Below are positions 1 to 64,000 of a stretch of 64,000 bases of DNA, in pieces. Origin of the DNA: an uncultured Euryhalocaulis sp. GTDB lineage: Bacteria; Pseudomonadota; Alphaproteobacteria; Caulobacterales; Maricaulaceae. The notes under the pieces were generated by a model. That model worked only from the letters and a program-made list of their open reading frames with translations. It did not search any database and had not been told where the DNA came from. The stretch spans positions 1 to 64,000 of the forward strand of contig CAJXKJ010000012.1 in assembly GCA_913055605.1 (NCBI GenBank), given 5' to 3'. Every line of letters starts with the position of its first letter. Position 1 is the first letter of the stretch. Both the position numbers and the translations under genes were made by a program.

Positions 1-2
1 GG

Positions 3-878
3 GAGCCGCTGCTGCATTTTCTGGTCGCGGGCGCGCTTCTGTTCGGCGTTTTCGTCGTGCTGAAGGGCGGCGAGCCGGCGCCGGAGGACGAGACGACCAT
101 CGTCGTCGACCGGGCGGCGCTGCTAACCTTCCTGCAATACCGCGCCAATGCGTTCGAGCCGCAGGCCTTCTCCGCCATCCTGGACGCCATGACGGACGCG
201 GAGCGCCAGAACCTGATCGACGCCTATGTGGAGGAAGAGGCGCTGTACCGGGAGTCGGCCGCCATGGGGCTGGAGCAGAGCGACTACATCATCCGCCAGC
301 GCATGATCCAGAAGATGCAGTTCCTGATCGGCGACATCGCCTATGCCGGCGAAAGCGTCGATGAGGCGGAGCTCGCGGACTATTACGCGCAGAACCGCGA
401 GGCCTATGCGGCCGCGCCCGCGATCACCTTCACCCATGTCTTCTTCGACGCCGACCGCCGCGGCGCGGACGACGCGCGCGCGGCGGCGGAGGCCGAGGCG
501 GCGGCGCTGAACGCCGCGGACGCCGGGTTCAACGATGCGCCCGGCCACGGCGACCGCTTTCCCTTCCTGCGTAATTATGTCGATCGCACGTTCGACTACG
601 TCGCCAGCCATTTCGGGGAGGAGTTCGCCGCCCAGGTCGCGGCGGTCCCGCCCGGCGGTGAATGGGCCGGGCCGTTCCCCTCCGCCTATGGCCAGCACGC
701 GGTTCTGGTGACCCGGCGGACCGAGCGCAGCTATCCGGAGCTGGACGCGGTGCGCGAGCAGGTGGAGGCCGATTTCCTGCGCGAGCGAGCCGACGCCGCG
801 CTGGCGGAGACCACGAAGTCTCTGGTGGAGCGCTACCGCGTCGAGGTGCGCGACCTTGAGGCCCCGGCCGGCGAATGA
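3..878 (+). CDS. Parvulin-type peptidyl-prolyl isomerase, 5' end outside window
   Basis: The reading frame is open back to base 3, so the gene starts upstream and 291 residues are visible. The visible part begins with a hydrophobic segment of about 17 residues ending in VFVVLKGG, which looks like an N-terminal membrane anchor. A helical region follows, then a parvulin-like segment from about residue 130 (ITFTHVFF). Membrane-anchored SurA/PpiC-like proteins of this kind isomerise prolyl bonds or chaperone proteins in the periplasm. The GTG at 57 sits just after the anchor and is probably not the true start. The stop overlaps the next gene by 4 bp (ATGA), and pairing with a HupE/UreJ gene suggests a folding partner for it. 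The family call is moderately sure. Confidence 0.72.
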   Translation, partial: EPLLHFLVAGALLFGVFVVLKGGEPAPEDETTIVVDRAALLTFLQYRANAFEPQAFSAILDAMTDAERQNLIDAYVEEEALYRESAAMGLEQSDYIIRQRMIQKMQFLIGDIAYAGESVDEAELADYYAQNREAYAAAPAITFTHVFFDADRRGADDARAAAEAEAAALNAADAGFNDAPGHGDRFPFLRNYVDRTFDYVASHFGEEFAAQVAAVPPGGEWAGPFPSAYGQHAVLVTRRTERSYPELDAVREQVEADFLRERADAALAETTKSLVERYRVEVRDLEAPAGE

Positions 879-1879
879 TGCGGCTCGTCTGGCTGATCCT
901 TGCCTTCGCAGCGCTGCTGTCCACCGCTGCGCAGGCGCATGACGCCCGGCCGCTGTCCATCACCATCGTGGAGCAGTCGGCGGATTTGTACCGCGTCGTG
1001 GTGCGCGCGCCGCCGACGCTGGAGGTCGAGAATATCCCGTCGATCCAGTGGCCGGCCGATTGCGAAGTGCGGGAAACCGCAGGCCTGTCCCTGGCGCCGG
1101 GCGGGATCAGCCTGATCGCCTGCCCGGGCGGGCTGGAGGGCGGCCAGGTGCGCATCGCCTATCCCGTCTACAACCCGTCGATCACCACGCTTTTCCGGAT
1201 TCAGGACGCCGAGGGCGCGGCGCGCAGCGCCGTATTGCCGCCGGACGAACTCGTCTGGACCGTGCCGGAGGCGCCGAACTGGCGCACCGTTGCGCGCGAC
1301 TATCTGAAGCTGGGCTTCACCCATATCTGGGAGGGGCCGGACCATCTGATGTTCGTTGCCGGGCTGATGATGCTGGCGCGCCGGCCGCGCCGCATCTTCC
1401 TGGCCGTCACCGGTTTCACCGCGGCCCATTCCATCACGCTGTCGCTGGCGACGCTGGGTCTGGTCCGCCTGCCGATCCCGATTGTCGAGGCGATGATCGC
1501 GCTGTCCATCCTGTTCCTCGCCGCCGAGCTTGCGCGGGGAAACGCCAAAAGTTTCAGCCGGCGTTTTCCGATCGCGCTCTCCTTCGTGTTCGGCCTGCTG
1601 CACGGCTTCGGCTTTGCCAGCGCGCTGCAGGAGATCGGCCTGCCGACCGGGGAGCTGGCGGCGGGTCTGGTCTTCTTCAATCTGGGCGTGGAGGCGGGGC
1701 AGATCGCCTTCGTGCTGGCCGCCGGCGCGCTGGTCCTTGCGGCGCGAAGGCTGGCTGTTGCCAGGAACCTGTCCTGGCCGCGCGCCGCGCCCGCCGCGGC
1801 GGTTCTGGGCGCCTATGCGCTGGGCGTCCCGGCGGCGTTCTGGTTCCTGGAGCGGCTGTCCGGCGCCTTCGCCGCCTGA
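875..1879 (+). CDS. HupE/UreJ-family membrane protein
   Basis: This 334-residue protein has a signal peptide (residues 1-21, ending AAQAHD), a periplasmic domain of about 120 residues, and then a C-terminal half of about six hydrophobic helices. The helical part opens with the family motif HIWEGPDHLMF (near residue 150) and a second conserved His in FTAAHSITLS. The histidines fit the metal-permease-like HupE/UreJ superfamily. This two-domain form is the HupE/UreJ_2 type; its substrate is not established. Translation is coupled to the upstream isomerase gene by an ATGA overlap. Metal transport is an inference from the family only. Confidence 0.8.
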   Translation: MMRLVWLILAFAALLSTAAQAHDARPLSITIVEQSADLYRVVVRAPPTLEVENIPSIQWPADCEVRETAGLSLAPGGISLIACPGGLEGGQVRIAYPVYNPSITTLFRIQDAEGAARSAVLPPDELVWTVPEAPNWRTVARDYLKLGFTHIWEGPDHLMFVAGLMMLARRPRRIFLAVTGFTAAHSITLSLATLGLVRLPIPIVEAMIALSILFLAAELARGNAKSFSRRFPIALSFVFGLLHGFGFASALQEIGLPTGELAAGLVFFNLGVEAGQIAFVLAAGALVLAARRLAVARNLSWPRAAPAAAVLGAYALGVPAAFWFLERLSGAFAA

Positions 1880-2008
1880 GGCCGGTCCAGAGGCCTCGTC
1901 TTGAGACCCTGTGCAGGGCTTCGTTTCCGGACAGCAGGCCCCATATGCTAATCTCCGTCCAAAGGCGGCGCTGAATCGCCGCGCTCGCACGAGCGGGAGA
2001 GAGGGCCC

Positions 2009-4186
2009 ATGACCACCAAAACCGCCGAGATCGCTGGAAATATGGACATTTCCCGCCGCGCCGCCCTGCAGGGCATGGCCGGGCTGGTCGTGGCCGTTGC
2101 GCTGCCCGCGGGCCGCGCCTTCGCCCAGGGCGCGCCCGCCGCGCCGCCGCTGGTCGCCGAGGCCTATGTCCGCGTCGCGCCCGACAGCACGGTCACCATC
2201 CTGTCGCGCAATCTGGAAATGGGGCAGGGACCCTATACCGGCTTCGCCACGCTGGTGGCCGAGGAAATGGACGCGGACTGGAGCCAGATGCGCGCCGAGG
2301 GCGCGCCGGCCGCCGCCGTCTACACCAACCCGGCCTTCGGCATGCAGGGCACGGGGGGCTCCACCTCTATGACCTCGACCTATGACGACATGCGCCGCGC
2401 CGGTGCGGTCGTCCGCGCCATGCTCGTAGCCGCCGCGGCGCAGGAATGGGGCGTGCCGGCCGGGGAGATCACCATCGAAAACGGCGTCATGCGCCATCCC
2501 TCCGGTCAGGAGGGATCGTTCGGCGATTTTGCCGAGGCCGCCTCCCGCCTGACGCCGCCGGACCCGGCGAGCGTAACGTTGAAGGACCCGTCGCAATTCC
2601 GGCTCGTGGGCCACGACCACGCCGTGCACCGGATCGACAGCCCGGCCAAGTCGCGGGGCGAGCCGGTCTTCACGTTGGATATCGACGAACCGGAAATGCT
2701 GACCGTCGTTCTGGCCCGCCCGCCGCGCTTCGGCGCGAAGGTCGCCAGCTTCGACGCCAGCGAGGCCATGGCCATCCGCGGCGTCGTGGACGTGAAGGCG
2801 TTGCCGAGCGGCGTCGCCGTCTATGCGAACGGCACCTGGCCCGCCATCGCGGGCAGCCGCGCAGTGAAGGTCGAATGGGACGAAAGCGCGGTTGAGGCGC
2901 GCAGCACCGCCCAGCTGTTCGAGGAGTATCGCGAACTGGCGCAGACGCCGGGCATTCCGGTGAACAGCCATGGCGACGTGGAATCCGCGATGGCCGACGC
3001 CGACCACGTCGTGGAGGCGTCCTATGAATTCCCGTATCTGGCGCACGCGCCGATGGAGCCGCTGAACGGCTTCATCCACTGGCAGGGCGACAGCGTCGTC
3101 GCCCGCTTTGGCTGCCAGATGCCGACGACCGACCGCCAGACCATTTCCCAGGTCCTGGGCGTGCCGCATGAGAATGTGACGGTCGAGGTGATCCAGGCCG
3201 GCGGCAGTTTTGGCCGGCGGGGACAGTTCCTGAATTCCTTCGCCGAAGAGCTGGCCGAGGCCGCCAAGGCGATCGGACCGGGCCGCCCGATCAAGGTGCA
3301 GTGGACGCGGGAGGACGACATCCGCGGCGGCAATTACCGCCCGATGATGGTTCACCGCATGCGCGGCGCGGTGAAGGACGGACGCGTCACGGCGTTCGCC
3401 GACACTGTGGTCGGCCAGTCTATCGTGAAGGGCACGATGTTCGAGGCCATGCTGGCCCCGCACGGCTATGACGAAATGAGCGTCGAGGGCGTCAGCGAGC
3501 TGCCCTACGACATCGCGAACTTTGCCTGCGACGCCCACAATCCGGACGTCGGCGTGTCGGTGCTGTTCTGGCGCTCGGTCGGCCACTCCCACAGCGCCTT
3601 CGCCAAGGAAAGCTTCATTGACGAGCTTCTGTCCGCCGCCGGCGCCGACCCGGTGGAAGGGCGCCTGGCCATGCTGCCTGAGGACTCCAAAGAGGCGCGC
3701 ACCCTGCGCGCCGTCGCGGACATGGCGGACTGGAGCGGTGCGGACGCCGGGCCGGGCCGCTCGCGCGGCGTTGCGGTCGTGTCGTCCTTCAACACCACGG
3801 TCGCCCAGATCGCGGAGGTCGTGGAGGAGAACGGCGCGGTGCGCGTGCGCAAGGTCTGGTGCGCGGTGGATTGCGGTCTGGCCATCAATCCGGACGTCGT
3901 CCGCGCCCAGATGGAAGGCGGCATCGGCTTCGGCCTCGGCCATGCTTTGTATGGCGAGATCAGCCTGAACGAGGGGCGGGTCCAGCAAGCGAATTTCGAC
4001 GCCTATCGCTCGCTGCGCATCCGGGAAATGCCTGAGGTCGAGGTTCATGTCATGCCGTCCGCCGAGCACCCCACCGGGGTGGGGGAGCCGGGCGTGCCGC
4101 CGGTCGGCCCCGCGGTGGCCAACGCCATCGCCGCATCCGGCCGGGCGCGTCCGCGCCAGCTGCCGATGCTGGGACCCTCGGCCTAG
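2009..4186 (+). CDS. Tat-exported molybdopterin-binding oxidoreductase subunit (IorB-like)
   Basis: The 725-residue product resembles the large molybdenum subunit of isoquinoline 1-oxidoreductase/periplasmic aldehyde dehydrogenases. A Tat signal (SRRAALQG, about residues 14-21, then a hydrophobic stretch and AFAQG) predicts periplasmic export. Family marks include EMGQGPYTGFATLVAEE near the N-terminus, GGSFGRRG in the middle and GVGEPGVPP near residue 690, whose Glu is the expected catalytic base. The start at 2009 follows a GGGAGAGAGG ribosome site; 2042 is an alternative. These enzymes normally pair with a small [2Fe-2S] subunit (IorA), and none lies beside it here. Substrate unknown; aldehydes or N-heterocycles are typical of the family. 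Confidence 0.85.
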   Translation: MTTKTAEIAGNMDISRRAALQGMAGLVVAVALPAGRAFAQGAPAAPPLVAEAYVRVAPDSTVTILSRNLEMGQGPYTGFATLVAEEMDADWSQMRAEGAPAAAVYTNPAFGMQGTGGSTSMTSTYDDMRRAGAVVRAMLVAAAAQEWGVPAGEITIENGVMRHPSGQEGSFGDFAEAASRLTPPDPASVTLKDPSQFRLVGHDHAVHRIDSPAKSRGEPVFTLDIDEPEMLTVVLARPPRFGAKVASFDASEAMAIRGVVDVKALPSGVAVYANGTWPAIAGSRAVKVEWDESAVEARSTAQLFEEYRELAQTPGIPVNSHGDVESAMADADHVVEASYEFPYLAHAPMEPLNGFIHWQGDSVVARFGCQMPTTDRQTISQVLGVPHENVTVEVIQAGGSFGRRGQFLNSFAEELAEAAKAIGPGRPIKVQWTREDDIRGGNYRPMMVHRMRGAVKDGRVTAFADTVVGQSIVKGTMFEAMLAPHGYDEMSVEGVSELPYDIANFACDAHNPDVGVSVLFWRSVGHSHSAFAKESFIDELLSAAGADPVEGRLAMLPEDSKEARTLRAVADMADWSGADAGPGRSRGVAVVSSFNTTVAQIAEVVEENGAVRVRKVWCAVDCGLAINPDVVRAQMEGGIGFGLGHALYGEISLNEGRVQQANFDAYRSLRIREMPEVEVHVMPSAEHPTGVGEPGVPPVGPAVANAIAASGRARPRQLPMLGPSA

Positions 4187-4276
4187 AGCGAACTTCCCGC
4201 GTTCTTTGCGGCGATCGGGGCGGGTCCGCGTTGCGGGCCGGCAAGTCGTTGGCATTGCGCGGAATTCCGTGACCAG

Positions 4277-4286
4277 CGGTTAACCG
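4277..4286. promoter_or_regulatory. 10-bp perfect palindrome upstream of the hybrid kinase
   Basis: CGGTTAACCG is a perfect dyad in the 143-bp gap before the histidine kinase gene. It could be an operator. It contains TTAACC, which resembles a CtrA half-site, but the partner half-site at the required spacing is not evident, so no regulator is assigned. Confidence 0.25.
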
Positions 4287-4329
4287 TCTTTCTTTCCCCC
4301 GTCGAAATCCCGGCGCCACTAGGGGTTGT

Positions 4330-7300
4330 ATGGGGCGGTCGGATGGCCGTCCCGCCTGCAAGCATCCCCCCGATGCGCTGATGGGACCCCGGCCGATGAA
4401 CACGGCGACGCAAGGGCTGACGTTTCGCTACGTGGCGGCGCTGTGCCTGATCGCGATTTTCGCGACAGCCGCGTTCGCCAGCGTGCAGCTGGTCGTGCGC
4501 GAGAGCGACGGCTCCGCCGGCACGATCAATGTCGCCGGCCGCCAGCGCATGCTGTCCCAGCAAATCAATGTGGAGGCGATCCAGCTGGCCGTGCGGCCGG
4601 ATCCCCGGCTGATGGAGCGGCTGGACCTGTCGATCATGGAAATGCGCAACGCGCATCGCGCCCTGGCGCATGGCGGCGAGCACCCCGGTCTGATCTATGA
4701 GCCGCATATGGGCGACCAGGTGCGGGCCCTGTATTTCGACGGGGACCGGTCCGTCGACGCGCTGGTCACGGAATTCCTGACGCTCGCCGAGCGGGTTCAG
4801 GACAAGGCGCGGCGCGGCGCGCTCTCCATGAACGATCCCGATCTTGCGGCGATGCAGGATCTGGGCGCGGGCGAATTGCTCGCCGGGCTGGAAGCCGTGG
4901 TCCGCGCCTATGAGCGCGCAACCGACGCGACGATCTCCCGCATCAATACGATCGAGGCCATGATCTGGCTGGCGACCCTGTTGCTGCTGGCGCTGGAGGC
5001 CGCGTTTATTTTCGCGCCACAGGTGCGGCGCCTGCGCCAGACCGTGGAGGAGCACGACCAGGCCCGGGAGGCCGACCGGCGCAAGGCGGAGTGGCTGGAG
5101 CTGACCCAGTCCATCGGCAAGATCGGCTACTGGTTCGTCGACCGCCGGAACGACACGACTTTCTGGTCGGAGGAAATCTATCGCATTCACGGCCTTGATC
5201 CGGCGACGTTCACGCCGGGTCTGGAGACCGCGCTGGAGTGCTATCACCCGGACGACCGCGAGGCCGTGCTGGAAAATCTCAAGGGCGCGGTCGAGGGGAA
5301 GGGGCCGTTCTCGTTCGAACAGCGGCTGGTGCGCCCCAATGGCGACGTGCGCTGGGTGATGTCCCGCGGTCAGGTGCGGCTGGACGAGGACGGCGAGGTC
5401 GAGGCCCTGTTCGGTATCTTCCAGGACGTCACCGAGCGGCATGAGCGCAACGCCGAAATCCGGCGCACCAAGGAACGCTACGACCTGGCGATGAAAAGCG
5501 CCGAGCTGGGCCTGTGGGAAATCGACCTGGCCACCGGCCGCCATCGCTGGGCCGACCTGATCAAGACCGTTCTGGGGATTCCCGAAAAATCCGGCGCCTT
5601 TACGGGCAGCGATTTCCGCGCCCGGGCGCATCCGGACGATCTGAAGGAATTCGAGTCGCTGGTCACCGATAAGGACTGGCGAAGCGCCTGTGCGATGGAT
5701 GTCCGCGTCCGGCACGAGGACGGCCACTACGTGAACCTCCACATTCGCGGCGCGGCGATCCTGGACGTCAACGGGGAGCCCAAGCGCCTTACGGGCTCCT
5801 TCATCGACGTCACCGACGAACGCCGGATCGAAGCGGTGCGGGAGACAATCTGGGGCATCCTGACGGACCAGGGCGTCGAAACGACGGACAAGCTGAAGAC
5901 GGTGCTGGAGCTGGTGCGGGCGCATTTCGGGATGCGCCTCGGCCTGATCAGCCAGATCGAGGACGGCGAATACGAAATCCGCTATGCGGTGGACACCGAG
6001 GGCGAGGTCGTCCCCGGTCAGACATTCGACGTGGAGAACACCTATTGCCTCCACGTTCTGAAGGCCGACGCGCCGCAGGCGTTCCACCATGTGGCGGAAA
6101 GCGAAATCCGCAATCACCCCTGCTACCGGACTTTCGGTCTGGAATCATATATCGGCGCGCCGCTGGTCGTTGAGGGCCGGCGCTACGGCACGGTCAGCTT
6201 CTCCTCCGCCGAACCGCGCTCCGCGCCGTTCACCAAAGCCGATTGCGGGCTGCTGCGCCTGATCGCGCAGTGGATCGGCTACGAGATCGGGCGGGAGGAG
6301 AACATCGCCTCCCTGCGCGAAAGCGAGGAGCGTTTCTCCCTGGCCGTCCAGGGGTCCAGCGTCGGAGTGTGGGACTGGCAGGACGTCAAGTTCGACACGA
6401 TCCTGTGGTCCGATCAGTTCTATAGCCTGCTGGGCTATCCGCCGGGTGGGCTGGAAGGTTCGCTGTCCACCTTCCGCGACATCCTGCATCCCGACGACCG
6501 GGCGCAGACGTTCGAATGCCTGGAGCGGCATCTGCAGGGCGACGGCCCCTACGCGGTGGAATACCGGCTGCGCTGCGAGGACGGGTCCTATCACTGGTTC
6601 CTGGGCACCGGTCAGGCGGTGTGGGACGCCGAGGGCAACCCGCGCCGCATGATCGGTTCGATCAAGGATGTTCACGAGCGCAAACTCGCCGAGCAGATGA
6701 AGAGCGAATTCGTCTCGACGGTCAGCCATGAGCTGCGCACGCCGATGACGTCGATCATGGGGGCGCTGGGCCTGATCCGCTCCGGCAATTTCGGGGAGAT
6801 CGACCCGCGCGCCGCGCGCCTGCTGGATATCGCGACGGGCAACGGCCAGCGCCTGGTCCGCCTGATCAACGACATCCTGGACATCGAAAAGATCGAGGCC
6901 GGCAAGATCGAGTTTACGCCGAAGGAGACCGTGCTCAGCAAGCTGATCGAAGACGCAGTGGACCAGAACGGGGCCTTCGCCGCCGAACATGACGCCCGGA
7001 TCGGCTTCACAAACGAGATCGGGGCGGCGGCGGCCTATGTCGATCCCGACCGGATCATGCAGGTCCTCACCAACCTGATTTCCAACGCCGCGAAATTCAC
7101 CGGCGACGACGGGCAGATCGACATCCTGGCCGTGCGCGATCACGGCCGGATCCGCATCGACGTGGCGGACAACGGGCCGGGAATTCCCCGCGCCAAGCTG
7201 GAATCCATCTTCGACAAATTCGTCCAGATCGATGGCGGCGACAGCCGCACGAACGAAGGCACGGGCCTGGGGTTGGCCATCTCCAAGGCGATCCTGGAGG

Positions 7301-7842
7301 CCCAGGACGGGGAGCTGCGCGTTGCAAGCGAACCCGGACAGGGCGCGACCTTCAGCATCATCCTTTGCGAGATGGAGGCGGAGGAGGCTGACGCCGCCGG
7401 CAAGGGGGACCATGGCGCGTTCAGGGACCGCGCGCGCATGCGCCGCCGCGTCCTGCATGTGGAGGACGATCGCGACACCGCCGATCTGTTCGGCCACCTG
7501 ATCAGCGACGTGGCCGACGTGGACAATGTGTCTTCGGTCGCGGTCGCCAAGCAGCGCCTCAGCCGCGTCCCCTACGATCTGGTGGTTCTGGACATCCGGC
7601 TTCCCGACCAGCCGGGGCAGGTCGTGATCGAGCACCTGTTCCAGACCGATGGCGCGGAGGCGCCGCCGGTCATCATCTACTCCGTCGACGACGTCACGGG
7701 CTTCCCGCAGCCGCCCTTCGTGGCGCGGGCCTTTGTGAAGACGCAGGTCGACAACGAAACCTTGCGCGCCGCGGTGCTGGACACGCTGCGCAGCGGCCGG
7801 GCCCACGAACAGGGCGCGGCGAACCATAGACGGGCAGGATAG
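4330..7842 (+). CDS. Hybrid histidine kinase: PilJ sensor, PAS-PAS-GAF-PAS, HisKA, HATPase, receiver
   Basis: In order the protein has a membrane helix (about residues 34-54), a PilJ-type nitrate/nitrite-sensor-like segment with the mark NVAGRQRMLSQQ, and a second helix (about 211-233). PAS domains follow near 260-375 and 385-500, then a GAF domain near 505-660 and a third PAS near 668-790. The HisKA box VSHELRTPMTS has His800. An ATPase domain (DNGPGIP, GTGLGLAI) leads to a C-terminal receiver with phospho-acceptor Asp1088 (VVLDIRLPD). It should autophosphorylate at His800 and relay to its own receiver or to the two downstream proteins. AGGGG at 4321-4325 supports the 4330 start; ATG 4396, just before the first helix, is a serious alternative. 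Only 4 bp separate it from the next gene. The signal sensed is unknown. Confidence 0.88.
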   Translation: MGRSDGRPACKHPPDALMGPRPMNTATQGLTFRYVAALCLIAIFATAAFASVQLVVRESDGSAGTINVAGRQRMLSQQINVEAIQLAVRPDPRLMERLDLSIMEMRNAHRALAHGGEHPGLIYEPHMGDQVRALYFDGDRSVDALVTEFLTLAERVQDKARRGALSMNDPDLAAMQDLGAGELLAGLEAVVRAYERATDATISRINTIEAMIWLATLLLLALEAAFIFAPQVRRLRQTVEEHDQAREADRRKAEWLELTQSIGKIGYWFVDRRNDTTFWSEEIYRIHGLDPATFTPGLETALECYHPDDREAVLENLKGAVEGKGPFSFEQRLVRPNGDVRWVMSRGQVRLDEDGEVEALFGIFQDVTERHERNAEIRRTKERYDLAMKSAELGLWEIDLATGRHRWADLIKTVLGIPEKSGAFTGSDFRARAHPDDLKEFESLVTDKDWRSACAMDVRVRHEDGHYVNLHIRGAAILDVNGEPKRLTGSFIDVTDERRIEAVRETIWGILTDQGVETTDKLKTVLELVRAHFGMRLGLISQIEDGEYEIRYAVDTEGEVVPGQTFDVENTYCLHVLKADAPQAFHHVAESEIRNHPCYRTFGLESYIGAPLVVEGRRYGTVSFSSAEPRSAPFTKADCGLLRLIAQWIGYEIGREENIASLRESEERFSLAVQGSSVGVWDWQDVKFDTILWSDQFYSLLGYPPGGLEGSLSTFRDILHPDDRAQTFECLERHLQGDGPYAVEYRLRCEDGSYHWFLGTGQAVWDAEGNPRRMIGSIKDVHERKLAEQMKSEFVSTVSHELRTPMTSIMGALGLIRSGNFGEIDPRAARLLDIATGNGQRLVRLINDILDIEKIEAGKIEFTPKETVLSKLIEDAVDQNGAFAAEHDARIGFTNEIGAAAAYVDPDRIMQVLTNLISNAAKFTGDDGQIDILAVRDHGRIRIDVADNGPGIPRAKLESIFDKFVQIDGGDSRTNEGTGLGLAISKAILEAQDGELRVASEPGQGATFSIILCEMEAEEADAAGKGDHGAFRDRARMRRRVLHVEDDRDTADLFGHLISDVADVDNVSSVAVAKQRLSRVPYDLVVLDIRLPDQPGQVVIEHLFQTDGAEAPPVIIYSVDDVTGFPQPPFVARAFVKTQVDNETLRAAVLDTLRSGRAHEQGAANHRRAG

Positions 7843-7846
7843 GAAA

Positions 7847-8239
7847 ATGAGCGAACTCAATCATGTGGCGTGCGTGGAAGACGACAGCGACATCCGCTCG
7901 ATTGTCGAGCTGGCGCTCGGCGATCTCGGCGGCATGAACGTCTCGCTGTTCGAGAACGGCGCCGCCGCCGTGGCCGGAATGGAAGAGACCGCGCCGCAGA
8001 TGATCCTGCTGGACGTCATGATGCCCGGCATGGACGGGCTGGAGACGCTGTCGCGCCTGCGCGCCATGCCGGCGCTCAGCAATACGCCCTGTGTCTTCAT
8101 GACGGCCAAGGCGCAGCCCAGCGAAATCCACCGCTATGTCGAGGCCGGCGCGCTGGGCGTCATCACCAAGCCCTTCGACCCGATGACCCTGGCCGACCAG
8201 GTCCGTGATTTCTGGAACGGCGACGGAGACGCCCGATGA
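7847..8239 (+). CDS. Single-domain response regulator (CheY-like)
   Basis: This 130-residue protein is a lone receiver domain. The acidic pocket is CVEDDSD near residue 12, the phospho-acceptor Asp is in ILLDVMMPGMDG, the conserved Thr is in VFMTAKA, and the conserved Lys is in ITKPFDP. There is no output domain, so it either shuttles phosphate or acts by protein binding. It lies between the hybrid kinase (4-bp gap) and an Hpt-REC-REC protein (4-bp ATGA overlap), which points to one phosphorelay made from one transcript. Confidence 0.92.
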   Translation: MSELNHVACVEDDSDIRSIVELALGDLGGMNVSLFENGAAAVAGMEETAPQMILLDVMMPGMDGLETLSRLRAMPALSNTPCVFMTAKAQPSEIHRYVEAGALGVITKPFDPMTLADQVRDFWNGDGDAR

Positions 8240-9561
8240 ACGCCGCCCCCAATGCCCACGACAAGATGCAGGAATTGCGCGCGCGCTATCTGGATCAGAT
8301 CGCCAGCGTTCGCGACACGGTGAAATATTTCCTCCAGCTCGAAGCGCTGGGGGAATTGAAGGACGCCGACCGCGCCAAGCTGAACCGCATTGCGCACAAG
8401 GTCGCCGGCTCCGGCGGCACCTATGGCTACAAACAATTGAGCGGCGCCGCGCGCCGGGTTGAGCAGCTGACCGGGCCGGAGCGCCCGCGGGGCCAGGCGC
8501 TGCGCCATGCCTTGACCGTGCTGCTGGAGGAGATGGACGCGCTGCCCTCCATCACGCCGGAGCCGATCCGGAAGGCAGGCATGGGCGTGCCGCCCGCGCC
8601 GCTGAAATCGGCGCCGGGAACGCAGCTGACCCCGCAAAAGGGGCCGCAGGACCCGTTCGGCGGCATCCGCCAGTCCGCTGCGGCCACGGCGCCCGCGCCC
8701 GCCCGCGCGCCGGAACCCAAGCCCGCCGCCATACCCGAAGCGCCGCAGCCGGCGGCGGCCGCGCGGCAGCCCGCGCGCCAAGCGCCGAAGCCCGCCGCGC
8801 CCGCAGCCGCCAACGCCAACCGCCCGAAAATCCTGATCATCGAGGACGACCCGATCATCGTCGATATCCTGAGGACGCTGATGCAGGGCGAGTTCGAGAT
8901 CGTCACCGCGGAGCATGGCCGGAACGCCGAGGGCCTGATCGCGGAGGAGCATCCGGACCTTCTGATCCTGGACGACGACCTGCCGGGTCGAACCGGGGTC
9001 GAAATTCTGGAAGCGTTCCACGGGAACGAAGATCTGCGCCGCACGCCGGCCATCATGCTGACCGCCACGACCGACCCGGCGAACGTCACGCGCGCGCTGG
9101 ACGCCGGCGCGATCAATTATTTCAACAAGCCGTTCGATAGCGAGGGCTTTGTCGAATATGTGCGCTTCGTCCTCGCCAAGGCGGAAGACACCGTCCTGAT
9201 CGTCGATGACGACGAGGCGGTGCGCGAAATGCTCGTCGCGAAGTTCGAGGCAAGTGGCCTGCGCACGGCGCAGGCGGAATCCGGGCTCGCGGCCCTGCAT
9301 GTGCTGCGCGAAATGACGCCGGCGCTGGTGGTGCTGGACCGGATGATGCCGGGGCTGGAAGGCGGGCCGGTGCTGAACGAGCTGCGGCGCACGCCGCAAT
9401 CGCGCAAGACGCCAGTCATTATGCTGACCGCATCGGAGCATCCGGGCGACGCGCTGGCCTGGCTGAAGCGCGGCGCGACGGACTTCGTCGCCAAGCCCTT
9501 CGACCCGGACGAGGTCGTGTTCCGAGGCCTGCGCGCGATGGGCCGGGACACCGCGGCCTGA
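8236..9561 (+). CDS. Hpt domain protein with two receiver domains
   Basis: The 441-residue protein starts with a histidine phosphotransfer domain (about residues 1-105), where His54 in IAHKVAGSGG is the expected phosphorylated residue. A Pro/Ala-rich linker follows (about 110-195). Two receivers come next: the first with LILDDDLPGRTG, the second from about residue 318 with VLIVDDDEAV and LVVLDRMMPG. The second ends with VAKPFDPDE. There is no DNA-binding or enzymatic output. It can accept phosphate from the upstream kinase or receiver and pass it on. It overlaps the receiver gene by 4 bp. The final output of this pathway is not encoded in the window. Confidence 0.87.
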   Translation: MNAAPNAHDKMQELRARYLDQIASVRDTVKYFLQLEALGELKDADRAKLNRIAHKVAGSGGTYGYKQLSGAARRVEQLTGPERPRGQALRHALTVLLEEMDALPSITPEPIRKAGMGVPPAPLKSAPGTQLTPQKGPQDPFGGIRQSAAATAPAPARAPEPKPAAIPEAPQPAAAARQPARQAPKPAAPAAANANRPKILIIEDDPIIVDILRTLMQGEFEIVTAEHGRNAEGLIAEEHPDLLILDDDLPGRTGVEILEAFHGNEDLRRTPAIMLTATTDPANVTRALDAGAINYFNKPFDSEGFVEYVRFVLAKAEDTVLIVDDDEAVREMLVAKFEASGLRTAQAESGLAALHVLREMTPALVVLDRMMPGLEGGPVLNELRRTPQSRKTPVIMLTASEHPGDALAWLKRGATDFVAKPFDPDEVVFRGLRAMGRDTAA

Positions 9562-9631
9562 TGCTTTGACTTCGGTCTTTCCGCCGCCATAGGCTCCGCG
9601 CCCACGCCTTCGGGGGCAGGAGATCTGGCGG

Positions 9632-10669
9632 ATGACCATCGGAGTGGGCCTTGCGGGGTTCGGCCTCGCCGGCCGCTATCTTCACGCCCCGCTGATCCGC
9701 GCCGCCGGCATGGCGGTGCGCGCGGTCGCCACATCGCGCACGGCGGAGGTCCAGGCGGATTTTCCGGATGCGGAGACGGTTTCCGATTTCGGGGCGCTGA
9801 CCACGCGTGGCGATATCGACCTGATCGTCATCGCCACGCCCAATGCGCTGCACGCCGCACAGGCGCGCGCGGCGCTGGAGGCGGGCAAACACGTCGTGGT
9901 CGACAAGCCGGTGACGCCGACCGCCGCCGAGGCCCGGTCCCTGCAGGCCTTGGCCGACTCCCGCGGGCTGAAGCTGGCCGTGTATCAGAACCGCCGCTGG
10001 GACTCTGACTTCCTCACCGTCCGGTCGCTGATCGACGGCGGCGCGCTTGGCGCGCCGGCGCGCTTCGTCAATCGCTGGAACCGGCATCGCGCCGGGCTGC
10101 GCCCCGAGCGGTGGCGGGAAAAGGCCGGCCCCGCCGTCGGCGTCTTCTACGACCTCGGACCCCATCTGATCGATCAGGCGCTGGTCCTGTTCGGCATGCC
10201 CGACTGGGTCCAGGCCGATATTTTCCATCAGCGCGGCGGCGGGGAGGGCGCGCCCGATGACGGTTTCGACCTGCTGATGGCGAAGGGGAATGTCCGCATC
10301 GCGCTGGGCGCGGCCTCCCTGTCCGGCGGGCCGCCGCGCGAAATCCGGCTGGACGGAACCGACGCCAGCTTTGTGAAGACCGGGTTCGACGTTCAGGAGG
10401 ACCAGCTGCGCGCCGGGACCGACCCCCTCGCGCCCGGATTCGGCGTGGAGCCGGCGGAACAGGCCGGCGCGGTCTGGACGCCAGACGGCGAGGCGCGCCG
10501 GGCGCCAACCGAAACGGGGCGCTGGATCGACTTCTATTCCGCCATGCGCCGCGCCATTGAACAGGACGGCCCGGTCCCGGTCAGTGCGGGAGAGGCCGCG
10601 CAGACGATCGCGGTAATCGAGGCGGCGTTCGAAAGCGCCCAAACCGGCCGCCGCGTTCCGCTGGCCTAG
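9632..10669 (+). CDS. Gfo/Idh/MocA-family NAD(P)-dependent oxidoreductase
   Basis: The 345-residue protein has an N-terminal Rossmann fold (GLAGFGLAGRYLHAP, residues 7-21), the family signature Lys in GKHVVVDKPVTP, and the C-terminal alpha/beta domain with a conserved DLGPHLIDQ helix. Members oxidise or reduce sugars, sugar phosphates or inositols with NAD(P). The sequence around DKPVTP and YQNRRWDSDF resembles the YdgJ/YvaA-like branch. Its neighbours, an SSS symporter and GH3 glucosidase, suggest a role in sugar use. The gene converges on the symporter gene with 9 bp between stops. The exact substrate is unknown. Confidence 0.88.
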   Translation: MTIGVGLAGFGLAGRYLHAPLIRAAGMAVRAVATSRTAEVQADFPDAETVSDFGALTTRGDIDLIVIATPNALHAAQARAALEAGKHVVVDKPVTPTAAEARSLQALADSRGLKLAVYQNRRWDSDFLTVRSLIDGGALGAPARFVNRWNRHRAGLRPERWREKAGPAVGVFYDLGPHLIDQALVLFGMPDWVQADIFHQRGGGEGAPDDGFDLLMAKGNVRIALGAASLSGGPPREIRLDGTDASFVKTGFDVQEDQLRAGTDPLAPGFGVEPAEQAGAVWTPDGEARRAPTETGRWIDFYSAMRRAIEQDGPVPVSAGEAAQTIAVIEAAFESAQTGRRVPLA

Positions 10670-10678
10670 AAGACCAGC

Positions 10679-12295
10679 CTAGAAAACCAGCGAAGAGAAC
10701 ACCGCCCAGATCGCGCCGATCAGCAGGACCAGAAGAACGGACAGGACGATGTCCAGCCGCGGCGATTCCGGCGCTGCGGCGGCCGCCCGGTCGGTCGTCG
10801 CGATGGTCAGGCCTGCGGTCTTCGCAGCATCCGGCGCACCTGTCGCCAGGCTGACGGCGATCATCAGCGCGCCGCACACTACGAAGAGCAGAAAGGCGAA
10901 GTGCAGGAAATTGACGCCGACAAAAGCGCCAATCACGCCGCCCGCCGTATCGCCCAGCAATGCCTCGCCGGTCAGGCGCAGCACGCCGGCAATCGCCCCG
11001 GCGGCCAGCGCTGCGCCCGCGCCCGCGGCGTTCGCCCGCGGCCACAGCACGCCCAGCAGGAACACCACCGCGATGGGCGGGGCGATATAGGCCTGGACGC
11101 TCTGGATATAGGTGAAGAGCTGGCCCGAGATGACGTCCATGAACGGCACCCAGGCGAGGCCGAACACGGTCATCGCCGCCACGCCGACACGGCCCGCGGT
11201 GACCAGATGGTGATCGCTGATCGTCGGGCGCATCCGCTTCACGATGTCGACGGAGATCAGCGTCGTGCAGGAATTGAAGACAGAACTTAGCGAGCTCATC
11301 AGCGCCGCCAGCAATCCAGCCGCCACCAGCCCGCGCAGGCCGGCGGGCAGCAGGGTCTGCACCAGGGCCGGCAGGGCCTGATCCCCCTCGAACTGCATCC
11401 GGCCGGACTGCATCAGCGCCACGGCGATCACGCCGGGCAGCACGAACACGAACAGGGGCAGCTGTTTCAGGAAGCCGGCGAAGATCGTCGCGCGCCGGGC
11501 GTCGGCGACGCTTCGCGCCGACAGCGTGCGCTGGACGATGAACTGATCGGTGCACCAGTACCAGATCGCCAGGATCGGCGCGCCGAACAGGATGCCGGTC
11601 CAGGGATAATCGGGGTGGGAGATGGGGCGCCACACCGTGAACGTCTCGGCGGGCAGCGCAGCGGTCAGGCCGGACCAGCCGCCCACAGCGTTCAGCCCGA
11701 TCAGCGTCACCGCCAGCGCCCCGCCGACCAGCACGAACAGCTGGACAAGGTCGGTATAGAGCACCGCCCGCAGCCCGCCCCACAGCGTATAGACGCCCGT
11801 GGCGACCACCACGATCACCGCGCCGGTCCAGAAAGGCACGCCCATCAGCGTTTCGAACACGATGGCGCCCGCCGCGATGGTCACCGAAATCTTGGTCAGC
11901 ACGTAGGCGACGATGGACACCGCAGCCAGATAGGTGCGCGCGCCCGGGGAAAACCGCCGCTCCAGGAATTCCGGCATCGTGAATACGCCGCTGGCCAGAT
12001 AGAAGGGCGCGAACAGCCAGCCCAGCAGCAGCAGGATCAGCCCGGCCAGAATCTCGAACTGCGCCGGGGCCAGGCCGCCCGTGGCGCCGGACCCGGCCAG
12101 CCCGACCAGATGTTCGGATCCGATATTGGACGCGAAGATCGACGCGCCGATGATGAACCAGCCGACATTCCGCCCGGCCAGGAAATAGTCCTGCGCCTCG
12201 TCGGTCCGGCGCGCGCGCAGGCGGGCGTTGAAGGCCACGGCGAAGACGACCAGGAAATAGGCGGCGACCACCGCCCAATCGAGCGCGCTGAACAT
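10679..12295 (-). CDS. Sodium/solute symporter (SSS family), sugar transporter-like
   Basis: The product is a roughly 538-residue inner-membrane protein with about 14 hydrophobic segments. It has the SSS marks YFLAGRNVGWFIIGAS near the N-terminus, NIGSEHLVGLAGSG in the second helix region, and WYWCTDQFIVQR in the middle; all are typical of SGLT-like sodium:sugar symporters. A GGGGAGG ribosome site directly abuts the ATG at 12301, too close to serve it, and is 6 nt from the next ATG at 12295, so 12295 is chosen. It is divergent from a secreted GH3 glucosidase, so it probably imports the sugar that enzyme releases. Confidence 0.9.
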   Translation of the reverse strand: MFSALDWAVVAAYFLVVFAVAFNARLRARRTDEAQDYFLAGRNVGWFIIGASIFASNIGSEHLVGLAGSGATGGLAPAQFEILAGLILLLLGWLFAPFYLASGVFTMPEFLERRFSPGARTYLAAVSIVAYVLTKISVTIAAGAIVFETLMGVPFWTGAVIVVVATGVYTLWGGLRAVLYTDLVQLFVLVGGALAVTLIGLNAVGGWSGLTAALPAETFTVWRPISHPDYPWTGILFGAPILAIWYWCTDQFIVQRTLSARSVADARRATIFAGFLKQLPLFVFVLPGVIAVALMQSGRMQFEGDQALPALVQTLLPAGLRGLVAAGLLAALMSSLSSVFNSCTTLISVDIVKRMRPTISDHHLVTAGRVGVAAMTVFGLAWVPFMDVISGQLFTYIQSVQAYIAPPIAVVFLLGVLWPRANAAGAGAALAAGAIAGVLRLTGEALLGDTAGGVIGAFVGVNFLHFAFLLFVVCGALMIAVSLATGAPDAAKTAGLTIATTDRAAAAAPESPRLDIVLSVLLVLLIGAIWAVFSSLVF

Positions 12296-12498
12296 TGGCA
12301 TCCTCCCCGGCGGCGGCTCTTTCGGCCGGCCGCGCCCTCAGGCGACGCCAAGCCTCGCGGCGCGCCGGGGTCCTGTCAATCAAGCCGGCGGGTCGCGCCG
12401 GAAGAAGCGTGTGCCTTGTGCGGTGCAGCTTGATGCGCGCCGCCGCCCGGCTAGGCTTGGGGCGCGCCGGGGCGAAGATTCCGGCGGGGAGGGACGCC

Positions 12499-14757
12499 AT
12501 GGGTCCGCATGTTTCGGGCGGTCTACGCCTGATTCCGCTCGCCGCGGGTCTGCTGGGCGGCGTCCTCTCGGCCGCCGGCGCGATGGCGCAATCCTGGATG
12601 GACACGTCGCTGTCGCCGGACGCGCGGGCGCGCCTCGCCATCTCGGAAATGACGCTGGACGAAAAGATCGGGATGCTGAACGGCGTCATGGCGACGCCCA
12701 TGGAGGTGAACCCCACTATTGGCGTGGAACTGCCGGAGGAGGCCATTCCGGCGGCGGGCTATGTGCCGGGCGTTCCCCGGCTGGGCGTGCCGCCGCTGTT
12801 CGAGACTGACGCCGGCATCGGCGTCACCAATCCGGCCGGGCGCCTGCGGCCCGGCGACGGCGCGACGGCGCTGCCATCCGGCCTCGGCGTCGCGGCGTCC
12901 TGGGATGCGGAGATCGCGCGCGCCGGCGGGGCGATGATCGGGGCGGAGGCGCGGGCCAAGGGCTTTAACGTGATGCTGTCCGGCCCGGCCAATCAGGTGC
13001 GCGAGCCGCGCAACGGACGGAATTTCGAATATCCGGGGGAGGACCCGCTGCTGGGCGGCGTGATCGCAGGCAACCAGATCGCGGGCGTCCAGTCGAACGG
13101 CATCGTCTCCACCGCCAAGCATTTCGGCTTCAACGCGCAGGAGACCGGGCGCCACGTCGTTTCCTCCGACCTGTCCGAGGCGGCGATGCGCGAGAGCGAA
13201 CTGCTGCTCTACGAGATCGCGCTGGAGATCGGCGAGCCGGGCTCGATCATGTGCGCCTATAACCGGGTGAACGGCGTCTATTCCTGCGAGAACGCTTTCT
13301 TGCTGAACGAAGTGCTGAAGGGCGACTGGGCCTATCCGGGCTGGGTCATGTCCGACTGGGGCGCGGTGCACTCCACGGTGGATGCGGCCATGAACGGGCT
13401 GGACCAGCAATCGGGCCAGCAGCTGGACGCCGAGATATTTTTCGGCGCACCGCTGAAGGCCGCCGTGGAGTCCGGCGCGGTTCCAGAGGCGCGGATCGAC
13501 GATATGGCGGTGCGTATCCTGCGCTCCCTGATCGCGGTCGGCGCGGTCGACAATCCGCCCCCGGCCGAGCCGCAGGAGATCGATTACGCGGCGAACGCGC
13601 GGGTCTCCCAGCGCGCGGCGGAGGCCGGGACGGTCCTGTTGAAGAATGACGGCCTGCTGCCGCTGTCGACGGCGGACGCGCCGTCCATCCTTCTGATCGG
13701 CGGCCATGCGGATGTGGGCGTCCTTTCGGGAGGCGGTTCGTCTACCGTCTGGCCGGTCGGCGGACCGGCGGCGGAGGAGCGTCTGCGCGGCGGGATGTTC
13801 GGGTTCGGCGGCGCCATCTGGCACCCGTCCTCGCCCATGGCCGCTATGCAGGCGCTGGCGCCGGACGCACAGATTAGCTTCGTCAGCGGCGACGATCTGA
13901 ATGAGGCGGCGCAGGCCGCTGGAGCGGCCGATATCGCCATCGTCTTCGTCACCCAATGGATGAGCGAGGGCAGCGACGCACTCGATCTGAATCTGCCGAA
14001 CGGTCAGGACGATCTGGTCGCGGCGGTTTCCGCCGCCAATCCGCAAACGGTCGTGGTGCTGGAGACCGGCGGCCCGGTCGTTATGCCCTGGCTGGACGAT
14101 GTGTCCGCCGTTCTGGCAGCCTGGTATCCGGGCAGCGGCGGCGGGGCGGCTATCGCCAATATCCTGTTCGGCGCCGTGAATCCGTCCGGTCGCCTGCCGG
14201 TCACCTTTCCGGCCAGTCTGGAGCAGACGCCGCTGTCGGCCCTGCCGGGCCTCGATCTGGAGACGACGGAGCCCGGCCCGGGCGGCCCATCCTCCCAGCC
14301 GCCGCCCTTCGCGGTGCGGTATCCGGAGGGTTCGGATGTCGGCTATCGCTGGTACGACCGGCAGGGGCTGACGCCGCTTTTCGCCTTCGGCCACGGCCTG
14401 ACCTACACCAGCTTTGCCTATGACGGGCTCACGGCCACCGGCGGCGACATGCTCAGCGTCAGCTTCGACCTGACCAATACGGGAGCGCGCGCCGGGGCGG
14501 AGGTGGCGCAGCTTTATGTCACGCCGCCGGGGGGAACGGCGCACCGTCTGGCAGGCTGGGTGAAGGCGGATCTGGCGTCCGGCGAGACGCGCCGCGTCAC
14601 GATCGAGGCGGACCGCCGCGTGCTGGCCAGCTATGACGAGGCCCGCGACATGTGGATCATGCCGGCCGGAGACTATGCGTTCAGCGTGGCGCGGTCCGCC
14701 GCCGATCCGGCGCTGGCCGGCGCGGCCGCGCTGAAAGGACAGGAATGGGCGCCGTGA
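12499..14757 (+). CDS. Secreted GH3 beta-glucosidase-type glycoside hydrolase
   Basis: The product is about 752 residues with a signal peptide ending at AGAMAQS. It has the GH3 N-terminal barrel (STAKHFGFNAQETGR), the nucleophile Asp286 in WVMSDWGAVHS, the C-terminal sandwich domain (GTVLLKNDGLLPL) and a final fibronectin-III-like domain (GAEVAQLYVTPP). It should cleave beta-glucosides or xylosides in the periplasm or outside the cell. The ATG at 12499 follows GGGGAGGGA; the frame stays open to 12295 but that part is Arg-rich and unlike protein, so it is excluded. It sits 26 bp before a carboxylesterase gene and is divergent from the sugar symporter. Confidence 0.92.
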   Translation: MGPHVSGGLRLIPLAAGLLGGVLSAAGAMAQSWMDTSLSPDARARLAISEMTLDEKIGMLNGVMATPMEVNPTIGVELPEEAIPAAGYVPGVPRLGVPPLFETDAGIGVTNPAGRLRPGDGATALPSGLGVAASWDAEIARAGGAMIGAEARAKGFNVMLSGPANQVREPRNGRNFEYPGEDPLLGGVIAGNQIAGVQSNGIVSTAKHFGFNAQETGRHVVSSDLSEAAMRESELLLYEIALEIGEPGSIMCAYNRVNGVYSCENAFLLNEVLKGDWAYPGWVMSDWGAVHSTVDAAMNGLDQQSGQQLDAEIFFGAPLKAAVESGAVPEARIDDMAVRILRSLIAVGAVDNPPPAEPQEIDYAANARVSQRAAEAGTVLLKNDGLLPLSTADAPSILLIGGHADVGVLSGGGSSTVWPVGGPAAEERLRGGMFGFGGAIWHPSSPMAAMQALAPDAQISFVSGDDLNEAAQAAGAADIAIVFVTQWMSEGSDALDLNLPNGQDDLVAAVSAANPQTVVVLETGGPVVMPWLDDVSAVLAAWYPGSGGGAAIANILFGAVNPSGRLPVTFPASLEQTPLSALPGLDLETTEPGPGGPSSQPPPFAVRYPEGSDVGYRWYDRQGLTPLFAFGHGLTYTSFAYDGLTATGGDMLSVSFDLTNTGARAGAEVAQLYVTPPGGTAHRLAGWVKADLASGETRRVTIEADRRVLASYDEARDMWIMPAGDYAFSVARSAADPALAGAAALKGQEWAP

Positions 14758-14783
14758 CAGGGCGCCGGGAAAGGAAGATTGCG

Positions 14784-16319
14784 ATGCGTATGCTGGTCCT
14801 GTGGTCCGCGCTGGCGGCCGTTTGCGTTCCCGCCGCAGCAGTGGCCGAGGAGGTCGTCACCGTCCATAGCGGCCGTATCCGCGGCGTGACCGAGGACGGC
14901 GTGACCGCCTTCAAGGGCGTGCCTTTTGCGCAGCCGCCGGTGGGCGATCTGCGCTGGCGCGAGCCCCAGCCCGTCCGCGCATGGACCAGCATTCTGGAAG
15001 CCAATGCCTACGGCAATGACTGCCAGCAGACCCCGTTCCCGAGCGACGCCGCGCCGCTGGGGGCAGAGCCGGCGGAGGACTGCCTCTATCTGAATGTCTG
15101 GATTCCGGAGACCGCGGAGGAGGGCGACGACCTGCCCGTCATGTTCTGGATTCACGGCGGCGGGTTCGTGAACGGCGGATCGTCGCCGGAGGTTTATTCG
15201 GGCGAGAATTTCGCGCGCGACGGCGTGATCCTGGTCAGCGCCAATCACCGGCTGGGCCGTTTCGGCTTCTTCGCCCACCCGGCGCTGTCGGCGGAACAGG
15301 GCGGCGCGCCGAAAGGCAATTTCGCGATTATGGACCAGATCGCGGCGCTGGAATGGATCCAGCGCAATATCGAGTCCTTCGGCGGCGATCCGGACAATGT
15401 CACGGTGTTCGGCGAAAGCGCCGGGGGCTTCTCCGTCCACTATCTGATGACGACGTCGGCGGCGGACGGCCTGTTCGACAAGGCAATCATCGAATCCGGC
15501 GGCGGCCGCGACCGCCCGACGCCGAGCTTTGTCGAGGCCGAGCGGCGCGGGGTGGAAATCGCGCAATCGCTGGGCGTGGAGGGCGAGGGGCCCGAGGCGC
15601 TGGCCGCCCTGCGTGCTTTGGACGCCGAAACGCTGGAAGGCGGACTCAGCATGGCGACGATGGGGCGCGTCGCGACCATCGGCCCGATGCAGGACAGCCT
15701 GCTGCCGGTCCAGCCTGCGGACGTCTATGAATCCGGCGGCGCGGCGCCCGTGCCGGTTCTGGTCGGCGCCAATGACGCGGACTCCTTCTTTTTCGGCGGC
15801 GATCTGGAGGCCGCGTACGGCCCGTTCGGCGGGCGCTCGCCGGCGGCCGAGGCGCTGTACGACCCCGAAGGGACGGGCGACGCGGCCGCCGTGGGCACGC
15901 GGATTTCGTCCGACATGGGCATGAACGAGCCGGCGCGGTACGTCGCCTCGGTCCTGTCCGGCATGGGACAGCCGGTCTGGCTCTATCGTTTTTCCTATGT
16001 CGCCGAATCCATCCGGGACCAGTCGCCGCACGGCGCGGCGCACGCCACGGAAATCCCCTTCGTGTTCGACACGGTGGACGCCAAATACGGCGACGCGCTG
16101 ACCGATACGGACGCCCGCGTGGCGGCGGAGACCCACGCCTATTGGGTGGCGTTTGCGAAGATGGCCGAGATGGCCCTGGGCGGGCTGCCCTCCGTGCCGC
16201 AATACGACCCGGACGACCCCGTCATCGTGGAATTCACTGAAGACGGGCCGGTCGTGGGACCGGATCCGATCGCCGACCGGCTGGACTTCGTGAAAACGCT
16301 GGCCGGCTCTTCCGACTGA
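14784..16319 (+). CDS. Secreted type-B carboxylesterase
   Basis: The 511-residue product has a signal peptide ending AAAVAEE. The type-B fold marks are FKGVPFAQPPVGDLRW, the EDCLYLNVW box, the oxyanion-hole FWIHGGGF, the nucleophile Ser212 in FGESAGGFS and the catalytic His region in SPHGAAHATEIPFVF. It hydrolyses carboxylic esters in the periplasm. The start at 14784 has GGAAAGGAAG upstream and begins a clean signal peptide. Its place directly behind the GH3 gene suggests joint action on acetylated or feruloylated plant sugars, which is an inference. A second type-B esterase lies at 45095-46702. Confidence 0.92.
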   Translation: MRMLVLWSALAAVCVPAAAVAEEVVTVHSGRIRGVTEDGVTAFKGVPFAQPPVGDLRWREPQPVRAWTSILEANAYGNDCQQTPFPSDAAPLGAEPAEDCLYLNVWIPETAEEGDDLPVMFWIHGGGFVNGGSSPEVYSGENFARDGVILVSANHRLGRFGFFAHPALSAEQGGAPKGNFAIMDQIAALEWIQRNIESFGGDPDNVTVFGESAGGFSVHYLMTTSAADGLFDKAIIESGGGRDRPTPSFVEAERRGVEIAQSLGVEGEGPEALAALRALDAETLEGGLSMATMGRVATIGPMQDSLLPVQPADVYESGGAAPVPVLVGANDADSFFFGGDLEAAYGPFGGRSPAAEALYDPEGTGDAAAVGTRISSDMGMNEPARYVASVLSGMGQPVWLYRFSYVAESIRDQSPHGAAHATEIPFVFDTVDAKYGDALTDTDARVAAETHAYWVAFAKMAEMALGGLPSVPQYDPDDPVIVEFTEDGPVVGPDPIADRLDFVKTLAGSSD

Positions 16320-16322
16320 CGC

Positions 16323-17468
16323 CTACAGGGCGGCGGAGGTCACCAGGTCCGAGATGCGCTGGAAGCGCTCGATATTGGCGTTGCTCTCCATCACCCCGGC
16401 CGACAGATAGGTGAAGCTGATGTCGCGCACCGGGTCGATCCAGAACAGGCTGCTGCCCGCGCCATAATTGCCGAAGGTGCGCTCGGTCGTCAGCGTCCCG
16501 AACATGTGGTTGCAGATCGAGTCCCCGCGCATGGAGAAGCCGAGCCCAATATAGGCCGGGGCCGGAATCCAGCCGCGCTTGTGCGCGAGCGTCTTGTACA
16601 GCTCGTTCGGTTTTTCGCCGGTCCAGTTGCGGCTGGCGAGGTCGACCGTGGCCGGCGACAGGATGCGCACGCCGTCCAGTTCCCCGCCACGGCGCAGCAT
16701 TTCGGCAAAGCGGGAAAGGTCCGGCACGCTGCACGCCGCGCCGACCCACGGCATCTCCGCATGCTCTTCCTCGAACGCCCCGTTCGGGCCGAGATCGCTG
16801 GAGCCCGGATGCGTGATCGGGAAATTGTTGCGCAGATCGGGCTTCACATGCCGGTCGCGCAAATCCTTGCGCAGGCCGATGGCGCTGGAGGTCATCTTCA
16901 GCGGCCCGAACAGATCCTCATGCACGATTTCGCGATAGCCGCGCTTTTTCGGGTCGGTCCGGCGCAGGGCCTCGCCCATCAGGACGTGATTGGCCATCGG
17001 CGAATAGGCGACCCGCTCGCCCGCCGGCTCCTGCGCGTGCACCGTCTCGATAATCGCGGCCAGGACCTCGTCGAACTTGTCGATATACATGCCCGGCTTC
17101 GGGCTGAAGACCATCGGCAGGCCGGACGAATGGCGCAGCAGGTCGAAGATGCGGATCTCGCCGCGCAGCCCGTCGAATTCCGGGATGATCTCCCCGATCT
17201 TGGCGGTCAGGGACAGCTGCCCTCGCTCGCAGGCGCGCAGGACCAGGATGTTCGTGAACGCCTTGGTGACGGAGAAGATGCTGAACACGCTGTCGGTGGT
17301 CAGCTCGCGGGAGCGGTTCGCGTCCGCATGGCCGAACGCCTCTTCCATCGCGACATGCCCGCCGCGCAGCACGCGCAACACGCAGCCATAATAGAGGTCG
17401 CGCTCGGTGTCCGCGCGGATGGACTCGCGCAGAAGCTCCAGCCGGTCCTTGTCGAAATCCTTGCTCAT
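16323..17468 (-). CDS. Serine hydrolase, class C beta-lactamase/EstB family
   Basis: The 381-residue protein has no signal peptide, so it is probably cytoplasmic. The catalytic motif is the SxxK box SVTK (in FSIFSVTKAFTN), followed by a Tyr in VAYSPMANHVLMGEAL, matching the YxN-type region of EstB-like esterases. Family members are mostly esterases or amidases rather than beta-lactamases. It is the last gene of a minus-strand set, 9 bp after an SDR gene, so it probably serves the same unknown pathway. Its stop is 3 bp from that of the convergent carboxylesterase. Confidence 0.85.
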   Translation of the reverse strand: MSKDFDKDRLELLRESIRADTERDLYYGCVLRVLRGGHVAMEEAFGHADANRSRELTTDSVFSIFSVTKAFTNILVLRACERGQLSLTAKIGEIIPEFDGLRGEIRIFDLLRHSSGLPMVFSPKPGMYIDKFDEVLAAIIETVHAQEPAGERVAYSPMANHVLMGEALRRTDPKKRGYREIVHEDLFGPLKMTSSAIGLRKDLRDRHVKPDLRNNFPITHPGSSDLGPNGAFEEEHAEMPWVGAACSVPDLSRFAEMLRRGGELDGVRILSPATVDLASRNWTGEKPNELYKTLAHKRGWIPAPAYIGLGFSMRGDSICNHMFGTLTTERTFGNYGAGSSLFWIDPVRDISFTYLSAGVMESNANIERFQRISDLVTSAAL

Positions 17469-17477
17469 GGGGTGTTC

Positions 17478-18233
17478 CTAGACGCCGCTGGCCACCACGC
17501 CGCCATCGACGTGCAGCACGGTTCCGTTGATGAAGGTGGCCTCGTCCGACAGCAGGAAGGCCACCGCATTATAATTGTCGTCCTCGCGGCCGTTGCGGCG
17601 CAGCGGGATATTGGCGGCGCGCCGCGCATATTCCTCGTCGCTGACATTGCCCTTGGCGCCCGGCGTCGGGACGCTGGCCGGGGCCACGGCGTTCACGCGG
17701 ACATTCTTCGGACCCAGTTCGACGGACAGCGTCCGGGTCAGGCCCGTTACCGCCGCCTTGATCGAGGAATAGATCGACGTCGTCGGGAATCCCTTGAACG
17801 CGACGGGGGACGAGTAGTTGACGATAGCGCCGCCGCGATCGGGGTCGTAATGCGCCAGCAACGCCTGACAGCCCCAGACCGCGGACTTGAAGCCCGCGCC
17901 CAGCATCAGGTCTAGCGTCTCCGGCTTCACATTCTCGACCGGCTCATAGATCAGATGCGCGGCGTTGTTGACCATGGCGTCAATGCGCCCGGCGCTCTTG
18001 GCGAAGTCCGCCGCCGCGGCGTGGAACGCGCTCTGGTCCGACGCGTCGAAGGCAAAGGCGCTCGCCTTACCCCCGGCGTCCGCGATCAGCTTCGCGGTCT
18101 CTTTGGCATTGTCGCCGTCGATGTCCGCGACGCCCAGAACGGCGCCCATCGACGCCAGATGCATGGCGGTGGAGCGGCCCAAGCCGCGCCCCGCGCCGGT
18201 GATGAAGACCGGCTTTCCCTCCAGACCCGACAT
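17478..18233 (-). CDS. SDR-family NAD(P)-dependent oxidoreductase
   Basis: This 251-residue classical short-chain dehydrogenase has the cofactor loop TGAGRGLGRS (residues 12-21), NNAA, and the catalytic Ser/Tyr/Lys with YSSIKAA. The acidic residue after the second beta strand (VADIDGD) favours NAD over NADP. The C-terminal LHVDGG is typical. Only 2 bp separate it from the SnoaL-like gene upstream and 9 bp from the serine hydrolase gene downstream, so the three are likely co-transcribed. It probably oxidises an alcohol or ketone intermediate, substrate unknown. Confidence 0.88.
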   Translation of the reverse strand: MSGLEGKPVFITGAGRGLGRSTAMHLASMGAVLGVADIDGDNAKETAKLIADAGGKASAFAFDASDQSAFHAAAADFAKSAGRIDAMVNNAAHLIYEPVENVKPETLDLMLGAGFKSAVWGCQALLAHYDPDRGGAIVNYSSPVAFKGFPTTSIYSSIKAAVTGLTRTLSVELGPKNVRVNAVAPASVPTPGAKGNVSDEEYARRAANIPLRRNGREDDNYNAVAFLLSDEATFINGTVLHVDGGVVASGV

Positions 18234-18235
18234 GA

Positions 18236-18661
18236 TCAGGCGTCCGCGGTCTGCAGGCCCAGCTTATGGATATAGAGGCTGTCCATGTATTCGCGGATCT
18301 TCCAGACCTGCCCGTCCTTCAGGTCGAACGCCCAGGCGTAGAGATTGTCGTAGGTCCGCCCGTCGGCGAATTCGCCAAGGCTGCGCGACTCCACCATCAC
18401 CCGGTCGCCGCTGGACACGATGTTGGAGATATAGACCTTCGGATCGCCGGGTTTGAACATGCCGCGCACCGGGGCCAGGAATTCGTCGATGACTGCGTCG
18501 CGCGGGTGATGCACGCCGGCGCCGGGAATGTCCTTGGCGGTCGGCGTCCAGCTTGCGTCCGGGTGCAGCAGCGCGCGCAGCGCCTCCAGATCGCCACTGG
18601 ACAGCGTGTCGAAAAACTCCACCACGGTGCGTTCTTGGTCGTTGGCCGGCTCGGCGCTCAT
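18236..18661 (-). CDS. SnoaL-like / NTF2-fold protein
   Basis: The 141-residue protein has the NTF2-like layout. An N-terminal helix (VEFFDTLSSGDLEALRALL) is followed by DASWTP and by later strands with MVESRSLGEFADGRTYDN and YAWAFDLKDGQVWKIREYMD. Members include isomerases, hydratases and simple binding proteins. It is the first gene of the minus-strand set with the SDR and serine hydrolase. ATG 18661 has GGAGGGG about 8 nt upstream. Whether it is an enzyme cannot be told from sequence alone. Confidence 0.8.
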   Translation of the reverse strand: MSAEPANDQERTVVEFFDTLSSGDLEALRALLHPDASWTPTAKDIPGAGVHHPRDAVIDEFLAPVRGMFKPGDPKVYISNIVSSGDRVMVESRSLGEFADGRTYDNLYAWAFDLKDGQVWKIREYMDSLYIHKLGLQTADA

Positions 18662-18747
18662 ACATCCCCTCCATATCCCGTTCCGGCTCTTGCGGCCGGC
18701 GCGGCGCGATACTGGCCTCTTCGCGCGCGGATTTCTATGCCCGGATT

Positions 18748-19560
18748 TCAGGGCTGTGATTGTTTCGGGTCGACGTCCAGCCGGACGATGCCGGGCGCGC
18801 CGGAAAGCGAGGCCGGATACAAATCCATCACCGCCGGGTCGTGGCCCGGGATGATATGGTTGTTGGACGTGGCCAGCGCCTCGATCTTCGCATAGGCGGC
18901 GAGGTACTCCTCGACATCCTCGACGATGGGGAAGGGGCGCCGCTCGATCCAGTTGCGGTAATAATGCGCGGCGTCGGAGGCCAGCACGACCCAGCCGCGC
19001 TGCGTCTTCACCCGCATCACCTGCAGGCCGGCCGTATGGCCGCCCATATGGTGCAGGGTGATTCCCGGCGCGAATTGCGACTCGCCCTCATGGAAGACGA
19101 CGCGCCCGTCGAACAGCTTGCCAACCATGGCCTGGACGTCCGATGCGCTGAATGCGGCGCGCGCGCCGTGATCGCACATCCGCCTTCCGGTGCAGAACGC
19201 CATTTCCGAATCCTGGACGTGGAATCGCGCCGCCGGGAAGCGGTCCAGATTGCCGGCGTGGTCGTAATGCATATGGCTGAGGACGACGTCGGTCAGTGCG
19301 TCCGGCTGCACGCCCAGCGCCTTGAGCCCATCCTCCACCGGCCGCACCAGCTCCCGCCCGCGGGCCGCGGCGGCCTTGGCGCCGAACCCGGTGTCCAGCA
19401 GGAAGGTCCGGTCTTCGTTGCGGACGACCCAGACGAAATAGTCCATCGGCATGGGGCCGTTATGGGGGTCGCCGTCCAGAAAATTCTCGGCTGCGGTGCG
19501 CTTGTGATGGCCATAGCGCACGGCGTGGACCTCCCACATATCCTCTGGCGCTGCGCTCAT
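18748..19560 (-). CDS. MBL-fold hydrolase, N-acyl homoserine lactonase-like
   Basis: The product is about 270 residues with a complete metallo-beta-lactamase metal site, including the HxHxDH motif in LSHMHYDHAGN, a later HMGGHTAG histidine, ASDAAHYYRN with the bridging Asp, and IIPGHDPAV with the last His. This arrangement matches AHL-lactonase-like enzymes (AiiA/AttM group), though other lactones are possible substrates. ATG 19560 is chosen because GGGGAGGG lies about 9 nt upstream and the protein then begins MSAAPEDMW. It is divergent from the flavoenzyme at 19668, sharing a 107-bp promoter gap. A quorum-quenching role is not shown. Confidence 0.85.
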   Translation of the reverse strand: MSAAPEDMWEVHAVRYGHHKRTAAENFLDGDPHNGPMPMDYFVWVVRNEDRTFLLDTGFGAKAAAARGRELVRPVEDGLKALGVQPDALTDVVLSHMHYDHAGNLDRFPAARFHVQDSEMAFCTGRRMCDHGARAAFSASDVQAMVGKLFDGRVVFHEGESQFAPGITLHHMGGHTAGLQVMRVKTQRGWVVLASDAAHYYRNWIERRPFPIVEDVEEYLAAYAKIEALATSNNHIIPGHDPAVMDLYPASLSGAPGIVRLDVDPKQSQP

Positions 19561-19667
19561 CGGCGTTTTCCCTCCCCTGCGCGCTAGCCAAGCCTGCTTT
19601 GGCGAATAGACTGGCCGCAACAAACCGGCGCGCCGGAAAAGCCATAACAGGGGAGGGAATGGCCGTC

Positions 19668-21236
19668 ATGAGCCAGGCCGATATCGTCGTCATTGGAGCT
19701 GGCCATAACGGCCTCGTCGCGGCCGCCTATCTGGCGGCGGCGGGCAAGAAGGTCGTGGTGCTGGAGCGTAACGCCTGGTTCGGCGGCGGCGTGGTGACGC
19801 GGGAGCTGACCCAGCCCGGCTTCCGCCACGACCAGCACTCGATGAGCCATATCTTCATCCAGGCCAATCCCCTGCTGAAGAATGACGACCTGAAGCTGAA
19901 GGCCAAATACGGCCTGAACTATATCTTCCCCGAATCCCCGATGATGGCGGCGTTCGAGGACGGTTCCACGCTGAAACTCTATCGCGACCCGGAGCGGACC
20001 AAGGCGGAGATCGCCAGATATTCGCCGAAGGACGCCGAGACCTTCATGGCGATGTCGAAACAGGCCGCCGCATGGCTGCCCATGGTCGTAGCCGGCCTGT
20101 ATTCGCCGCCGATGGGCGAGGGCGCGGCCCACGCCATGATGGATTCCAGCCGCGAGGGGCGGGAGCTGTGGCGGACCATCCAGATGTCCAGCCACGACAT
20201 GCTCTGCGACATGTTCGAGAGTCCGCAGGTCCGCTCCATGTTCGCGCGGGTGGCGGGGGAGAATCTGGTTTCCCCGGATGAGAAGAACACCGCCTTTGGC
20301 GCCTATGTCTTCCTGGGCTTCCTGGAGGCCTATGGCTTCGGGATCGCGGAAGGCGGCTCAGGCGCGCTGACCGACGCGCTGGTCGCCTGTATCCGCGACC
20401 ATGGCGGCGAGGTGATTGCCGAGACGGAAGTCGCGCGGGTCGTGATCTCCAACGGCCGGGCCTCCGGCGTGGAGACGGTGGACGGCCGGAAATACGATGC
20501 GAATGATGCGGTGATCGGCGCCATCCACCCGCATCTGCTGGCCGAATATATCGACGGGCTGGACCCGGTCGTGAAGCGCGACGCGGAGGCGACGCACATT
20601 TCCGGCGCGGCCTGCATTACGGTCCACGCCGCGCTGAACGAGCCGCTGCGGCTGAAGGGCGGGGCGGCCCCGGATTCGGTGATGGTGGAGCTGCTGCCGG
20701 ACGGCTACGACACGCTGCGCCGGTCGTTCGACGAAATCCGCTACGCCAATCTGATGCCGTACCCGCTGCTGGGCTTCGGCTCGCTGTCCCAGTTCGACCA
20801 GACCCGCGCGCCGGACGGAAAGGCCGTCCTGCACCTGTGGGACTATGTGCCCTATGAGCGCGCCGACGGCCGCTCCTGGGACGAGGCGAAGGGCGACTAC
20901 GCCCGCGCGATGATCTCCCACATGGAGAAGTTCGTGGAGAATATCGAAGGCAATATCATCGAGGCGCATATCGACAGCCCCGTCGATATGGAGCGCACCT
21001 CGCCCAGCTTCCGCCGCGGCGACCTGCACGGCATCGCGACCTATACCTATCAGTCCGGCTCGCACCGCCCGACGCCGGATCTCGGCCAGTTCACCGTGCC
21101 GGGGCTGGACCGCTTCTATCTGGTCGGTCCGTTCCAGCATCCGGGCGGCGGCGTGTTCGGCGCCGGCCGGGCCACGGCGATGAAGATGTTCGAGGATCTG
21201 GGCATGGACTTCGACAAGAAGGGACGCGTGGCGTGA
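19668..21236 (+). CDS. FAD-dependent oxidoreductase, PYROXD2/phytoene desaturase-like
   Basis: The 522-residue protein has the FAD-binding fingerprint VVIGAGHNGLVAAAY near the N-terminus, the second nucleotide strand VVLERN, and the C-terminal FAD motif in YLVGPFQHPGGGVFGAGR. It belongs to the CrtI/PYROXD2 superfamily, but no carotenoid genes are nearby, so carotenoid desaturation is unlikely. GGGGAGGG before 19659 is too close for the ATG there and about 11 nt from ATG 19668, which gives the usual MSQADIVVIG start. A GTGA overlap couples it to a 72-residue protein. It is probably a dehydrogenase or oxidase in the pathway encoded around it. Confidence 0.85.
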   Translation: MSQADIVVIGAGHNGLVAAAYLAAAGKKVVVLERNAWFGGGVVTRELTQPGFRHDQHSMSHIFIQANPLLKNDDLKLKAKYGLNYIFPESPMMAAFEDGSTLKLYRDPERTKAEIARYSPKDAETFMAMSKQAAAWLPMVVAGLYSPPMGEGAAHAMMDSSREGRELWRTIQMSSHDMLCDMFESPQVRSMFARVAGENLVSPDEKNTAFGAYVFLGFLEAYGFGIAEGGSGALTDALVACIRDHGGEVIAETEVARVVISNGRASGVETVDGRKYDANDAVIGAIHPHLLAEYIDGLDPVVKRDAEATHISGAACITVHAALNEPLRLKGGAAPDSVMVELLPDGYDTLRRSFDEIRYANLMPYPLLGFGSLSQFDQTRAPDGKAVLHLWDYVPYERADGRSWDEAKGDYARAMISHMEKFVENIEGNIIEAHIDSPVDMERTSPSFRRGDLHGIATYTYQSGSHRPTPDLGQFTVPGLDRFYLVGPFQHPGGGVFGAGRATAMKMFEDLGMDFDKKGRVA

Positions 21237-21451
21237 AGCTCTATTCCTCCGACGGCAGCGAACTGATGACCGTCAGCGCCATGGAGCGCGACGGCGACAA
21301 TCTGGTGATCCGGGGCAAGGTGTTCGGCTCCATGCCCATGGCCGCCAAACTGACGCCGGATCAGGCGCGGGAGATGACGAAAATGCTCTCTCCCGGCCTG
21401 ATCTGGTTCATGCTGACCCTGCCCTTCCGGGGGCGGAAGGGTGACGACTGA
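21233..21451 (+). CDS. Small uncharacterised protein coupled to the FAD oxidoreductase
   Basis: This 72-residue soluble protein starts with GTG inside the stop of the flavoenzyme gene (GTGA), so it is translationally coupled. It begins MKLYSSDGSELMTVSA and holds a strand-rich middle (GDNLVIRGKVFGSMPM) followed by a helix (TPDQAREMTKML). I do not recognise a named family. The tight coupling suggests a partner, subunit or chaperone of the oxidoreductase. It ends 10 bp before the stop of the convergent MFS gene. Confidence 0.75.
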   Translation: MKLYSSDGSELMTVSAMERDGDNLVIRGKVFGSMPMAAKLTPDQAREMTKMLSPGLIWFMLTLPFRGRKGDD

Positions 21452-21461
21452 GCGGGTTTCG

Positions 21462-22706
21462 CTAGGCCGCCGCGGCCACGCCGGCCGCGGCGGTCCCGGC
21501 AACCTTGCCCGGGGCGGTCTCCCGAATGCCGAGCGCCAGCACCGAGGCGCCGAGGCACAGCCCCACCAGGATCCAGTTCACGACGCCGAGGCCGAAGGCG
21601 TCCGCCGCCAAGCCGGCCAGCAATGGCCCGCCGACGCCGCCGACCGCCTCGCCCACCGCGATGACGAAGCCCATCGCCGTGGCCAGGAAGGCGGGGGGGA
21701 CCGATTCCGACGGCACGATCGCCATGAACATGGAGAAGGTGCCGGCGAACGCCCAGCCGACGAAGAACGCCACCGCGATCAGGATCACCGAGTCGCCGCC
21801 ATACAGCGCCGCCAGCGGGATCAGCACCGCCGATAGCGGCACGGCCACCATCACCGGCTTGCGCCCGATCTTGTCGGACACCGCCGGCGCCAGGAAACCG
21901 AACGTGGCGGCCGCCAGGCCGAGCATGCCGATCAGCCAGCTCATCGTCGTCGGGCTGAAACCGCCGACCTGCGTCAGATACAGCGGCATGAACGTCCAGG
22001 TGATCAGCATGAAGGCGACCAGCAAAATGGCGATCGCCGTGCAGACCCAGATATTGCGGTTGGTCAGCACGTCCGAAAGGCTCGCTCGCTCCTGCGGTGC
22101 GTTCACGCCGGCGCCGCCAACCGGCTCCTTCACCATCGTCCACATCAGCGCGGCGCAGATCAGACCCGGCACGCCGGCGATATAGAAGGCGTTGCGCCAT
22201 CCGAACGTCTCGGCCAGCGCCACCAGAATGATCGGGGCCAGGAACGTGCCCAGCAGGGCCGCGCCGGTGGTCTGCACCGTGCCCATGGCGACGCCCCGCC
22301 GTTTCTCAGACACTTCCCGCGCAATCAGGCTCTGCGAGATCGGTAGGATGGAGCCCTCGGCAGCGCCCATCAGCAGCCGCGCGCCCAGCAGCATCGCGAA
22401 CGTGGTGGCGAGGCCGGTGAGGAAGGAGCACAGCGAGAAGATCACCGTCGCGGCGACCAGGAACACCTTGCGCTTGCCGGCCCGGTCGGACGCCGCGCCC
22501 ATGATCAGGCCGCTCAGCGCCCAGGTCAGCGACATGGCCGACCCGATCAGGCCGATCTGGGTATTGGTCAGCGGAATTTCCCCGACCACGAACGGGGTCA
22601 GGAAGCTGAAGGCGTTGCGGTCGAAGAAAACGATGCCGAAAGTCAGGCTCAGCAGGGCCACCAGCATGATCTGATAGCCCGCTCCATAGCGGCGCTGCGC
22701 GTCCAT
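21462..22706 (-). CDS. MFS transporter
   Basis: The 414-residue protein has about 12 membrane helices. The MFS loop 2-3 motif is seen in GAASDRAGKRKVF, and a related loop lies between helices 8 and 9 (PAVSDKIGRKPVM). The N-terminal part (FGIVFFDRNAFSFL) resembles anion:cation symporters that take up organic acids. ATG 22706 is preceded by GGGGAGGAC. It lies beside the flavoenzyme and hydrolase genes and could import their substrate. It is divergent from the ABC operon. Confidence 0.87.
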   Translation of the reverse strand: MDAQRRYGAGYQIMLVALLSLTFGIVFFDRNAFSFLTPFVVGEIPLTNTQIGLIGSAMSLTWALSGLIMGAASDRAGKRKVFLVAATVIFSLCSFLTGLATTFAMLLGARLLMGAAEGSILPISQSLIAREVSEKRRGVAMGTVQTTGAALLGTFLAPIILVALAETFGWRNAFYIAGVPGLICAALMWTMVKEPVGGAGVNAPQERASLSDVLTNRNIWVCTAIAILLVAFMLITWTFMPLYLTQVGGFSPTTMSWLIGMLGLAAATFGFLAPAVSDKIGRKPVMVAVPLSAVLIPLAALYGGDSVILIAVAFFVGWAFAGTFSMFMAIVPSESVPPAFLATAMGFVIAVGEAVGGVGGPLLAGLAADAFGLGVVNWILVGLCLGASVLALGIRETAPGKVAGTAAAGVAAAA

Positions 22707-22876
22707 AGTGTCCTCCCCAGGATATGTTTTGCGCGATTTGAGGCGCTTCGGCCCGCGCGCGCAAGTTCCGGTTTTTCCGGGCGGCTCCGAATTTCCTTGC
22801 GGAAATATCGACTTTCAATATTATCGTTTATCAATAATTCGGAGGAGCCGCGTGCATCGCGGTCTGGGGAAACGCC
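22707..22876. promoter_or_regulatory. Divergent promoter region between MFS and ABC genes
   Basis: This 170-bp gap includes an unusually AT-rich stretch (about 22802-22840) in otherwise GC-rich DNA. The stretch carries TATCG at 22806-22810 and 22822-22826, spaced 16 bp. It probably holds the promoter and perhaps the operator of the ABC operon. No regulator gene is adjacent and no clear dyad was found. Confidence 0.4.
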
Positions 22877-23779
<903 letters not shown>

Positions 23780-23792
23780 GGAGGGCCGCGCG

Positions 23793-26700
23793 ATGCTTGG
23801 ACGGTTCGCCGCGTTCGAATTCCGCTACCAGCTTCTGTCGCCGATGTTCGTCGTCGTCACGCTGGCCTTTTTCCTGATCACCTTCGTGCTGCTGGCGGTT
23901 CCCGAGGCGGCCGGGGCGCTCAGCGCCACCGCGCATCTGAATTCGCCGTTCACGATCAGCCTCGTGACGCTGTCGCTCGGCGTCTATGGCATCTTCATTC
24001 CCACCGCCTTCCTGTCCGGCGCGGTGCTGCGCGACCGGCATTTCGGGACCGAGCCGCTGTTCTTCACGCGCCCGGTTTCGGAATTCGGCTATCTGACGGG
24101 GCGCTTCCTGGGCGCTTTCGCGGTCACCTGTCTGGTGTTCGCCGCTGTGCCCCTTGCGGCCTTCCTCGCTTCGCTCGCGCCCTGGATCGACGAAGCGATG
24201 CTGGGGCCGGTCCGGCCGCTGGACTATGTCTACGCTTATGTCGTGCTGGGCGTGCCGAACCTGCTGGTGCCCGGCGCGCTGATGTTCACCGTCGCCAATC
24301 TGACGCGGTCGAACATGCTGACCTATACGGCGGCGCTGGCCTTCTTCCTACTCTATCTGATCGGCTCGCTTCTCACGAGCGAGGCGCAGTACCGCACGCT
24401 GGTCGGCCTTCTCGACCCGTTCGGCGTCATGGCCTTCACGGAGGTCACACGGTACTGGACGCCTGCGGAGATGAACTCCCGCCTGATCCCGCTGGACGGC
24501 CTGTTCCTGTGGAACCGGCTGCTCTGGATCGGCGTCGCGCTGGCTCTGCTGGGGCTGAATATCCGCCTGTTCTCCTTCCGCGCCAGCGGCTGGACGCCCT
24601 GGCGGCGCAAGCAACAGGCCGCGCCGGCGACGCCCGCCCCGGCGCAGTTCGAAATGCCGAAGGTCCAGCCGCAATTCGGCCCGCTGGTCGCCTTCCGCCA
24701 GTTTCTGCTGCGCGTGCGCTACGAAATGGGGCTGATCGTGCGCGGGGTCAGCTTCTGGGTTCTGCTGGCGTTTGGCGTGCTGCTGGTCTGCGTCGTGCTG
24801 TTCAATCTCCAGCTTCTCTACGGCACGCCGGTGCTTCCGGTGACGCGCGTGCTGGCGGAGCTGGCCGCGGCCCAGTTCTCCCTCGTGCCGATGATCGTGC
24901 TGATCTATTTCGCCTCGGAACTGGTCTGGCGCGACCGGATCAACCGGGCTCACGAAATCCTGGACGCAACGCCGACGCCCAGCTGGGCCTTCGTCTTCGC
25001 AAAGCTGGTCGCGATGTGGGCGATGCTGGCGGCGCTGTTCTGCGTCGCCATCGCCACCGCGGTGATCGCCCAGCTCGTCATCGGCGGCGCGCCGGTGGAG
25101 CTGGACCTCTACCTGACCCAGATGCTGCTGATCGGGCCGTACAATCTGTATCTGATCGCGGCGCTGTCGGTGTTCGTTCAGGTGCTGGCCAATAACCGCT
25201 ATCTCGGGATGGCGCTGATGGTCGCCTACATCGTGGTGCGGACCATCATCGGCAATCTGGGCTTCGGCCATAATCTCTATCTGTTCCCCGGAACCTCCGC
25301 CGCGCCCTATTCGGACATGAACGGATACGGCCATTTCCTGGTCGGCCGGTTCTGGTTCGAACTGTACTGGACGCTGTTCGCCGGCATTCTCGTGGCGCTG
25401 ACCTTCGCGCTGTGGAACCGGGGAACGCTCAGCCCGGTCTGGCGGCGTTTCCCGCTTGTGCCGCGCCGGCTGGGCGCGGCGGGGATCGGCGCGGTGGCCG
25501 TGCTGCTGGTCGCCTTCGCCGCAACCGGCGGCTTCATCTTCTACAATACGAACGTCCTGAACCCGTTCTTCATGCCGAGCCAGTTGCGCGACATCTCCGT
25601 GGAGTATGAGGAGCGCTACCGCCAGTACGAGGACGCGACGGAGCCGCGCCTGACAGCCGTCGATGTCGACGTGGACATCTATCCCTATGAGCGCCGCTAC
25701 CGGGCGCGCGGCGTCTATACGGTTAGCAACGCCTCTGACGCGCCGATCGAGACCATGCATGTCGATTACGACTATGCGCTGGACGTGAACGACCAGCAGG
25801 TCGAAGGCGGGCGCCTCGCCGAGGCCGACGACGAATACTCATTCTATACGCTGGCATTCGACACGCCCCTTAAGCCCGGGGAGAGCCGGGACTTCCGCTT
25901 CGACGTCTCGCGCGAATGGCCGGGCTTCACTGGCGGCGGCAATGGCGGCTTCGTGATCTGGAACGGCAGCTTCTTCAACAATTTCCAGGCGCTGCCCCAG
26001 ATCGGCTTCAACCCGCGCAAGATGCTGCAAGACCCGGGCCGTCGGCGCGGGCGCGGCCTCGACGAAATCGACCGCATGCCGAAGCTGGAGGACGAGGACG
26101 CCGCGCGCGAAAATTATATCGCGGCGAACGCGGACTGGCTGGAGTTCCACGCCACGGTCTCCACCACGCCGGACCAGATCGCCATCGCACCCGGTCAGCT
26201 GCAGCGGGAGTGGGAGGAGGACGGGCGGCGCTATTTCGAATACCGGATGCAGTCGCCGATCGTGAACTTCTTTGCCTTCCTGTCAGGCCGCTTCGCGGTG
26301 GAGGAGGCCGAGCGCGATGGCGTGACGCTGCAGGTCTTCTATCACCCCGACCACACTTACAATGTGGAACGGATGGTCGAGGCCATGGGCGACTCGATCG
26401 CCTATTTCTCCGACGCGTTCAGCCCGTTCCAGCATCGCCAGATGCGGATTTTCGAATTCCCGGCCTTCTTCGGACAGTTCGCCCAGTCTTTCCCGAACAC
26501 GGTGCCGTATTCGGAGGGCGCGGGCTTCATCATGGACAACCGCGATCCGGACAAGATCGATTATGTCTACTACATCACCGCGCATGAGACGGCGCATCAG
26601 TGGTGGGCGCACCAGCTGATCGGCGCCAATGTCCAGGGCGCGACGATGCTGTCGGAGACGTTTGCGCAGTACTCCGCGCTGATGCTCATGGAAAAGGAGT

Positions 26701-27452
26701 TCGGCGAGCACCATATCCGCCGCTTCCTGAAGTACGAGCTGGACCGCTATCTCGCCAGCCGGGGAGGGGAGAGGATTGAGGAGCTGCCGCTCTATCGCGT
26801 CGAGAACCAGCAATATATCCACTACCAGAAGGGCTCGCTGGTGATGTACGCGCTGCGTGATTATCTGGGCGAGGCGACGGTCAATCGCGCTCTGTCCCGG
26901 CTGCTGGACGAGCACGCCTACCGCTCCGATCCCTATCCCCGCTCCACCGATTTCCTGGACATTCTGCGGCAGGAGGCCGGGCCGGAGCATGACGGCCTGA
27001 TCGAGGACCTGTTCGAGAAGATCGTCCTGTTCGACCTGCGCGCCACCGACCTGCAGGTCACCGAGCGCCCCGACGGCCGCTTCGACGTCCGCCTGACCGC
27101 AGAGGCGAAGAAACTGGAAGCTGACGGCGAGGGGGAGGAGACCGAGGTCCCGCTCGACTACATGATCGATATCGGCCTGTTCACCGAGCACCCGGACCAG
27201 GCCGGCGCCGGGGACGATCATGTCCTGGTGCTGGAAAAGCGCCGGGTCACCAGCGGAGAGAACGTCTTCACCTTCACCGTGGACGCCGAGCCGGTCGTGG
27301 GCGGGATCGACCCCTATATCAAGCTGATCGACCGCAGTTCGGAGGACAATCTGCGCCGGGTGGATTCCCGCGAGGGCGGAGACGCGGTAGACGGCGGGCA
27401 GAACGCAGACGCGCCCTCGCGCGTTGATGCTGCGCTTCGAAAGGCCGGCTAG
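23793..27452 (+). CDS. ABC permease fused to M1-family aminopeptidase
   Basis: The 1219-residue fusion has an N-terminal half with about 12 membrane helices, organised as two ABC-2-like permease blocks (to about residue 590). The C-terminal half is an M1 gluzincin domain. The zinc site is HETAH (His931, Glu932, His935), with the third ligand Glu955 in SETFAQY 19 residues later, one more than the classical M1 spacing of 18. The peptidase should lie on the outer face of the inner membrane, processing peptides handled by the transporter. This fused class is known from related proteobacteria but its function is poorly defined. The upstream gene supplies the ATPase. Confidence 0.92.
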   Translation: MLGRFAAFEFRYQLLSPMFVVVTLAFFLITFVLLAVPEAAGALSATAHLNSPFTISLVTLSLGVYGIFIPTAFLSGAVLRDRHFGTEPLFFTRPVSEFGYLTGRFLGAFAVTCLVFAAVPLAAFLASLAPWIDEAMLGPVRPLDYVYAYVVLGVPNLLVPGALMFTVANLTRSNMLTYTAALAFFLLYLIGSLLTSEAQYRTLVGLLDPFGVMAFTEVTRYWTPAEMNSRLIPLDGLFLWNRLLWIGVALALLGLNIRLFSFRASGWTPWRRKQQAAPATPAPAQFEMPKVQPQFGPLVAFRQFLLRVRYEMGLIVRGVSFWVLLAFGVLLVCVVLFNLQLLYGTPVLPVTRVLAELAAAQFSLVPMIVLIYFASELVWRDRINRAHEILDATPTPSWAFVFAKLVAMWAMLAALFCVAIATAVIAQLVIGGAPVELDLYLTQMLLIGPYNLYLIAALSVFVQVLANNRYLGMALMVAYIVVRTIIGNLGFGHNLYLFPGTSAAPYSDMNGYGHFLVGRFWFELYWTLFAGILVALTFALWNRGTLSPVWRRFPLVPRRLGAAGIGAVAVLLVAFAATGGFIFYNTNVLNPFFMPSQLRDISVEYEERYRQYEDATEPRLTAVDVDVDIYPYERRYRARGVYTVSNASDAPIETMHVDYDYALDVNDQQVEGGRLAEADDEYSFYTLAFDTPLKPGESRDFRFDVSREWPGFTGGGNGGFVIWNGSFFNNFQALPQIGFNPRKMLQDPGRRRGRGLDEIDRMPKLEDEDAARENYIAANADWLEFHATVSTTPDQIAIAPGQLQREWEEDGRRYFEYRMQSPIVNFFAFLSGRFAVEEAERDGVTLQVFYHPDHTYNVERMVEAMGDSIAYFSDAFSPFQHRQMRIFEFPAFFGQFAQSFPNTVPYSEGAGFIMDNRDPDKIDYVYYITAHETAHQWWAHQLIGANVQGATMLSETFAQYSALMLMEKEFGEHHIRRFLKYELDRYLASRGGERIEELPLYRVENQQYIHYQKGSLVMYALRDYLGEATVNRALSRLLDEHAYRSDPYPRSTDFLDILRQEAGPEHDGLIEDLFEKIVLFDLRATDLQVTERPDGRFDVRLTAEAKKLEADGEGEETEVPLDYMIDIGLFTEHPDQAGAGDDHVLVLEKRRVTSGENVFTFTVDAEPVVGGIDPYIKLIDRSSEDNLRRVDSREGGDAVDGGQNADAPSRVDAALRKAG

Positions 27453-27458
27453 GCGAAC

Positions 27459-28058
27459 ATGGTCCGATCAGACGCACAGTCCCGCACCGGCGGGCGGGGG
27501 CGGCTCCAGAAACTGCGCAATTATGTCTGGCCCAAAATGGGCTGGGCGCGCTACGCGACGTTCCTGCGCAAGCGCGTCCTGCGCATGTCGGCCAGCCCGC
27601 ACGCCATCGCGGCGGGCGTGGCCTCCGGGGCGGCGGTGTCCATGCTGCCGCTGGTCGGCCTGCACTTCATCCTCGGCTTTGTCCTGGCGTTCTTCATGCG
27701 CGGCAATCTGATTGCCGCCGCGGTCGGGACGGCCTGGGGCAATCCGCTGACCTTCCCGATCTTCTATGCGGCCGCCTATGGCGTCGGGGATTTCATCCTG
27801 GACGTTCTGGGCATCAGCCATGGCGAGGGGGAAGGCCGCGCCGCCACCGGCGCCAGTCTCAGCGTCAGCGTGTTCGAGGCGGGTTTCGACGCGCTCTGGC
27901 CGGTGTTCAAGACGATGTTCATCGGCGCGCTGCCGCTGGCCCTCGCGATGTACCTGATCTTCTATTTCGGCGTCCGCTGGCTGGTCCTGCGCTTTCGCGC
28001 CGCCCGCCGCGCCCGCATCGCTGAGCGCCGCCGCCAGCGCCTGGCCGAGGGCGGCTAG
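27459..28058 (+). CDS. DUF2062 membrane protein
   Basis: The 199-residue protein has about three to four hydrophobic segments and the DUF2062 pattern: YVWPKMGWARY, then SPHAIAAGVASGAAVSMLP, the helix LHFILGFVLAFFMRGN, and AWGNPLTFPIFY. The tail is Arg-rich and probably cytoplasmic. Its function is not established. It follows the permease-peptidase gene by 6 bp and may share its transcript. Its stop codon shares the bases CTAG (28055-28058) with the stop of the convergent GH3 gene. Confidence 0.88.
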   Translation: MVRSDAQSRTGGRGRLQKLRNYVWPKMGWARYATFLRKRVLRMSASPHAIAAGVASGAAVSMLPLVGLHFILGFVLAFFMRGNLIAAAVGTAWGNPLTFPIFYAAAYGVGDFILDVLGISHGEGEGRAATGASLSVSVFEAGFDALWPVFKTMFIGALPLALAMYLIFYFGVRWLVLRFRAARRARIAERRRQRLAEGG

Positions 28059-30511
28059 TCCGCCGCCGGCGGACAGGAATCCGCCGCCGCGCCTTCGCCG
28101 ACCCGCACGTCCCGCAATTCGATGCGCAGCGGCTCCGACGCCGTGATCGCGAACGGCGCGCTGACCGCGTCGATCGGCGCGCCTGCGTCCTGAAAACAGG
28201 ACAGTGGAATGCGCACCGCCCCGCCATCTACGGCGCCGGCGAGCAGCGGCCCGATCTCGAACGTCGCCGCGCCGCCCGGGCCGCCCAGGCTCAGCGTCAC
28301 CGTCCCCTCCGGCGCCGCGCTGGCGGTGAGATCGGCGACCAGGCTCATATCGGCGTTGGTCTCGAAGGCCAGGTCGATGGGTTGAAAGGCGCTGATCGTG
28401 GCCGTCGCCTCGCCGTCGCCGGTCCAGACCAGCGTCCGGGCGCCGTCCTCCGCGGGCTGCGCCATCCCGAACGAGGGCGGCTCCATGCGCAGCCGCCACG
28501 GCCGCACGGTCTCGCCGCCGGTAAAATAGATCGAATGGGAATTGGCCGGCTCCAGATCCACGCCTGGCTCCTCGGACAGCAGGGCCAGCGCGCCGTCATC
28601 CGCATAGGTCAGGCCGAAACCCAGCGGGAACAGCGGGTCGTAATCCGCCTGTCCGGCGTTCAGCGACGTCTGGCCCGCGTCGCGCGGCCAGGAGAAGGAG
28701 AGGCGGCCCGTAAAGTCGTGGCGCGCCGTCCCGTCCGCCGCGGCGATCAGCACATCCGCCACGCCCGCGCCCTCCGTCCCCGGCAGCCACGCTGCGACGA
28801 AGGCGTCCGAGGCGTTCAGATGCCGGTTCACCCAGAGCGGCCGTCCCGACAGGAAGACGGCGACGACCGGAATCCCGTCCGCCTTCAGCCGCTGCAGCAG
28901 TTCCAGATCAGAATCGTCTCCGGGGCTGTAGGCCACCGTCTCCCGGTCCCCGACACCCTCGGCATAGGGCGTTTCCCCGAACACGACGATGGCCGCGTCC
29001 GGCCTTTGCGCATAGGCGCCATCCGCGCTCAGCGCCGCCTCGCCGCCTGCGGCCTCCACGGCCTGCCGCACGCCCTGATAGATGCTGGTCGCGCCGGGAA
29101 AGTCGGCATTGGTATTCTCCGCGCCCTGCCAGGTCAGGCTCCAGCCGCCATTCTGCATGGGCAGGCTGTCGGCGCCCGGACCGGTCACCAGAATCCGCTG
29201 GTCGGTCGCCAGGGGCAGGACTCCGTCGGCGTTTTTCAGCAGCACCAGCGATTTGCGCACCGCCTCGCGCGCGATCTCGCGATAGGCGTCCGCGCCGAGG
29301 ACGCGCTCATCGCCGGCGTGACGCCGCTCCGACGGGCGCGGGGCGTCCAGAACGCCGGACCGCGCCTTCACGCGCAGGATACGCCGCACCGCGTCGTCCA
29401 GCCGGGCCTCGGAAATCTCCCCCGACTGCACCTGGGCCAGCGTGTTTTCGTACAGCGCCTTCCAGTCGTTCGGGACCATGAACATGTCGATCCCGGCGTT
29501 GAACGCCTCCGGACAGCTCTGGGCGCTGCAGCCATAGACCTGGCCGTGACCGTTCCAGTCGCCGACGACGAAGCCGTCGAACCCCATCCGCTCCTTCAGC
29601 ACGCCGGTCAGCAGATCGGCGAAGCCATGCATCTTCCGCCCGCGCCAGCTGGAATAGGACGCCATCACCGTCTGCGCCCCCGCTTCCAGCGCCGGGACGT
29701 ATCCCGCCCCGTGCACGTCGCGCAGCGTCGCCTCGTCCCCCACCGTTTCGCCCTGATCCCGGCCGCCTTCGGTGCCGCCGTCGCCCAGGAAATGCTTCGC
29801 GGTGGCGATGACGTGGTGGTCGTTCAGGAATTCGTCGCCGCCCGGCGCGCCCTGCAGCCCTTCGACATAGGGGCCGGCGAGCACCGCCACGATGGCCGGG
29901 TCCTCGGAAAACCCTTCATAGGTCCGGCCCCAGCGGTCGTCCTGCGGCACGGCCAGGGTCGGCGCAAAGGTCCAGTCATGGCCGGTGACGCGCACCTCCC
30001 GCGCCGTGGCCGCGCCGATCCGGCGCATCAGCTCCGGATCGTTCGCCGCCCCTAGGCCGATATTGTGCGGATACAGCGTCGCCCCGAACGCCTTGTTGTG
30101 GCCATGCACCGCGTCGGTGCCCCAGATCACCGGGATGCCGGCCCCTCCGTCGGACGTGTCGGTCGAGGCCTCCCAGAACGCGTCCGCCAGGGCCAGCCAT
30201 TCGGACGCCGGGGCCTGCATATGGCCGTCCGGGGCGGAACCGCCGCCGTTCAGGACCGAGCCCAGATGGTATTCCCGCACGTCCGCCGGTGTGACGCTGC
30301 CGATATCGGGCTGCAGGATTTGCCCGACCTTTTCCTCCAGCGTCATCCGCGCCAGCAGGGCGTCCACGCGCGCCTCGACATCGGGCAGGGCGGGAATATC
30401 GGCCCGCGGCCAGGTTTCTGGATGGATTCCGCTCTCGGCCGTCTGCGCGGCGGCCGCGCCGGCCAATGCGAATACCAGGGCGCATGCCCCCCAGGGTTTC
30501 AACAGGCGCAT
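28055..30511 (-). CDS. Secreted GH3 exo-beta-glucanase, ExoP-like
   Basis: The 818-residue protein has a signal peptide ending GAAAAQT. The GH3 barrel carries GKVGQILQPDIGSV-type features, TAKHFLGDGGT and the nucleophile Asp318 in VVGDWNGHGQ. The sandwich domain follows (KSLVLLKNADGVLPL), and a C-terminal domain of about 150 residues resembles the galactose-binding-like module of marine ExoP enzymes. It probably releases glucose from beta-1,3/1,4-glucans in the periplasm or outside the cell. It belongs to a different GH3 branch from the enzyme at 12499, whose nucleophile region is SDWGAVHS. It is divergent from the DUF1592 operon. Confidence 0.92.
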   Translation of the reverse strand: MRLLKPWGACALVFALAGAAAAQTAESGIHPETWPRADIPALPDVEARVDALLARMTLEEKVGQILQPDIGSVTPADVREYHLGSVLNGGGSAPDGHMQAPASEWLALADAFWEASTDTSDGGAGIPVIWGTDAVHGHNKAFGATLYPHNIGLGAANDPELMRRIGAATAREVRVTGHDWTFAPTLAVPQDDRWGRTYEGFSEDPAIVAVLAGPYVEGLQGAPGGDEFLNDHHVIATAKHFLGDGGTEGGRDQGETVGDEATLRDVHGAGYVPALEAGAQTVMASYSSWRGRKMHGFADLLTGVLKERMGFDGFVVGDWNGHGQVYGCSAQSCPEAFNAGIDMFMVPNDWKALYENTLAQVQSGEISEARLDDAVRRILRVKARSGVLDAPRPSERRHAGDERVLGADAYREIAREAVRKSLVLLKNADGVLPLATDQRILVTGPGADSLPMQNGGWSLTWQGAENTNADFPGATSIYQGVRQAVEAAGGEAALSADGAYAQRPDAAIVVFGETPYAEGVGDRETVAYSPGDDSDLELLQRLKADGIPVVAVFLSGRPLWVNRHLNASDAFVAAWLPGTEGAGVADVLIAAADGTARHDFTGRLSFSWPRDAGQTSLNAGQADYDPLFPLGFGLTYADDGALALLSEEPGVDLEPANSHSIYFTGGETVRPWRLRMEPPSFGMAQPAEDGARTLVWTGDGEATATISAFQPIDLAFETNADMSLVADLTASAAPEGTVTLSLGGPGGAATFEIGPLLAGAVDGGAVRIPLSCFQDAGAPIDAVSAPFAITASEPLRIELRDVRVGEGAAADSCPPAAD

Positions 30512-30551
30512 CGCATTCCTCCCCGTTTCCCCGTCTGATGCGGAGCAGCCG

Positions 30552-30563
30552 GTAATCTATTAC
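30552..30563. promoter_or_regulatory. 12-bp dyad between divergent GH3 and MBL genes
   Basis: GTAAT-CT-ATTAC is a perfect inverted repeat in the 117-bp gap between divergently transcribed genes. Its position near the middle suggests an operator or overlapping promoter elements for one or both. The regulator is unknown. Confidence 0.3.
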
Positions 30564-30628
30564 GTTCGCGGCTTCCTATGCTAATGCTCTGGCCGAGAGA
30601 GGCTCCGAAAGAGAGCCAGGGAGAGAGC

Positions 30629-31525
30629 ATGGACAGCCGCAGGGACGTTCTGAAGGCCGGATTGTGCGGCCTGGCGGGCGCCGCGCTGCCCTTTTCGGCA
30701 TTTGGGCAAAGCGGACTTCAGGTCACGCCGCTTGGCGAAGCCGCGGTCATGATCGCGGGCGCCGGCGGCAATGTGCTGGCGGTGTCCGACGGCCAGCGCG
30801 TCACTTTGGTCGATTCGGGCGACGGCGCCCGGACGGACGAGCTGATGGCCGCTGTCGGCTCCGCGTTCCCGGGCCTGCCGGTCTCTACGGTCTTCAACAC
30901 CCACTGGCACCCCGGCCAGACCGGCGGCAACGCCGCCTTCGCCGGCGCCGGGGCGGACATCGTGGCCCACGCCAACACCCGCCTCTGGATGACGACAAAG
31001 GTCGAATGGCCATGGGGCGGCGTGGCGGGGCCCGCGCCGCAGGACGCCTGGCCCGGGACCGTCTTCTACAACGACCCGTTCCTGCGCGGCGCGGCCCGCG
31101 CCGGCTATATGCTGCAGGCCCATACGGACGGCGACATCTTCGTCCAGTTTCCTGAGGCGAACATCATTCATGTCGGCGGCGCCATCGCGGCCGACCGCTG
31201 GCCGGAGATCGACTGGTGGACCGGTGGCTGGCTCGGCGGCCTCGCCGAGGCGACCGAAACGCTGCTCCAGGTCTCCGACGCCGACACCCGCTTCGTCGCG
31301 TCCGAGGGGCCGGTCTTCGGCCGGGCCGAGCTGGAGGCCCAGCGGGACATGTACACCACGCTGTTCCTGCGTTTCCGCGACGAACTCCTGTTCACCGGGC
31401 TGAGTCCGGAGGAAGCCGCCGCCGCGCGCCCCACGGCCGATTACAGGCCGGAATGGGGCGATCCTGACCCGTTTGTGATAAAGGCTTATCAGAGCCTTTG
31501 GGGGTATTTTGCACCCGATGCCTGA
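30629..31525 (+). CDS. Tat-exported MBL-fold protein with degenerate metal site
   Basis: The 298-residue protein has a Tat signal (SRRDVLKAG, residues 3-11, then a hydrophobic stretch ending SAFGQS). The fold follows the MBL pattern, but the metal motif reads THWHPGQTGG: His92 and His94 remain, while the expected Asp and His are Gly96 and Gln97. The next His (His165 in HTDGD) is kept, the bridging Asp position is Gly184 (HVGGAI), and the last His is Glu226 (SEGPVFG). One metal site (three His) may survive while the second is lost. ATG 30629 follows AGGGAGAGAG. Its end overlaps the DUF1592 gene by 8 bp, so it belongs to that operon. Confidence 0.82.
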   Translation: MDSRRDVLKAGLCGLAGAALPFSAFGQSGLQVTPLGEAAVMIAGAGGNVLAVSDGQRVTLVDSGDGARTDELMAAVGSAFPGLPVSTVFNTHWHPGQTGGNAAFAGAGADIVAHANTRLWMTTKVEWPWGGVAGPAPQDAWPGTVFYNDPFLRGAARAGYMLQAHTDGDIFVQFPEANIIHVGGAIAADRWPEIDWWTGGWLGGLAEATETLLQVSDADTRFVASEGPVFGRAELEAQRDMYTTLFLRFRDELLFTGLSPEEAAAARPTADYRPEWGDPDPFVIKAYQSLWGYFAPDA

Positions 31526-33941
31526 GTCCGTTCGCACATCCCGCCTGATCGCCGCCGGCGCGGCGCTGGCCGCCGCCTGCGCGTCTTCCGCCCATGCCCA
31601 GGACGTGGCGGAGGAATGGGGCCTGATCGAAGATTATTGCGTGGAGTGCCACAACTTCACCGACTGGGCCGGCGAGATCGCCTTCGACGTGATGACGCCG
31701 GACGGGATCGCCGACGACGCGGCGATCTGGGAAGAGGCGGTGCGCAAGCTGCGCGGCGGGCTGATGCCGCCGCCGGGCGAACCTCATCCCCCGCATGCGG
31801 AGCTGGACGCCTTTGTCCACGCCATGGAGATGACGCTGGACGACGCGGCCGGTGCGGCCGCCGATCCGGGCTTTGTCGAGCTGCAGCGCCTGAACCGCAA
31901 GGAATACGCGAACGCCGTGCGCGACCTCTTGGGCGTGGAGGTCGACGCGGCCGCCCTGCTGCCGCAGGACAATTCCCAGGGCGGCTACGACAAGATCGCG
32001 GAGGTCTTGTCCGTCTCTCCGACCTTCATGGAGCAATATGTCTCCGCCGCGCGCGAGGTCGCGCTGACGGCGGTGGGCGATGGCGCGGCGCGCCCGTCCG
32101 CGGCGACCTATGTGAACAATGGCGACCGCGGCTCACACAAACGCCATGTGGAGGGCCTGCCCCTTGGCACGCGCGGCGGTCTGGTCGCCACGCATTATTT
32201 CCCGGCCGACGGGGAATACATGCTGAATATCGCCGACATGGCCGGGGCCCTGTGGGTCTACAACATGGAGTACGAAAACCATGTCGTGGTCACGCTGGAC
32301 GGCCGGCCGATCTATCAGACCACGGTCGGCGGCGATCAGGACCAGAAGGCGATCGACCAGCACGGCATCGGCGCGGCCGACCAGATCAACGAGCGGCTGA
32401 AGAACATCAATTTCCGCACCACGTCCGGCCCGCACGAGGTCGGCGTGGCGTTCTTGGCGCGCACTTTCGCGGAGTCCGACGGGCGGCTGCAGGCCAACAT
32501 CCCGGGCGGCGGGCAGGATACGATCATGCGCATCGCCTCGTTCGAGGTGCGCGGGCCGTTCAGCCCGCAGGGCGTCAGCGCGTCCGCGCCGCACCGCAAG
32601 ATTTTCGCCTGCACGCCGGACAGCGTGGCGGACGAACGCGCCTGCGCCCAATCCGACCTGTCGCGCCTGGCGCGTCTGGCCTATCGCCGCCCGGTGAATG
32701 ACGGCGACATCGCGCCGCTGATGGCGTTCTACGATCAGGCGGCGGCCGAGGGTGGCCACGCCGCCGGCGTCCGTCAGGCCCTGACCGCCATCCTGGCCAG
32801 CCCCGATTTCCTCTACCGCTACGCGGCGCCGCCCGCCGACGCGCAGCCGGGGGAGGTGTTCGCGCTGGACGATCTGGAGCTGGCCTCGCGCCTGTCCTTC
32901 TTCCTGTGGTCGTCGATTCCGGACGCCGAGCTGCTGGACGCCGCCGAGGCGGGCCGCCTGCACGAGCCGAAAGTGCTGAAGGCGCAGGTTCAGCGCATGC
33001 TGGCCGATCCGCGCGCCCGCGCGCTGGTCACCGATTTCGCCTTCCAGTGGCTGGAGGTGGCGAAGCTGGACGAGGTCATTCCCGACGGCGCGATCTTCCC
33101 GAACGCCGCCGGCTCCGGCGATCCGCGCGAGGCGTATCGGGAGGAGCTGGCCCTGTTCATCGCCGACATCTTCCGCAACGACGCGCCGCTGCCGGAGCTG
33201 CTGACCGCCGATTACACCTATCTGAACGAGACCGCGGCGCTGCTCTACGGCATGGACGATGTGCGGGGCGACCAGTTCCGCCGCGTCACGCTGACGGACT
33301 CCTCCCGCTTCGGCTTGCTGGGCAAGGGCGCGGTGCTGACCGCCACGTCCTATCCCAACCGCACTGGCCCGGTGATCCGCGGCAAGTTCATCCTGGAGAA
33401 TATCCTGGGCGCGCCGCCGGCGCCCCCGCCGCCGGGCGTGGACACCGACCTGACCGAAAGCGACGACGAGGTCGCGCCGCTGACGATCCGCGAACGGCTG
33501 GCCGCGCACCGCGCCGACCCGTCATGCAATTCCTGCCACGGCGTCATGGACCCGCTGGGCCTGGCGCTGGAGAATTTCAACGCCGTCGGCGAATGGCGGG
33601 CCAAGGACCGCTTCGCCGGTCAGGTGATCGACGCCAGCGGCGAACTGCCCGACGGCACGCTGCTGAACGGCCCGGACGATCTGCGCGCCGCGCTGGCCGC
33701 GCGCCCGGAACAGTTCGCCCGCACCTTCACCGAAGAGCTGATGACCTTCGCGCTGGGCCGCACGCTGACCCATGCCGACATGCCGACCGTGCGCGCCATC
33801 GCGCGCGAGGCGGAGGAAGACGATTATCGCATCGCGTCCATCGTGCTGGGCGTGGTGCAAAGCGACGCCTTTGGTAAAATGCGCGCGCCCGATCCGGACG
33901 AGGAAGACGGACGCGTGCAGGAAGCCTCGGTCGCGAACTGA
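31518..33941 (+). CDS. Secreted DUF1592/DUF1588-type protein with two CxxCH motifs
   Basis: The product is about 807 residues with a signal peptide ending SSAHAQD. CVECH (Cys41-His45) opens the mature protein and CNSCH (Cys670-His674) lies in the C-terminal part, inside RADPSCNSCHGVMDPLG. The order matches the planctomycete-type set: cytochrome-like N-terminus, DUF1587 (LNRKEYANAVRDLLG), DUF1595, DUF1592 (ELASRLSFFLWSSIPD), DUF1588 (ILENILGAPPAPPPP) and DUF1585. These are probably periplasmic haem proteins of unknown role. ATG 31518 overlaps the MBL gene by 8 bp and starts a proper signal peptide. It is followed by the DUF1552 gene, its usual neighbour. Confidence 0.88.
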   Translation: MPESVRTSRLIAAGAALAAACASSAHAQDVAEEWGLIEDYCVECHNFTDWAGEIAFDVMTPDGIADDAAIWEEAVRKLRGGLMPPPGEPHPPHAELDAFVHAMEMTLDDAAGAAADPGFVELQRLNRKEYANAVRDLLGVEVDAAALLPQDNSQGGYDKIAEVLSVSPTFMEQYVSAAREVALTAVGDGAARPSAATYVNNGDRGSHKRHVEGLPLGTRGGLVATHYFPADGEYMLNIADMAGALWVYNMEYENHVVVTLDGRPIYQTTVGGDQDQKAIDQHGIGAADQINERLKNINFRTTSGPHEVGVAFLARTFAESDGRLQANIPGGGQDTIMRIASFEVRGPFSPQGVSASAPHRKIFACTPDSVADERACAQSDLSRLARLAYRRPVNDGDIAPLMAFYDQAAAEGGHAAGVRQALTAILASPDFLYRYAAPPADAQPGEVFALDDLELASRLSFFLWSSIPDAELLDAAEAGRLHEPKVLKAQVQRMLADPRARALVTDFAFQWLEVAKLDEVIPDGAIFPNAAGSGDPREAYREELALFIADIFRNDAPLPELLTADYTYLNETAALLYGMDDVRGDQFRRVTLTDSSRFGLLGKGAVLTATSYPNRTGPVIRGKFILENILGAPPAPPPPGVDTDLTESDDEVAPLTIRERLAAHRADPSCNSCHGVMDPLGLALENFNAVGEWRAKDRFAGQVIDASGELPDGTLLNGPDDLRAALAARPEQFARTFTEELMTFALGRTLTHADMPTVRAIAREAEEDDYRIASIVLGVVQSDAFGKMRAPDPDEEDGRVQEASVAN

Positions 33942-33966
33942 CGTCAGGTTTGGGAGGAGCAAAACA

Positions 33967-35277
33967 ATGATAATCCGGAAAAAGGCTCTCTCGCGGCGGA
34001 CGCTTCTGCGCGGCGCCGGCTGCGCCGTGGCGCTGCCCTTCCTGGAGGCGATGCTGCCCGCCGGCCGCGCGATGGCGCAGGCCGCCGCGCCGGCCCCGCG
34101 TCTCGGCTTCTTCTATTTCCCGCACGGGGCGCTGCTGCTGGAGCATGACGACCGCTGGACGCCGTCGGGCGAGGGCGCGAATTTCGAACTGTCGCCGATC
34201 CTGCGGCCGTTCGAGCCGTTCAAGGACCGGCTGACCGTCGTCTCCAATCTGCGCAACAAGCCGGCCGAAAGCCCGGACCCGCACGGCATCACGCCGGGTA
34301 CCTGGCTGCGCGGCGTCGCGCCCGGCTCCGCCGCCGGCGGCACGACGTGCGACCAGATTGCCGCCCAGCATATGGGCGACCTGACGACCTTCCCCTCGAT
34401 CGAGGTGGGGGCCGAGGGCAAGGCGGGACCGGCGGGCTCCTCTGCCGGCGGCTTCGGCGACACGATCAGCTTCCGCACCCCGACCCAGCCTCTGCCGATG
34501 GAGCACAATCCGCGCAAGCTGTTCTACAAGCTGTTCGGCAAGGGCGACGACGAGACCGAGCGCGCGGCGATCATCAACGAGACCGGCTCGATCCTGGACT
34601 TCACGATGGACCGCGCCGCGACCCTGCGCAGCGAGCTCGGCGCACGCGACCGTACCCGTCTGGCCAATTATCTGGACTCGGTGCGGGAGGTGGAGCGCCG
34701 CGTCCAGAAGATGAAGGATCAGGATCTTTCGCATCTGGACCTGCCGCAGCCGCCGCTGGGCGTTCAGGTCGATTTCCGCGATCAGCAGGTGATGATGTTC
34801 GACCTGCTGGCGCTGGCCTTCCAGGCGAACCTGACCCGCATCGCGTCCTACATGATGGCCGCCGAGGGCAGCATGAAGGCCTATACCCATCTGGGCATTT
34901 CGGAGGCCTTTCACCCGCTGTCCCACCACGGCGAGAACCCTGCCAAGCTGGACCAGCTGGAAGTGCTGCAGCGCTATCACTGCGAGATTTTCGTCGATTT
35001 CCTGACCCGTCTGGACGAGATGGAGGAGGAAGACGGCACGGTTATGGACAGCGCCATGTTCCTGTTCGGCTCGAACATGTCGAACAGCGACCTGCACAAT
35101 AACGACCCTCTGCCGTCGGTCATCGCCGGGCGCGGCCATGGCCGCCTGAAGGGCGGGGTGCATGCGCGCTATCCGGCCAGCACGCCGCACGCCAATCTGC
35201 TGCTGACCATGCTGACCCGCGCCGGCGCGCCGGTGGAGACGTTCGGCGACGCGACCTCCGAACTGACGGAAATCTGA
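33967..35277 (+). CDS. Tat-exported DUF1552 protein
   Basis: The 436-residue protein has a Tat signal (LSRRTLLRGAG, about residues 8-18, then PFLEAMLPAGRAMAQ). The rest matches the DUF1552 pattern (GFFYFPHGALL, RPFEPFKDRLTVVSNL, LDFTMDRAATLRSELG, HHGENPAKLDQL, LFGSNMSNSD). The C-terminal half resembles the alkaline-phosphatase-like fold of DUF1501/DUF1552 proteins, but function is unknown. ATG 33967 follows GGGAGGAG. The stop overlaps the start of the ankyrin gene (TGATG). DUF1552 genes commonly follow DUF1592 genes, so the two products probably act together in the periplasm. Confidence 0.88.
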   Translation: MIIRKKALSRRTLLRGAGCAVALPFLEAMLPAGRAMAQAAAPAPRLGFFYFPHGALLLEHDDRWTPSGEGANFELSPILRPFEPFKDRLTVVSNLRNKPAESPDPHGITPGTWLRGVAPGSAAGGTTCDQIAAQHMGDLTTFPSIEVGAEGKAGPAGSSAGGFGDTISFRTPTQPLPMEHNPRKLFYKLFGKGDDETERAAIINETGSILDFTMDRAATLRSELGARDRTRLANYLDSVREVERRVQKMKDQDLSHLDLPQPPLGVQVDFRDQQVMMFDLLALAFQANLTRIASYMMAAEGSMKAYTHLGISEAFHPLSHHGENPAKLDQLEVLQRYHCEIFVDFLTRLDEMEEEDGTVMDSAMFLFGSNMSNSDLHNNDPLPSVIAGRGHGRLKGGVHARYPASTPHANLLLTMLTRAGAPVETFGDATSELTEI

Positions 35278-36902
35278 TGCGCGCACTCGTCCTTGCCGCC
35301 GCGCTGGTCCTCGGCGCCGCGCCCGCTCATGCGCAGAGCGCGCTGGCCGACGCCGCGCGCGACGGCCAGACGGACGCCGCCATCGACCTGATCCGCGGCG
35401 GCGCGGACGTGGACGAACGGGACGGCGGCGGCGCCACGGCGCTGATCTGGGCCGCCCATCGCGGCGACGAGGAACTGGTGCGCCGCCTGCTGCGCGCCGG
35501 CGCCGATCCGAAAGCGAAGACCTTGCTGGGCGCCACGGCGCTGGCGGAGGCCGCGGCCACCGGTGACGCGCCGGTGATTGCGGCGCTGCTGAAAGCCGGC
35601 GCGGACCCGAACGAGACCAGCCGGGAAGGGCAGACCGCCCTGATGGCCGTGGCGCGCACCGGCCGGCTGGACGCCGCGCAGGCGCTGCTGAACGCCGGCG
35701 CCGATGTGAACATGGCCGAAGGGTGGGGCGGCCAGACCGCCCTGATGTGGGCCGCCTCCCAGGGCCAGCCGGCCATGGTTCAGCTGCTGATCGAGGCAGG
35801 CGCCGATCTGGACACGCGCGGCGCGGTCCGCGACTGGCAGCGCCGCGTCACCGTGGAGCCGCGCAAGAAGATCATGGCCAATGGCGGCTTCGCGGCGCTG
35901 CACTATGCGGCGCGCGAGAACTGCCTGGAATGCGCGCGCCATCTGATCGAAGCGGGCGCGGACCTGAACATCCCGGACCCGGACCGCGTCTCGCCGCTGA
36001 ACCTGGCGCTCTATAACCGGCATTTCGACGTCGCGGCGCTGCTGATTGAATCCGGCGCGGACGTGAATTTCTGGGACTTCGCCGGCCGCACGCCGCTTTA
36101 TCACGCGGTCGACGTGAACACGCCGCCATTCTTCGCCGACGATCCGGTCGATGACGAACTGAGCGCGATGGACATTGTCGAAATGCTCCTCGCCGCCGGC
36201 GCCGACCCGAACATCCAGCTGAAGCACCGCCCCGAATACCGCCAGGGCGTCACCGAGCGCGGCTCCGACATCATGCTGTCCGCCGGCGCTACGCCGCTGC
36301 TGCGCGCCTCGCGCGCCGCGGATCTGGAGGCGATGCGCCTCTTGATCGACCATGGCGCGCTGGTGGAGCTGCCGAACCAATTCGGCGTGACGCCCTTCAT
36401 GGTCGCCGCCGGGGTCGGCTTCGGCGTGCGCGCCACGCGCGGCGTCGGCGTGCCGGAGGCGCGGCGGATCGAGGCGATGGAGATGCTCCATGCCGAGGGC
36501 GCGGACATCAATCGCCGCACCCTGTCCCAGGGCCGCCTCGCGCCGCCGGATCAGGATAATTTCCTGTTCCGCGTCCAGATTCTGCAGGGCAATCAGCGCT
36601 ATATCCTGGCCTATGTGCCGCCCGACGGCCGGATCGCGCTGCACGGCGCGGCCATCAACGGTTTCACGGACGCGGTCCGCTGGCTGGCCGATCATGGTTC
36701 GGATATCGGCGTGGTGGGCCGGGACGGCCTGTCCGCGATGGACCTCGCCGCCGGCCGCTACCGCGCCGAATATCTGGCGCCGCCGCCGGAGCCCTTCACC
36801 GAGACGATGGAGCTTCTGGAGCAGCTGTGCGCGGCGGAGCCAGGCTGCAGCTTCGACAATCCGGAAGCCGCCGAGGGTGCGTCCGTAGGGGCGGCCGGCT
36901 AG
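35277..36902 (+). CDS. Secreted ankyrin-repeat protein
   Basis: The 541-residue protein has a signal peptide ending APAHAQS and then roughly ten ankyrin repeats in two blocks, with many copies of the pattern TALMxAAxxG...LLxAGADPN (for example TALIWAAHRGDEELVRRLLRAG). A less regular stretch of about 70 residues (around 400-450) separates the last repeats. Ankyrin repeats bind proteins, so it is likely the scaffold or adaptor of the periplasmic DUF1592/DUF1552 complex. Its ATG overlaps the DUF1552 stop by 1 base (TGATG), so translation is coupled. Confidence 0.88.
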   Translation: MRALVLAAALVLGAAPAHAQSALADAARDGQTDAAIDLIRGGADVDERDGGGATALIWAAHRGDEELVRRLLRAGADPKAKTLLGATALAEAAATGDAPVIAALLKAGADPNETSREGQTALMAVARTGRLDAAQALLNAGADVNMAEGWGGQTALMWAASQGQPAMVQLLIEAGADLDTRGAVRDWQRRVTVEPRKKIMANGGFAALHYAARENCLECARHLIEAGADLNIPDPDRVSPLNLALYNRHFDVAALLIESGADVNFWDFAGRTPLYHAVDVNTPPFFADDPVDDELSAMDIVEMLLAAGADPNIQLKHRPEYRQGVTERGSDIMLSAGATPLLRASRAADLEAMRLLIDHGALVELPNQFGVTPFMVAAGVGFGVRATRGVGVPEARRIEAMEMLHAEGADINRRTLSQGRLAPPDQDNFLFRVQILQGNQRYILAYVPPDGRIALHGAAINGFTDAVRWLADHGSDIGVVGRDGLSAMDLAAGRYRAEYLAPPPEPFTETMELLEQLCAAEPGCSFDNPEAAEGASVGAAG

Positions 36903-36911
36903 AGGCTGGTT

Positions 36912-37655
36912 TCAGGCCGCCTGGCTCAGGCGGAAATACAGCCCGTCCGGCAGCATCCCGATCGTTCTGATGATCGCGGCCAGCCGCATCGGGAACGCCG
37001 TACGGAACCGCCGTCCGCGCATCGCCTTCACGACCCGCCGGGCGGCCTCTTCCGGCTCCATCAGGAACGGCATGGAAAAACTGTTCTTGTCGGTCAGCCG
37101 CGTGCGGATGAAGCCGGGGTTCATCAGCTGAACGGTGAAGGCCTCCGGGTCCAGATCAGCGCGCAGATTCTCCGCCATATGGATCACCCCAGCCTTGCTG
37201 GCGCCGTAGCCGGTGGCGTTGGGCAGGCCCTTCAGCCCGGCCAGCGAGCCGATCAGCACGATGTGTCCGCCGCCGCGCGCGGCCAGGCCCGGCATCGCTG
37301 CGCCGAGGACGCGCGCCGCGCCGGTGAAATTCACGTCGCACATCGCCTCGACGGATTTCATGTCCCAGTCTTCCGCCCCGGTGGGCTCGTAAAGCCCGGC
37401 ACAATAGACCAGCCCGTCGATGGGCGGGACGCCGTCCAGCGCCGCGATGACACTGTCGGGGTCGCGCACGTCGCATGGCGCGATATGCGCGACCCCGGGC
37501 AGCGCGGCCCCCACGGCCTCAAGCTTTTCCCGCCGGCGGGCGGACAGCACCAGCGACGCGCCGGCGCCTGACAATTCCTGCGCGAGGGCTTCGCCCAGCC
37601 CGTCGCTCGCGCCCACGATCCAGTAGCATTTGCCCTCGAAGGACCGGCCGGTCAT
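36912..37655 (-). CDS. SDR-family oxidoreductase in the RpoE lipid operon
   Basis: The 247-residue short-chain dehydrogenase has WIVGASDGLGEALAQ (cofactor loop), a middle YCAGLYE in place of NNAG, the catalytic Ser in IGSLAG and YGASKAG. The C-terminal FLMEPEEAARRVVKAM is typical of SDRs that work on lipid-like substrates. It is the last gene of a five-gene operon with overlapping ends (ATGA with the gene before) headed by a flavoenzyme. A role in fatty-acid or membrane-lipid modification is inferred from that context. Confidence 0.87.
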   Translation of the reverse strand: MTGRSFEGKCYWIVGASDGLGEALAQELSGAGASLVLSARRREKLEAVGAALPGVAHIAPCDVRDPDSVIAALDGVPPIDGLVYCAGLYEPTGAEDWDMKSVEAMCDVNFTGAARVLGAAMPGLAARGGGHIVLIGSLAGLKGLPNATGYGASKAGVIHMAENLRADLDPEAFTVQLMNPGFIRTRLTDKNSFSMPFLMEPEEAARRVVKAMRGRRFRTAFPMRLAAIIRTIGMLPDGLYFRLSQAA

Positions 37656-38164
37656 TCCGCCTCGCCAAGCAGCTTTCGTGTGAAACCCGGGCTGCTGCTG
37701 TTCTCGCTCAGCCAGATGCCGAAAAAGATCCGGTCGAACGCCGGCGCGCTCAGCTCGCAGGTCTTTTCGCCGTTCAGATAGAAGGTCGCCTCGTTCGCGC
37801 CCGCGCTGACGCCGGTGATGCGGTCGCCGTCCTGCACATCCGGGATGCAGGCGGCCAGGTCATCGCGGAGCGGCTCGAAATTCTCTTCGTCTTCACCGGT
37901 GATGTGCGCCATCTGGTCGAACGAGGCGTTGATGATGCGCTCGGCGCGGATGTCGTGGTGATAGGTGAGCGTCAGCGCGAACGGCCGTTCCCACATGAAG
38001 TCGCCCCCCGGCGCGAACAGCGCCGCGTCATAGATGCTCAGCGGGCCGAAGCGATAGGTCGCCTGACCCACCAGCTCGAATTCGCCGTCGTCCGCCGCGT
38101 GCGCGCCGCCGGCCGCCAGGGCGGCGGCAAGGAACAGTGCGGCGGCGGGGCGGCGGTCAGGCAT
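37652..38164 (-). CDS. Chalcone-isomerase-like secreted protein
   Basis: The 170-residue product has a signal peptide ending AGGAHAAD. The fold pattern is that of bacterial chalcone-isomerase-like proteins: FGPLSIYDAALFAP, FALTLTYHHDIRAERI, FYLNGEKTCEL and the C-terminal FFGIWLSENSSS...FTRKLLG. Such bacterial proteins generally lack flavonoid isomerase activity and may bind fatty acids, as related plant proteins do. ATG 38164 overlaps the CFA-synthase gene by 8 bp and starts a clean signal peptide. It is probably a periplasmic lipid-binding member of the operon. Confidence 0.83.
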   Translation of the reverse strand: MPDRRPAAALFLAAALAAGGAHAADDGEFELVGQATYRFGPLSIYDAALFAPGGDFMWERPFALTLTYHHDIRAERIINASFDQMAHITGEDEENFEPLRDDLAACIPDVQDGDRITGVSAGANEATFYLNGEKTCELSAPAFDRIFFGIWLSENSSSPGFTRKLLGEAE

Positions 38165-39320
38165 GCTGTAGCTCCACTTGGACGACATCGATATTGCGGT
38201 TGGCGGCGAAGCCGGCGGCGCAGGTATCCAGATAGAAGCGCCAGCCGCGCAGGAAGGGGCGCTTGTAGCCGCGCTCCTCCAGCTCCGGCGCGATCTCGCC
38301 GAAGCGCACGCTCCACTGGCGCAGCGTGCGTGCATAGTCCTGGCCGAAGCGGAACATCTCACCCATCGCCATGCCGGCTTTCTCGGCGCAGCGTCTGATC
38401 TGGTCGGGGGAGATCAGCATCCCGCCGGGGAAGGTGTATTGCCGGATGAAGTCGGTGTTCTTCCGGTAATAGTCGAAGGCGTGATCCTCGATGATGATCG
38501 CCTGCAGCGCGGCGCGGCCCTTGGGCGCCAGACGTTTGCCGATCGCGCCGAAATAGGCGGGCCAATAGCGCTGGCCCACCGCCTCGATCATCTCGATGGA
38601 GACGATGGAGTCGAACTGGCCCTCCACATCGCGATAATCCTGCAGGCGGATATCGGCCCGCCCGTCCAGGCGCTTCGTCGCGTATTCGTGCTGGGCGTCG
38701 GACACGGTGATGGCCGTGACCTCGCGGTTCTGGTCCGCGGCGCGTTCGGCGAACCCGCCCCAGCCGCAGCCGATTTCCAGCGTGCGCGGACCGCCTTCGC
38801 CCGTCACCTCCAGCAGCCGGTCGTATTTGCGCCACTGGGCGTCTTCCAGCGTGTCGCTCTCCGTGCCGAAAATGGCCGACGAATAGGTCATGCTGGGGTC
38901 CAGCCAGCGCGAATAGAAATCGTTGCCCAGATCGTAATGGCTGCGGATGTTCCGCCGCGAGCCGGAGCGGCTGTTGCGGCGCAGAACCCGGTCGGACAGC
39001 AGGAACAGAAGCCGCTGCAGGAAGGCGCCGCCGAACGGGCCGTGCGTCAGATGCTCGTTTGCGATGGCCAGGCCCGCCAGCGCGTCCAGGTCCGGCGTGT
39101 CCCACCATTCCTCGGCATAGGATTCGCCAAGGCCGACATCGCCGCGCAGCGCCAGCGCGCTCAGCGTCCGCCAGTCGCGAATCTCCATATGGGCCTCGGG
39201 CTCGCCGCCGCCGAAAATGCGGTGCTGGCCGTCGGGCGTATGAAGATGCAGCGTTCCGGTCTCGATGCGGTCGAGCATTGCGAAGAACCGGCCGGCGGCC
39301 GCGGGTTGCGTCTGGGTCAT
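38157..39320 (-). CDS. Cyclopropane-fatty-acyl-phospholipid synthase-family methyltransferase
   Basis: The 387-residue protein has the CFA-family marks: NIRSHYDLGNDFYSRWLD, SMTYSSAIF, the SAM-binding LEIGCGWGGFAE, SIEMIEAVGQRYW, and the late FRFGQDYARTLRQW. It transfers methyl from SAM to unsaturated lipid chains. In Rhodobacter sphaeroides the RpoE-ChrR regulon includes CFA-like enzymes, and some are tied to methylated or furan fatty acids, so this copy may do more than cyclopropanation. It overlaps the DUF1365 gene by 4 bp (ATGA) and is expected to be induced by the divergently encoded sigma factor. Confidence 0.9.
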   Translation of the reverse strand: MTQTQPAAAGRFFAMLDRIETGTLHLHTPDGQHRIFGGGEPEAHMEIRDWRTLSALALRGDVGLGESYAEEWWDTPDLDALAGLAIANEHLTHGPFGGAFLQRLLFLLSDRVLRRNSRSGSRRNIRSHYDLGNDFYSRWLDPSMTYSSAIFGTESDTLEDAQWRKYDRLLEVTGEGGPRTLEIGCGWGGFAERAADQNREVTAITVSDAQHEYATKRLDGRADIRLQDYRDVEGQFDSIVSIEMIEAVGQRYWPAYFGAIGKRLAPKGRAALQAIIIEDHAFDYYRKNTDFIRQYTFPGGMLISPDQIRRCAEKAGMAMGEMFRFGQDYARTLRQWSVRFGEIAPELEERGYKRPFLRGWRFYLDTCAAGFAANRNIDVVQVELQHA

Positions 39321-40081
39321 CGTGAGATCTCTTGGCTGGGTGGCGTTGGACGTGGACGAATCACGGCGCCTTTCAGCTTCAGCTTAAGCGCCTGCCAGTA
39401 GATCAGGGCGATAACCCGCGCAGCCCCGAAGGGGAAGCGCAGAAACGACGCCACAACGCCACGCGGAGTGAGCGGGGACAATTTCGCGTGCAGCGTGGCC
39501 AGAAGCCCGTCATCCGTCGCGCTGTCATAGCGGATGCTGACCGCGACGGTCCGCTCCTGTTTGTGGAAGCGGAACGTGTAGCCGCCGTCCACGGGCTGGA
39601 ACGGCGAAACGTGGAAAATCTTGCGCACCCGGATCTCGTCGCCGGGCCGGATCGGGCTCAGATCGGGATGCGCGCAGAAATAGGCGTGCCGGTCGCGGTG
39701 GACGTTATTCACCTCAGCCAGCACGGCTGACAGCCGCCCGGCGGCGTCGTGGAAGAACCAGAAGCTGACCGGATTGAACAGGAAGCCGAGGCAGCGCGGC
39801 TGGGTCAGCAGAAAGGTCTCCCCGAACGGATCCAGTCCGAAATTGCGGCGCACCCGCGCGGCGAATTCGGTAAAGCTGGACTTCCCGTCAGCATGGTCGC
39901 TTTCCCGCACCGACCACAGCGCGGGCAGGCGGGGCGCCGCCGGATTGGCGCGGTCGTTGGCCGCGCGATCCACATCGATCAGCACGTAGTCGACGCCATA
40001 GCGGAAGGCGTTGCGCACGCCGCCCTTGCGCCCGTGAAACACGCGGGTGCGCGCCAAACGGATGCCGGGAATGGCGCTCAC
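39317..40081 (-). CDS. DUF1365 protein
   Basis: The 254-residue protein starts with GTG at 40081 inside the stop of the flavoenzyme gene (GTGA). DUF1365 marks are RTRVFHGRKGGVRNAFRYGVDY, the central PRCLGFLFNPVSFWF, AEVNNVHRDRHAYF and KIFHVSPFQPVDGGYTFRF. Its function is not firmly established, but it almost always sits between a FAD amine-oxidase-like gene and a CFA-synthase-like gene, as here. It therefore probably acts on the same lipid chain. The frame is open further upstream, but only antisense to the flavoenzyme gene. Confidence 0.88.
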   Translation of the reverse strand: MSAIPGIRLARTRVFHGRKGGVRNAFRYGVDYVLIDVDRAANDRANPAAPRLPALWSVRESDHADGKSSFTEFAARVRRNFGLDPFGETFLLTQPRCLGFLFNPVSFWFFHDAAGRLSAVLAEVNNVHRDRHAYFCAHPDLSPIRPGDEIRVRKIFHVSPFQPVDGGYTFRFHKQERTVAVSIRYDSATDDGLLATLHAKLSPLTPRGVVASFLRFPFGAARVIALIYWQALKLKLKGAVIRPRPTPPSQEISR

Positions 40082-41388
40082 GCCAATGCCCGGCGGTCTT
40101 CGGCGGCGAATGCGCCCTCGATCATCTGCGCGGCGGCCAGACCGCTGGCCATACCGTCTTCGTGGAAGCCATAGCGGGTATAGGCCCCGGCGAACCAAGT
40201 GTTCCGCATGCCCTGGATCGCGGGCAGCTGCGCCTGCGCACGCAGCGCGGCCAGATCGAATTGCGGATGGTCGAAGCGCGCCTCGTCATAGATCAGCGAC
40301 TCGTCGATCGGCCCTGCGGGGTTCAGCGTGACGAACAACGGCGTTTTCCGCGGAATGTGCTGAAGCTGGTTCATCCAGTAGGTGAACGAGCCTCCGGTCT
40401 CGTCCGCGCCCGACTTGCCGCGATAGACCCAGCTGGACCAGGCCAGCCGCCGGCGCGGCATGTGCCGCGCGTCGCCGTGCAGCACTGCGCGGTTGGGGCG
40501 GTAGCGCAGCGCGCCCAGAACGGCGTTCTCCTCCGGCGTCGGATCGGCCAGCAGCGCGTGCGCCTGATCCGAGTGGCAGGCCATCACGACCCCGTCGAAC
40601 ATTTCGCGCTCCGAGCCCTTCGGTTTCACCCAGGGGGCGGGCGCGCGGCCCACCGCCTCGGTCGGGCAGCCGGTGCGGATCGTCACGCGGCGGAAGGTCA
40701 GCGCGCGCTCCAGCCGGGACACATATTCCTGACTGCCGCCGGCGATGGTCAGCCAGTTCGGCCCCTGGGTGGCTGACAGCAGGCAGTGATTGTCGAAGAA
40801 GCGTACGAAGCTCTGCGCCGGGAAGCGATCCATGTCGTCGCGCGCGGTGCTCCAGATCGCGCCGGCCAGCGGATATAGATAACGGTCGCGGAAATCGGCG
40901 GAGAGATTCATCCGGCGCAGTAGCGCGCCCAGTGTGATCTCGGGCCCCTGCGCGGCGGCCATGGCGTCGCGGTTGAAACGCAGGATGTCGGACACCAGAC
41001 GCCAGAAGCGCGGGCTGACCGCGTTGCGCGGATCGGCCAGCAGCCGGTGCGGGTCCGACACGCCATATTCAAATGCTCCGCCGTCCAGCGAGACGGCAAA
41101 CGACATGTCCGTCGGCCGGGTCGGAACCTCCAGCGTTTCGAACAGCGCCGTCAGATGCGGATAGGTGTTGGTGTTGAACACCATGAAACCGGTGTCGACG
41201 GGGATGTCCCGGTGCGGCCCGGCCATCACGGTGCGGGCGTGCCCGCCCAGGCGCGGCTCGGCCTCGAACAGGGTCACGCGCGCCTTGCCCGACAGCGCAT
41301 AGGCCGCGGCCATGCCCGATATGCCCGCGCCAATGACGGCGATATGGGGCCGGGCGGGTTCGGAGGCGGCGTAAAGTCCTGGGCGCAT
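40078..41388 (-). CDS. FAD-dependent amine-oxidase-like protein, first gene of RpoE lipid operon
   Basis: The 436-residue protein has the FAD fingerprint IAVIGAGISGMAAAY, the second strand LFEAEPRLGGHARTV, and the C-terminal FAD motif WFAGAYTRYGFHEDGMASG. It belongs to the flavin amine-oxidase/NAD(P)-binding Rossmann group that regularly neighbours DUF1365 and CFA synthase. AGGAA lies 6 nt before ATG 41388. A TGATCC-N16-CGTAGT promoter lies 26 bp upstream, so expression should depend on the divergent ECF sigma factor. It likely oxidises a methylated fatty chain. Confidence 0.9.
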   Translation of the reverse strand: MRPGLYAASEPARPHIAVIGAGISGMAAAYALSGKARVTLFEAEPRLGGHARTVMAGPHRDIPVDTGFMVFNTNTYPHLTALFETLEVPTRPTDMSFAVSLDGGAFEYGVSDPHRLLADPRNAVSPRFWRLVSDILRFNRDAMAAAQGPEITLGALLRRMNLSADFRDRYLYPLAGAIWSTARDDMDRFPAQSFVRFFDNHCLLSATQGPNWLTIAGGSQEYVSRLERALTFRRVTIRTGCPTEAVGRAPAPWVKPKGSEREMFDGVVMACHSDQAHALLADPTPEENAVLGALRYRPNRAVLHGDARHMPRRRLAWSSWVYRGKSGADETGGSFTYWMNQLQHIPRKTPLFVTLNPAGPIDESLIYDEARFDHPQFDLAALRAQAQLPAIQGMRNTWFAGAYTRYGFHEDGMASGLAAAQMIEGAFAAEDRRALA

Positions 41389-41414
41389 GATCGTTCCTGT
41401 GCGTCGTAGGGAGG

Positions 41415-41442
41415 ACTACGGCGCCCGGGTCCGGCCGGATCA
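41415..41442 (-). promoter_or_regulatory. Predicted RpoE/ECF11-type promoter for the lipid operon
   Basis: Read on the minus strand, TGATCC (41442-41437) is followed after exactly 16 bases by CGTAGT (41420-41415), ending 26 bp before ATG 41388. The RpoE/ChrR (ECF11) promoter described in Rhodobacter has TGATCC and CGTA-type boxes at this spacing. A second copy on the other strand serves the sigma-factor gene. Confidence 0.75.
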
Positions 41443-41479
41443 GTTTGTGTGAAAAATTCTTCACGGGCCGCGCCTCTGG

Positions 41480-41507
41480 TGATCCGCCGCGCGGCATCCG
41501 ACGTATC
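41480..41507 (+). promoter_or_regulatory. Predicted autoregulatory RpoE/ECF11-type promoter of the sigma-factor gene
   Basis: TGATCC (41480-41485), 16 bases, then CGTATC (41502-41507) gives the same elements and spacing as the opposite-strand copy at 41415-41442. It lies upstream of the ECF sigma gene, so the sigma factor probably controls its own transcription. The ATG at 41514 falls where transcription would begin. Confidence 0.75.
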
Positions 41508-41624
41508 GACAGCATGGTGAACGCACTCTCCATTTCCGCCCTGCACCTGCCGCCGCCCTGCGCTAGGATCGGTTCCGCCGCGGCGGTGTTGCCGATTCCG
41601 CGGCGCATTCGCCACGGAGGTCGC

Positions 41625-42197
41625 GTGGAGGGAGACGCCGGCGAGCTTTGGGAGGCGCGGCTGTCCGCCGTGGCGATCCAGCGCGACCGCACGGCGTTCG
41701 CCGAACTGTTTTCGCATTTCGCGCCGCGCATAAAGGCGGTGATGATCCGGGGCGGCATGGCCGCCGACATGGCGGAGGAGATCGCGCAGGAGGCGTTCGT
41801 CGCCGTGTGGCGCCGCGCCTCGACCTTCGATCCCGAACGCGCCAGCGCCTCGACCTGGATATTCGCCATCGCCCGCAACAAGCGAATCGACCGCCTGCGG
41901 CGGGAGGCGCGGCCCCAGCCGGACCCCGAAGACCCCGCCTTCGCGCCCGACGAACCGGATGCGGCGGACACGATGATGACCGCGCGCGAACGTGCGGACC
42001 GGGTGCGCAAGGCCATGGCGACGCTGCCGCCGGATCAGCGCGACGTCGTCATGCGGTCCTATTTCTCCGAACACTCGCATTCGCAGATCGCGGAGGATCT
42101 GAACGCACCGCTCGGCACGGTGAAGTCGCGCATGCGCCTGGCGATGGAGCGCCTGCGCGCCGCGCTGGAGTCCGAACATGAGGAGGGCTCGCTGTGA
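41625..42197 (+). CDS. rpoE: ECF RNA polymerase sigma factor, RpoE/ECF11-like
   Basis: The 190-residue protein has sigma region 2 (FAELFSHFAPRIKAV, AEEIAQEAFVAVWRRASTFD, ASTWIFAIARNKRIDRLRRE) and region 4 (LPPDQRDVVMRSYFSEHSHSQIAEDLNAPLGT, a helix-turn-helix). GTG 41625 is chosen because GGAGG lies 4 nt upstream and the family starts with an ELWEARL-type helix. An in-frame ATG at 41514 would add 37 residues and could be read from a leaderless message. A GTGA overlap couples it to a ChrR-type anti-sigma gene, which places it in the singlet-oxygen-responsive group. The symbol is by similarity. Confidence 0.88.
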   Translation: MEGDAGELWEARLSAVAIQRDRTAFAELFSHFAPRIKAVMIRGGMAADMAEEIAQEAFVAVWRRASTFDPERASASTWIFAIARNKRIDRLRREARPQPDPEDPAFAPDEPDAADTMMTARERADRVRKAMATLPPDQRDVVMRSYFSEHSHSQIAEDLNAPLGTVKSRMRLAMERLRAALESEHEEGSL

Positions 42198-42853
42198 CGT
42201 CCGTCCGGCATCCAGATCAGCACCCAGGAGATGAAGTCCTGCTGGCCTATGCGTCCGGCGCGCTCGGCGCGGGCTGGGATCTGGCTATCGCCGTGCATCT
42301 GGCGCTGTGCCCGTCCTGCCGCGCGCGCGCGACGGACTACGAATCGCTGGGCGGTGCGGCGCTGGATGACGCAGCGCCCGAGGCGCTGCACGAACCGGTC
42401 GATATCGCCGCCCTGATCGAACGGGCGGACGCCGTGGAGGAGAAGCGCCCGGCCGCGCCGCCGTCCGGCGGGGCGCCGGTGTTTCCGGAGCCTTTGCGCT
42501 CCCTGACCGGCGATCAGACGGACATCAGATGGTCCCCGGTCGGTGGCGGCGTGCGGCAGAAAATCGTGTTGCAGGACGGCGGCGTCGTCGCGCGCCTGCT
42601 CCATATCGCGCCGGGCGTGGCTGTGCCCGAACACGGCCACCGGGGCCTCGAAATGACCGCGGTGCTCAGCGGCGGCTATTATGATGGGCGGGACGCGTTC
42701 CAGCGCGGCGACATCCAGGTCGTCGCGCACGAGGGCCCGCACAAGCCTGTGGCGATGAAGGACGCGCCCTGCGTCTGTCTGGTGGTCACCGACGCGCCGG
42801 TCCGCTTTCGCGGCTTGCTGCCCCGGCTGCTTCAGCCCTTCATGAAAATCTGA
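42194..42853 (+). CDS. chrR: ChrR-family zinc anti-sigma factor
   Basis: The 219-residue protein starts with GTG within the sigma stop codon, with GGAGGG upstream. The N-terminal anti-sigma domain has His10, His35, Cys39 and Cys42 with the same spacing as the zinc ligands of Rhodobacter ChrR. The C-terminal cupin (about 110-205) has PEHGHRGLEMT and AHEGPHKP, matching the second metal site needed for the singlet-oxygen response. It should hold the sigma factor inactive until singlet oxygen or organic peroxides release it. The symbol is by similarity. Confidence 0.9.
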   Translation: MTSVRHPDQHPGDEVLLAYASGALGAGWDLAIAVHLALCPSCRARATDYESLGGAALDDAAPEALHEPVDIAALIERADAVEEKRPAAPPSGGAPVFPEPLRSLTGDQTDIRWSPVGGGVRQKIVLQDGGVVARLLHIAPGVAVPEHGHRGLEMTAVLSGGYYDGRDAFQRGDIQVVAHEGPHKPVAMKDAPCVCLVVTDAPVRFRGLLPRLLQPFMKI

Positions 42854-42860
42854 TGCGCCG

Positions 42861-43589
42861 CTAGTCGGGCGGGCCGAGCAGCAGGCGGTTATTCTGCGCC
42901 TGAACGGGGCGTGCGTTTTCGCCCATGATCGCCTCGAACGCGGCGATCTGGGCTGCGCTGGCGCTCTGCGGTTCGGCCAGGACGTGCCAGTGCACCCCTT
43001 CGGAGCAGGGCGGCGTGGTGAGCGAGCCCATATAGCGATACATCGCGCCCGCGGGCGCGAGCGCGGCCGCATCGACGCTCAGCGCCTCCGCGCCGTCTTC
43101 ATGCGCCTCTAGGATCGCGGCCAGTTGTTCGCTGGCCTCGCCTTCCTCGAACATCACGCCGACGACCAGCAATTGCCCGTCTTCGCCCTGATGCACGAAG
43201 TGCGCGACCATGGGATAGGACGCGCCGCCGAACACATGTTCGGATGGCGTGTGAAAATGAAACTGGAGAAGCCGGAAGGTCTCGCCCGCCGAGCTCACGG
43301 TCAGGCCTTCATCCACGGCCACCTGAACGGTGTGATGGTTCTCCGGCAGGCGGGCGCCGATCTCGCCATACGCCATGGCCAGCATGACGTCGCCCCGCGC
43401 ATTGACCCCGGCCAGATCGATCGGCGACTGCATCATGCCCGCGCCGCAGGCGGCGAAGTCCTCGGACAGCTCGCCCCAGTGTTCGGGGCCTTCCTCGCCT
43501 TCGTACGTCCATTCCTGCGCTTGCGCGCAGGCGTCGCTCAAAAAAATCGCGCCGGCAATCAGCCCGGCGCGTCCCAAGATCGTCCGCAT
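42861..43589 (-). CDS. Secreted alpha-type carbonic anhydrase
   Basis: The 242-residue protein has a signal peptide ending DACAQAQE and the alpha-carbonic-anhydrase marks: WGELSEDFAACG, QSPIDLAG, the zinc ligands in LLQFHFHTPSEH (first two His) and VAHFVHQ (third His), and the substrate-pocket LTTPPCSEGVHW. It should interconvert CO2 and bicarbonate in the periplasm. The tail NNRLLLG is the usual end. It converges on the chrR gene with 7 bp between stops and is not obviously part of either neighbouring operon. Confidence 0.93.
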   Translation of the reverse strand: MRTILGRAGLIAGAIFLSDACAQAQEWTYEGEEGPEHWGELSEDFAACGAGMMQSPIDLAGVNARGDVMLAMAYGEIGARLPENHHTVQVAVDEGLTVSSAGETFRLLQFHFHTPSEHVFGGASYPMVAHFVHQGEDGQLLVVGVMFEEGEASEQLAAILEAHEDGAEALSVDAAALAPAGAMYRYMGSLTTPPCSEGVHWHVLAEPQSASAAQIAAFEAIMGENARPVQAQNNRLLLGPPD

Positions 43590-43780
43590 CCCCAGTCTCC
43601 CCTGCGTCGCGCCGAGGACACGCCCCGGCGGCCGCCGTCAGATGGAAGGAAGGCGACGATGCAACCTGACCAAGAATTCAGCCGGTCTGCAATATCGAAG
43701 GGAGCAGGCGCGGGACGCGGATGGTCCGCGCCCGCTCCGGTCCACGATTTCGCAACAAGGTCCGCGCGGGCGGCGCAGCC
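43590..43780. other. Intergenic region without a recognised gene
   Basis: This 191-bp gap lies between the start of the carbonic anhydrase gene and the end of the DUF6152 gene, both on the minus strand. It should contain the carbonic anhydrase promoter and perhaps a terminator for the secreted operon. I saw no ECF-type promoter elements, tRNA or clear open frame with a start site. Confidence 0.4.
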
Positions 43781-44212
43781 TTAGTCTTCGGCCTGGGAGG
43801 CGACGGCGGCCGCGGCCGTGCTGGCCCCAGGATTGCCGAGCGACAGTTCCCGACCGTCCGGGAAGGAGATGTCGCTGGCGCTCATGCGGGTGTCGCCGTC
43901 GCGCGCCCCGAAGCCGGAGACTTCGATCTCGGTGCCGGGGGGCAGGGAGTTGCGGTTCCAGCCCCGGCGCAGCAGCGCGCTCGGCGCGCCGCCTTCGACC
44001 CGCCACAGCACCGTCTCGCCGGTTTCCTCGTCCACCACGTTTACGTGGATCCAGGAGTGCGGATTGGTCCATTCGAACATGACGACTTCGCCATGGAGCG
44101 TGACGGGGCGGTTCTGGTCGAACTCCGCGCCGAAGGAATGGTGAGCGGACGCCCCGCCGGCGGCGGCGAGGACGAGTGCGCCGGCCGCGGCGCCCATGAT
44201 GGTCTTCTGCAT
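43781..44212 (-). CDS. Secreted DUF6152 protein
   Basis: The 143-residue product has a signal peptide ending GGASAHHS. The mature N-terminus HHSFGAEFD and the following PVTLHGEVVMFEWTNPHSWIHVNV match DUF6152, a small beta-rich periplasmic family of unknown function. ATG 44212 is chosen because AGGAG lies 8 nt upstream; the ATG at 44227 has no well-spaced site. It lies 29 bp after the preceding gene and is the last gene of a secreted-protein operon. The leading His pair could bind metal, which is speculation. Confidence 0.83.
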   Translation of the reverse strand: MQKTIMGAAAGALVLAAAGGASAHHSFGAEFDQNRPVTLHGEVVMFEWTNPHSWIHVNVVDEETGETVLWRVEGGAPSALLRRGWNRNSLPPGTEIEVSGFGARDGDTRMSASDISFPDGRELSLGNPGASTAAAAVASQAED

Positions 44213-44241
44213 TTTGGTTCTCCTCATGACTCCGCGTCCCT

Positions 44242-45039
44242 CTACTCGGCGTCTTCTGGCTTCAGATCTCCATATAGGAGGTCTTCGGAAAATGGCACGC
44301 ACTTGAACTCCAGGATCTGGGCGTTCGGCTCGACCCGGCGGTACAGCGGCATCGAGATCGTCCACGGCTCGGAATAGACCGCCGGATCCTCGATCGTCGC
44401 CTCATAATCCAGATGGTTCGGGCCGTTCAGGGTGAAGCGCTCGGTCACCGTCGCGGTCGGCGACAGGTAGTTGCCGGCCCGGTCCATCCAGGTCCGGCCG
44501 TTCTGCGCCGTGGTTACCACGACCAGCGTATCGCCGTCCCAGGCGCCGTTGGACCAGCCCATCCAGGTGTCGATCGGGGCCACCTCGTCGCTGTCCATAT
44601 GGATCACGCGATTGGCGGAGGCGTATTCATAGACGAACAGGATGTCGTCATTGCCGCCCTGAATGATCTGGAACGGGTGATTCATATAGGTCGCACGCGG
44701 AATGCCGGGCAGATAGCACGCGGCCTCCGGATCGGCCTGCGGCGCGCTTTCGGCGTTCGCGTCGCGCTGCGCCGCGGCTTCGGGCAGATAGGGGATCGCC
44801 CCGCCCTCGACCACGCCCAGCCCCGCCGGGATCGCGCCGATGGCGCCGATTTCCTCCGGCGCGGCCGGTGCGATGGCGGCCGAATGCGGCTCCAGATTCC
44901 AGTGGGCGCTGTTCATCGCCTGCCAGATGCCGTTCAGATTGGGGTTGCCCGCAATCTCCGCCGGCTCCTGCGCCTGGGCGCCCGTTGCGGCGGCCAGCGT
45001 CGCGGCCGCGCCAAGGGCGATCTTCCATCCATGCTGCAT
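44242..45039 (-). CDS. Secreted protein of unknown function, paralogue-related (265 aa)
   Basis: A signal peptide ends at GAQAQEP. The mature protein opens with NPNLNGIWQAMNSAHW. It later has WMGWSNGAWDGDTLVVVTT, TERFTLNGPNHLDYEATI and EPWTISMPLYRR, which align with the C-terminal halves of the two proteins encoded at 46702-48698 (WMGESRGRWEGDTLVV, VERFTPTGPDTIDYEM, APWTVHMPWRR). It is therefore a shorter relative of the same unnamed family. The start at 45039 follows GAGAGGAG. It sits between the carboxylesterase (55-bp gap) and the DUF6152 gene (29 bp), in one operon. No function is known to me. Confidence 0.8.
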   Translation of the reverse strand: MQHGWKIALGAAATLAAATGAQAQEPAEIAGNPNLNGIWQAMNSAHWNLEPHSAAIAPAAPEEIGAIGAIPAGLGVVEGGAIPYLPEAAAQRDANAESAPQADPEAACYLPGIPRATYMNHPFQIIQGGNDDILFVYEYASANRVIHMDSDEVAPIDTWMGWSNGAWDGDTLVVVTTAQNGRTWMDRAGNYLSPTATVTERFTLNGPNHLDYEATIEDPAVYSEPWTISMPLYRRVEPNAQILEFKCVPFSEDLLYGDLKPEDAE

Positions 45040-45094
45040 ACGTCTGGTCTCCTCTCCCGCGTCCGCCTGTGCGGACACGGCCCTGTTATCGTTG

Positions 45095-46702
45095 TCAGTC
45101 GGCTTCGCTCTCGGGCGCCATCTGGCGCTCGTACAAGGTGTCGTACAGATCCATCTTGGCCTGGCTGATCGACGGCCCCGCGCCGGACCCGTCGGCGTCC
45201 AGCACCATGGCCTCGGTCGGGCCGAGGTCGTCGAATTCCGGCCACTCCGGCAGGCCTGGCCCATTGGGATCGCCGGTCGCGGCGAAATTCACCCAGTATT
45301 GCGACACCTGGTCGGCGAAGGCCTCCTCGCGCGGGTCGCCGCTGGCCAGTTCCGGGACGCTCGGGTCCGGGAAGACGCGCGGCGGCGCCAGATTGTTGAA
45401 CACATAGGGGATTTCCACCGTGTGCACGGCGCCGCGCGCGCGGGGCTCCTCCACCGGCGGCTCGTGCGTGAAATAATACAGCCAGGCGCGTTGGCCGATC
45501 TCTGCCTGGTATTTGGCGAACAGGCGCATATGCCAGGCCATGTTGTCGCCCATCAGCGCCTGGCTGTTCTCGGTCGCCTGCGCGTCGGTCTCGGCGGGGT
45601 AGGCGGCCAGGCCCAGCTCCACCAAATCGCCCCATTGCCGCTCGGCGCGTTCGGTCCAGGCGTCAACCGTGGTCGGCGCGCCGGCGAAGAAACCTTCATC
45701 GCGGTTGGAGCCGACGATCACGTCGACCGGGTTCTGGCGCCCTTCCGCGAAGGTCACCGACAGGTCCTCGGGAATGATCCAGCCGTCGACGATCATGCCC
45801 TGGCGCGGCAGTTTGGTCAGAGCCTCTTCGGCGGGCAGGGCGCGCAAATCCGCCAGACTCGCAATGCCCAGCTCGTCCGCGGCTTCGGAGGACTGGGCCT
45901 CCGCCGATTGCAGGCCGCGCATCGGCGCCATGGTCAGGCCCATCCAGGCGCCGCTCTCCGCGATGGCGCGATGGAACAGGCCGCGCGCCGGGGGCGATCC
46001 GGCAAGGCCGCCGATCATCGCCGCGCCGGCGGACTCGCCGAAAATGGTGACCCGGTCCGGGTCGCCGCCAAAGGCCTCGATATTGTCCTGAACCCATTGC
46101 AGCACCGCGATGCTGTCGGCCAGCGCGTAATTGCCGGATGCGCCGTGCGGCGACTCTTCCGACAGCGCCGGATGCGCCAGGAAGCCCAGCGAGCCCAGGC
46201 GGTAATTGAACGTCACCAGCACGACGCCCTTGGCGGCCAGCTGGTCGCCCCAATTATGCGGGCTGGACCCGGCGCCTTCGTAATAGGCGCCGCCATAAAT
46301 CCAGACCATCACCGGGCGGTCTTCGCCGGCCGCTTCGGCGGCGGTCCAGACATTCAGGTTCAGGCAGTCCTCGCTCTGGGGCGGGCTGTCCGGCAGGTCG
46401 ACGGAGACGTTCACCCGGCCCTGGCCGTTGGGCTGCATGCAGACCGGCCCGAACTCCGACCCGTCGCGCACGCCGTCCCAGGCTTCGGGCGGCTGCGGCG
46501 GCGCCCAGCGCAGCGCGCCGACCGGCGGCGCGCCGAAGGGGATGTTCTTGAACGCGGTCACGCCCTCGACCTCGCCCGGCGTGCCGGACACAAGGCCGGT
46601 CTGCGTCATCACCGGTTCGTCGAACGCGGCGTGCGCCGGGGCGGCGACGGCGATCGCGGCGGCCGCCGCCATCGCGATGCGGGCGCAGGTTTTCACGGGC
46701 AT
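45095..46702 (-). CDS. Secreted type-B carboxylesterase in the paralogue operon
   Basis: The 535-residue product has a signal peptide ending APAHAAFD. Type-B marks are FKNIPFGAPPVGALRW, EDCLNLNVW, the oxyanion-hole VWIYGGAYYEG (Gly-Gly-Ala rather than Gly-Gly-Gly), nucleophile Ser224 in IFGESAGAAM, and the His region GAVHTVEIPYVF. ATG 46702 shares one base with the preceding stop (TGATG) and has GGAGG 7 nt upstream. The Gly-Gly-Ala oxyanion loop could shift its preference to bulkier esters. The neighbouring secreted proteins may act on the same substrate. Confidence 0.92.
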   Translation of the reverse strand: MPVKTCARIAMAAAAAIAVAAPAHAAFDEPVMTQTGLVSGTPGEVEGVTAFKNIPFGAPPVGALRWAPPQPPEAWDGVRDGSEFGPVCMQPNGQGRVNVSVDLPDSPPQSEDCLNLNVWTAAEAAGEDRPVMVWIYGGAYYEGAGSSPHNWGDQLAAKGVVLVTFNYRLGSLGFLAHPALSEESPHGASGNYALADSIAVLQWVQDNIEAFGGDPDRVTIFGESAGAAMIGGLAGSPPARGLFHRAIAESGAWMGLTMAPMRGLQSAEAQSSEAADELGIASLADLRALPAEEALTKLPRQGMIVDGWIIPEDLSVTFAEGRQNPVDVIVGSNRDEGFFAGAPTTVDAWTERAERQWGDLVELGLAAYPAETDAQATENSQALMGDNMAWHMRLFAKYQAEIGQRAWLYYFTHEPPVEEPRARGAVHTVEIPYVFNNLAPPRVFPDPSVPELASGDPREEAFADQVSQYWVNFAATGDPNGPGLPEWPEFDDLGPTEAMVLDADGSGAGPSISQAKMDLYDTLYERQMAPESEAD

Positions 46703-47706
46703 CAATTCGCCTCCACGCTGGCCTGCGCGCGCTGGGCGCGGGAGGCGCTGATATAATCGCGCACCATGTAGTTCGCCTCATGGCAGGCGTATTCGTACAT
46801 GCCGAAACCGTCGTTCCGCCGCCACGGCATGTGGACCGTCCACGGCGCCTCGTAGAGGTCCATATCCGTGAAGGTCATTTCGTAATCGATCGTGTCCGGG
46901 CCCGTCGGCGTGAACCGCTCCACGATGGTCGTGTTTTCGCCGACCGGCATATTGTTCTCGCGCGGCGCGCCGACCGTGCTGCCGCCATTCACGGCCGTGG
47001 GGCCGGGGTGCAGATTGGTCGTCTCCACGACCAGCGTGTCGCCCTCCCACCGGCCGCGGCTCTCGCCCATCCAGTGCAGGATCTGGGCGGGCAGGGCCGT
47101 GCGCCCGTCGGTGGGGATGATGCGCGTCTCGTGGATCATTTCCAGCTGCAGGGCGACCGTGCCCGGCGCCTGAAAGATGCGGATGCCGTTATTGTACATG
47201 AAGGGGAACATCGACCCCGGCATGCCGCGCGTGATGCAGCGGTCCCAGGTGTCGAAATCGGTCACCCAGTCGAAGGCGATGTCCCGCTGCCAAGTGGACC
47301 GCATGGCGTCGGACCGGCGCTGGCCCTCCGCGGTCAGGGCCGGCAGCTGGCCGTCCGCCGGGTCGGTGATCAGGGAGGTGCGCCGGTTCGGCTTTCCCGT
47401 CTCGGCCCAGTGGCCCATCCCGATCTTGTCCTGGGCGTCCTCGTTCTCGTAGCGCGCGGCGGCGGCCTCCAGCCGGGCCTCGCGCTCCATGTATTCGGCG
47501 TCGCTGAGAAACTCCCGCATCCCGAATTCGTCGGGCCGCTGGAACGGCGTGCCGGTCAGGTGTCCCACTGGCCAGGTGCCGCGGATGTCCGGCTCCCCCC
47601 ACGGGGTCTTTGGCGGGCTGTAGTCGTCCTCCTGCGCCTGCGCGGCGCCGAGCGCGAGTACGCCAGCCGCCGCGGCGGCGCAGAGGATCGCCGCGCGCGC
47701 GTCCAT
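46702..47706 (-). CDS. Secreted protein of unknown function, tandem paralogue B (334 aa)
   Basis: The signal peptide ends AAQAQED. The mature protein begins PWGEPDIRGTWPVGHLTGTP, then has ARYENEDAQDK, GHWAETGKPNRRTSLI, a central FDTWDRCITRGMPGSMFPF and the C-terminal WMGESRGRWEGDTLVVETT. It is clearly homologous along its length to the next protein upstream. A pair of Cys (in DRCITRG and YACHEAN) is conserved in both and could form a disulfide. The ATG overlaps the preceding stop by one base (TAATG). The fold resembles widely spread hypothetical secreted proteins of soil and marine bacteria. No function assigned. Confidence 0.82.
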   Translation of the reverse strand: MDARAAILCAAAAAGVLALGAAQAQEDDYSPPKTPWGEPDIRGTWPVGHLTGTPFQRPDEFGMREFLSDAEYMEREARLEAAAARYENEDAQDKIGMGHWAETGKPNRRTSLITDPADGQLPALTAEGQRRSDAMRSTWQRDIAFDWVTDFDTWDRCITRGMPGSMFPFMYNNGIRIFQAPGTVALQLEMIHETRIIPTDGRTALPAQILHWMGESRGRWEGDTLVVETTNLHPGPTAVNGGSTVGAPRENNMPVGENTTIVERFTPTGPDTIDYEMTFTDMDLYEAPWTVHMPWRRNDGFGMYEYACHEANYMVRDYISASRAQRAQASVEAN

Positions 47707-48698
47707 TACTCGGCGCTGGCCTGCTGGCGCTGGGCGCGGGAGGCGGAGATGTAGTTCGGAATCTGCTCGTTGCCCTCGTGGCAGGCGTATTCGAAGATTC
47801 CGTAATTATCGTCCCGCACCCAATCCAGATGCGCCGTCCAAGGCTGGGTGTACACGACCGGATCGTTATAGGTGATCTCATAGTCGATCGTGTCCGGCCC
47901 GGTCATGGTCAGCCGCTCGATGACGTGCGCCTGTTCGCTGACCGGCGTGTCGTTCTCGGGCGGGGAGGACGTGGTGCCGATATTGGTCGCCGACGGTCCG
48001 GGTTTCAGATTGGTCGTCTCGATAACCAGCGTGTTTTCGTCTTCCCAGTGGCCGCGGCTTTCGCCGATCCAGTGACGGATCTGGGAGGGCAGAGCGGGCG
48101 AGCCGTCGGTCGGGATGATCCGGGTCTCGTGCACCATTTCCATCTGCAGGGCGACCAGGCCCGGCGCCTGGAAGATGCGCATGCCGTTATTGTACTGGAA
48201 CGGGAACATCGAGGCCGGCAGGCCGCGCGTGATGCAGCGGTCCCAGGTATCGAAATCCGTCACCCAGTCGAAATCCTGGCCGCGCCGCCAGCTGGAGCGC
48301 ATCTCGGCGCTCCGCCGTTTGCCCTCTTCGGTCATCTCCGGCAGCCGGCCGTTGGGCGGATCGATGATCAGGGAGGTGCGGCGGTTCGGCTCGCCCATCT
48401 CGGCCCAGTGGCCCATGCCCATCGTGTCGCTGGAGTCTTCGTTTTCATAACGCGCGGCGGCGGCTTCGATCCGGCCGGCGCGCTCGGCGTATTCTTCGTC
48501 GGTCAGGAATTCGCGGTCGCCGAATTCCTCGGGCCGCTGCAGCGGCGTGCCGTTCAGATGGTCGATCGGCCAAGTGCCGCGAAAATCCGGTTCGCCCCAT
48601 GCCGTCTGGTCGGGCGTATAGTCCTGGGCCTGGGCGGCGCCGGCGGAAATGGCGCAACACGCGACGGACATGGCCAGCGCAACTCCGCGAATGGTCAT
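47706..48698 (-). CDS. Secreted protein of unknown function, tandem paralogue A (330 aa)
   Basis: This first gene of the operon has a signal peptide ending AAQAQDY. It shares the paralogue B pattern: AWGEPDFRGTWPIDHLNGTP, RYENEDSSDT, GHWAEMGEPNRRTSLI, DTWDRCITRGLPASMFPF, WIGESRGHWEDENTLVIETT and EYACHEGNEQIPNYISASRAQ. I would place identity to B above half. ATG 48698 is chosen because AAGGA lies about 8 nt upstream and the signal peptide starts there. Function unknown; joint secretion with an esterase suggests a role in handling an external ester or polymer. Confidence 0.82.
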   Translation of the reverse strand: MTIRGVALAMSVACCAISAGAAQAQDYTPDQTAWGEPDFRGTWPIDHLNGTPLQRPEEFGDREFLTDEEYAERAGRIEAAAARYENEDSSDTMGMGHWAEMGEPNRRTSLIIDPPNGRLPEMTEEGKRRSAEMRSSWRRGQDFDWVTDFDTWDRCITRGLPASMFPFQYNNGMRIFQAPGLVALQMEMVHETRIIPTDGSPALPSQIRHWIGESRGHWEDENTLVIETTNLKPGPSATNIGTTSSPPENDTPVSEQAHVIERLTMTGPDTIDYEITYNDPVVYTQPWTAHLDWVRDDNYGIFEYACHEGNEQIPNYISASRAQRQQASAE

Positions 48699-48753
48699 CG
48701 GGAGATCCTTTCTTGGTGGTGTGACGGGGCCGGGGCGCAGCGGACAGACTGGG

Positions 48754-48795
48754 CCATGCACGCCCGGCGGCACGCCGGACGGGAGTCCATGCACG
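48754..48795. promoter_or_regulatory. Paired direct repeat upstream of the secreted operon
   Basis: CCATGCACG occurs at 48754-48762 and again at 48787-48795, a 33-bp period close to three helical turns. Both copies lie upstream of the first gene of the secreted operon (ATG 48698). Such phased repeats are typical of operator sites, but the regulator is unknown. Confidence 0.35.
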
Positions 48796-48973
48796 GTCGG
48801 TGCAGTGCGCGCTTCACCCGATCCTCCCCTTTTATCGTTCTTGGTGGGACTTCAGCGGCTCCCGAAGACTAACCGAGTCCGGCATATGTCCACAACTCGC
48901 CGGGGCCGGGTCACGGCGCCGCGCGCCCGGTTCTCACGGGGTCGTGATCCGATGGCGCCGATGGCCCGTCTTT

Positions 48974-49957
48974 TCAGGCCAGACCGGCCTTTGCGGCGTA
49001 GAAGCGCCAGGCGTCCGTGACGATCTGGGTCATATCGGACCGGGCGGGCGCAAAGCCCAGCGACTTCGCGAAAGAGGTATCGGCGACCAGGGCCGGAACG
49101 TCGCCCGGCCGCCGCCCGGCCTCCTCCGCCGGGACGGTGCGCCCGGTGACGGTTTCGATGGCGCGGATGACATCGCGGACGCTGTCGCCGGCGCCGGTGC
49201 CGAGATTGCAGGCCAGCGCGCGTTCTCCGTCCAGCAGGCGGCGCAGAGCCAAAATGTGGCCCTGGGCCAGATCCTCGACATGGATGTAATCGCGCAGGCA
49301 CGTCCCGTCGGGCGTGTCATAATCTGTGCCGAAAATCTTCAGCGTCTGGCCGCGGCCCGCGGCCGCGGCGAGGGCGTTCGGGATCAGATGCGTTTCGGGT
49401 TCGTGCTCCTCACCCAGCTCGCCGTCCCGGTCCGCGCCCGAGGCGTTGAAATAGCGCAGCAGGGCGTAGGGCATGCCATAGGCGCGGCCATAATCCGCGA
49501 TGGCCTGCTCGATCATCAGCTTGCTGCGGCCATAGACGCTTTCCGGCGCGCGGGGATGGGTCTCGTCCAGCAGCGGGGTCTGCGGCCGGCCATAGACCGC
49601 GCAGGTGCTGGAAAAGATCAGCGGCGGCCCGCCCGCCTTGCGCAGCGCCCGCAGCAGGCACAGCGAGCCATAGACATTGTTGTCGTAGAAGCTCTCGGGG
49701 TCCCGCTCGCCTTCGCCGACCTCAATCCGCGCGGCGAAATGCAGCACCGCCTTGATGTCGTAGGCCGCCAGAACCGCGTCCAGCCGTTCGCCGTCGCGGA
49801 TGTCGCCGCGCTCCAGCGGTCCCCATTTGACGTTGTGTTCGTATCCCGCCGACAGGTCATCATAGACGACTGGCGTGAAACCTGCTTGCGACAGCGCTTT
49901 GGCGGTGTGCGAGCCGACATAGCCCGCTCCGCCGGCAACAAGGATGTGACTACTCAT
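48974..49957 (-). CDS. galE: UDP-glucose 4-epimerase
   Basis: The 327-residue SDR-type epimerase has the NAD loop VAGGAGYVGSHTAKAL near residue 8, the Ser/Thr of FSSTCAVYG, the catalytic Tyr and Lys in YGRSKLMIE, and the GalE-type DYDTPDGTCLRDYIHVEDLA. It interconverts UDP-glucose and UDP-galactose and supplies precursors for the polysaccharide locus next to it. ATG 49957 is divergent from an O-antigen ligase-like gene across a 93-bp gap. Confidence 0.93.
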   Translation of the reverse strand: MSSHILVAGGAGYVGSHTAKALSQAGFTPVVYDDLSAGYEHNVKWGPLERGDIRDGERLDAVLAAYDIKAVLHFAARIEVGEGERDPESFYDNNVYGSLCLLRALRKAGGPPLIFSSTCAVYGRPQTPLLDETHPRAPESVYGRSKLMIEQAIADYGRAYGMPYALLRYFNASGADRDGELGEEHEPETHLIPNALAAAAGRGQTLKIFGTDYDTPDGTCLRDYIHVEDLAQGHILALRRLLDGERALACNLGTGAGDSVRDVIRAIETVTGRTVPAEEAGRRPGDVPALVADTSFAKSLGFAPARSDMTQIVTDAWRFYAAKAGLA

Positions 49958-50050
49958 CGTCTATGCGCTGTGAACGATTCGGCCTAAGCGAATTCTAGAG
50001 CCTAATTCGTAACGGCTATTCTATCCGCGGCAATCGACGATCCCGAGAAT

Positions 50051-51418
50051 ATGAGGAAATCCGGAGGTCCCACGCCCGTCGCGAAGACGGATGCCGCCAT
50101 CGTCCTCGCCGCGATGATCCTGACCTTTCTGGGTCATGTGATCTTCGGCGCGGATACGAATTTCCTCGCACTGTCGCTGTCGGTCGCGTTTCTGGCGCTG
50201 GGCGCGGTGACCGTGGGGCTGTACGGCGCGCCGGACCTGAACGGGCCGCTGGTGCTGGCGGCGGCGCTCTTTGTCCTGGTCATCCTGGTCGGCCTTATCC
50301 AGATCGCGCCGGCCCCCGCCGGCTGGGCGCATCCGTTCTGGACCTGGATCCCGGACCGTGCCGCGGTGACGATGGATCTTGACGCCACGCGCCGGGAAAT
50401 CCTGAAACTGCTGGGGCTTGCCGCGGTTTTCGTCATCGGCTTGTGGACCGGGCAGAATAACGCCCGCACGCGCTGGTTCTTCCGTCTTCTGGCCTGGTTC
50501 GCGGCGGCCTATGCGATCTGGGCGTTCCTCGATTTCTTCATCGACCCCGCGCACGTCTTCGGCGTGGAGCGGCCGTTTCATCAGAACCGGCTGTCCGGCG
50601 GCTTTCTGACCGCCAACACGGCGGCGACGCTGTTCGGAACGCTGGCCATCGTCATGCTGGCCGAACTGCGCCGCGTCGCGCGCGACCAGCAGAGCGACTG
50701 GTCGGTCGACGGCGTGAACCGGCTGGCGCGGAAGGCCGCCATTCCCGCTATCGCGCTGCTGTTCTGTGTCACGGATCTGCTGCTGTCGGCCTCCCGGGCC
50801 GGCGTTCTGTCCTTCCTCGCCGCCGGAATGATCTATGCGGCGTGGGAGATGTTCCTGACCCGCCGCCGGAGCGAGACCCAGCGCCGCAATCTCGGCGCGG
50901 TCGTCCTGCTCTGCGCCCTGGCGGCGCTGGCCCTGATCGGCGGCGTGTCGAGCGCGCTGGTCGCCCAGCGCCTGGGCACTGTCGAGACAGATATGGGCGT
51001 CCGCGCCGATATTTTCTCTGCGCACTGGGAGGCATTCCTCGTCGCCCCGTGGCTCGGCAACGGCATGGGGACGTTCCGCCAGATCAATTACGTCCAGATG
51101 ACGCTGGAAAACTGGGAAGTCCTCTGGATCATCGGCTCCGCCCACAATTTCGTCCTGCAATGGCTGGAAGAGGCGGGTCTCGCCGGCGCGCTGGCCATGT
51201 TCGGCTGTGTCGGATGCATTCTGTGGGCGATCCGGGGCGGAATGAGCCATCGCCGCCGGCCGCGCATCTGGATGCGGGGAATCCTCTGCGCCAGCATCAT
51301 CCCCGTCGCGCACGGCATGTTCGACTTCGCGCTTCAGCAGCCGTCCTACACGGTCCAGTGGGCGATGCTGCTCGGGGTGGCGGCGGGACTGGCCGCCGCG
51401 CGCCAGGAAACGGCCTGA
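50051..51418 (+). CDS. O-antigen ligase/polymerase-family membrane protein
   Basis: The 455-residue protein has about ten membrane helices and a large periplasmic loop of the Wzy_C/WaaL type. Characteristic parts are FHQNRLSGGFLTANTAATLFGTL and the later WEAFLVAPWLGNGMGTFRQINYVQ followed by AHNFVLQWLEEAGLAG. It either joins polysaccharide units or attaches chains to a lipid acceptor. ATG 50051 begins an N-terminus that enters the first helix within 20 residues. A second member of this superfamily is at 60522-61841, so one may be ligase and the other polymerase. Confidence 0.85.
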   Translation: MRKSGGPTPVAKTDAAIVLAAMILTFLGHVIFGADTNFLALSLSVAFLALGAVTVGLYGAPDLNGPLVLAAALFVLVILVGLIQIAPAPAGWAHPFWTWIPDRAAVTMDLDATRREILKLLGLAAVFVIGLWTGQNNARTRWFFRLLAWFAAAYAIWAFLDFFIDPAHVFGVERPFHQNRLSGGFLTANTAATLFGTLAIVMLAELRRVARDQQSDWSVDGVNRLARKAAIPAIALLFCVTDLLLSASRAGVLSFLAAGMIYAAWEMFLTRRRSETQRRNLGAVVLLCALAALALIGGVSSALVAQRLGTVETDMGVRADIFSAHWEAFLVAPWLGNGMGTFRQINYVQMTLENWEVLWIIGSAHNFVLQWLEEAGLAGALAMFGCVGCILWAIRGGMSHRRRPRIWMRGILCASIIPVAHGMFDFALQQPSYTVQWAMLLGVAAGLAAARQETA

Positions 51419-51434
51419 CTCTAGGGCGTTTCCG

Positions 51435-52055
51435 CTAGGGCGCTTCGATCTGGTCCAGAACAAACTGCCGGGCTTCCGGATCGGGCAGGCGGTCGGCCAG
51501 CTGGGTCACCGCGCCCATATTCCGGCCCCTGTCCGTCAGGACCTCGATCGCGCGCCGGACATGGCCTTTGGCTTCATCGTCCAGCCGGTCCCAGTTCGAC
51601 AGCGCGAACTCCACCCGCCAGAGCTGGAAGTCCCGAACCTCTACTGGCGTCGTGACGAAGGCGCGGTTCAGCGCCGCGAGCGCCTCCGGCGAAAATTCGC
51701 CCGCCTGGGTCGCCTCCAGATAGGCGAGCCGCGCCCAGGATTCGCCGCGCGCCGGGCTGACGCGCAGCGCCTCGCGGCTTTCTTCGGCCGACTGGGCAAG
51801 GTCCGGCGGGGCGATATTGAGGGCCAGCCGCGCCTTCCGCTCGTGCAGGGCGCCGGTCTGCGCCGGCCCCTTCAGGGCGTCCGCCGCGCGGTTCACCCGG
51901 GCGTCGATGGCTTCGGCGCTGTCCGCGGTCGAGACCGAGTCCAGCGCGCGCAGCGCGATTGCGTCCCGATAGTCGCCATTGACGATCCACAGGCCGTACG
52001 CGCCGGCGATGACGAACAGTCCGGCCAGAACGATTGTCAGGACATACCGCGCCAC
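51435..52055 (-). CDS. Membrane-anchored TPR-like protein of unknown function
   Basis: The 206-residue protein has one N-terminal membrane helix (about residues 5-25) and a periplasmic helical part. It includes AEESREALRVSPARGESWARLAYLE-like repeats, which resemble TPR motifs. No enzymatic motif is seen. The gene is 13 bp downstream of the cysteine-protease lipoprotein gene on the same strand and its stop converges on the O-antigen ligase-like gene (16 bp). A scaffold role in envelope polysaccharide work is plausible only by position. Confidence 0.7.
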   Translation of the reverse strand: MARYVLTIVLAGLFVIAGAYGLWIVNGDYRDAIALRALDSVSTADSAEAIDARVNRAADALKGPAQTGALHERKARLALNIAPPDLAQSAEESREALRVSPARGESWARLAYLEATQAGEFSPEALAALNRAFVTTPVEVRDFQLWRVEFALSNWDRLDDEAKGHVRRAIEVLTDRGRNMGAVTQLADRLPDPEARQFVLDQIEAP

Positions 52056-52068
52056 GGGCGTCTCCGGC

Positions 52069-52905
52069 CTAGCCGGCGGGGTCTTCGCTCGCCGTCACCG
52101 CCATTAATTGCGGTGGATTTTCGCGGATCGCAACCCAGTCCAGCGAACGGGCGCTCACCTGGCGGGTCCGCCATTCATAGGCGGCCTCGTCCCAGCGGAC
52201 GATCCAGGGGTTCAGGCTGTCCAGCACGTAATCGCCTTCGTCCGTCGACACGACCAGCATCAGATGCCGGCCATAGCGGCGGTGCATGCCCATCGCGAAG
52301 AACATCGCGCTTTCCGGCACGCCGGCCGCCAGCAAAGCGTGCCGCTTTTCGAGAGCATAGTCCTCACAGTCGCCGGACCGCAAAGCCCCCTGGGTCAGCG
52401 GCATCGCCCAGCGCTCGTTCACGCCATAGATTTCCTGGTCGGTCGCGGCGCGGATCTGGCCGTTGATCTCGGCGTTCACGCGCTTCAGCAGCGGCCAGAC
52501 GGCCTCCTTCGCCAGCGGGGTCTCGATGGGCTCCTCCGCCGCGCGGGCCAGGATGCGGGCAAAACCCGGTTCGGCCGGAGCATAGCGTTCGCCGCCGGTC
52601 ACGGTGGCGGCGGTGGCCTCGGTCTCCGGCAGGATCAGCATGGCGGGAATGAATTCCGGGGCTGGGGCGGGCTCCACGGCGTCCGCGGCGTCCGCCTCGG
52701 CGATCAACAGGTCGGGCGCGGCCTCGTCGCCGACGCATTCGGCCCGGTTCTGGCGACAGAATTCCTCGAACCCGTGCGGGGCCACTGCAGGCGCGCCTAC
52801 CGGCATCCACGCGCTGGTGGTTATTGTGCCTGTCGTCGTACTGCACGCGGACGTCAAAAGCCCGAGTGCGAGCAGCAGAACCCCGATCGCCTGCGTACGG
52901 AACAT
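52069..52905 (-). CDS. Transglutaminase-like cysteine peptidase (BTLCP/LapG-like) lipoprotein
   Basis: The 278-residue protein has a lipoprotein signal with lipobox LTSAC (Cys near residue 21). The C-terminal half has the BTLCP catalytic set: Cys in SGDCEDYALEK, His in YGRHLMLVV and Asp in VLDSLNPWI. The family includes LapG, a periplasmic protease that releases adhesins under c-di-GMP control, but no LapD receptor gene or large adhesin is in the window. The lipid anchor differs from soluble LapG. Its place beside a polysaccharide locus suggests a role in surface attachment, which is an inference. Confidence 0.85.
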   Translation of the reverse strand: MFRTQAIGVLLLALGLLTSACSTTTGTITTSAWMPVGAPAVAPHGFEEFCRQNRAECVGDEAAPDLLIAEADAADAVEPAPAPEFIPAMLILPETEATAATVTGGERYAPAEPGFARILARAAEEPIETPLAKEAVWPLLKRVNAEINGQIRAATDQEIYGVNERWAMPLTQGALRSGDCEDYALEKRHALLAAGVPESAMFFAMGMHRRYGRHLMLVVSTDEGDYVLDSLNPWIVRWDEAAYEWRTRQVSARSLDWVAIRENPPQLMAVTASEDPAG

Positions 52906-53135
52906 GACCTTGCGCCTCTTCTTTGCTTGGGCGCATTAAAGTCATGTCGAAGTAAAAGCGGCGCGTAGACGCGTAGTTGGTTTTTAGTTGTGTTTGGCGT
53001 TATGGTGATAACGCGTGTTAACCACCCGAATTTACCTCACGTTTTCTATAAATATAGAAGTACAAATTGCACGTGCTTTGGAGCCTTTGATTAACCAAGG
53101 CGTGGTGTTATCCGGCCTTCGGTAGGAAGAAGCGC
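52906..53135. promoter_or_regulatory. AT-rich divergent regulatory region with two dyads
   Basis: This 230-bp gap separates two divergent genes and is far richer in A and T than the surroundings. It holds the perfect inverted repeat GCGTTAT-GGTG-ATAACGC (52997-53014) and a second, TCTATA-AA-TATAGA (53045-53058). TTAACCA occurs at 53018-53024 and again near 53092. Promoters for the lipoprotein and phosphatase genes probably lie here, with the dyads as candidate operators. Confidence 0.45.
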
Positions 53136-53870
53136 ATGTTTCGGCGGAAACGTTCGACAGATGGCCGCGTGATCTACGCCGTGGGCGATATCCACGGCCG
53201 GCTCGACCTGCTGGAAATCATGCTGGACCGGATAGCGGAGGACGCCGCGGGCCAGGCGTCTCCCGCCGGCATGGATGTCGTGTTTCTCGGCGACTATGTC
53301 GATCGCGGGCCGAATTCCCGCGGCGTGGTGGAGCGGCTTCGCTCTCTGGAGTCCGACCAGGCGAAGCTTCACTTCCTGAAGGGGAACCACGAGGCCACGA
53401 TGCTGAACTTTCTGGCCGACCCGGGCATCGGGCCCCAATGGTGCCAGCACGGCGGCAAAGAGACGCTTGCCTCCTATGGCGTGGAGGCGCCGATTTCTGC
53501 CGCTGACGAGGACGCCTGGGCGGCGGCGTCGGAGGAGCTGGAGCAGAACCTTCCCGATCCGCACCGGGCCTTCATCCATGGGCTCGATCTGTATGTGGAG
53601 ATCGGCGACTACCTCTTCGTCCATGCCGGGCTGCGGCCGGGGCGGGCGCTGGACGCGCAGACCGAGGAAGACATGCTCTGGATCCGGGACGATTTCCTGG
53701 GCGACCGCCGCCGGTTCGACAAGATCGTCGTCCACGGCCACACCCCCCAGCGCGCCCCGGTCTGGGACAAGCGCCGGATCGGGCTGGATACGGGGGCCTA
53801 TGTGACCGGGGTCCTGACATCGGCCCGGATCGCGGAGGATACGGTCGCCTTCATCGAGGCCAGACGCTAG
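53136..53870 (+). CDS. PPP-family metallophosphoesterase (Ser/Thr phosphatase-like)
   Basis: The 244-residue protein has all PPP motifs: GDIHGRLDLL (near residue 18), FLGDYVDRGPNSRGVV, LKGNHEATML and the later VHGHTP and LDTGAY. The two-metal site is intact. It probably dephosphorylates proteins, or diadenosine polyphosphates as in related enzymes. It lies just ahead of the SLBB export gene and the tyrosine autokinase locus, so control of export by dephosphorylation is possible, although this family acts mainly on Ser/Thr. It is the first plus-strand gene after the AT-rich promoter region. Confidence 0.9.
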   Translation: MFRRKRSTDGRVIYAVGDIHGRLDLLEIMLDRIAEDAAGQASPAGMDVVFLGDYVDRGPNSRGVVERLRSLESDQAKLHFLKGNHEATMLNFLADPGIGPQWCQHGGKETLASYGVEAPISAADEDAWAAASEELEQNLPDPHRAFIHGLDLYVEIGDYLFVHAGLRPGRALDAQTEEDMLWIRDDFLGDRRRFDKIVVHGHTPQRAPVWDKRRIGLDTGAYVTGVLTSARIAEDTVAFIEARR

Positions 53871-53954
53871 GAGGCCAGGCGCTAGCGCCTTGGCGCAAGC
53901 GTTGCATATCTTCGGTAGAACGGGAAAATTGGGCGGATGAGAGTGGGTGCGACG

Positions 53955-54527
53955 ATGAAGCTTGTTTATATGGCGGTCTTGCTGGCCTTCGTGGCCGCAT
54001 GCAGCAGCGCGCCGGTCGGCTCGGTTGTCGCGGGCGACTCCGCATCCGCGCTCGCCGAGCGCCCGTCGGAGATCTATCGGCTCGGCACCGGCGATCAAAT
54101 TCGCTTGATCGTGTTCGGGGAAGATCAGCTCTCCGGCGAATTCGTCGTCGATGGCTCGGGCGCCGTCTCCCTGCCCCTGATCGGGGAGGTGGAGGCCGCC
54201 GGCCGCACGGTTCGCGAGCTGCAGCGCTCGATCGAGGGCCGGCTGTCGGAAGGCTATCTGGTCGAGCCCCGCGTCTCCGCCGAAGTCGTCAATTATCGCC
54301 CGTTTTTCATCATGGGCGAGGTCAACGAGCCGGGCACCTATCCCTATAGCGACGGGCTTACCGTGGTGAATGCGGTGGCGACGGCCGGCGGGTTCACTTA
54401 CCGGGCGGACGAGCGGCGGGTTTATATCCGCCGCCCCGGGGCCGCGGGCTGGCAGGAATACCGCCTGACCTCCGAAACCAATGTCCAGCCGGGGGACACC
54501 CTGCGGATCGGCGAGCGCTTCTTCTAG
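53955..54527 (+). CDS. Polysaccharide export lipoprotein (Wza-like, SLBB)
   Basis: The 190-residue protein has a lipoprotein signal ending FVAACSS (Cys near residue 16), the Poly_export domain starting YRLGTGDQIRLIVFGEDQLSGEF and an SLBB-type domain (FFIMGEVNEPGTYPYSDGLTVVNAVATAGG). It is the outer-membrane export component of a Wzx/Wzy polysaccharide system, shorter than E. coli Wza, which adds C-terminal segments. ATG 53955 gives a compact lipoprotein signal; ATG 53937 in the same frame adds six residues and is also possible. It lies 84 bp after the phosphatase gene. Confidence 0.88.
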   Translation: MKLVYMAVLLAFVAACSSAPVGSVVAGDSASALAERPSEIYRLGTGDQIRLIVFGEDQLSGEFVVDGSGAVSLPLIGEVEAAGRTVRELQRSIEGRLSEGYLVEPRVSAEVVNYRPFFIMGEVNEPGTYPYSDGLTVVNAVATAGGFTYRADERRVYIRRPGAAGWQEYRLTSETNVQPGDTLRIGERFF

Positions 54528-54604
54528 AGCCTCGCCGGCGCCGGGCGACCCGAGAGGGACGATTCCCGTCAAAGTTTATTCGCGGGCGCAGCATGCAATT
54601 TCGC

Positions 54605-54623
54605 AGGCGCGGTATCGCCTTTT
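54605..54623 (+). terminator. Possible intrinsic terminator after the export gene
   Basis: AGGCG-CGGTAT-CGCCT forms a 5-bp stem with a 6-nt loop and runs into TTTT, 77 bp after the export-gene stop. The stem is short, so the call is weak. A second GC hairpin without a T-run (TCGCC to GGCGA, 54532-54548) lies closer to the stop. Confidence 0.3.
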
Positions 54624-54680
54624 GCGCGAATCCTTCTCCTGGGACGGGAGAGGGTGTGGATTCCCGGTCAAATAAAAGAA

Positions 54681-54691
54681 AAAATCGTACG
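54681..54691 (+). promoter_or_regulatory. Shared 11-bp motif, copy 1
   Basis: AAAATCGTACG lies 126 bp before the Ala/Gly-rich gene in an AT-rich stretch, with the dyad AAATG-A-CATTT immediately after it (54692-54702). The same 11 bases recur at 55581-55591 before the next gene, so it is a candidate shared regulatory element. Confidence 0.4.
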
Positions 54692-54817
54692 AAATGACAT
54701 TTGTGCGACTGCGAAGTGGGCTATTCGTTCACTGCGAAAAGGTATATAGAGTGTTACGGAGATTTAAGCTCGGGGGCCGGACCGCTTTCGGCTGGCTGGA
54801 TTCGGGGAGTGCTTGTT

Positions 54818-55564
54818 ATGAAGAATATCGCGCGGATTGCCGCTGCGGCGGTTGCGGGTCTCATGCTGACGGTGTCCGCCGGCGGCTTGGCCATGGCCCA
54901 GGACGACGCCAGCGCCGACGCGCCGGCCCTTCCGGCCGGCGACCCGGGCGAAGCGCCCACGCTGGATGCGACGGAAGCCGCGGCGGCTGACGCTCTGGCC
55001 ACGGCGATCGACACCGCGATCGCGAACCTGGGTGAAGGGGCGACCGAAGCCCAGATCGCGGACGCGGTTGCGGCCACGGTCGCGGCCTCTCCGGCCTCTC
55101 CGGCCGCAAAGGCGGCGGCGACCAATACGGTCGCGACGCGCTCCAGCAACCCGGCGGTTACCGCCGCCGCGCAGCAGGTCAACGTGGCTGTCCGCGTTCA
55201 GGCGGCGGTGACGGCGCTGGGCGCCAACCCGTCTGCGGCGGCTGCGACGGCCGCCGTTAACGCGGTTGTGGCCAATTCCAGCGCGCCGGCCAGCGTGAAA
55301 GCCGCGGCCGCGACGCGCGTCGCCAGTACGCCGGGCGTTCCGGCCACGGTTCAGGCCGCGGCCCAGCAAACGGCGACCACCCAGACCCAGGTTGCGTCCA
55401 ACACCGGCGCGACTGGCGGGACCGGCGGCACTGGCGGGACAACCGGCGGCGATGCGGGCGCGACGGGCGGCACCGGCGGAACGGGCGGCACCGGAGCGGG
55501 TGCTGGCGCCGGGGCCGGCGGGGCCGGCGGCGGCGGCGGCGGCGGTTACTCGACCGCTCAATAG
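54818..55564 (+). CDS. Secreted Ala/Gly-rich low-complexity protein of unknown function
   Basis: The 248-residue product has a signal peptide ending GLAMAQD, an acidic Ala/Asp segment, a long Ala/Val/Thr-rich helical-looking region (about residues 40-185) with only scattered charges, and a C-terminal tail rich in repeated GGTGGTGG-type units followed by poly-Gly and GYSTAQ. I recognise no family. Glycine-rich tails occur in surface and matrix proteins. ATG 54818 follows GGGGAG by about 9 nt. It lies inside the polysaccharide locus between the export lipoprotein and the outer-membrane barrel, has its own promoter-like region, and may be a matrix or surface-layer component. Confidence 0.75.
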   Translation: MKNIARIAAAAVAGLMLTVSAGGLAMAQDDASADAPALPAGDPGEAPTLDATEAAAADALATAIDTAIANLGEGATEAQIADAVAATVAASPASPAAKAAATNTVATRSSNPAVTAAAQQVNVAVRVQAAVTALGANPSAAAATAAVNAVVANSSAPASVKAAAATRVASTPGVPATVQAAAQQTATTQTQVASNTGATGGTGGTGGTTGGDAGATGGTGGTGGTGAGAGAGAGGAGGGGGGGYSTAQ

Positions 55565-55580
55565 GCCGTCCGGTCTATCC

Positions 55581-55591
55581 AAAATCGTACG
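55581..55591 (+). promoter_or_regulatory. Shared 11-bp motif, copy 2
   Basis: AAAATCGTACG occurs 55 bp before the outer-membrane barrel gene and 17 bp after the Ala/Gly-rich gene. It is identical to the copy at 54681-54691. Eight further bases (GTACAGGT) follow that do not match copy 1. Confidence 0.4.
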
Positions 55592-55603
55592 TACAGGTGC
55601 GGG

Positions 55604-55618
55604 GCGCCGGACCGGCGC
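55604..55618. promoter_or_regulatory. Strong GC-rich hairpin between two polysaccharide-locus genes
   Basis: GCGCCGG-A-CCGGCGC is a perfect inverted repeat 28 bp before the GTG start of the beta-barrel gene. With no T-run it is not a normal terminator; it could pause transcription, stabilise the upstream message or bind a regulator. Confidence 0.35.
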
Positions 55619-55645
55619 TCCGCCTGAGGGGCTAAGGAGGGGTTT

Positions 55646-56911
55646 GTGGGGAAAATTGCACTTGGCGCGACGCTTGCGCTTGGCGCGGTCGGGTTTGCAG
55701 GCGCATCGGCGCTGGCCCAGTCGTTCGAGCGGGATCGCAACGTCTCCGTCATGGAGCGTCCCCGCCCCGAATATGACGCTCTGGGCGTTCCGATGGGATC
55801 CTTCACGGCGTATCCCGCCGCGACCGTCGGCGTCGAATATAACGATAACGTCTACGCCACCACGACGGCGACCCAGGATGACACGATCCTGAAAGGCTCC
55901 GCGGAAATGCTGGTCCAGTCCAACTGGTCGCGGCACTTCCTCAGCTTCTTCGGCGTGGTCTCCCACGACGAATACTCGGATCTGTCCGACGAAAACCACA
56001 CGGACTACACGCTGCGCGCCGATGGCCGCGTAGACGTCGTGCGCTCGACGACCCTTGGCGGGTCGGCCGTGTACCAACAGCTGACCGAGCCGCGGACCTC
56101 GTCCAGCGCGCCGGGCGGCGCCGCCGAGCCGATCCAGTATTCGGTGACCGGCTTTGACGGCTACGGCACGTATGAGCGCGGCCGCGCGCGGTTCCGTGTG
56201 TCGTCAGCGTTCAACGAATACGACTATGACGATGCGTTCTCGGCTGCGGGCGCCGTCCTCGACCAGGATTTCCGCGACAAGGACGTCTGGCGCAGCTCGC
56301 TGCGCTCGGACTTCGCGGTCAGCCCCGACACGGCGCTGTTCTTCGAGGCCATCTATGACGAGCGCACCTATTCCCTTCAGCCGCCGGCCGTGACCCTGGC
56401 GCGCGACTCCGAAGGCTATGAACTGCTCGCGGGCGCGAATTTCGACATCACCAATCTGGTGCGCGGCGAAATCGGCGTCGGCTACGTCAATCAGGACTAC
56501 GACAACGCCAGCCTGCCCAGCGTGGAAGGGGTCGGCCTTCGCGGCAACGTCGAATGGTTCCCGACCCAGTTGACGACCGTCTCCTTCGGCGCCTCGCGCA
56601 CGGTGGAGGATTCCACGGTCACCGGCTCTTCCGGCTATCTGTCCTCAAATTTCACGGTGAACATCGACCACGAGCTGATGCGGAACGTCATCCTGTCGGC
56701 CAACGCGCTGTATGCCGAGGACGATTATGAGGGGATCGACCGCACCGACGACCGTCTGGGCGCCGGGCTGGGCGTGACCTACTACGTCAACCGCTATGTC
56801 GGCGTCAGCGGCACGTATAATTATCTGGAGCAGAACACTTCTGGCACAGCCGGTGGTGGCACGGAATATGAAGTGAACCGGTTCGGAGTGTCTCTTCGCT
56901 TGAAATTCTAG
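55646..56911 (+). CDS. Outer-membrane beta-barrel protein of the polysaccharide locus
   Basis: The 421-residue protein starts with GTG after a strong AAGGAGG site. A signal peptide ends ASALAQS. The rest alternates hydrophobic and polar residues in many beta strands (for example TVGVEYNDNVYATT, GFDGYGTYERGRARFRVSSAF) and ends FGVSLRLKF with the terminal Phe expected of outer-membrane barrels. It fits the putative outer-membrane beta-barrel families found beside tyrosine-autokinase polysaccharide genes, possibly the exit channel. It lies 21 bp upstream of the autokinase gene. Confidence 0.87.
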   Translation: MGKIALGATLALGAVGFAGASALAQSFERDRNVSVMERPRPEYDALGVPMGSFTAYPAATVGVEYNDNVYATTTATQDDTILKGSAEMLVQSNWSRHFLSFFGVVSHDEYSDLSDENHTDYTLRADGRVDVVRSTTLGGSAVYQQLTEPRTSSSAPGGAAEPIQYSVTGFDGYGTYERGRARFRVSSAFNEYDYDDAFSAAGAVLDQDFRDKDVWRSSLRSDFAVSPDTALFFEAIYDERTYSLQPPAVTLARDSEGYELLAGANFDITNLVRGEIGVGYVNQDYDNASLPSVEGVGLRGNVEWFPTQLTTVSFGASRTVEDSTVTGSSGYLSSNFTVNIDHELMRNVILSANALYAEDDYEGIDRTDDRLGAGLGVTYYVNRYVGVSGTYNYLEQNTSGTAGGGTEYEVNRFGVSLRLKF

Positions 56912-56932
56912 GGAGCCAGCCGGGCCGGTGTC

Positions 56933-59176
56933 ATGAACGAACAGGTCATTATTCGTAACGAGGCGCCGCATTTGCAGGATTCCGAAAATGAGGGCGATTT
57001 TCTGGACCTTCATGGCCTCTGGCTGACCTTCCGCCGCCGGCAGGGCCTGTTTCTGGCGGTCGCCGGCGTCGTGCTGGCGCTGACGGTCATCGTCACCTTC
57101 CAGATCACCCCGAAATATTCCGCCACCAGCACAGTCCTGCTCGATACGCGCCAGCAGGACATCGTCGATATCGGCGCCGTTCTTTCCGGCCTGCCGTCCG
57201 AATCCGCCGCGGTGGACACCGAGGTCGAGGTCCTGCGTTCGCGCAGCCTGGCCCGCCGGGTGGCCGGGGCGCTGGACCTGTATTCCGACCCGGAGTTCAA
57301 CGGCGCGCTGCGGGAGCCTGAGGGCGTCGGCGCTTGGATCGGCGGCCTGAAATCCGGACTCTCCAACCTTGTCACCGCCTCGATGCCGGACTCGATGGGG
57401 ACTGGCGCATCCGAAGAGGAAACGGAGGCTGCCGCCGTGGTCGCGCGGCTGCTGGATCATCTGTCGGTCCGCCGTCAGGGCCTGACCTATGTGATCGGAA
57501 TTACGGTCACCAGCGAGGAGCCGGCCAAGGCCGCCCGGATCGCCAACGCCTATGCCGAGGAATATCTGGTCGACCAGCTGGAATCGAAATTCGAGGCGAC
57601 CGAGCGCGCCAATGACTGGCTGTCGGAGCGCCTGGCGACCCTGCGGGAAGAGGTTCAAGCTGCCGAAGGCGCCGTGGAGGCCTATCGCGCCGAAGCCGGT
57701 CTGCTGAACGCGGAGGGCTCGACCCTCACCGAACGGCAGATTGCGGACCTGAACGCGCAGGCGGTCCTGCGTCGCACCGAACTGGCCGAAGCCCAGGCGC
57801 GTCTCAGTACGGTACGCCGTCAGATCGCCGCGGGCGCGGAGCAGGAAGTCTCCGAGGTTCTGAACTCCGAAGTTATTCGTGAACTGCGCCGCCAGCGCGC
57901 CGACATCGTGCGCCAGCAGGCGGAGCTTCTGAGCCGCTACGGGGAACGCCACCCCGAAGTCATCAATGTCCGCCGCCAGCTGGCCGACACCGACCGGGAA
58001 ATCGATCAGGAGGCGAACCGCATCGTCGCCAGCCTGGAAAGCGAAGTGACGATCGCGCAGCAACGGCTGAATGCGGTTGAGGGAAGCGCGTCGCGGCTGC
58101 GCGGGGAACTGGTCGACAACAACCAGGCCAGCGTCCGTCTGCGTGAGCTCGAGCGGAACGCCGAGGCGAGCCGCACGCTCTATGAATCCTTCCTCAGCCG
58201 CTTCCGGCAGACGACCGAGCAGGAATCCCTGCAGGAAGCCGACGCGCGCATCATCTCCGTCGCCGACGTGCCGGCCAGTCCGTCCTCGCCCAACCTGAAG
58301 CTGAACGCGCTGCTCGGGCTGGTTCTGGCCGCCATGGCCGGCGCGGGCGCCATCGTGGTGGTGGAGGTCTTCGACCGCGGGCTGACCACGGGCAACCAGG
58401 TGGAGCGCCTGCTGGGCCTGTCGTCGCTGGCGCTCATCCCGATGGTGCCGAAGAAATACCGCGCCCAGGGCCGCGTTGCCGACTATGTCCTCGACAAGCC
58501 GCTGTCGGGTTACGCCGAAGCATTGCGCACCCTGCGGGCCGGACTTCTGTTCTCGCGCGGTCGCGAGGCGTCGAAGGTCGTCACGATCACCTCGGCTCTG
58601 CCGGGCGAGGGCAAGACCGCGACCGCCTTTGCGCTGGCGCGCGTCTCGGCCATGCTGGGCTCGCCCACGATTGTCATCGACGCTGACATCCGTCGGCGCA
58701 TCCTGACCCATTCCGGCCATCTGCACCCCGAAGCGGGACTGATGGAAGTTCTGCGCGGCGAAGCCTCGCCCGAGGACGTCATCGTCGTCGAGGAGCAGAC
58801 GGGTCTCCACATCCTGCCGCTCAGCTCCAAGGCCACCGGCGCTAGCGACGTGTTCGGGCGTGCGGAGATGCGCAGCCTGCTGCGCGACCTGCGCGAGAAG
58901 TACGACATGGTCGTGATCGACACCGCGCCGGCGCTTCCGGTCGCGGAAACGCGCATCCTGTCGACGCTGGTGGACTCCGTCGTGCTGCTGGCGCGCTGGC
59001 GCAAGACGCCGCGGGACGTTGTGCAATCGGCGCTGACCAATCTGCGCCAAGTGGATGCTCCCATCGCGGGCGTGGCGCTCACCCAGGTCGATCTGGCGGC
59101 GGAGAGCCGGTACGGTTACGGCCACCGCTACGGCAAGAGCTACTACCAGAACTACCGGAAATATTATTCCGATTGA
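56933..59176 (+). CDS. Polysaccharide co-polymerase with tyrosine autokinase domain (Wzc-like)
   Basis: The 747-residue inner-membrane protein has a first membrane helix near residue 36 (LFLAVAGVVLALTVIVTF), a Wzz chain-length domain with long coiled-coil helices (about 200-410), and a second helix near 455 (LLGLVLAAMAGAGAIVV). The BY-kinase domain has Walker A PGEGKTA (Lys561), Walker A-prime IVIDADIRR and Walker B VVIDTAPALP. The C-terminal tail carries eight Tyr in about 22 residues, the expected autophosphorylation cluster. It regulates chain length and export together with the SLBB lipoprotein. It follows the barrel gene by 21 bp. Confidence 0.94.
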   Translation: MNEQVIIRNEAPHLQDSENEGDFLDLHGLWLTFRRRQGLFLAVAGVVLALTVIVTFQITPKYSATSTVLLDTRQQDIVDIGAVLSGLPSESAAVDTEVEVLRSRSLARRVAGALDLYSDPEFNGALREPEGVGAWIGGLKSGLSNLVTASMPDSMGTGASEEETEAAAVVARLLDHLSVRRQGLTYVIGITVTSEEPAKAARIANAYAEEYLVDQLESKFEATERANDWLSERLATLREEVQAAEGAVEAYRAEAGLLNAEGSTLTERQIADLNAQAVLRRTELAEAQARLSTVRRQIAAGAEQEVSEVLNSEVIRELRRQRADIVRQQAELLSRYGERHPEVINVRRQLADTDREIDQEANRIVASLESEVTIAQQRLNAVEGSASRLRGELVDNNQASVRLRELERNAEASRTLYESFLSRFRQTTEQESLQEADARIISVADVPASPSSPNLKLNALLGLVLAAMAGAGAIVVVEVFDRGLTTGNQVERLLGLSSLALIPMVPKKYRAQGRVADYVLDKPLSGYAEALRTLRAGLLFSRGREASKVVTITSALPGEGKTATAFALARVSAMLGSPTIVIDADIRRRILTHSGHLHPEAGLMEVLRGEASPEDVIVVEEQTGLHILPLSSKATGASDVFGRAEMRSLLRDLREKYDMVVIDTAPALPVAETRILSTLVDSVVLLARWRKTPRDVVQSALTNLRQVDAPIAGVALTQVDLAAESRYGYGHRYGKSYYQNYRKYYSD

Positions 59177-59349
59177 TCGGGGCCGGTCGTGTCTCGCCCA
59201 CGCCAGATCGCGCCGGGCCTGATGCCGAACCCCGCTTCTGGAGATTCCCCGCTTCGCAGCGTTTGCCCGGGATTTCGCCTTATGTCCTGTTTTGATCCTT
59301 GGCACATTGGAACGCGGATGCGCGGGGGAGATTGGCTGGAGGCAGGCAG

Positions 59350-60525
59350 TTGATCTCGCGCAGGCAGGCTTTGACGGGCGGCGCCTGCGTCGCCGCTGGC
59401 GCTGCGGCCGCGTCGCTGGCCAGCGTCGGGTGGTCCCGGCTCGGCGCCCGGAGCACGCCGCCGCCGACACCGGCGCCCGTCGCGCCGGTCGAGCCTTCGG
59501 CCTTTGCGCCCTTGGACCGTCTTCCCGATCCCGGCGCGCCCTATCTGAAGGACATTGCTTCGGAGTCCGGCCGCTATTTCGGCGCGGCCCTGCGCGACAC
59601 GCTCTTCTCGGACCCGGATTTCCGCTCCCTGGTCGTGCGGGAATGCAATATGGCCGTGTGCGAAGGGGCCATGAAGTTCAAGGCCATCCGGCCGAACCCG
59701 CATGTCTACGACTTCACCGCGGCCGACCGGTTTCTGGAATTCACCGAAGCGCACGGCATGGCTATGCGCGGCCATGCGCTGGTCTGGCACGGCTCGACCT
59801 GGCCCTGGTTCGAGGAACAGCTTCAGGGTCCGGACAAGTGGCGCGTGTTCGAAGATCATATTCGCACGGTCGCGGCCCGGTATCGTGGCCGGATCCATTC
59901 CTGGGACGTCGTGAACGAACCGTTTGAGGCCGGGCGCTATGCGCGCAACGGCATACGGCGCAGCGTGTTCCTGGAAAATCTGGGCGAAGACTATATCCGC
60001 GTCGCCTTCGAGGTCGCGCACGACGCCGATCCCGAGTCCCTGAAATTTCTGAATGAGTTCATGTTCTCCTGGCCGCAGTCGGCGCCGGAGAAAGTTTCCG
60101 GCGCGCTCCGGACCCTCGAAAGCCTCTTGGCGGCCGGCGCGCCCGTTCACGGGTTCGGCCTGCAGGGCCATTTGCTGACCCAGGCGGAGGTGCCCGTCGA
60201 TCTCCAGCGGAGCTTCCTCCAGGAAGTCCGCGCCATGGGCATGAAAGTCTATGTCACCGAGCTTGATGTGCGGGACGCCGAGGCGCCGCAGGACCCGCAG
60301 ACGCGTGACCGGCTGGTGGCGGACAGGGTCCGGACTTTCCTCGACGTCGTGGAGGAAACCGGCGGGTATGAAGCTTTGCTCACCTGGGGGCTGTCGGACC
60401 GCTACACGTGGGTGTCGGAATACTACCCGCGCGAAGACGGCGGCCGTGCGCGGTCGCTTCCTTTCGATGAGGGGCTGGGCGCGAAACCGTTCTACAATGT
60501 CGTCAGAGAAAGTTTGACGCCATGA
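59350..60525 (+). CDS. Tat-exported GH10 endo-xylanase-type hydrolase
   Basis: The 391-residue product has the GH10 marks: MAMRGHALVWHG, the acid/base Glu190 in WDVVNEPFE, a long barrel and the nucleophile Glu304 in VYVTELDVRD, then LLTWGLSDRYTW. The start is a TTG at 59350 with GGAGG 7 nt upstream, giving a Tat signal (SRRQALTGG) at once; no better-placed ATG exists. GH10 enzymes cleave beta-1,4-xylan, but within a polysaccharide locus it may instead trim the cell's own polymer. It overlaps the polymerase-like gene by 4 bp (ATGA). Confidence 0.9.
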   Translation: MISRRQALTGGACVAAGAAAASLASVGWSRLGARSTPPPTPAPVAPVEPSAFAPLDRLPDPGAPYLKDIASESGRYFGAALRDTLFSDPDFRSLVVRECNMAVCEGAMKFKAIRPNPHVYDFTAADRFLEFTEAHGMAMRGHALVWHGSTWPWFEEQLQGPDKWRVFEDHIRTVAARYRGRIHSWDVVNEPFEAGRYARNGIRRSVFLENLGEDYIRVAFEVAHDADPESLKFLNEFMFSWPQSAPEKVSGALRTLESLLAAGAPVHGFGLQGHLLTQAEVPVDLQRSFLQEVRAMGMKVYVTELDVRDAEAPQDPQTRDRLVADRVRTFLDVVEETGGYEALLTWGLSDRYTWVSEYYPREDGGRARSLPFDEGLGAKPFYNVVRESLTP

Positions 60526-61841
60526 AGACCAGACGCTGGGGTTCCCTGGACACGTTCACGCTGCTGATCCTGCTGATCGAGCTCAGTCAGGTCAGCTACT
60601 GGCCGCACGCCGTCAACGAATTCGGCCAGGAAGACCTGTTCCTGAACAAGGTCATTTCCTACGTCGTCATTCTGATTACGACCGGCTACATCCTGCTGCA
60701 CAGCAGGCGGCTCAGCGCCTTCCTGACAAAACGTGCATTTTTTGTCGTCACGGGCATCTTCGTGACGTGCGTCATGATGTCGTTTTTCTCGGACTATCAG
60801 TTCACCTCGATCCGTATCGTCACGAAGATCTTCATCCTGGCGATCGTGGTGTTAATCATGGTCGACCGGGACCGTGACAGGTTCACGAATATCCTGGCGG
60901 GTTACGCGGTGGTGTTCGGTCTCGTGAACCTGGCCGCTGTCATTCTCGTACCGGCCCATGCGGTGGAGACCGGTTGGTTGTCGCGCGCGGGAGACTGGCG
61001 AGGGCTGCTGCCGTTCCGCATCGCGTTCGGCGTGAACAGCAGCATCTTCCTGATCCTATTGCTGGCGCTCCTGATGAAGGGCGGCGCGCGGAACCGGGCG
61101 CTTCTGGGCCTCGGCGCGATTGTTCTGGCGGTCTGCGTCTACGGGTCCCAAAGCCGTATCGCCTGGGGCGGCGCCATCGCGGGCTGCGCCTTCGTGATGC
61201 TGGGCAGCGGCCTGGTCAGAATCCGGCGACGCGACCGCAAGTCGATAGCCATCACATTGGCGCTGCTGATCCCGTTCGGGATTTTTCTGGTCAGCGGCCC
61301 GCTGGCGGAGAGCCTTCTGGGAGCGGTCGGCCGCGACCTGACCTTCTCCGGCCGGACAGCGCTCTGGAATCACTTCTGGTCCGAAATCATGAGCCGGCCG
61401 ATCACCGGGTTCGGTGCCGGTGCGTTCTTCCAGGACCAGAGTTATCTCGCCCGCTTCTATGAACAGATGGGGTGGGGCGGCTTCATGACGGCCCATAACA
61501 GCTATGTGGAGTGGGGGCTCAGCGCCGGAATTCCGGGCCTTATCCTCTTTTCGCTCCTGATGCTGGGATATTACGGCCGGCTGGTGTCTCTCGCGGGCAA
61601 GGACGAAACCGCCGCAGGGCTCGCCGCCGTCGGGTGGGGGCCGATCGTTTCGCTTTCGACCGTTTTCCTCTCCGAAGGCGGCGTGTCCGGCATGGTGCTC
61701 TTTGTCGTGTTCTACACGCTGTGCCTGAACCCGGTTTCGCAGCGGTCTCCGCGCACGCGGTCAGCAGCGGCTCTGGAACCGTTCAATCCAGTGACCCTGC
61801 GAGGAGCGAGTCATACGACTCCTCGAGAAGGGACGTTCTGA
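60522..61841 (+). CDS. O-antigen polymerase/ligase-family protein (Wzy-like)
   Basis: The 439-residue protein has about ten membrane helices and the Wzy_C-type loop with FRIAFGVNSSIFLILL, GRTALWNHFWSEIMSRPITGFGAGAFF and AHNSYVEWGLSAGIPG. Coupling to the GH10 gene (ATGA) and closeness to the autokinase make it the better candidate for the repeat-unit polymerase of this locus. Its last 59 bases overlap the 3' end of the convergent glycosyltransferase gene. Confidence 0.87.
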   Translation: MKTRRWGSLDTFTLLILLIELSQVSYWPHAVNEFGQEDLFLNKVISYVVILITTGYILLHSRRLSAFLTKRAFFVVTGIFVTCVMMSFFSDYQFTSIRIVTKIFILAIVVLIMVDRDRDRFTNILAGYAVVFGLVNLAAVILVPAHAVETGWLSRAGDWRGLLPFRIAFGVNSSIFLILLLALLMKGGARNRALLGLGAIVLAVCVYGSQSRIAWGGAIAGCAFVMLGSGLVRIRRRDRKSIAITLALLIPFGIFLVSGPLAESLLGAVGRDLTFSGRTALWNHFWSEIMSRPITGFGAGAFFQDQSYLARFYEQMGWGGFMTAHNSYVEWGLSAGIPGLILFSLLMLGYYGRLVSLAGKDETAAGLAAVGWGPIVSLSTVFLSEGGVSGMVLFVVFYTLCLNPVSQRSPRTRSAAALEPFNPVTLRGASHTTPREGTF

Positions 61842-62925
61842 CCTTCAGGTCGAACAGGGTCCTCACCCTCCGGGCTGCGGCATCGCCCATCTGCCGCCGT
61901 ATCTGATCGTCCCCCAGCAGAGTCGCCAGATGCTGCGACAGCGCCTTCACGTCGCGCGACGGCGCCAGCAGGCCTGTGACGCCGTCCTCGACAGCTTCCG
62001 GAATAGGTCCTTGGGCGAACGAGACCGCCGGCACGCCCATCGCCTGCGCCTCGATCAGGGTCAGGCCGAAGCCTTCATTGTCCCCGGTTCGCGCCGGAAC
62101 GCTGGGCATGGAGAACACCTTCGCGCGGGCAAGCTCCTCGACCACGCGCGAATGCGGCTGGGCACCAAGGAAGGTCGCCCGGACGCCCGTCCACTCCGCC
62201 AGCGCCTCGTATTCGGCGCGCAGCGGCCCGTCGCCCAGGATACGCAATTCGGTTGACCGGTACGGTTCGGGCAGTGCCGCCACCGCCTCGATCAGATAGT
62301 TCAGGCCCTTCTTCTCGACGAGCCGGCCAACGAAGACGATCGCCTTGCGTGGCTCTTCCGCCGCCCGCCCGGTAAACGCCGTCAGATCAATGCCGAGATA
62401 GTGCGTCCGGACCTTATCCGCCGGATAGCCTTGAGCGATGGCTTGGTCCCGCAAATAGTCGGACACGGGGAGGAACAGCGCCGCCTCCTGCTGGAGCCTT
62501 TTGCGCTTGATAAGGAAATTCCACCCGACCGGCCCCATCCTGCGCAGGGCCGCATCGGAATAGGTGGCGTCATAACCGTGCAGCGTGACCACAAGGGGGA
62601 CGCCAAGGCGTTTCGCCACGGGCAGCATGTCGACCGCATCGATCGCGAAGTGGGCGTGAATGATCTCTGGCCTGACCGCCTCGATTGCCCGGAGGAAAGC
62701 TGGCGCGCGGCCGAGCAGTTTAAACGCCGCAATTTTTGCGCTGCTCCGGCCGTCGTCCTCCAGCAGGATCCGCCGCCGGCCGGAGAGGTCCATGCCCGAA
62801 TCCACGGCCCGCAAACCGGCAAATACGGGCTCGTAGCGGGTCAGGGAATCGTAGTGCTGACGGACGAAAGTCTGGGAGATCGGCAGCAGCCGATCACGAT
62901 AAATAAGGACGACCGGGCTGGGCAT
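61783..62925 (-). CDS. Glycosyltransferase family 4 protein
   Basis: The 380-residue GT-B enzyme has a first domain with LIYRDRLLPISQTFVRQHY and HAHFAIDAVDMLPVAKRL, and a second domain with IVFVGRLVEKKGLNYLIEAV, RILGDGPLRAEYEAL and the sugar-nucleotide loop EGFGLTLIEAQAMGVPAVSF. It adds a sugar to the lipid-linked repeat unit at the cytoplasmic face. ATG 62925 begins the usual GT-B N-terminus; the frame is open further upstream but only in sequence antisense to the methyltransferase gene. It is the only minus-strand gene of the distal locus. Confidence 0.9.
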   Translation of the reverse strand: MPSPVVLIYRDRLLPISQTFVRQHYDSLTRYEPVFAGLRAVDSGMDLSGRRRILLEDDGRSSAKIAAFKLLGRAPAFLRAIEAVRPEIIHAHFAIDAVDMLPVAKRLGVPLVVTLHGYDATYSDAALRRMGPVGWNFLIKRKRLQQEAALFLPVSDYLRDQAIAQGYPADKVRTHYLGIDLTAFTGRAAEEPRKAIVFVGRLVEKKGLNYLIEAVAALPEPYRSTELRILGDGPLRAEYEALAEWTGVRATFLGAQPHSRVVEELARAKVFSMPSVPARTGDNEGFGLTLIEAQAMGVPAVSFAQGPIPEAVEDGVTGLLAPSRDVKALSQHLATLLGDDQIRRQMGDAAARRVRTLFDLKVRTSLLEESYDSLLAGSLD

Positions 62926-62968
62926 GGCTACCGCTTCATGTTGCGGTGCGGTATAAAGGAAGGCGCGG

Positions 62969-63811
62969 ATGGAGGGAAGGTTGTTGGCGACACCTGAGCG
63001 GGCCGCCCCGGCGGCCGGACAAGGCGCGCCAGGCGAGGGCGGGGCAATCGGGCGGCCTGATGGCAGCGCGCCTGCTGCGGGCGTTCCTTTTGCCGCCAAG
63101 TCCTGGCGCCCGACAAAACTCGAAAAATCCGGCGCGAGCTGGCGCGCTTCGCGCGCTGCCGTTCCGGTTTCCTCCCGCCTCCTTGGCGACCTCATGGCGC
63201 GGTCCTATGAGGACCTGATCTCGCGGCATGCGCGCGGCGACCTGGTCGACCTGGGATGCGGTAACGCGCCGCTGGCCGGAATATACGGGCCGCTGGTCGA
63301 TACGGTCGTGTGGGCCGACTGGCCCAACAGCCCGCATACCGAGATCCAGCTCGATCAGGGGGTAGACCTGAACCAGCCCCTACCGTTCGGGGACCAGAGC
63401 TTCGACACCATTATTCTGTCCGACGTGCTGGAGCATATCGCGCGGCCCCAGTCTTTGCTGGCGGAAATCAACAGGGTCTTGCGACCGGGCGGGCGCCTGA
63501 TCGCGGGCGTGCCCTATATGTATCATCTGCACGAAGAGCCATTCGACTATTACCGCTACACCAAATACGCGATCCGCTTCATGGCGGAGGAGGCGGGGCT
63601 GGAGGCTGAGGAGATTCACCAGCCGAGCGGCGGGGTCGATGTCCTCTTCGATGTCTTCGGGAAGCTGACCTACCACTCGAAGGTCAAGGCGGCCTCGGTC
63701 TGCGTCTATCTCTTGTACAAGCTGATCGGACCCGTGGCGCACAGGCTCACCAGAAAGCGGTATGAGCAAATGCCGCTCAGCTACACGTTCATTCTACGCA
63801 AACCGGCCTGA
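62969..63811 (+). CDS. Class I SAM-dependent methyltransferase
   Basis: The 280-residue protein has the SAM-binding motif VDLGCGNAPLAGIYG, then FDTIILSDVLEHIARP and LRPGGRLIAGVPYMYHLHEEP. The first 75 residues are of low complexity and Ala/Pro/Gly-rich, which is odd for the family, but AAAGGA about 9 nt before ATG 62969 supports this start. Members in such loci methylate sugars or lipid-linked glycans. The tail (YKLIGPVAHRL) is partly hydrophobic. It lies 30 bp before the flippase gene and is divergent from the glycosyltransferase. Confidence 0.85.
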   Translation: MEGRLLATPERAAPAAGQGAPGEGGAIGRPDGSAPAAGVPFAAKSWRPTKLEKSGASWRASRAAVPVSSRLLGDLMARSYEDLISRHARGDLVDLGCGNAPLAGIYGPLVDTVVWADWPNSPHTEIQLDQGVDLNQPLPFGDQSFDTIILSDVLEHIARPQSLLAEINRVLRPGGRLIAGVPYMYHLHEEPFDYYRYTKYAIRFMAEEAGLEAEEIHQPSGGVDVLFDVFGKLTYHSKVKAASVCVYLLYKLIGPVAHRLTRKRYEQMPLSYTFILRKPA

Positions 63812-63841
63812 CGACCGCCTGAGGTCTGGAGTTCGCAGGAA

Positions 63842-64000
63842 ATGTCGGCGCTCAACAGCGACTCCTCCTCATCCGTTCCCATGCGGACCACCGGTCACGC
63901 CATGATCTGGGCGGGCGGCGGCCGGGCCATTCGCGCTGGCATGCAGGTGCTCTATGTCGTTCTGCTGGCGCGCGCGATCTCGCCGGAGCTTCTGGCATCG
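63842..64000 (+). CDS. Polysaccharide flippase (Wzx-like), truncated by window end
   Basis: ATG 63842 opens a frame that runs without stop to base 64000, giving 53 residues. After a polar start of about 30 residues comes GGGRAIRAGMQVLYVVLLARAI, the usual first helix of polysaccharide/oligosaccharide flippases of the MOP superfamily. It should move the lipid-linked repeat unit across the inner membrane. AGGAA directly precedes the ATG. The rest is beyond the window, so the family call rests on the first helix and the context. Confidence 0.65.
   Translation, partial: MSALNSDSSSSVPMRTTGHAMIWAGGGRAIRAGMQVLYVVLLARAISPELLAS

Follow-up and report, generated by a model that had tools for sequence, protein, structure and literature searches.

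In R. sphaeroides the sigma factor RpoE, controlled by ChrR, has been credited with about 13 direct targets, and the conserved core regulon includes rpoE-chrR itself together with furan fatty acid genes; furan fatty acids are in turn reported to be required for ChrR turnover by singlet oxygen (PMC6852236). For the SigE-ChrR pair of Caulobacter, the same review names singlet oxygen and organic hydroperoxides as reported inducers (PMC6852236). Two of the furan fatty acid proteins have been described by domain, UfaD (RSP1091) with an NAD-FAD-binding domain and UfaO (RSP1090) as a DUF1365 protein (PMC7380195). The promoter element TGATCC-N16-CGTA corresponds to the consensus that ChIP-seq gave for an RpoE/ChrR-type sigma (PMC5507510) and to two S. 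oneidensis promoters with mapped transcription starts, those of rpoE2 and pgpD (PMC4336711).

Here we have analysed a stretch of 64,000 nucleotides from a contig of an uncultured Euryhalocaulis sp. (the window), in which two mirrored copies of this element stand between an ECF sigma gene and a putative lipid operon (Table 1). We read the gap between these genes as the control region from which an ECF11-type RpoE-ChrR stress switch is transcribed in both directions, with a leaderless sigma transcript, and we put the probability of this reading at roughly 0.8. A circuit of mirrored promoters is already known in kind, and the window is one more instance of it.

Table 1. Predicted features of the sigma-ChrR locus and the facing lipid operon, in window coordinates
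Feature	Position	Strand	Basis
SDR (short-chain dehydrogenase/reductase), last gene of the run	36912..37655	-	PF00106 E 2e-40; ATG overlaps preceding stop
Chalcone-isomerase-like (chi), fourth gene of the run	37652..38164	-	PF16036 E 8e-9
SAM-dependent fatty-acyl methyltransferase, CFA family (cfa or ufaM-like)	38157..39320	-	PF02353 CMAS E 1e-69
ufaO-like DUF1365 protein	39317..40081	-	PF07103 E 1e-61; GTGA overlap with ufaD stop
ufaD-like FAD enzyme (fatty acyl desaturase by analogy)	40078..41388	-	Pfam Amino_oxidase/NAD_binding_8; SD-like AGGA before ATG
ufaD-side ECF11-type box TGATCC-N16-CGTA (-35/-10)	41417..41442	-	Exact match, conserved in relatives
Sigma-side ECF11-type box TGATCC-N16-CGTA (-35/-10)	41480..41505	+	Exact match, conserved in relatives
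Predicted leaderless start ATG and predicted +1 of sigma mRNA	41514..41516	+	9 bases after CGTA; relatives' spacing
ECF sigma factor (RpoE/SigE type), long form, 227 aa	41514..42197	+	Pfam Sigma70_r2 and r4_2; 2q1z_A
Possible internal start GTG, 190-aa short form	41625..42197	+	GGAGG at 41616-41620 precedes
ChrR anti-sigma factor	42194..42853	+	GTGA overlap with sigma stop; TIGR02451; Cupin_7; 2z2s_B

An initial reading of the sequence alone, hereafter the sequence-only reading, had claimed an ECF sigma factor with a ChrR anti-sigma, and this identification is borne out by matches to solved structures and curated families. The best PDB match of the sigma factor is 2q1z_A, RpoE (E 2e-47), followed by SigK (E 2e-20), and that of ChrR is 2z2s_B (E 9e-48); we take the solved RpoE and ChrR chains to be the R. 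sphaeroides proteins. ChrR scores 178.3 bits against TIGR02451, over the cut-off of 124.5, and 147.7 against the narrower NCBIfam equivalog NF051881, under its cut-off of 300. Its translation further shows HxxxCxxC and HxHxxxE motifs, presumably the ligand residues of the zinc anti-sigma domain and the cupin domain. ECF11-type features thus present are sigma regions 2 and 4, an adjoining ChrR (zinc anti-sigma plus cupin) and a TGATCC-N16-CGTA self-promoter, the ECF11-type assignment resting on the nearest solved chain, the ChrR neighbour and the promoter box.

The minus-strand genes are closely packed from 41388 down to 36912, in the order ufaD-ufaO-methyltransferase-chi-SDR, and coordinates place GTGA or ATGA overlaps at sigma/chrR, ufaD/ufaO, ufaO/methyltransferase and chi/SDR. 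The ufaD-like (NAD/FAD enzyme) and ufaO-like (DUF1365) genes occur together and were identified by domain and order; the methyltransferase matches the CMAS family, with NCBIfam CFA models matched under their curated cut-offs. For ufaO the start was picked from the GTGA overlap (the Pfam scan used end 40102), and for chi it was picked by eye (the Pfam scan used end 38167). The UfaD encoded in this switch (36912-42853) shares 56-60% identity with four homologues from two other families within the order, against 46-48% with the two same-family homologues aligned, and a same-genus genome (G001) yields a ChrR match of only 31%; horizontal gain of the switch, or its loss in relatives, is possible. 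Elsewhere in the window, two neighbouring ORFs at 46702-48794 encode what by eye are related proteins with a common WGEPDxRGTWP stretch.

The boxes themselves lie on both strands exactly as the sequence-only reading had described them, with TC as the two bases after CGTA on the plus strand and GT on the minus strand. They are the only two exact copies in the 64-kb window, where 0.07 would be expected from dinucleotide shuffles, and none of 100 shuffled windows held two. A whole-genome scan for the element, suggested alongside that reading, returns five exact sites in the 3.16-Mb assembly, with one site for the reversed control pattern; as site counts only, the TGATCN form gives nine sites versus one for the control and the GATCC form nine versus three. 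Of the three exact sites outside the gap, two by eye lie within coding sequence. The scan adds a single promoter-like site (L005 1501-1526; G000:C48:10756-10781), followed after 47 bases by the ATG of a SAM methyltransferase gene, which is a candidate extra member of the regulon. Because of this further exact box and the number of direct targets known in R. sphaeroides, the description of the switch as self-contained is loose.

To place the boxes among relatives, three sets of loci were surveyed. The order set comprises 92 loci, 91 with a sigma match, chosen from the 230 genomes, out of 299, that gave a match (172 of them over the cut-off) as 12 + 80 loci, taken in order of score with members of the window's own family added. 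The class set comprises 60 loci, 57 with a sigma match, drawn, one per genome, from the highest-ranking places listed for the 114 of 289 genomes over the cut-off; the named set is the best 80 of 583 confirmed ufaD loci, 43 with a sigma match in the locus. Counts are of exact boxes alone, up to about 420 bases ahead of the sigma gene. The loci are weighted towards related species, and a Hirschia maritima contig without a sigma-side box is probably in twice (L089, L188).

Among loci with a sigma match, an exact sigma-side box stands in 46/91 of the order set, 43/57 of the class set and 36/43 of the named set (best 80 of 583), giving 125 loci with a box where about one chance match was worked out for the 191 sigma-side stretches of about 480 bases each. 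The order set leaves 45 of 91 loci without such a box, 26 of which have neither box nor a divergent ufaD. Across the three sets ufaD is divergent from sigma in 119 loci, with an exact ufaD-side box in 72 and both boxes in 57; other exact boxes number 34 in the 1.49 Mb of surveyed loci, which is the density behind the chance figure just given. Ten fixed bases do at times arise by chance, and three of the five genome sites lie elsewhere, two of them by eye within coding sequence, so that the paired boxes might be chance matches and the genes under other control. We reject this explanation and give it almost no credence, because position and spacing are conserved, with at least one box in 106 of the 119 divergent-ufaD loci. 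The same conservation agrees with two claims of the sequence-only reading, that the element is an RpoE/ECF11 promoter pattern and that the lipid operon is its target: the pattern equals the published ChIP-seq consensus, and furan-fatty-acid-type genes (ufaD-ufaO-methyltransferase) lie behind a box conserved opposite sigma.

Boxes were also seen in other arrangements. One locus (L037) holds a second mirrored pair of exact boxes, 2402 and 2425 from the sigma anchor, beyond chrR. At four others (ChrR-oriented positions L014 1407, L018 1415, L019 1242 and L029 1356), an exact box stands slightly upstream of a ChrR-like gene, and a crude sigma pattern, which failed on some genuine sigma genes as well, showed no sigma between the two; near the L014 ChrR-like gene, rechecked as L045, tblastn gave no sigma match. 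These four ChrR-like genes are possible stand-alone targets.

On the sigma side, the distance from box to start codon proves to be nearly fixed. An in-frame ATG or GTG lies 9-11 bases after CGTA at 104 of the 125 exact sigma-side boxes in relatives (order 42/46, class 29/43, named 33/36), with 96 ATG and 8 GTG, and these 104 leaderless-type loci all differ in sequence. ATGs at +9/+10 number 93 in any frame and 92 in the open sigma frame (41 order, 24 class and 27 named boxes; the exception is L105). Named loci with a start at +9/+10 include Shimia, Silicimonas, Mesorhizobium, Thalassospira and Neptunomonas japonica, the last of which we take to be a gammaproteobacterium. ATGs in any frame also cluster at +14 (11 in the order set, 1 in the class set and 8 in the named set, 20 in all); none of these is in the sigma frame, and by eye they come from ATGCATG-like starts. 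As controls, an ATG at the sigma-side spacing follows only 2 of the 72 ufaD-side boxes and 1 of the 34 other exact boxes; were the ATG part of the promoter itself, the ufaD-side boxes would show it too.

Mapped starts of related systems locate the expected +1. An S. meliloti RpoE9 ECF box ending in CGTC lies 9 nt upstream of a mapped TSS (PMC3616915), and for Caulobacter SigT-type boxes the published position is the -35 region, in one case -34 relative to the TSS (PMC4287350), from which +1 is calculated to be the tenth base past the box. With mapped starts about 9-10 bases past related ECF boxes, the +1 of the sigma mRNA is therefore expected at the A of the ATG, give or take one base. Since an in-frame start occurs at this expected +1 in most relatives that have an exact sigma-side box and rarely in the controls, the comparison suggests that the self-promoted sigma mRNA is leaderless and starts at its start codon, ATG 41514. 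Caulobacter is reported to have 375 leaderless mRNAs, with a translation efficiency about equal to that of leadered ones (PMC4117421), and S. meliloti 171 leaderless starts (PMC3616915); furthermore, leaderless genes have earlier been predicted from a -10-like signal located some 10 bp ahead of the start codon (PMC3160421). It is this fixed spacing from the sigma gene's own -10 to an in-frame start that is the useful part of the present comparison, since it leads to the prediction that a well-studied type of sigma is translated from a leaderless mRNA and extended at its N terminus. We found no discussion of a leaderless rpoE-chrR transcript or of the conserved geometry in the open-licence literature searched, and nothing on the rpoE start in the passages of PMC10673084 that were consulted. 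In nine loci of one genus (L038, L039, L108, L110, L115, L119, L123, L124 and L126), the first nine bases of the sigma ORF, ATGTACGCT, are identical and the rest of the tail diverges; this conserved start is perhaps a signal for leaderless initiation.

Placing the sigma start at ATG 41514 also changes the size of the gap. The sequence-only reading had given 236 bp (41389-41624), which assumes GTG 41625 as the sigma start, and the comparison with relatives moves that start upstream; the intergenic gap is therefore probably 125 bp (41389-41513), and the sigma would carry an N-terminal extension. The segment before the FAELF motif has 61 residues in the window's long form and 36-111 in relatives, and is weakly conserved. 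Codon-position counts for the extension are 312/337/347 in the largest group, where third-position bias is almost absent, and its residues are hence hardly constrained; a third-position excess is clear in only two of seven groups (46/44/73 and 4/0/6). The solved RpoE chain starts 12 residues ahead of the aligned region, near the short-form position. Folding gave no sign that the 5' end is structured: the 147 nt that begin at ATG 41514 fold no better than shuffles (z 0.62).

These properties of the extension bear on an alternative in which the +9/+10 ATG is unused and translation begins at GTG 41625, giving a 190-aa sigma behind a leader of about 110 nt. The poor conservation of the extension is in keeping with it, as is the GGAGG ahead of the GTG; moreover, 90 of the 104 leaderless-type relatives keep an in-frame ATG or GTG close to where an ECF sigma canonically starts, 22-36 residues ahead of the FAELF motif of region 2 (with an SD-like tetramer in 32 of the 104). 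The same argument was made for B. japonicum ecfF, of another ECF group, whose TSS overlaps the annotated ATG and whose authors preferred a downstream start for that reason (PMC3420878). An unused ATG should not hold frame, yet 92 of 93 lie in the open sigma frame, and the ATG is nearly missing at the same promoter where it faces ufaD. This in-frame conservation disfavours GTG 41625 as the sole sigma start, and we retain it as a rival that is improbable. The remaining 21 of the 125 sigma-side boxes show no start codon in the +9 to +11 range; inspection by eye finds in several (e.g., L044, L153, L164) an SD-like stretch before a more distant start, and at such loci one start type could have been replaced by another.

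The internal start need not exclude the upstream one. Two isoforms, a leaderless long sigma and a short sigma initiated internally on the same or another transcript, would elaborate the leaderless reading and be compatible with it. SD-like tetramers precede 39 of 178 in-frame internal ATG/GTG codons versus 8 of 118 out-of-frame ones (Fisher p 5e-4, for loci that are not independent), and internal ATGs in the 104 leaderless-type loci number 127 in frame versus 102 in the two other frames, which is above chance. In one genus, all nine loci have an SD-like stretch and an in-frame ATG exactly 69 nt inside, and SigR/SigR' of Streptomyces offers a precedent (PMC4921905). Set against this, just 32 of 104 loci carry an SD-like tetramer near the canonical start, and a crude consensus scan of 41300-41700 found no sigma-70-like promoter from which a short transcript could arise. 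We consider two isoforms in the window possible but doubtful, and only tentatively extend to ECF11-type sigmas across Alphaproteobacteria and some others the combination of a leaderless long start that depends on the self-promoter with an internal short start. If true, the sigma induced by stress would not be the same as the resting form, with stability or ChrR binding as possible points of difference; the induced form would rely on leaderless initiation and gain a loosely conserved N-terminal tail, and a protein model beginning at the internal start would miss it.

Under the leaderless reading of the switch, stress would release sigma from ChrR, and free sigma with RNA polymerase would then fire both mirrored boxes. 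By analogy with relatives, the signal may be light, singlet oxygen or an organic peroxide. From the sigma-side box, transcription of sigma and chrR would amount to positive autoregulation buffered by added ChrR, as in analogous systems; this transcript is predicted to begin at, or one to two bases from, ATG 41514 and to be translated without a leader, yielding a sigma with its N-terminal extension and, via the GTGA overlap, ChrR alongside. The ufaD-side box would transcribe ufaD-ufaO-methyltransferase-chi-SDR, with a predicted +1 that leaves ufaD a leader of about 20 nt containing the SD-like AGGA. The lipid enzymes would alter membrane fatty acids, methylated or furan fatty acids being the product predicted by analogy.

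Compared with known systems, the window comes close to the RpoE(SigE)-ChrR switch (ECF11) of R. sphaeroides, with which it shares an RpoE-type sigma, ChrR, and ufaD- and ufaO-like genes; indeed, the Pos19 RpoE promoter, given as TGATCC-N15-GCGTA (PMC5036791), is the same element as the window box. The two differ in that the window operon contains a CFA-family methyltransferase, whereas ufaM of R. sphaeroides is RSP2144, outside the RSP1091-1087 operon (PMC7380195). In R. palustris all three furan fatty acid genes are clustered, RPA2569-2571 being ufaM, ufaO and ufaD (PMC7380195). Caulobacter, with its SigE-ChrR, probably belongs to the same order as the window. As regards the putative isoforms, Streptomyces SigR/SigR' is an autoregulated ECF sigma whose alternative isoform comes from one of two promoters (PMC4921905), a type with two translation starts that give a stable and an unstable form; SigR belongs to another sigma group and has another anti-sigma, and the isoforms of the window are predicted ones.
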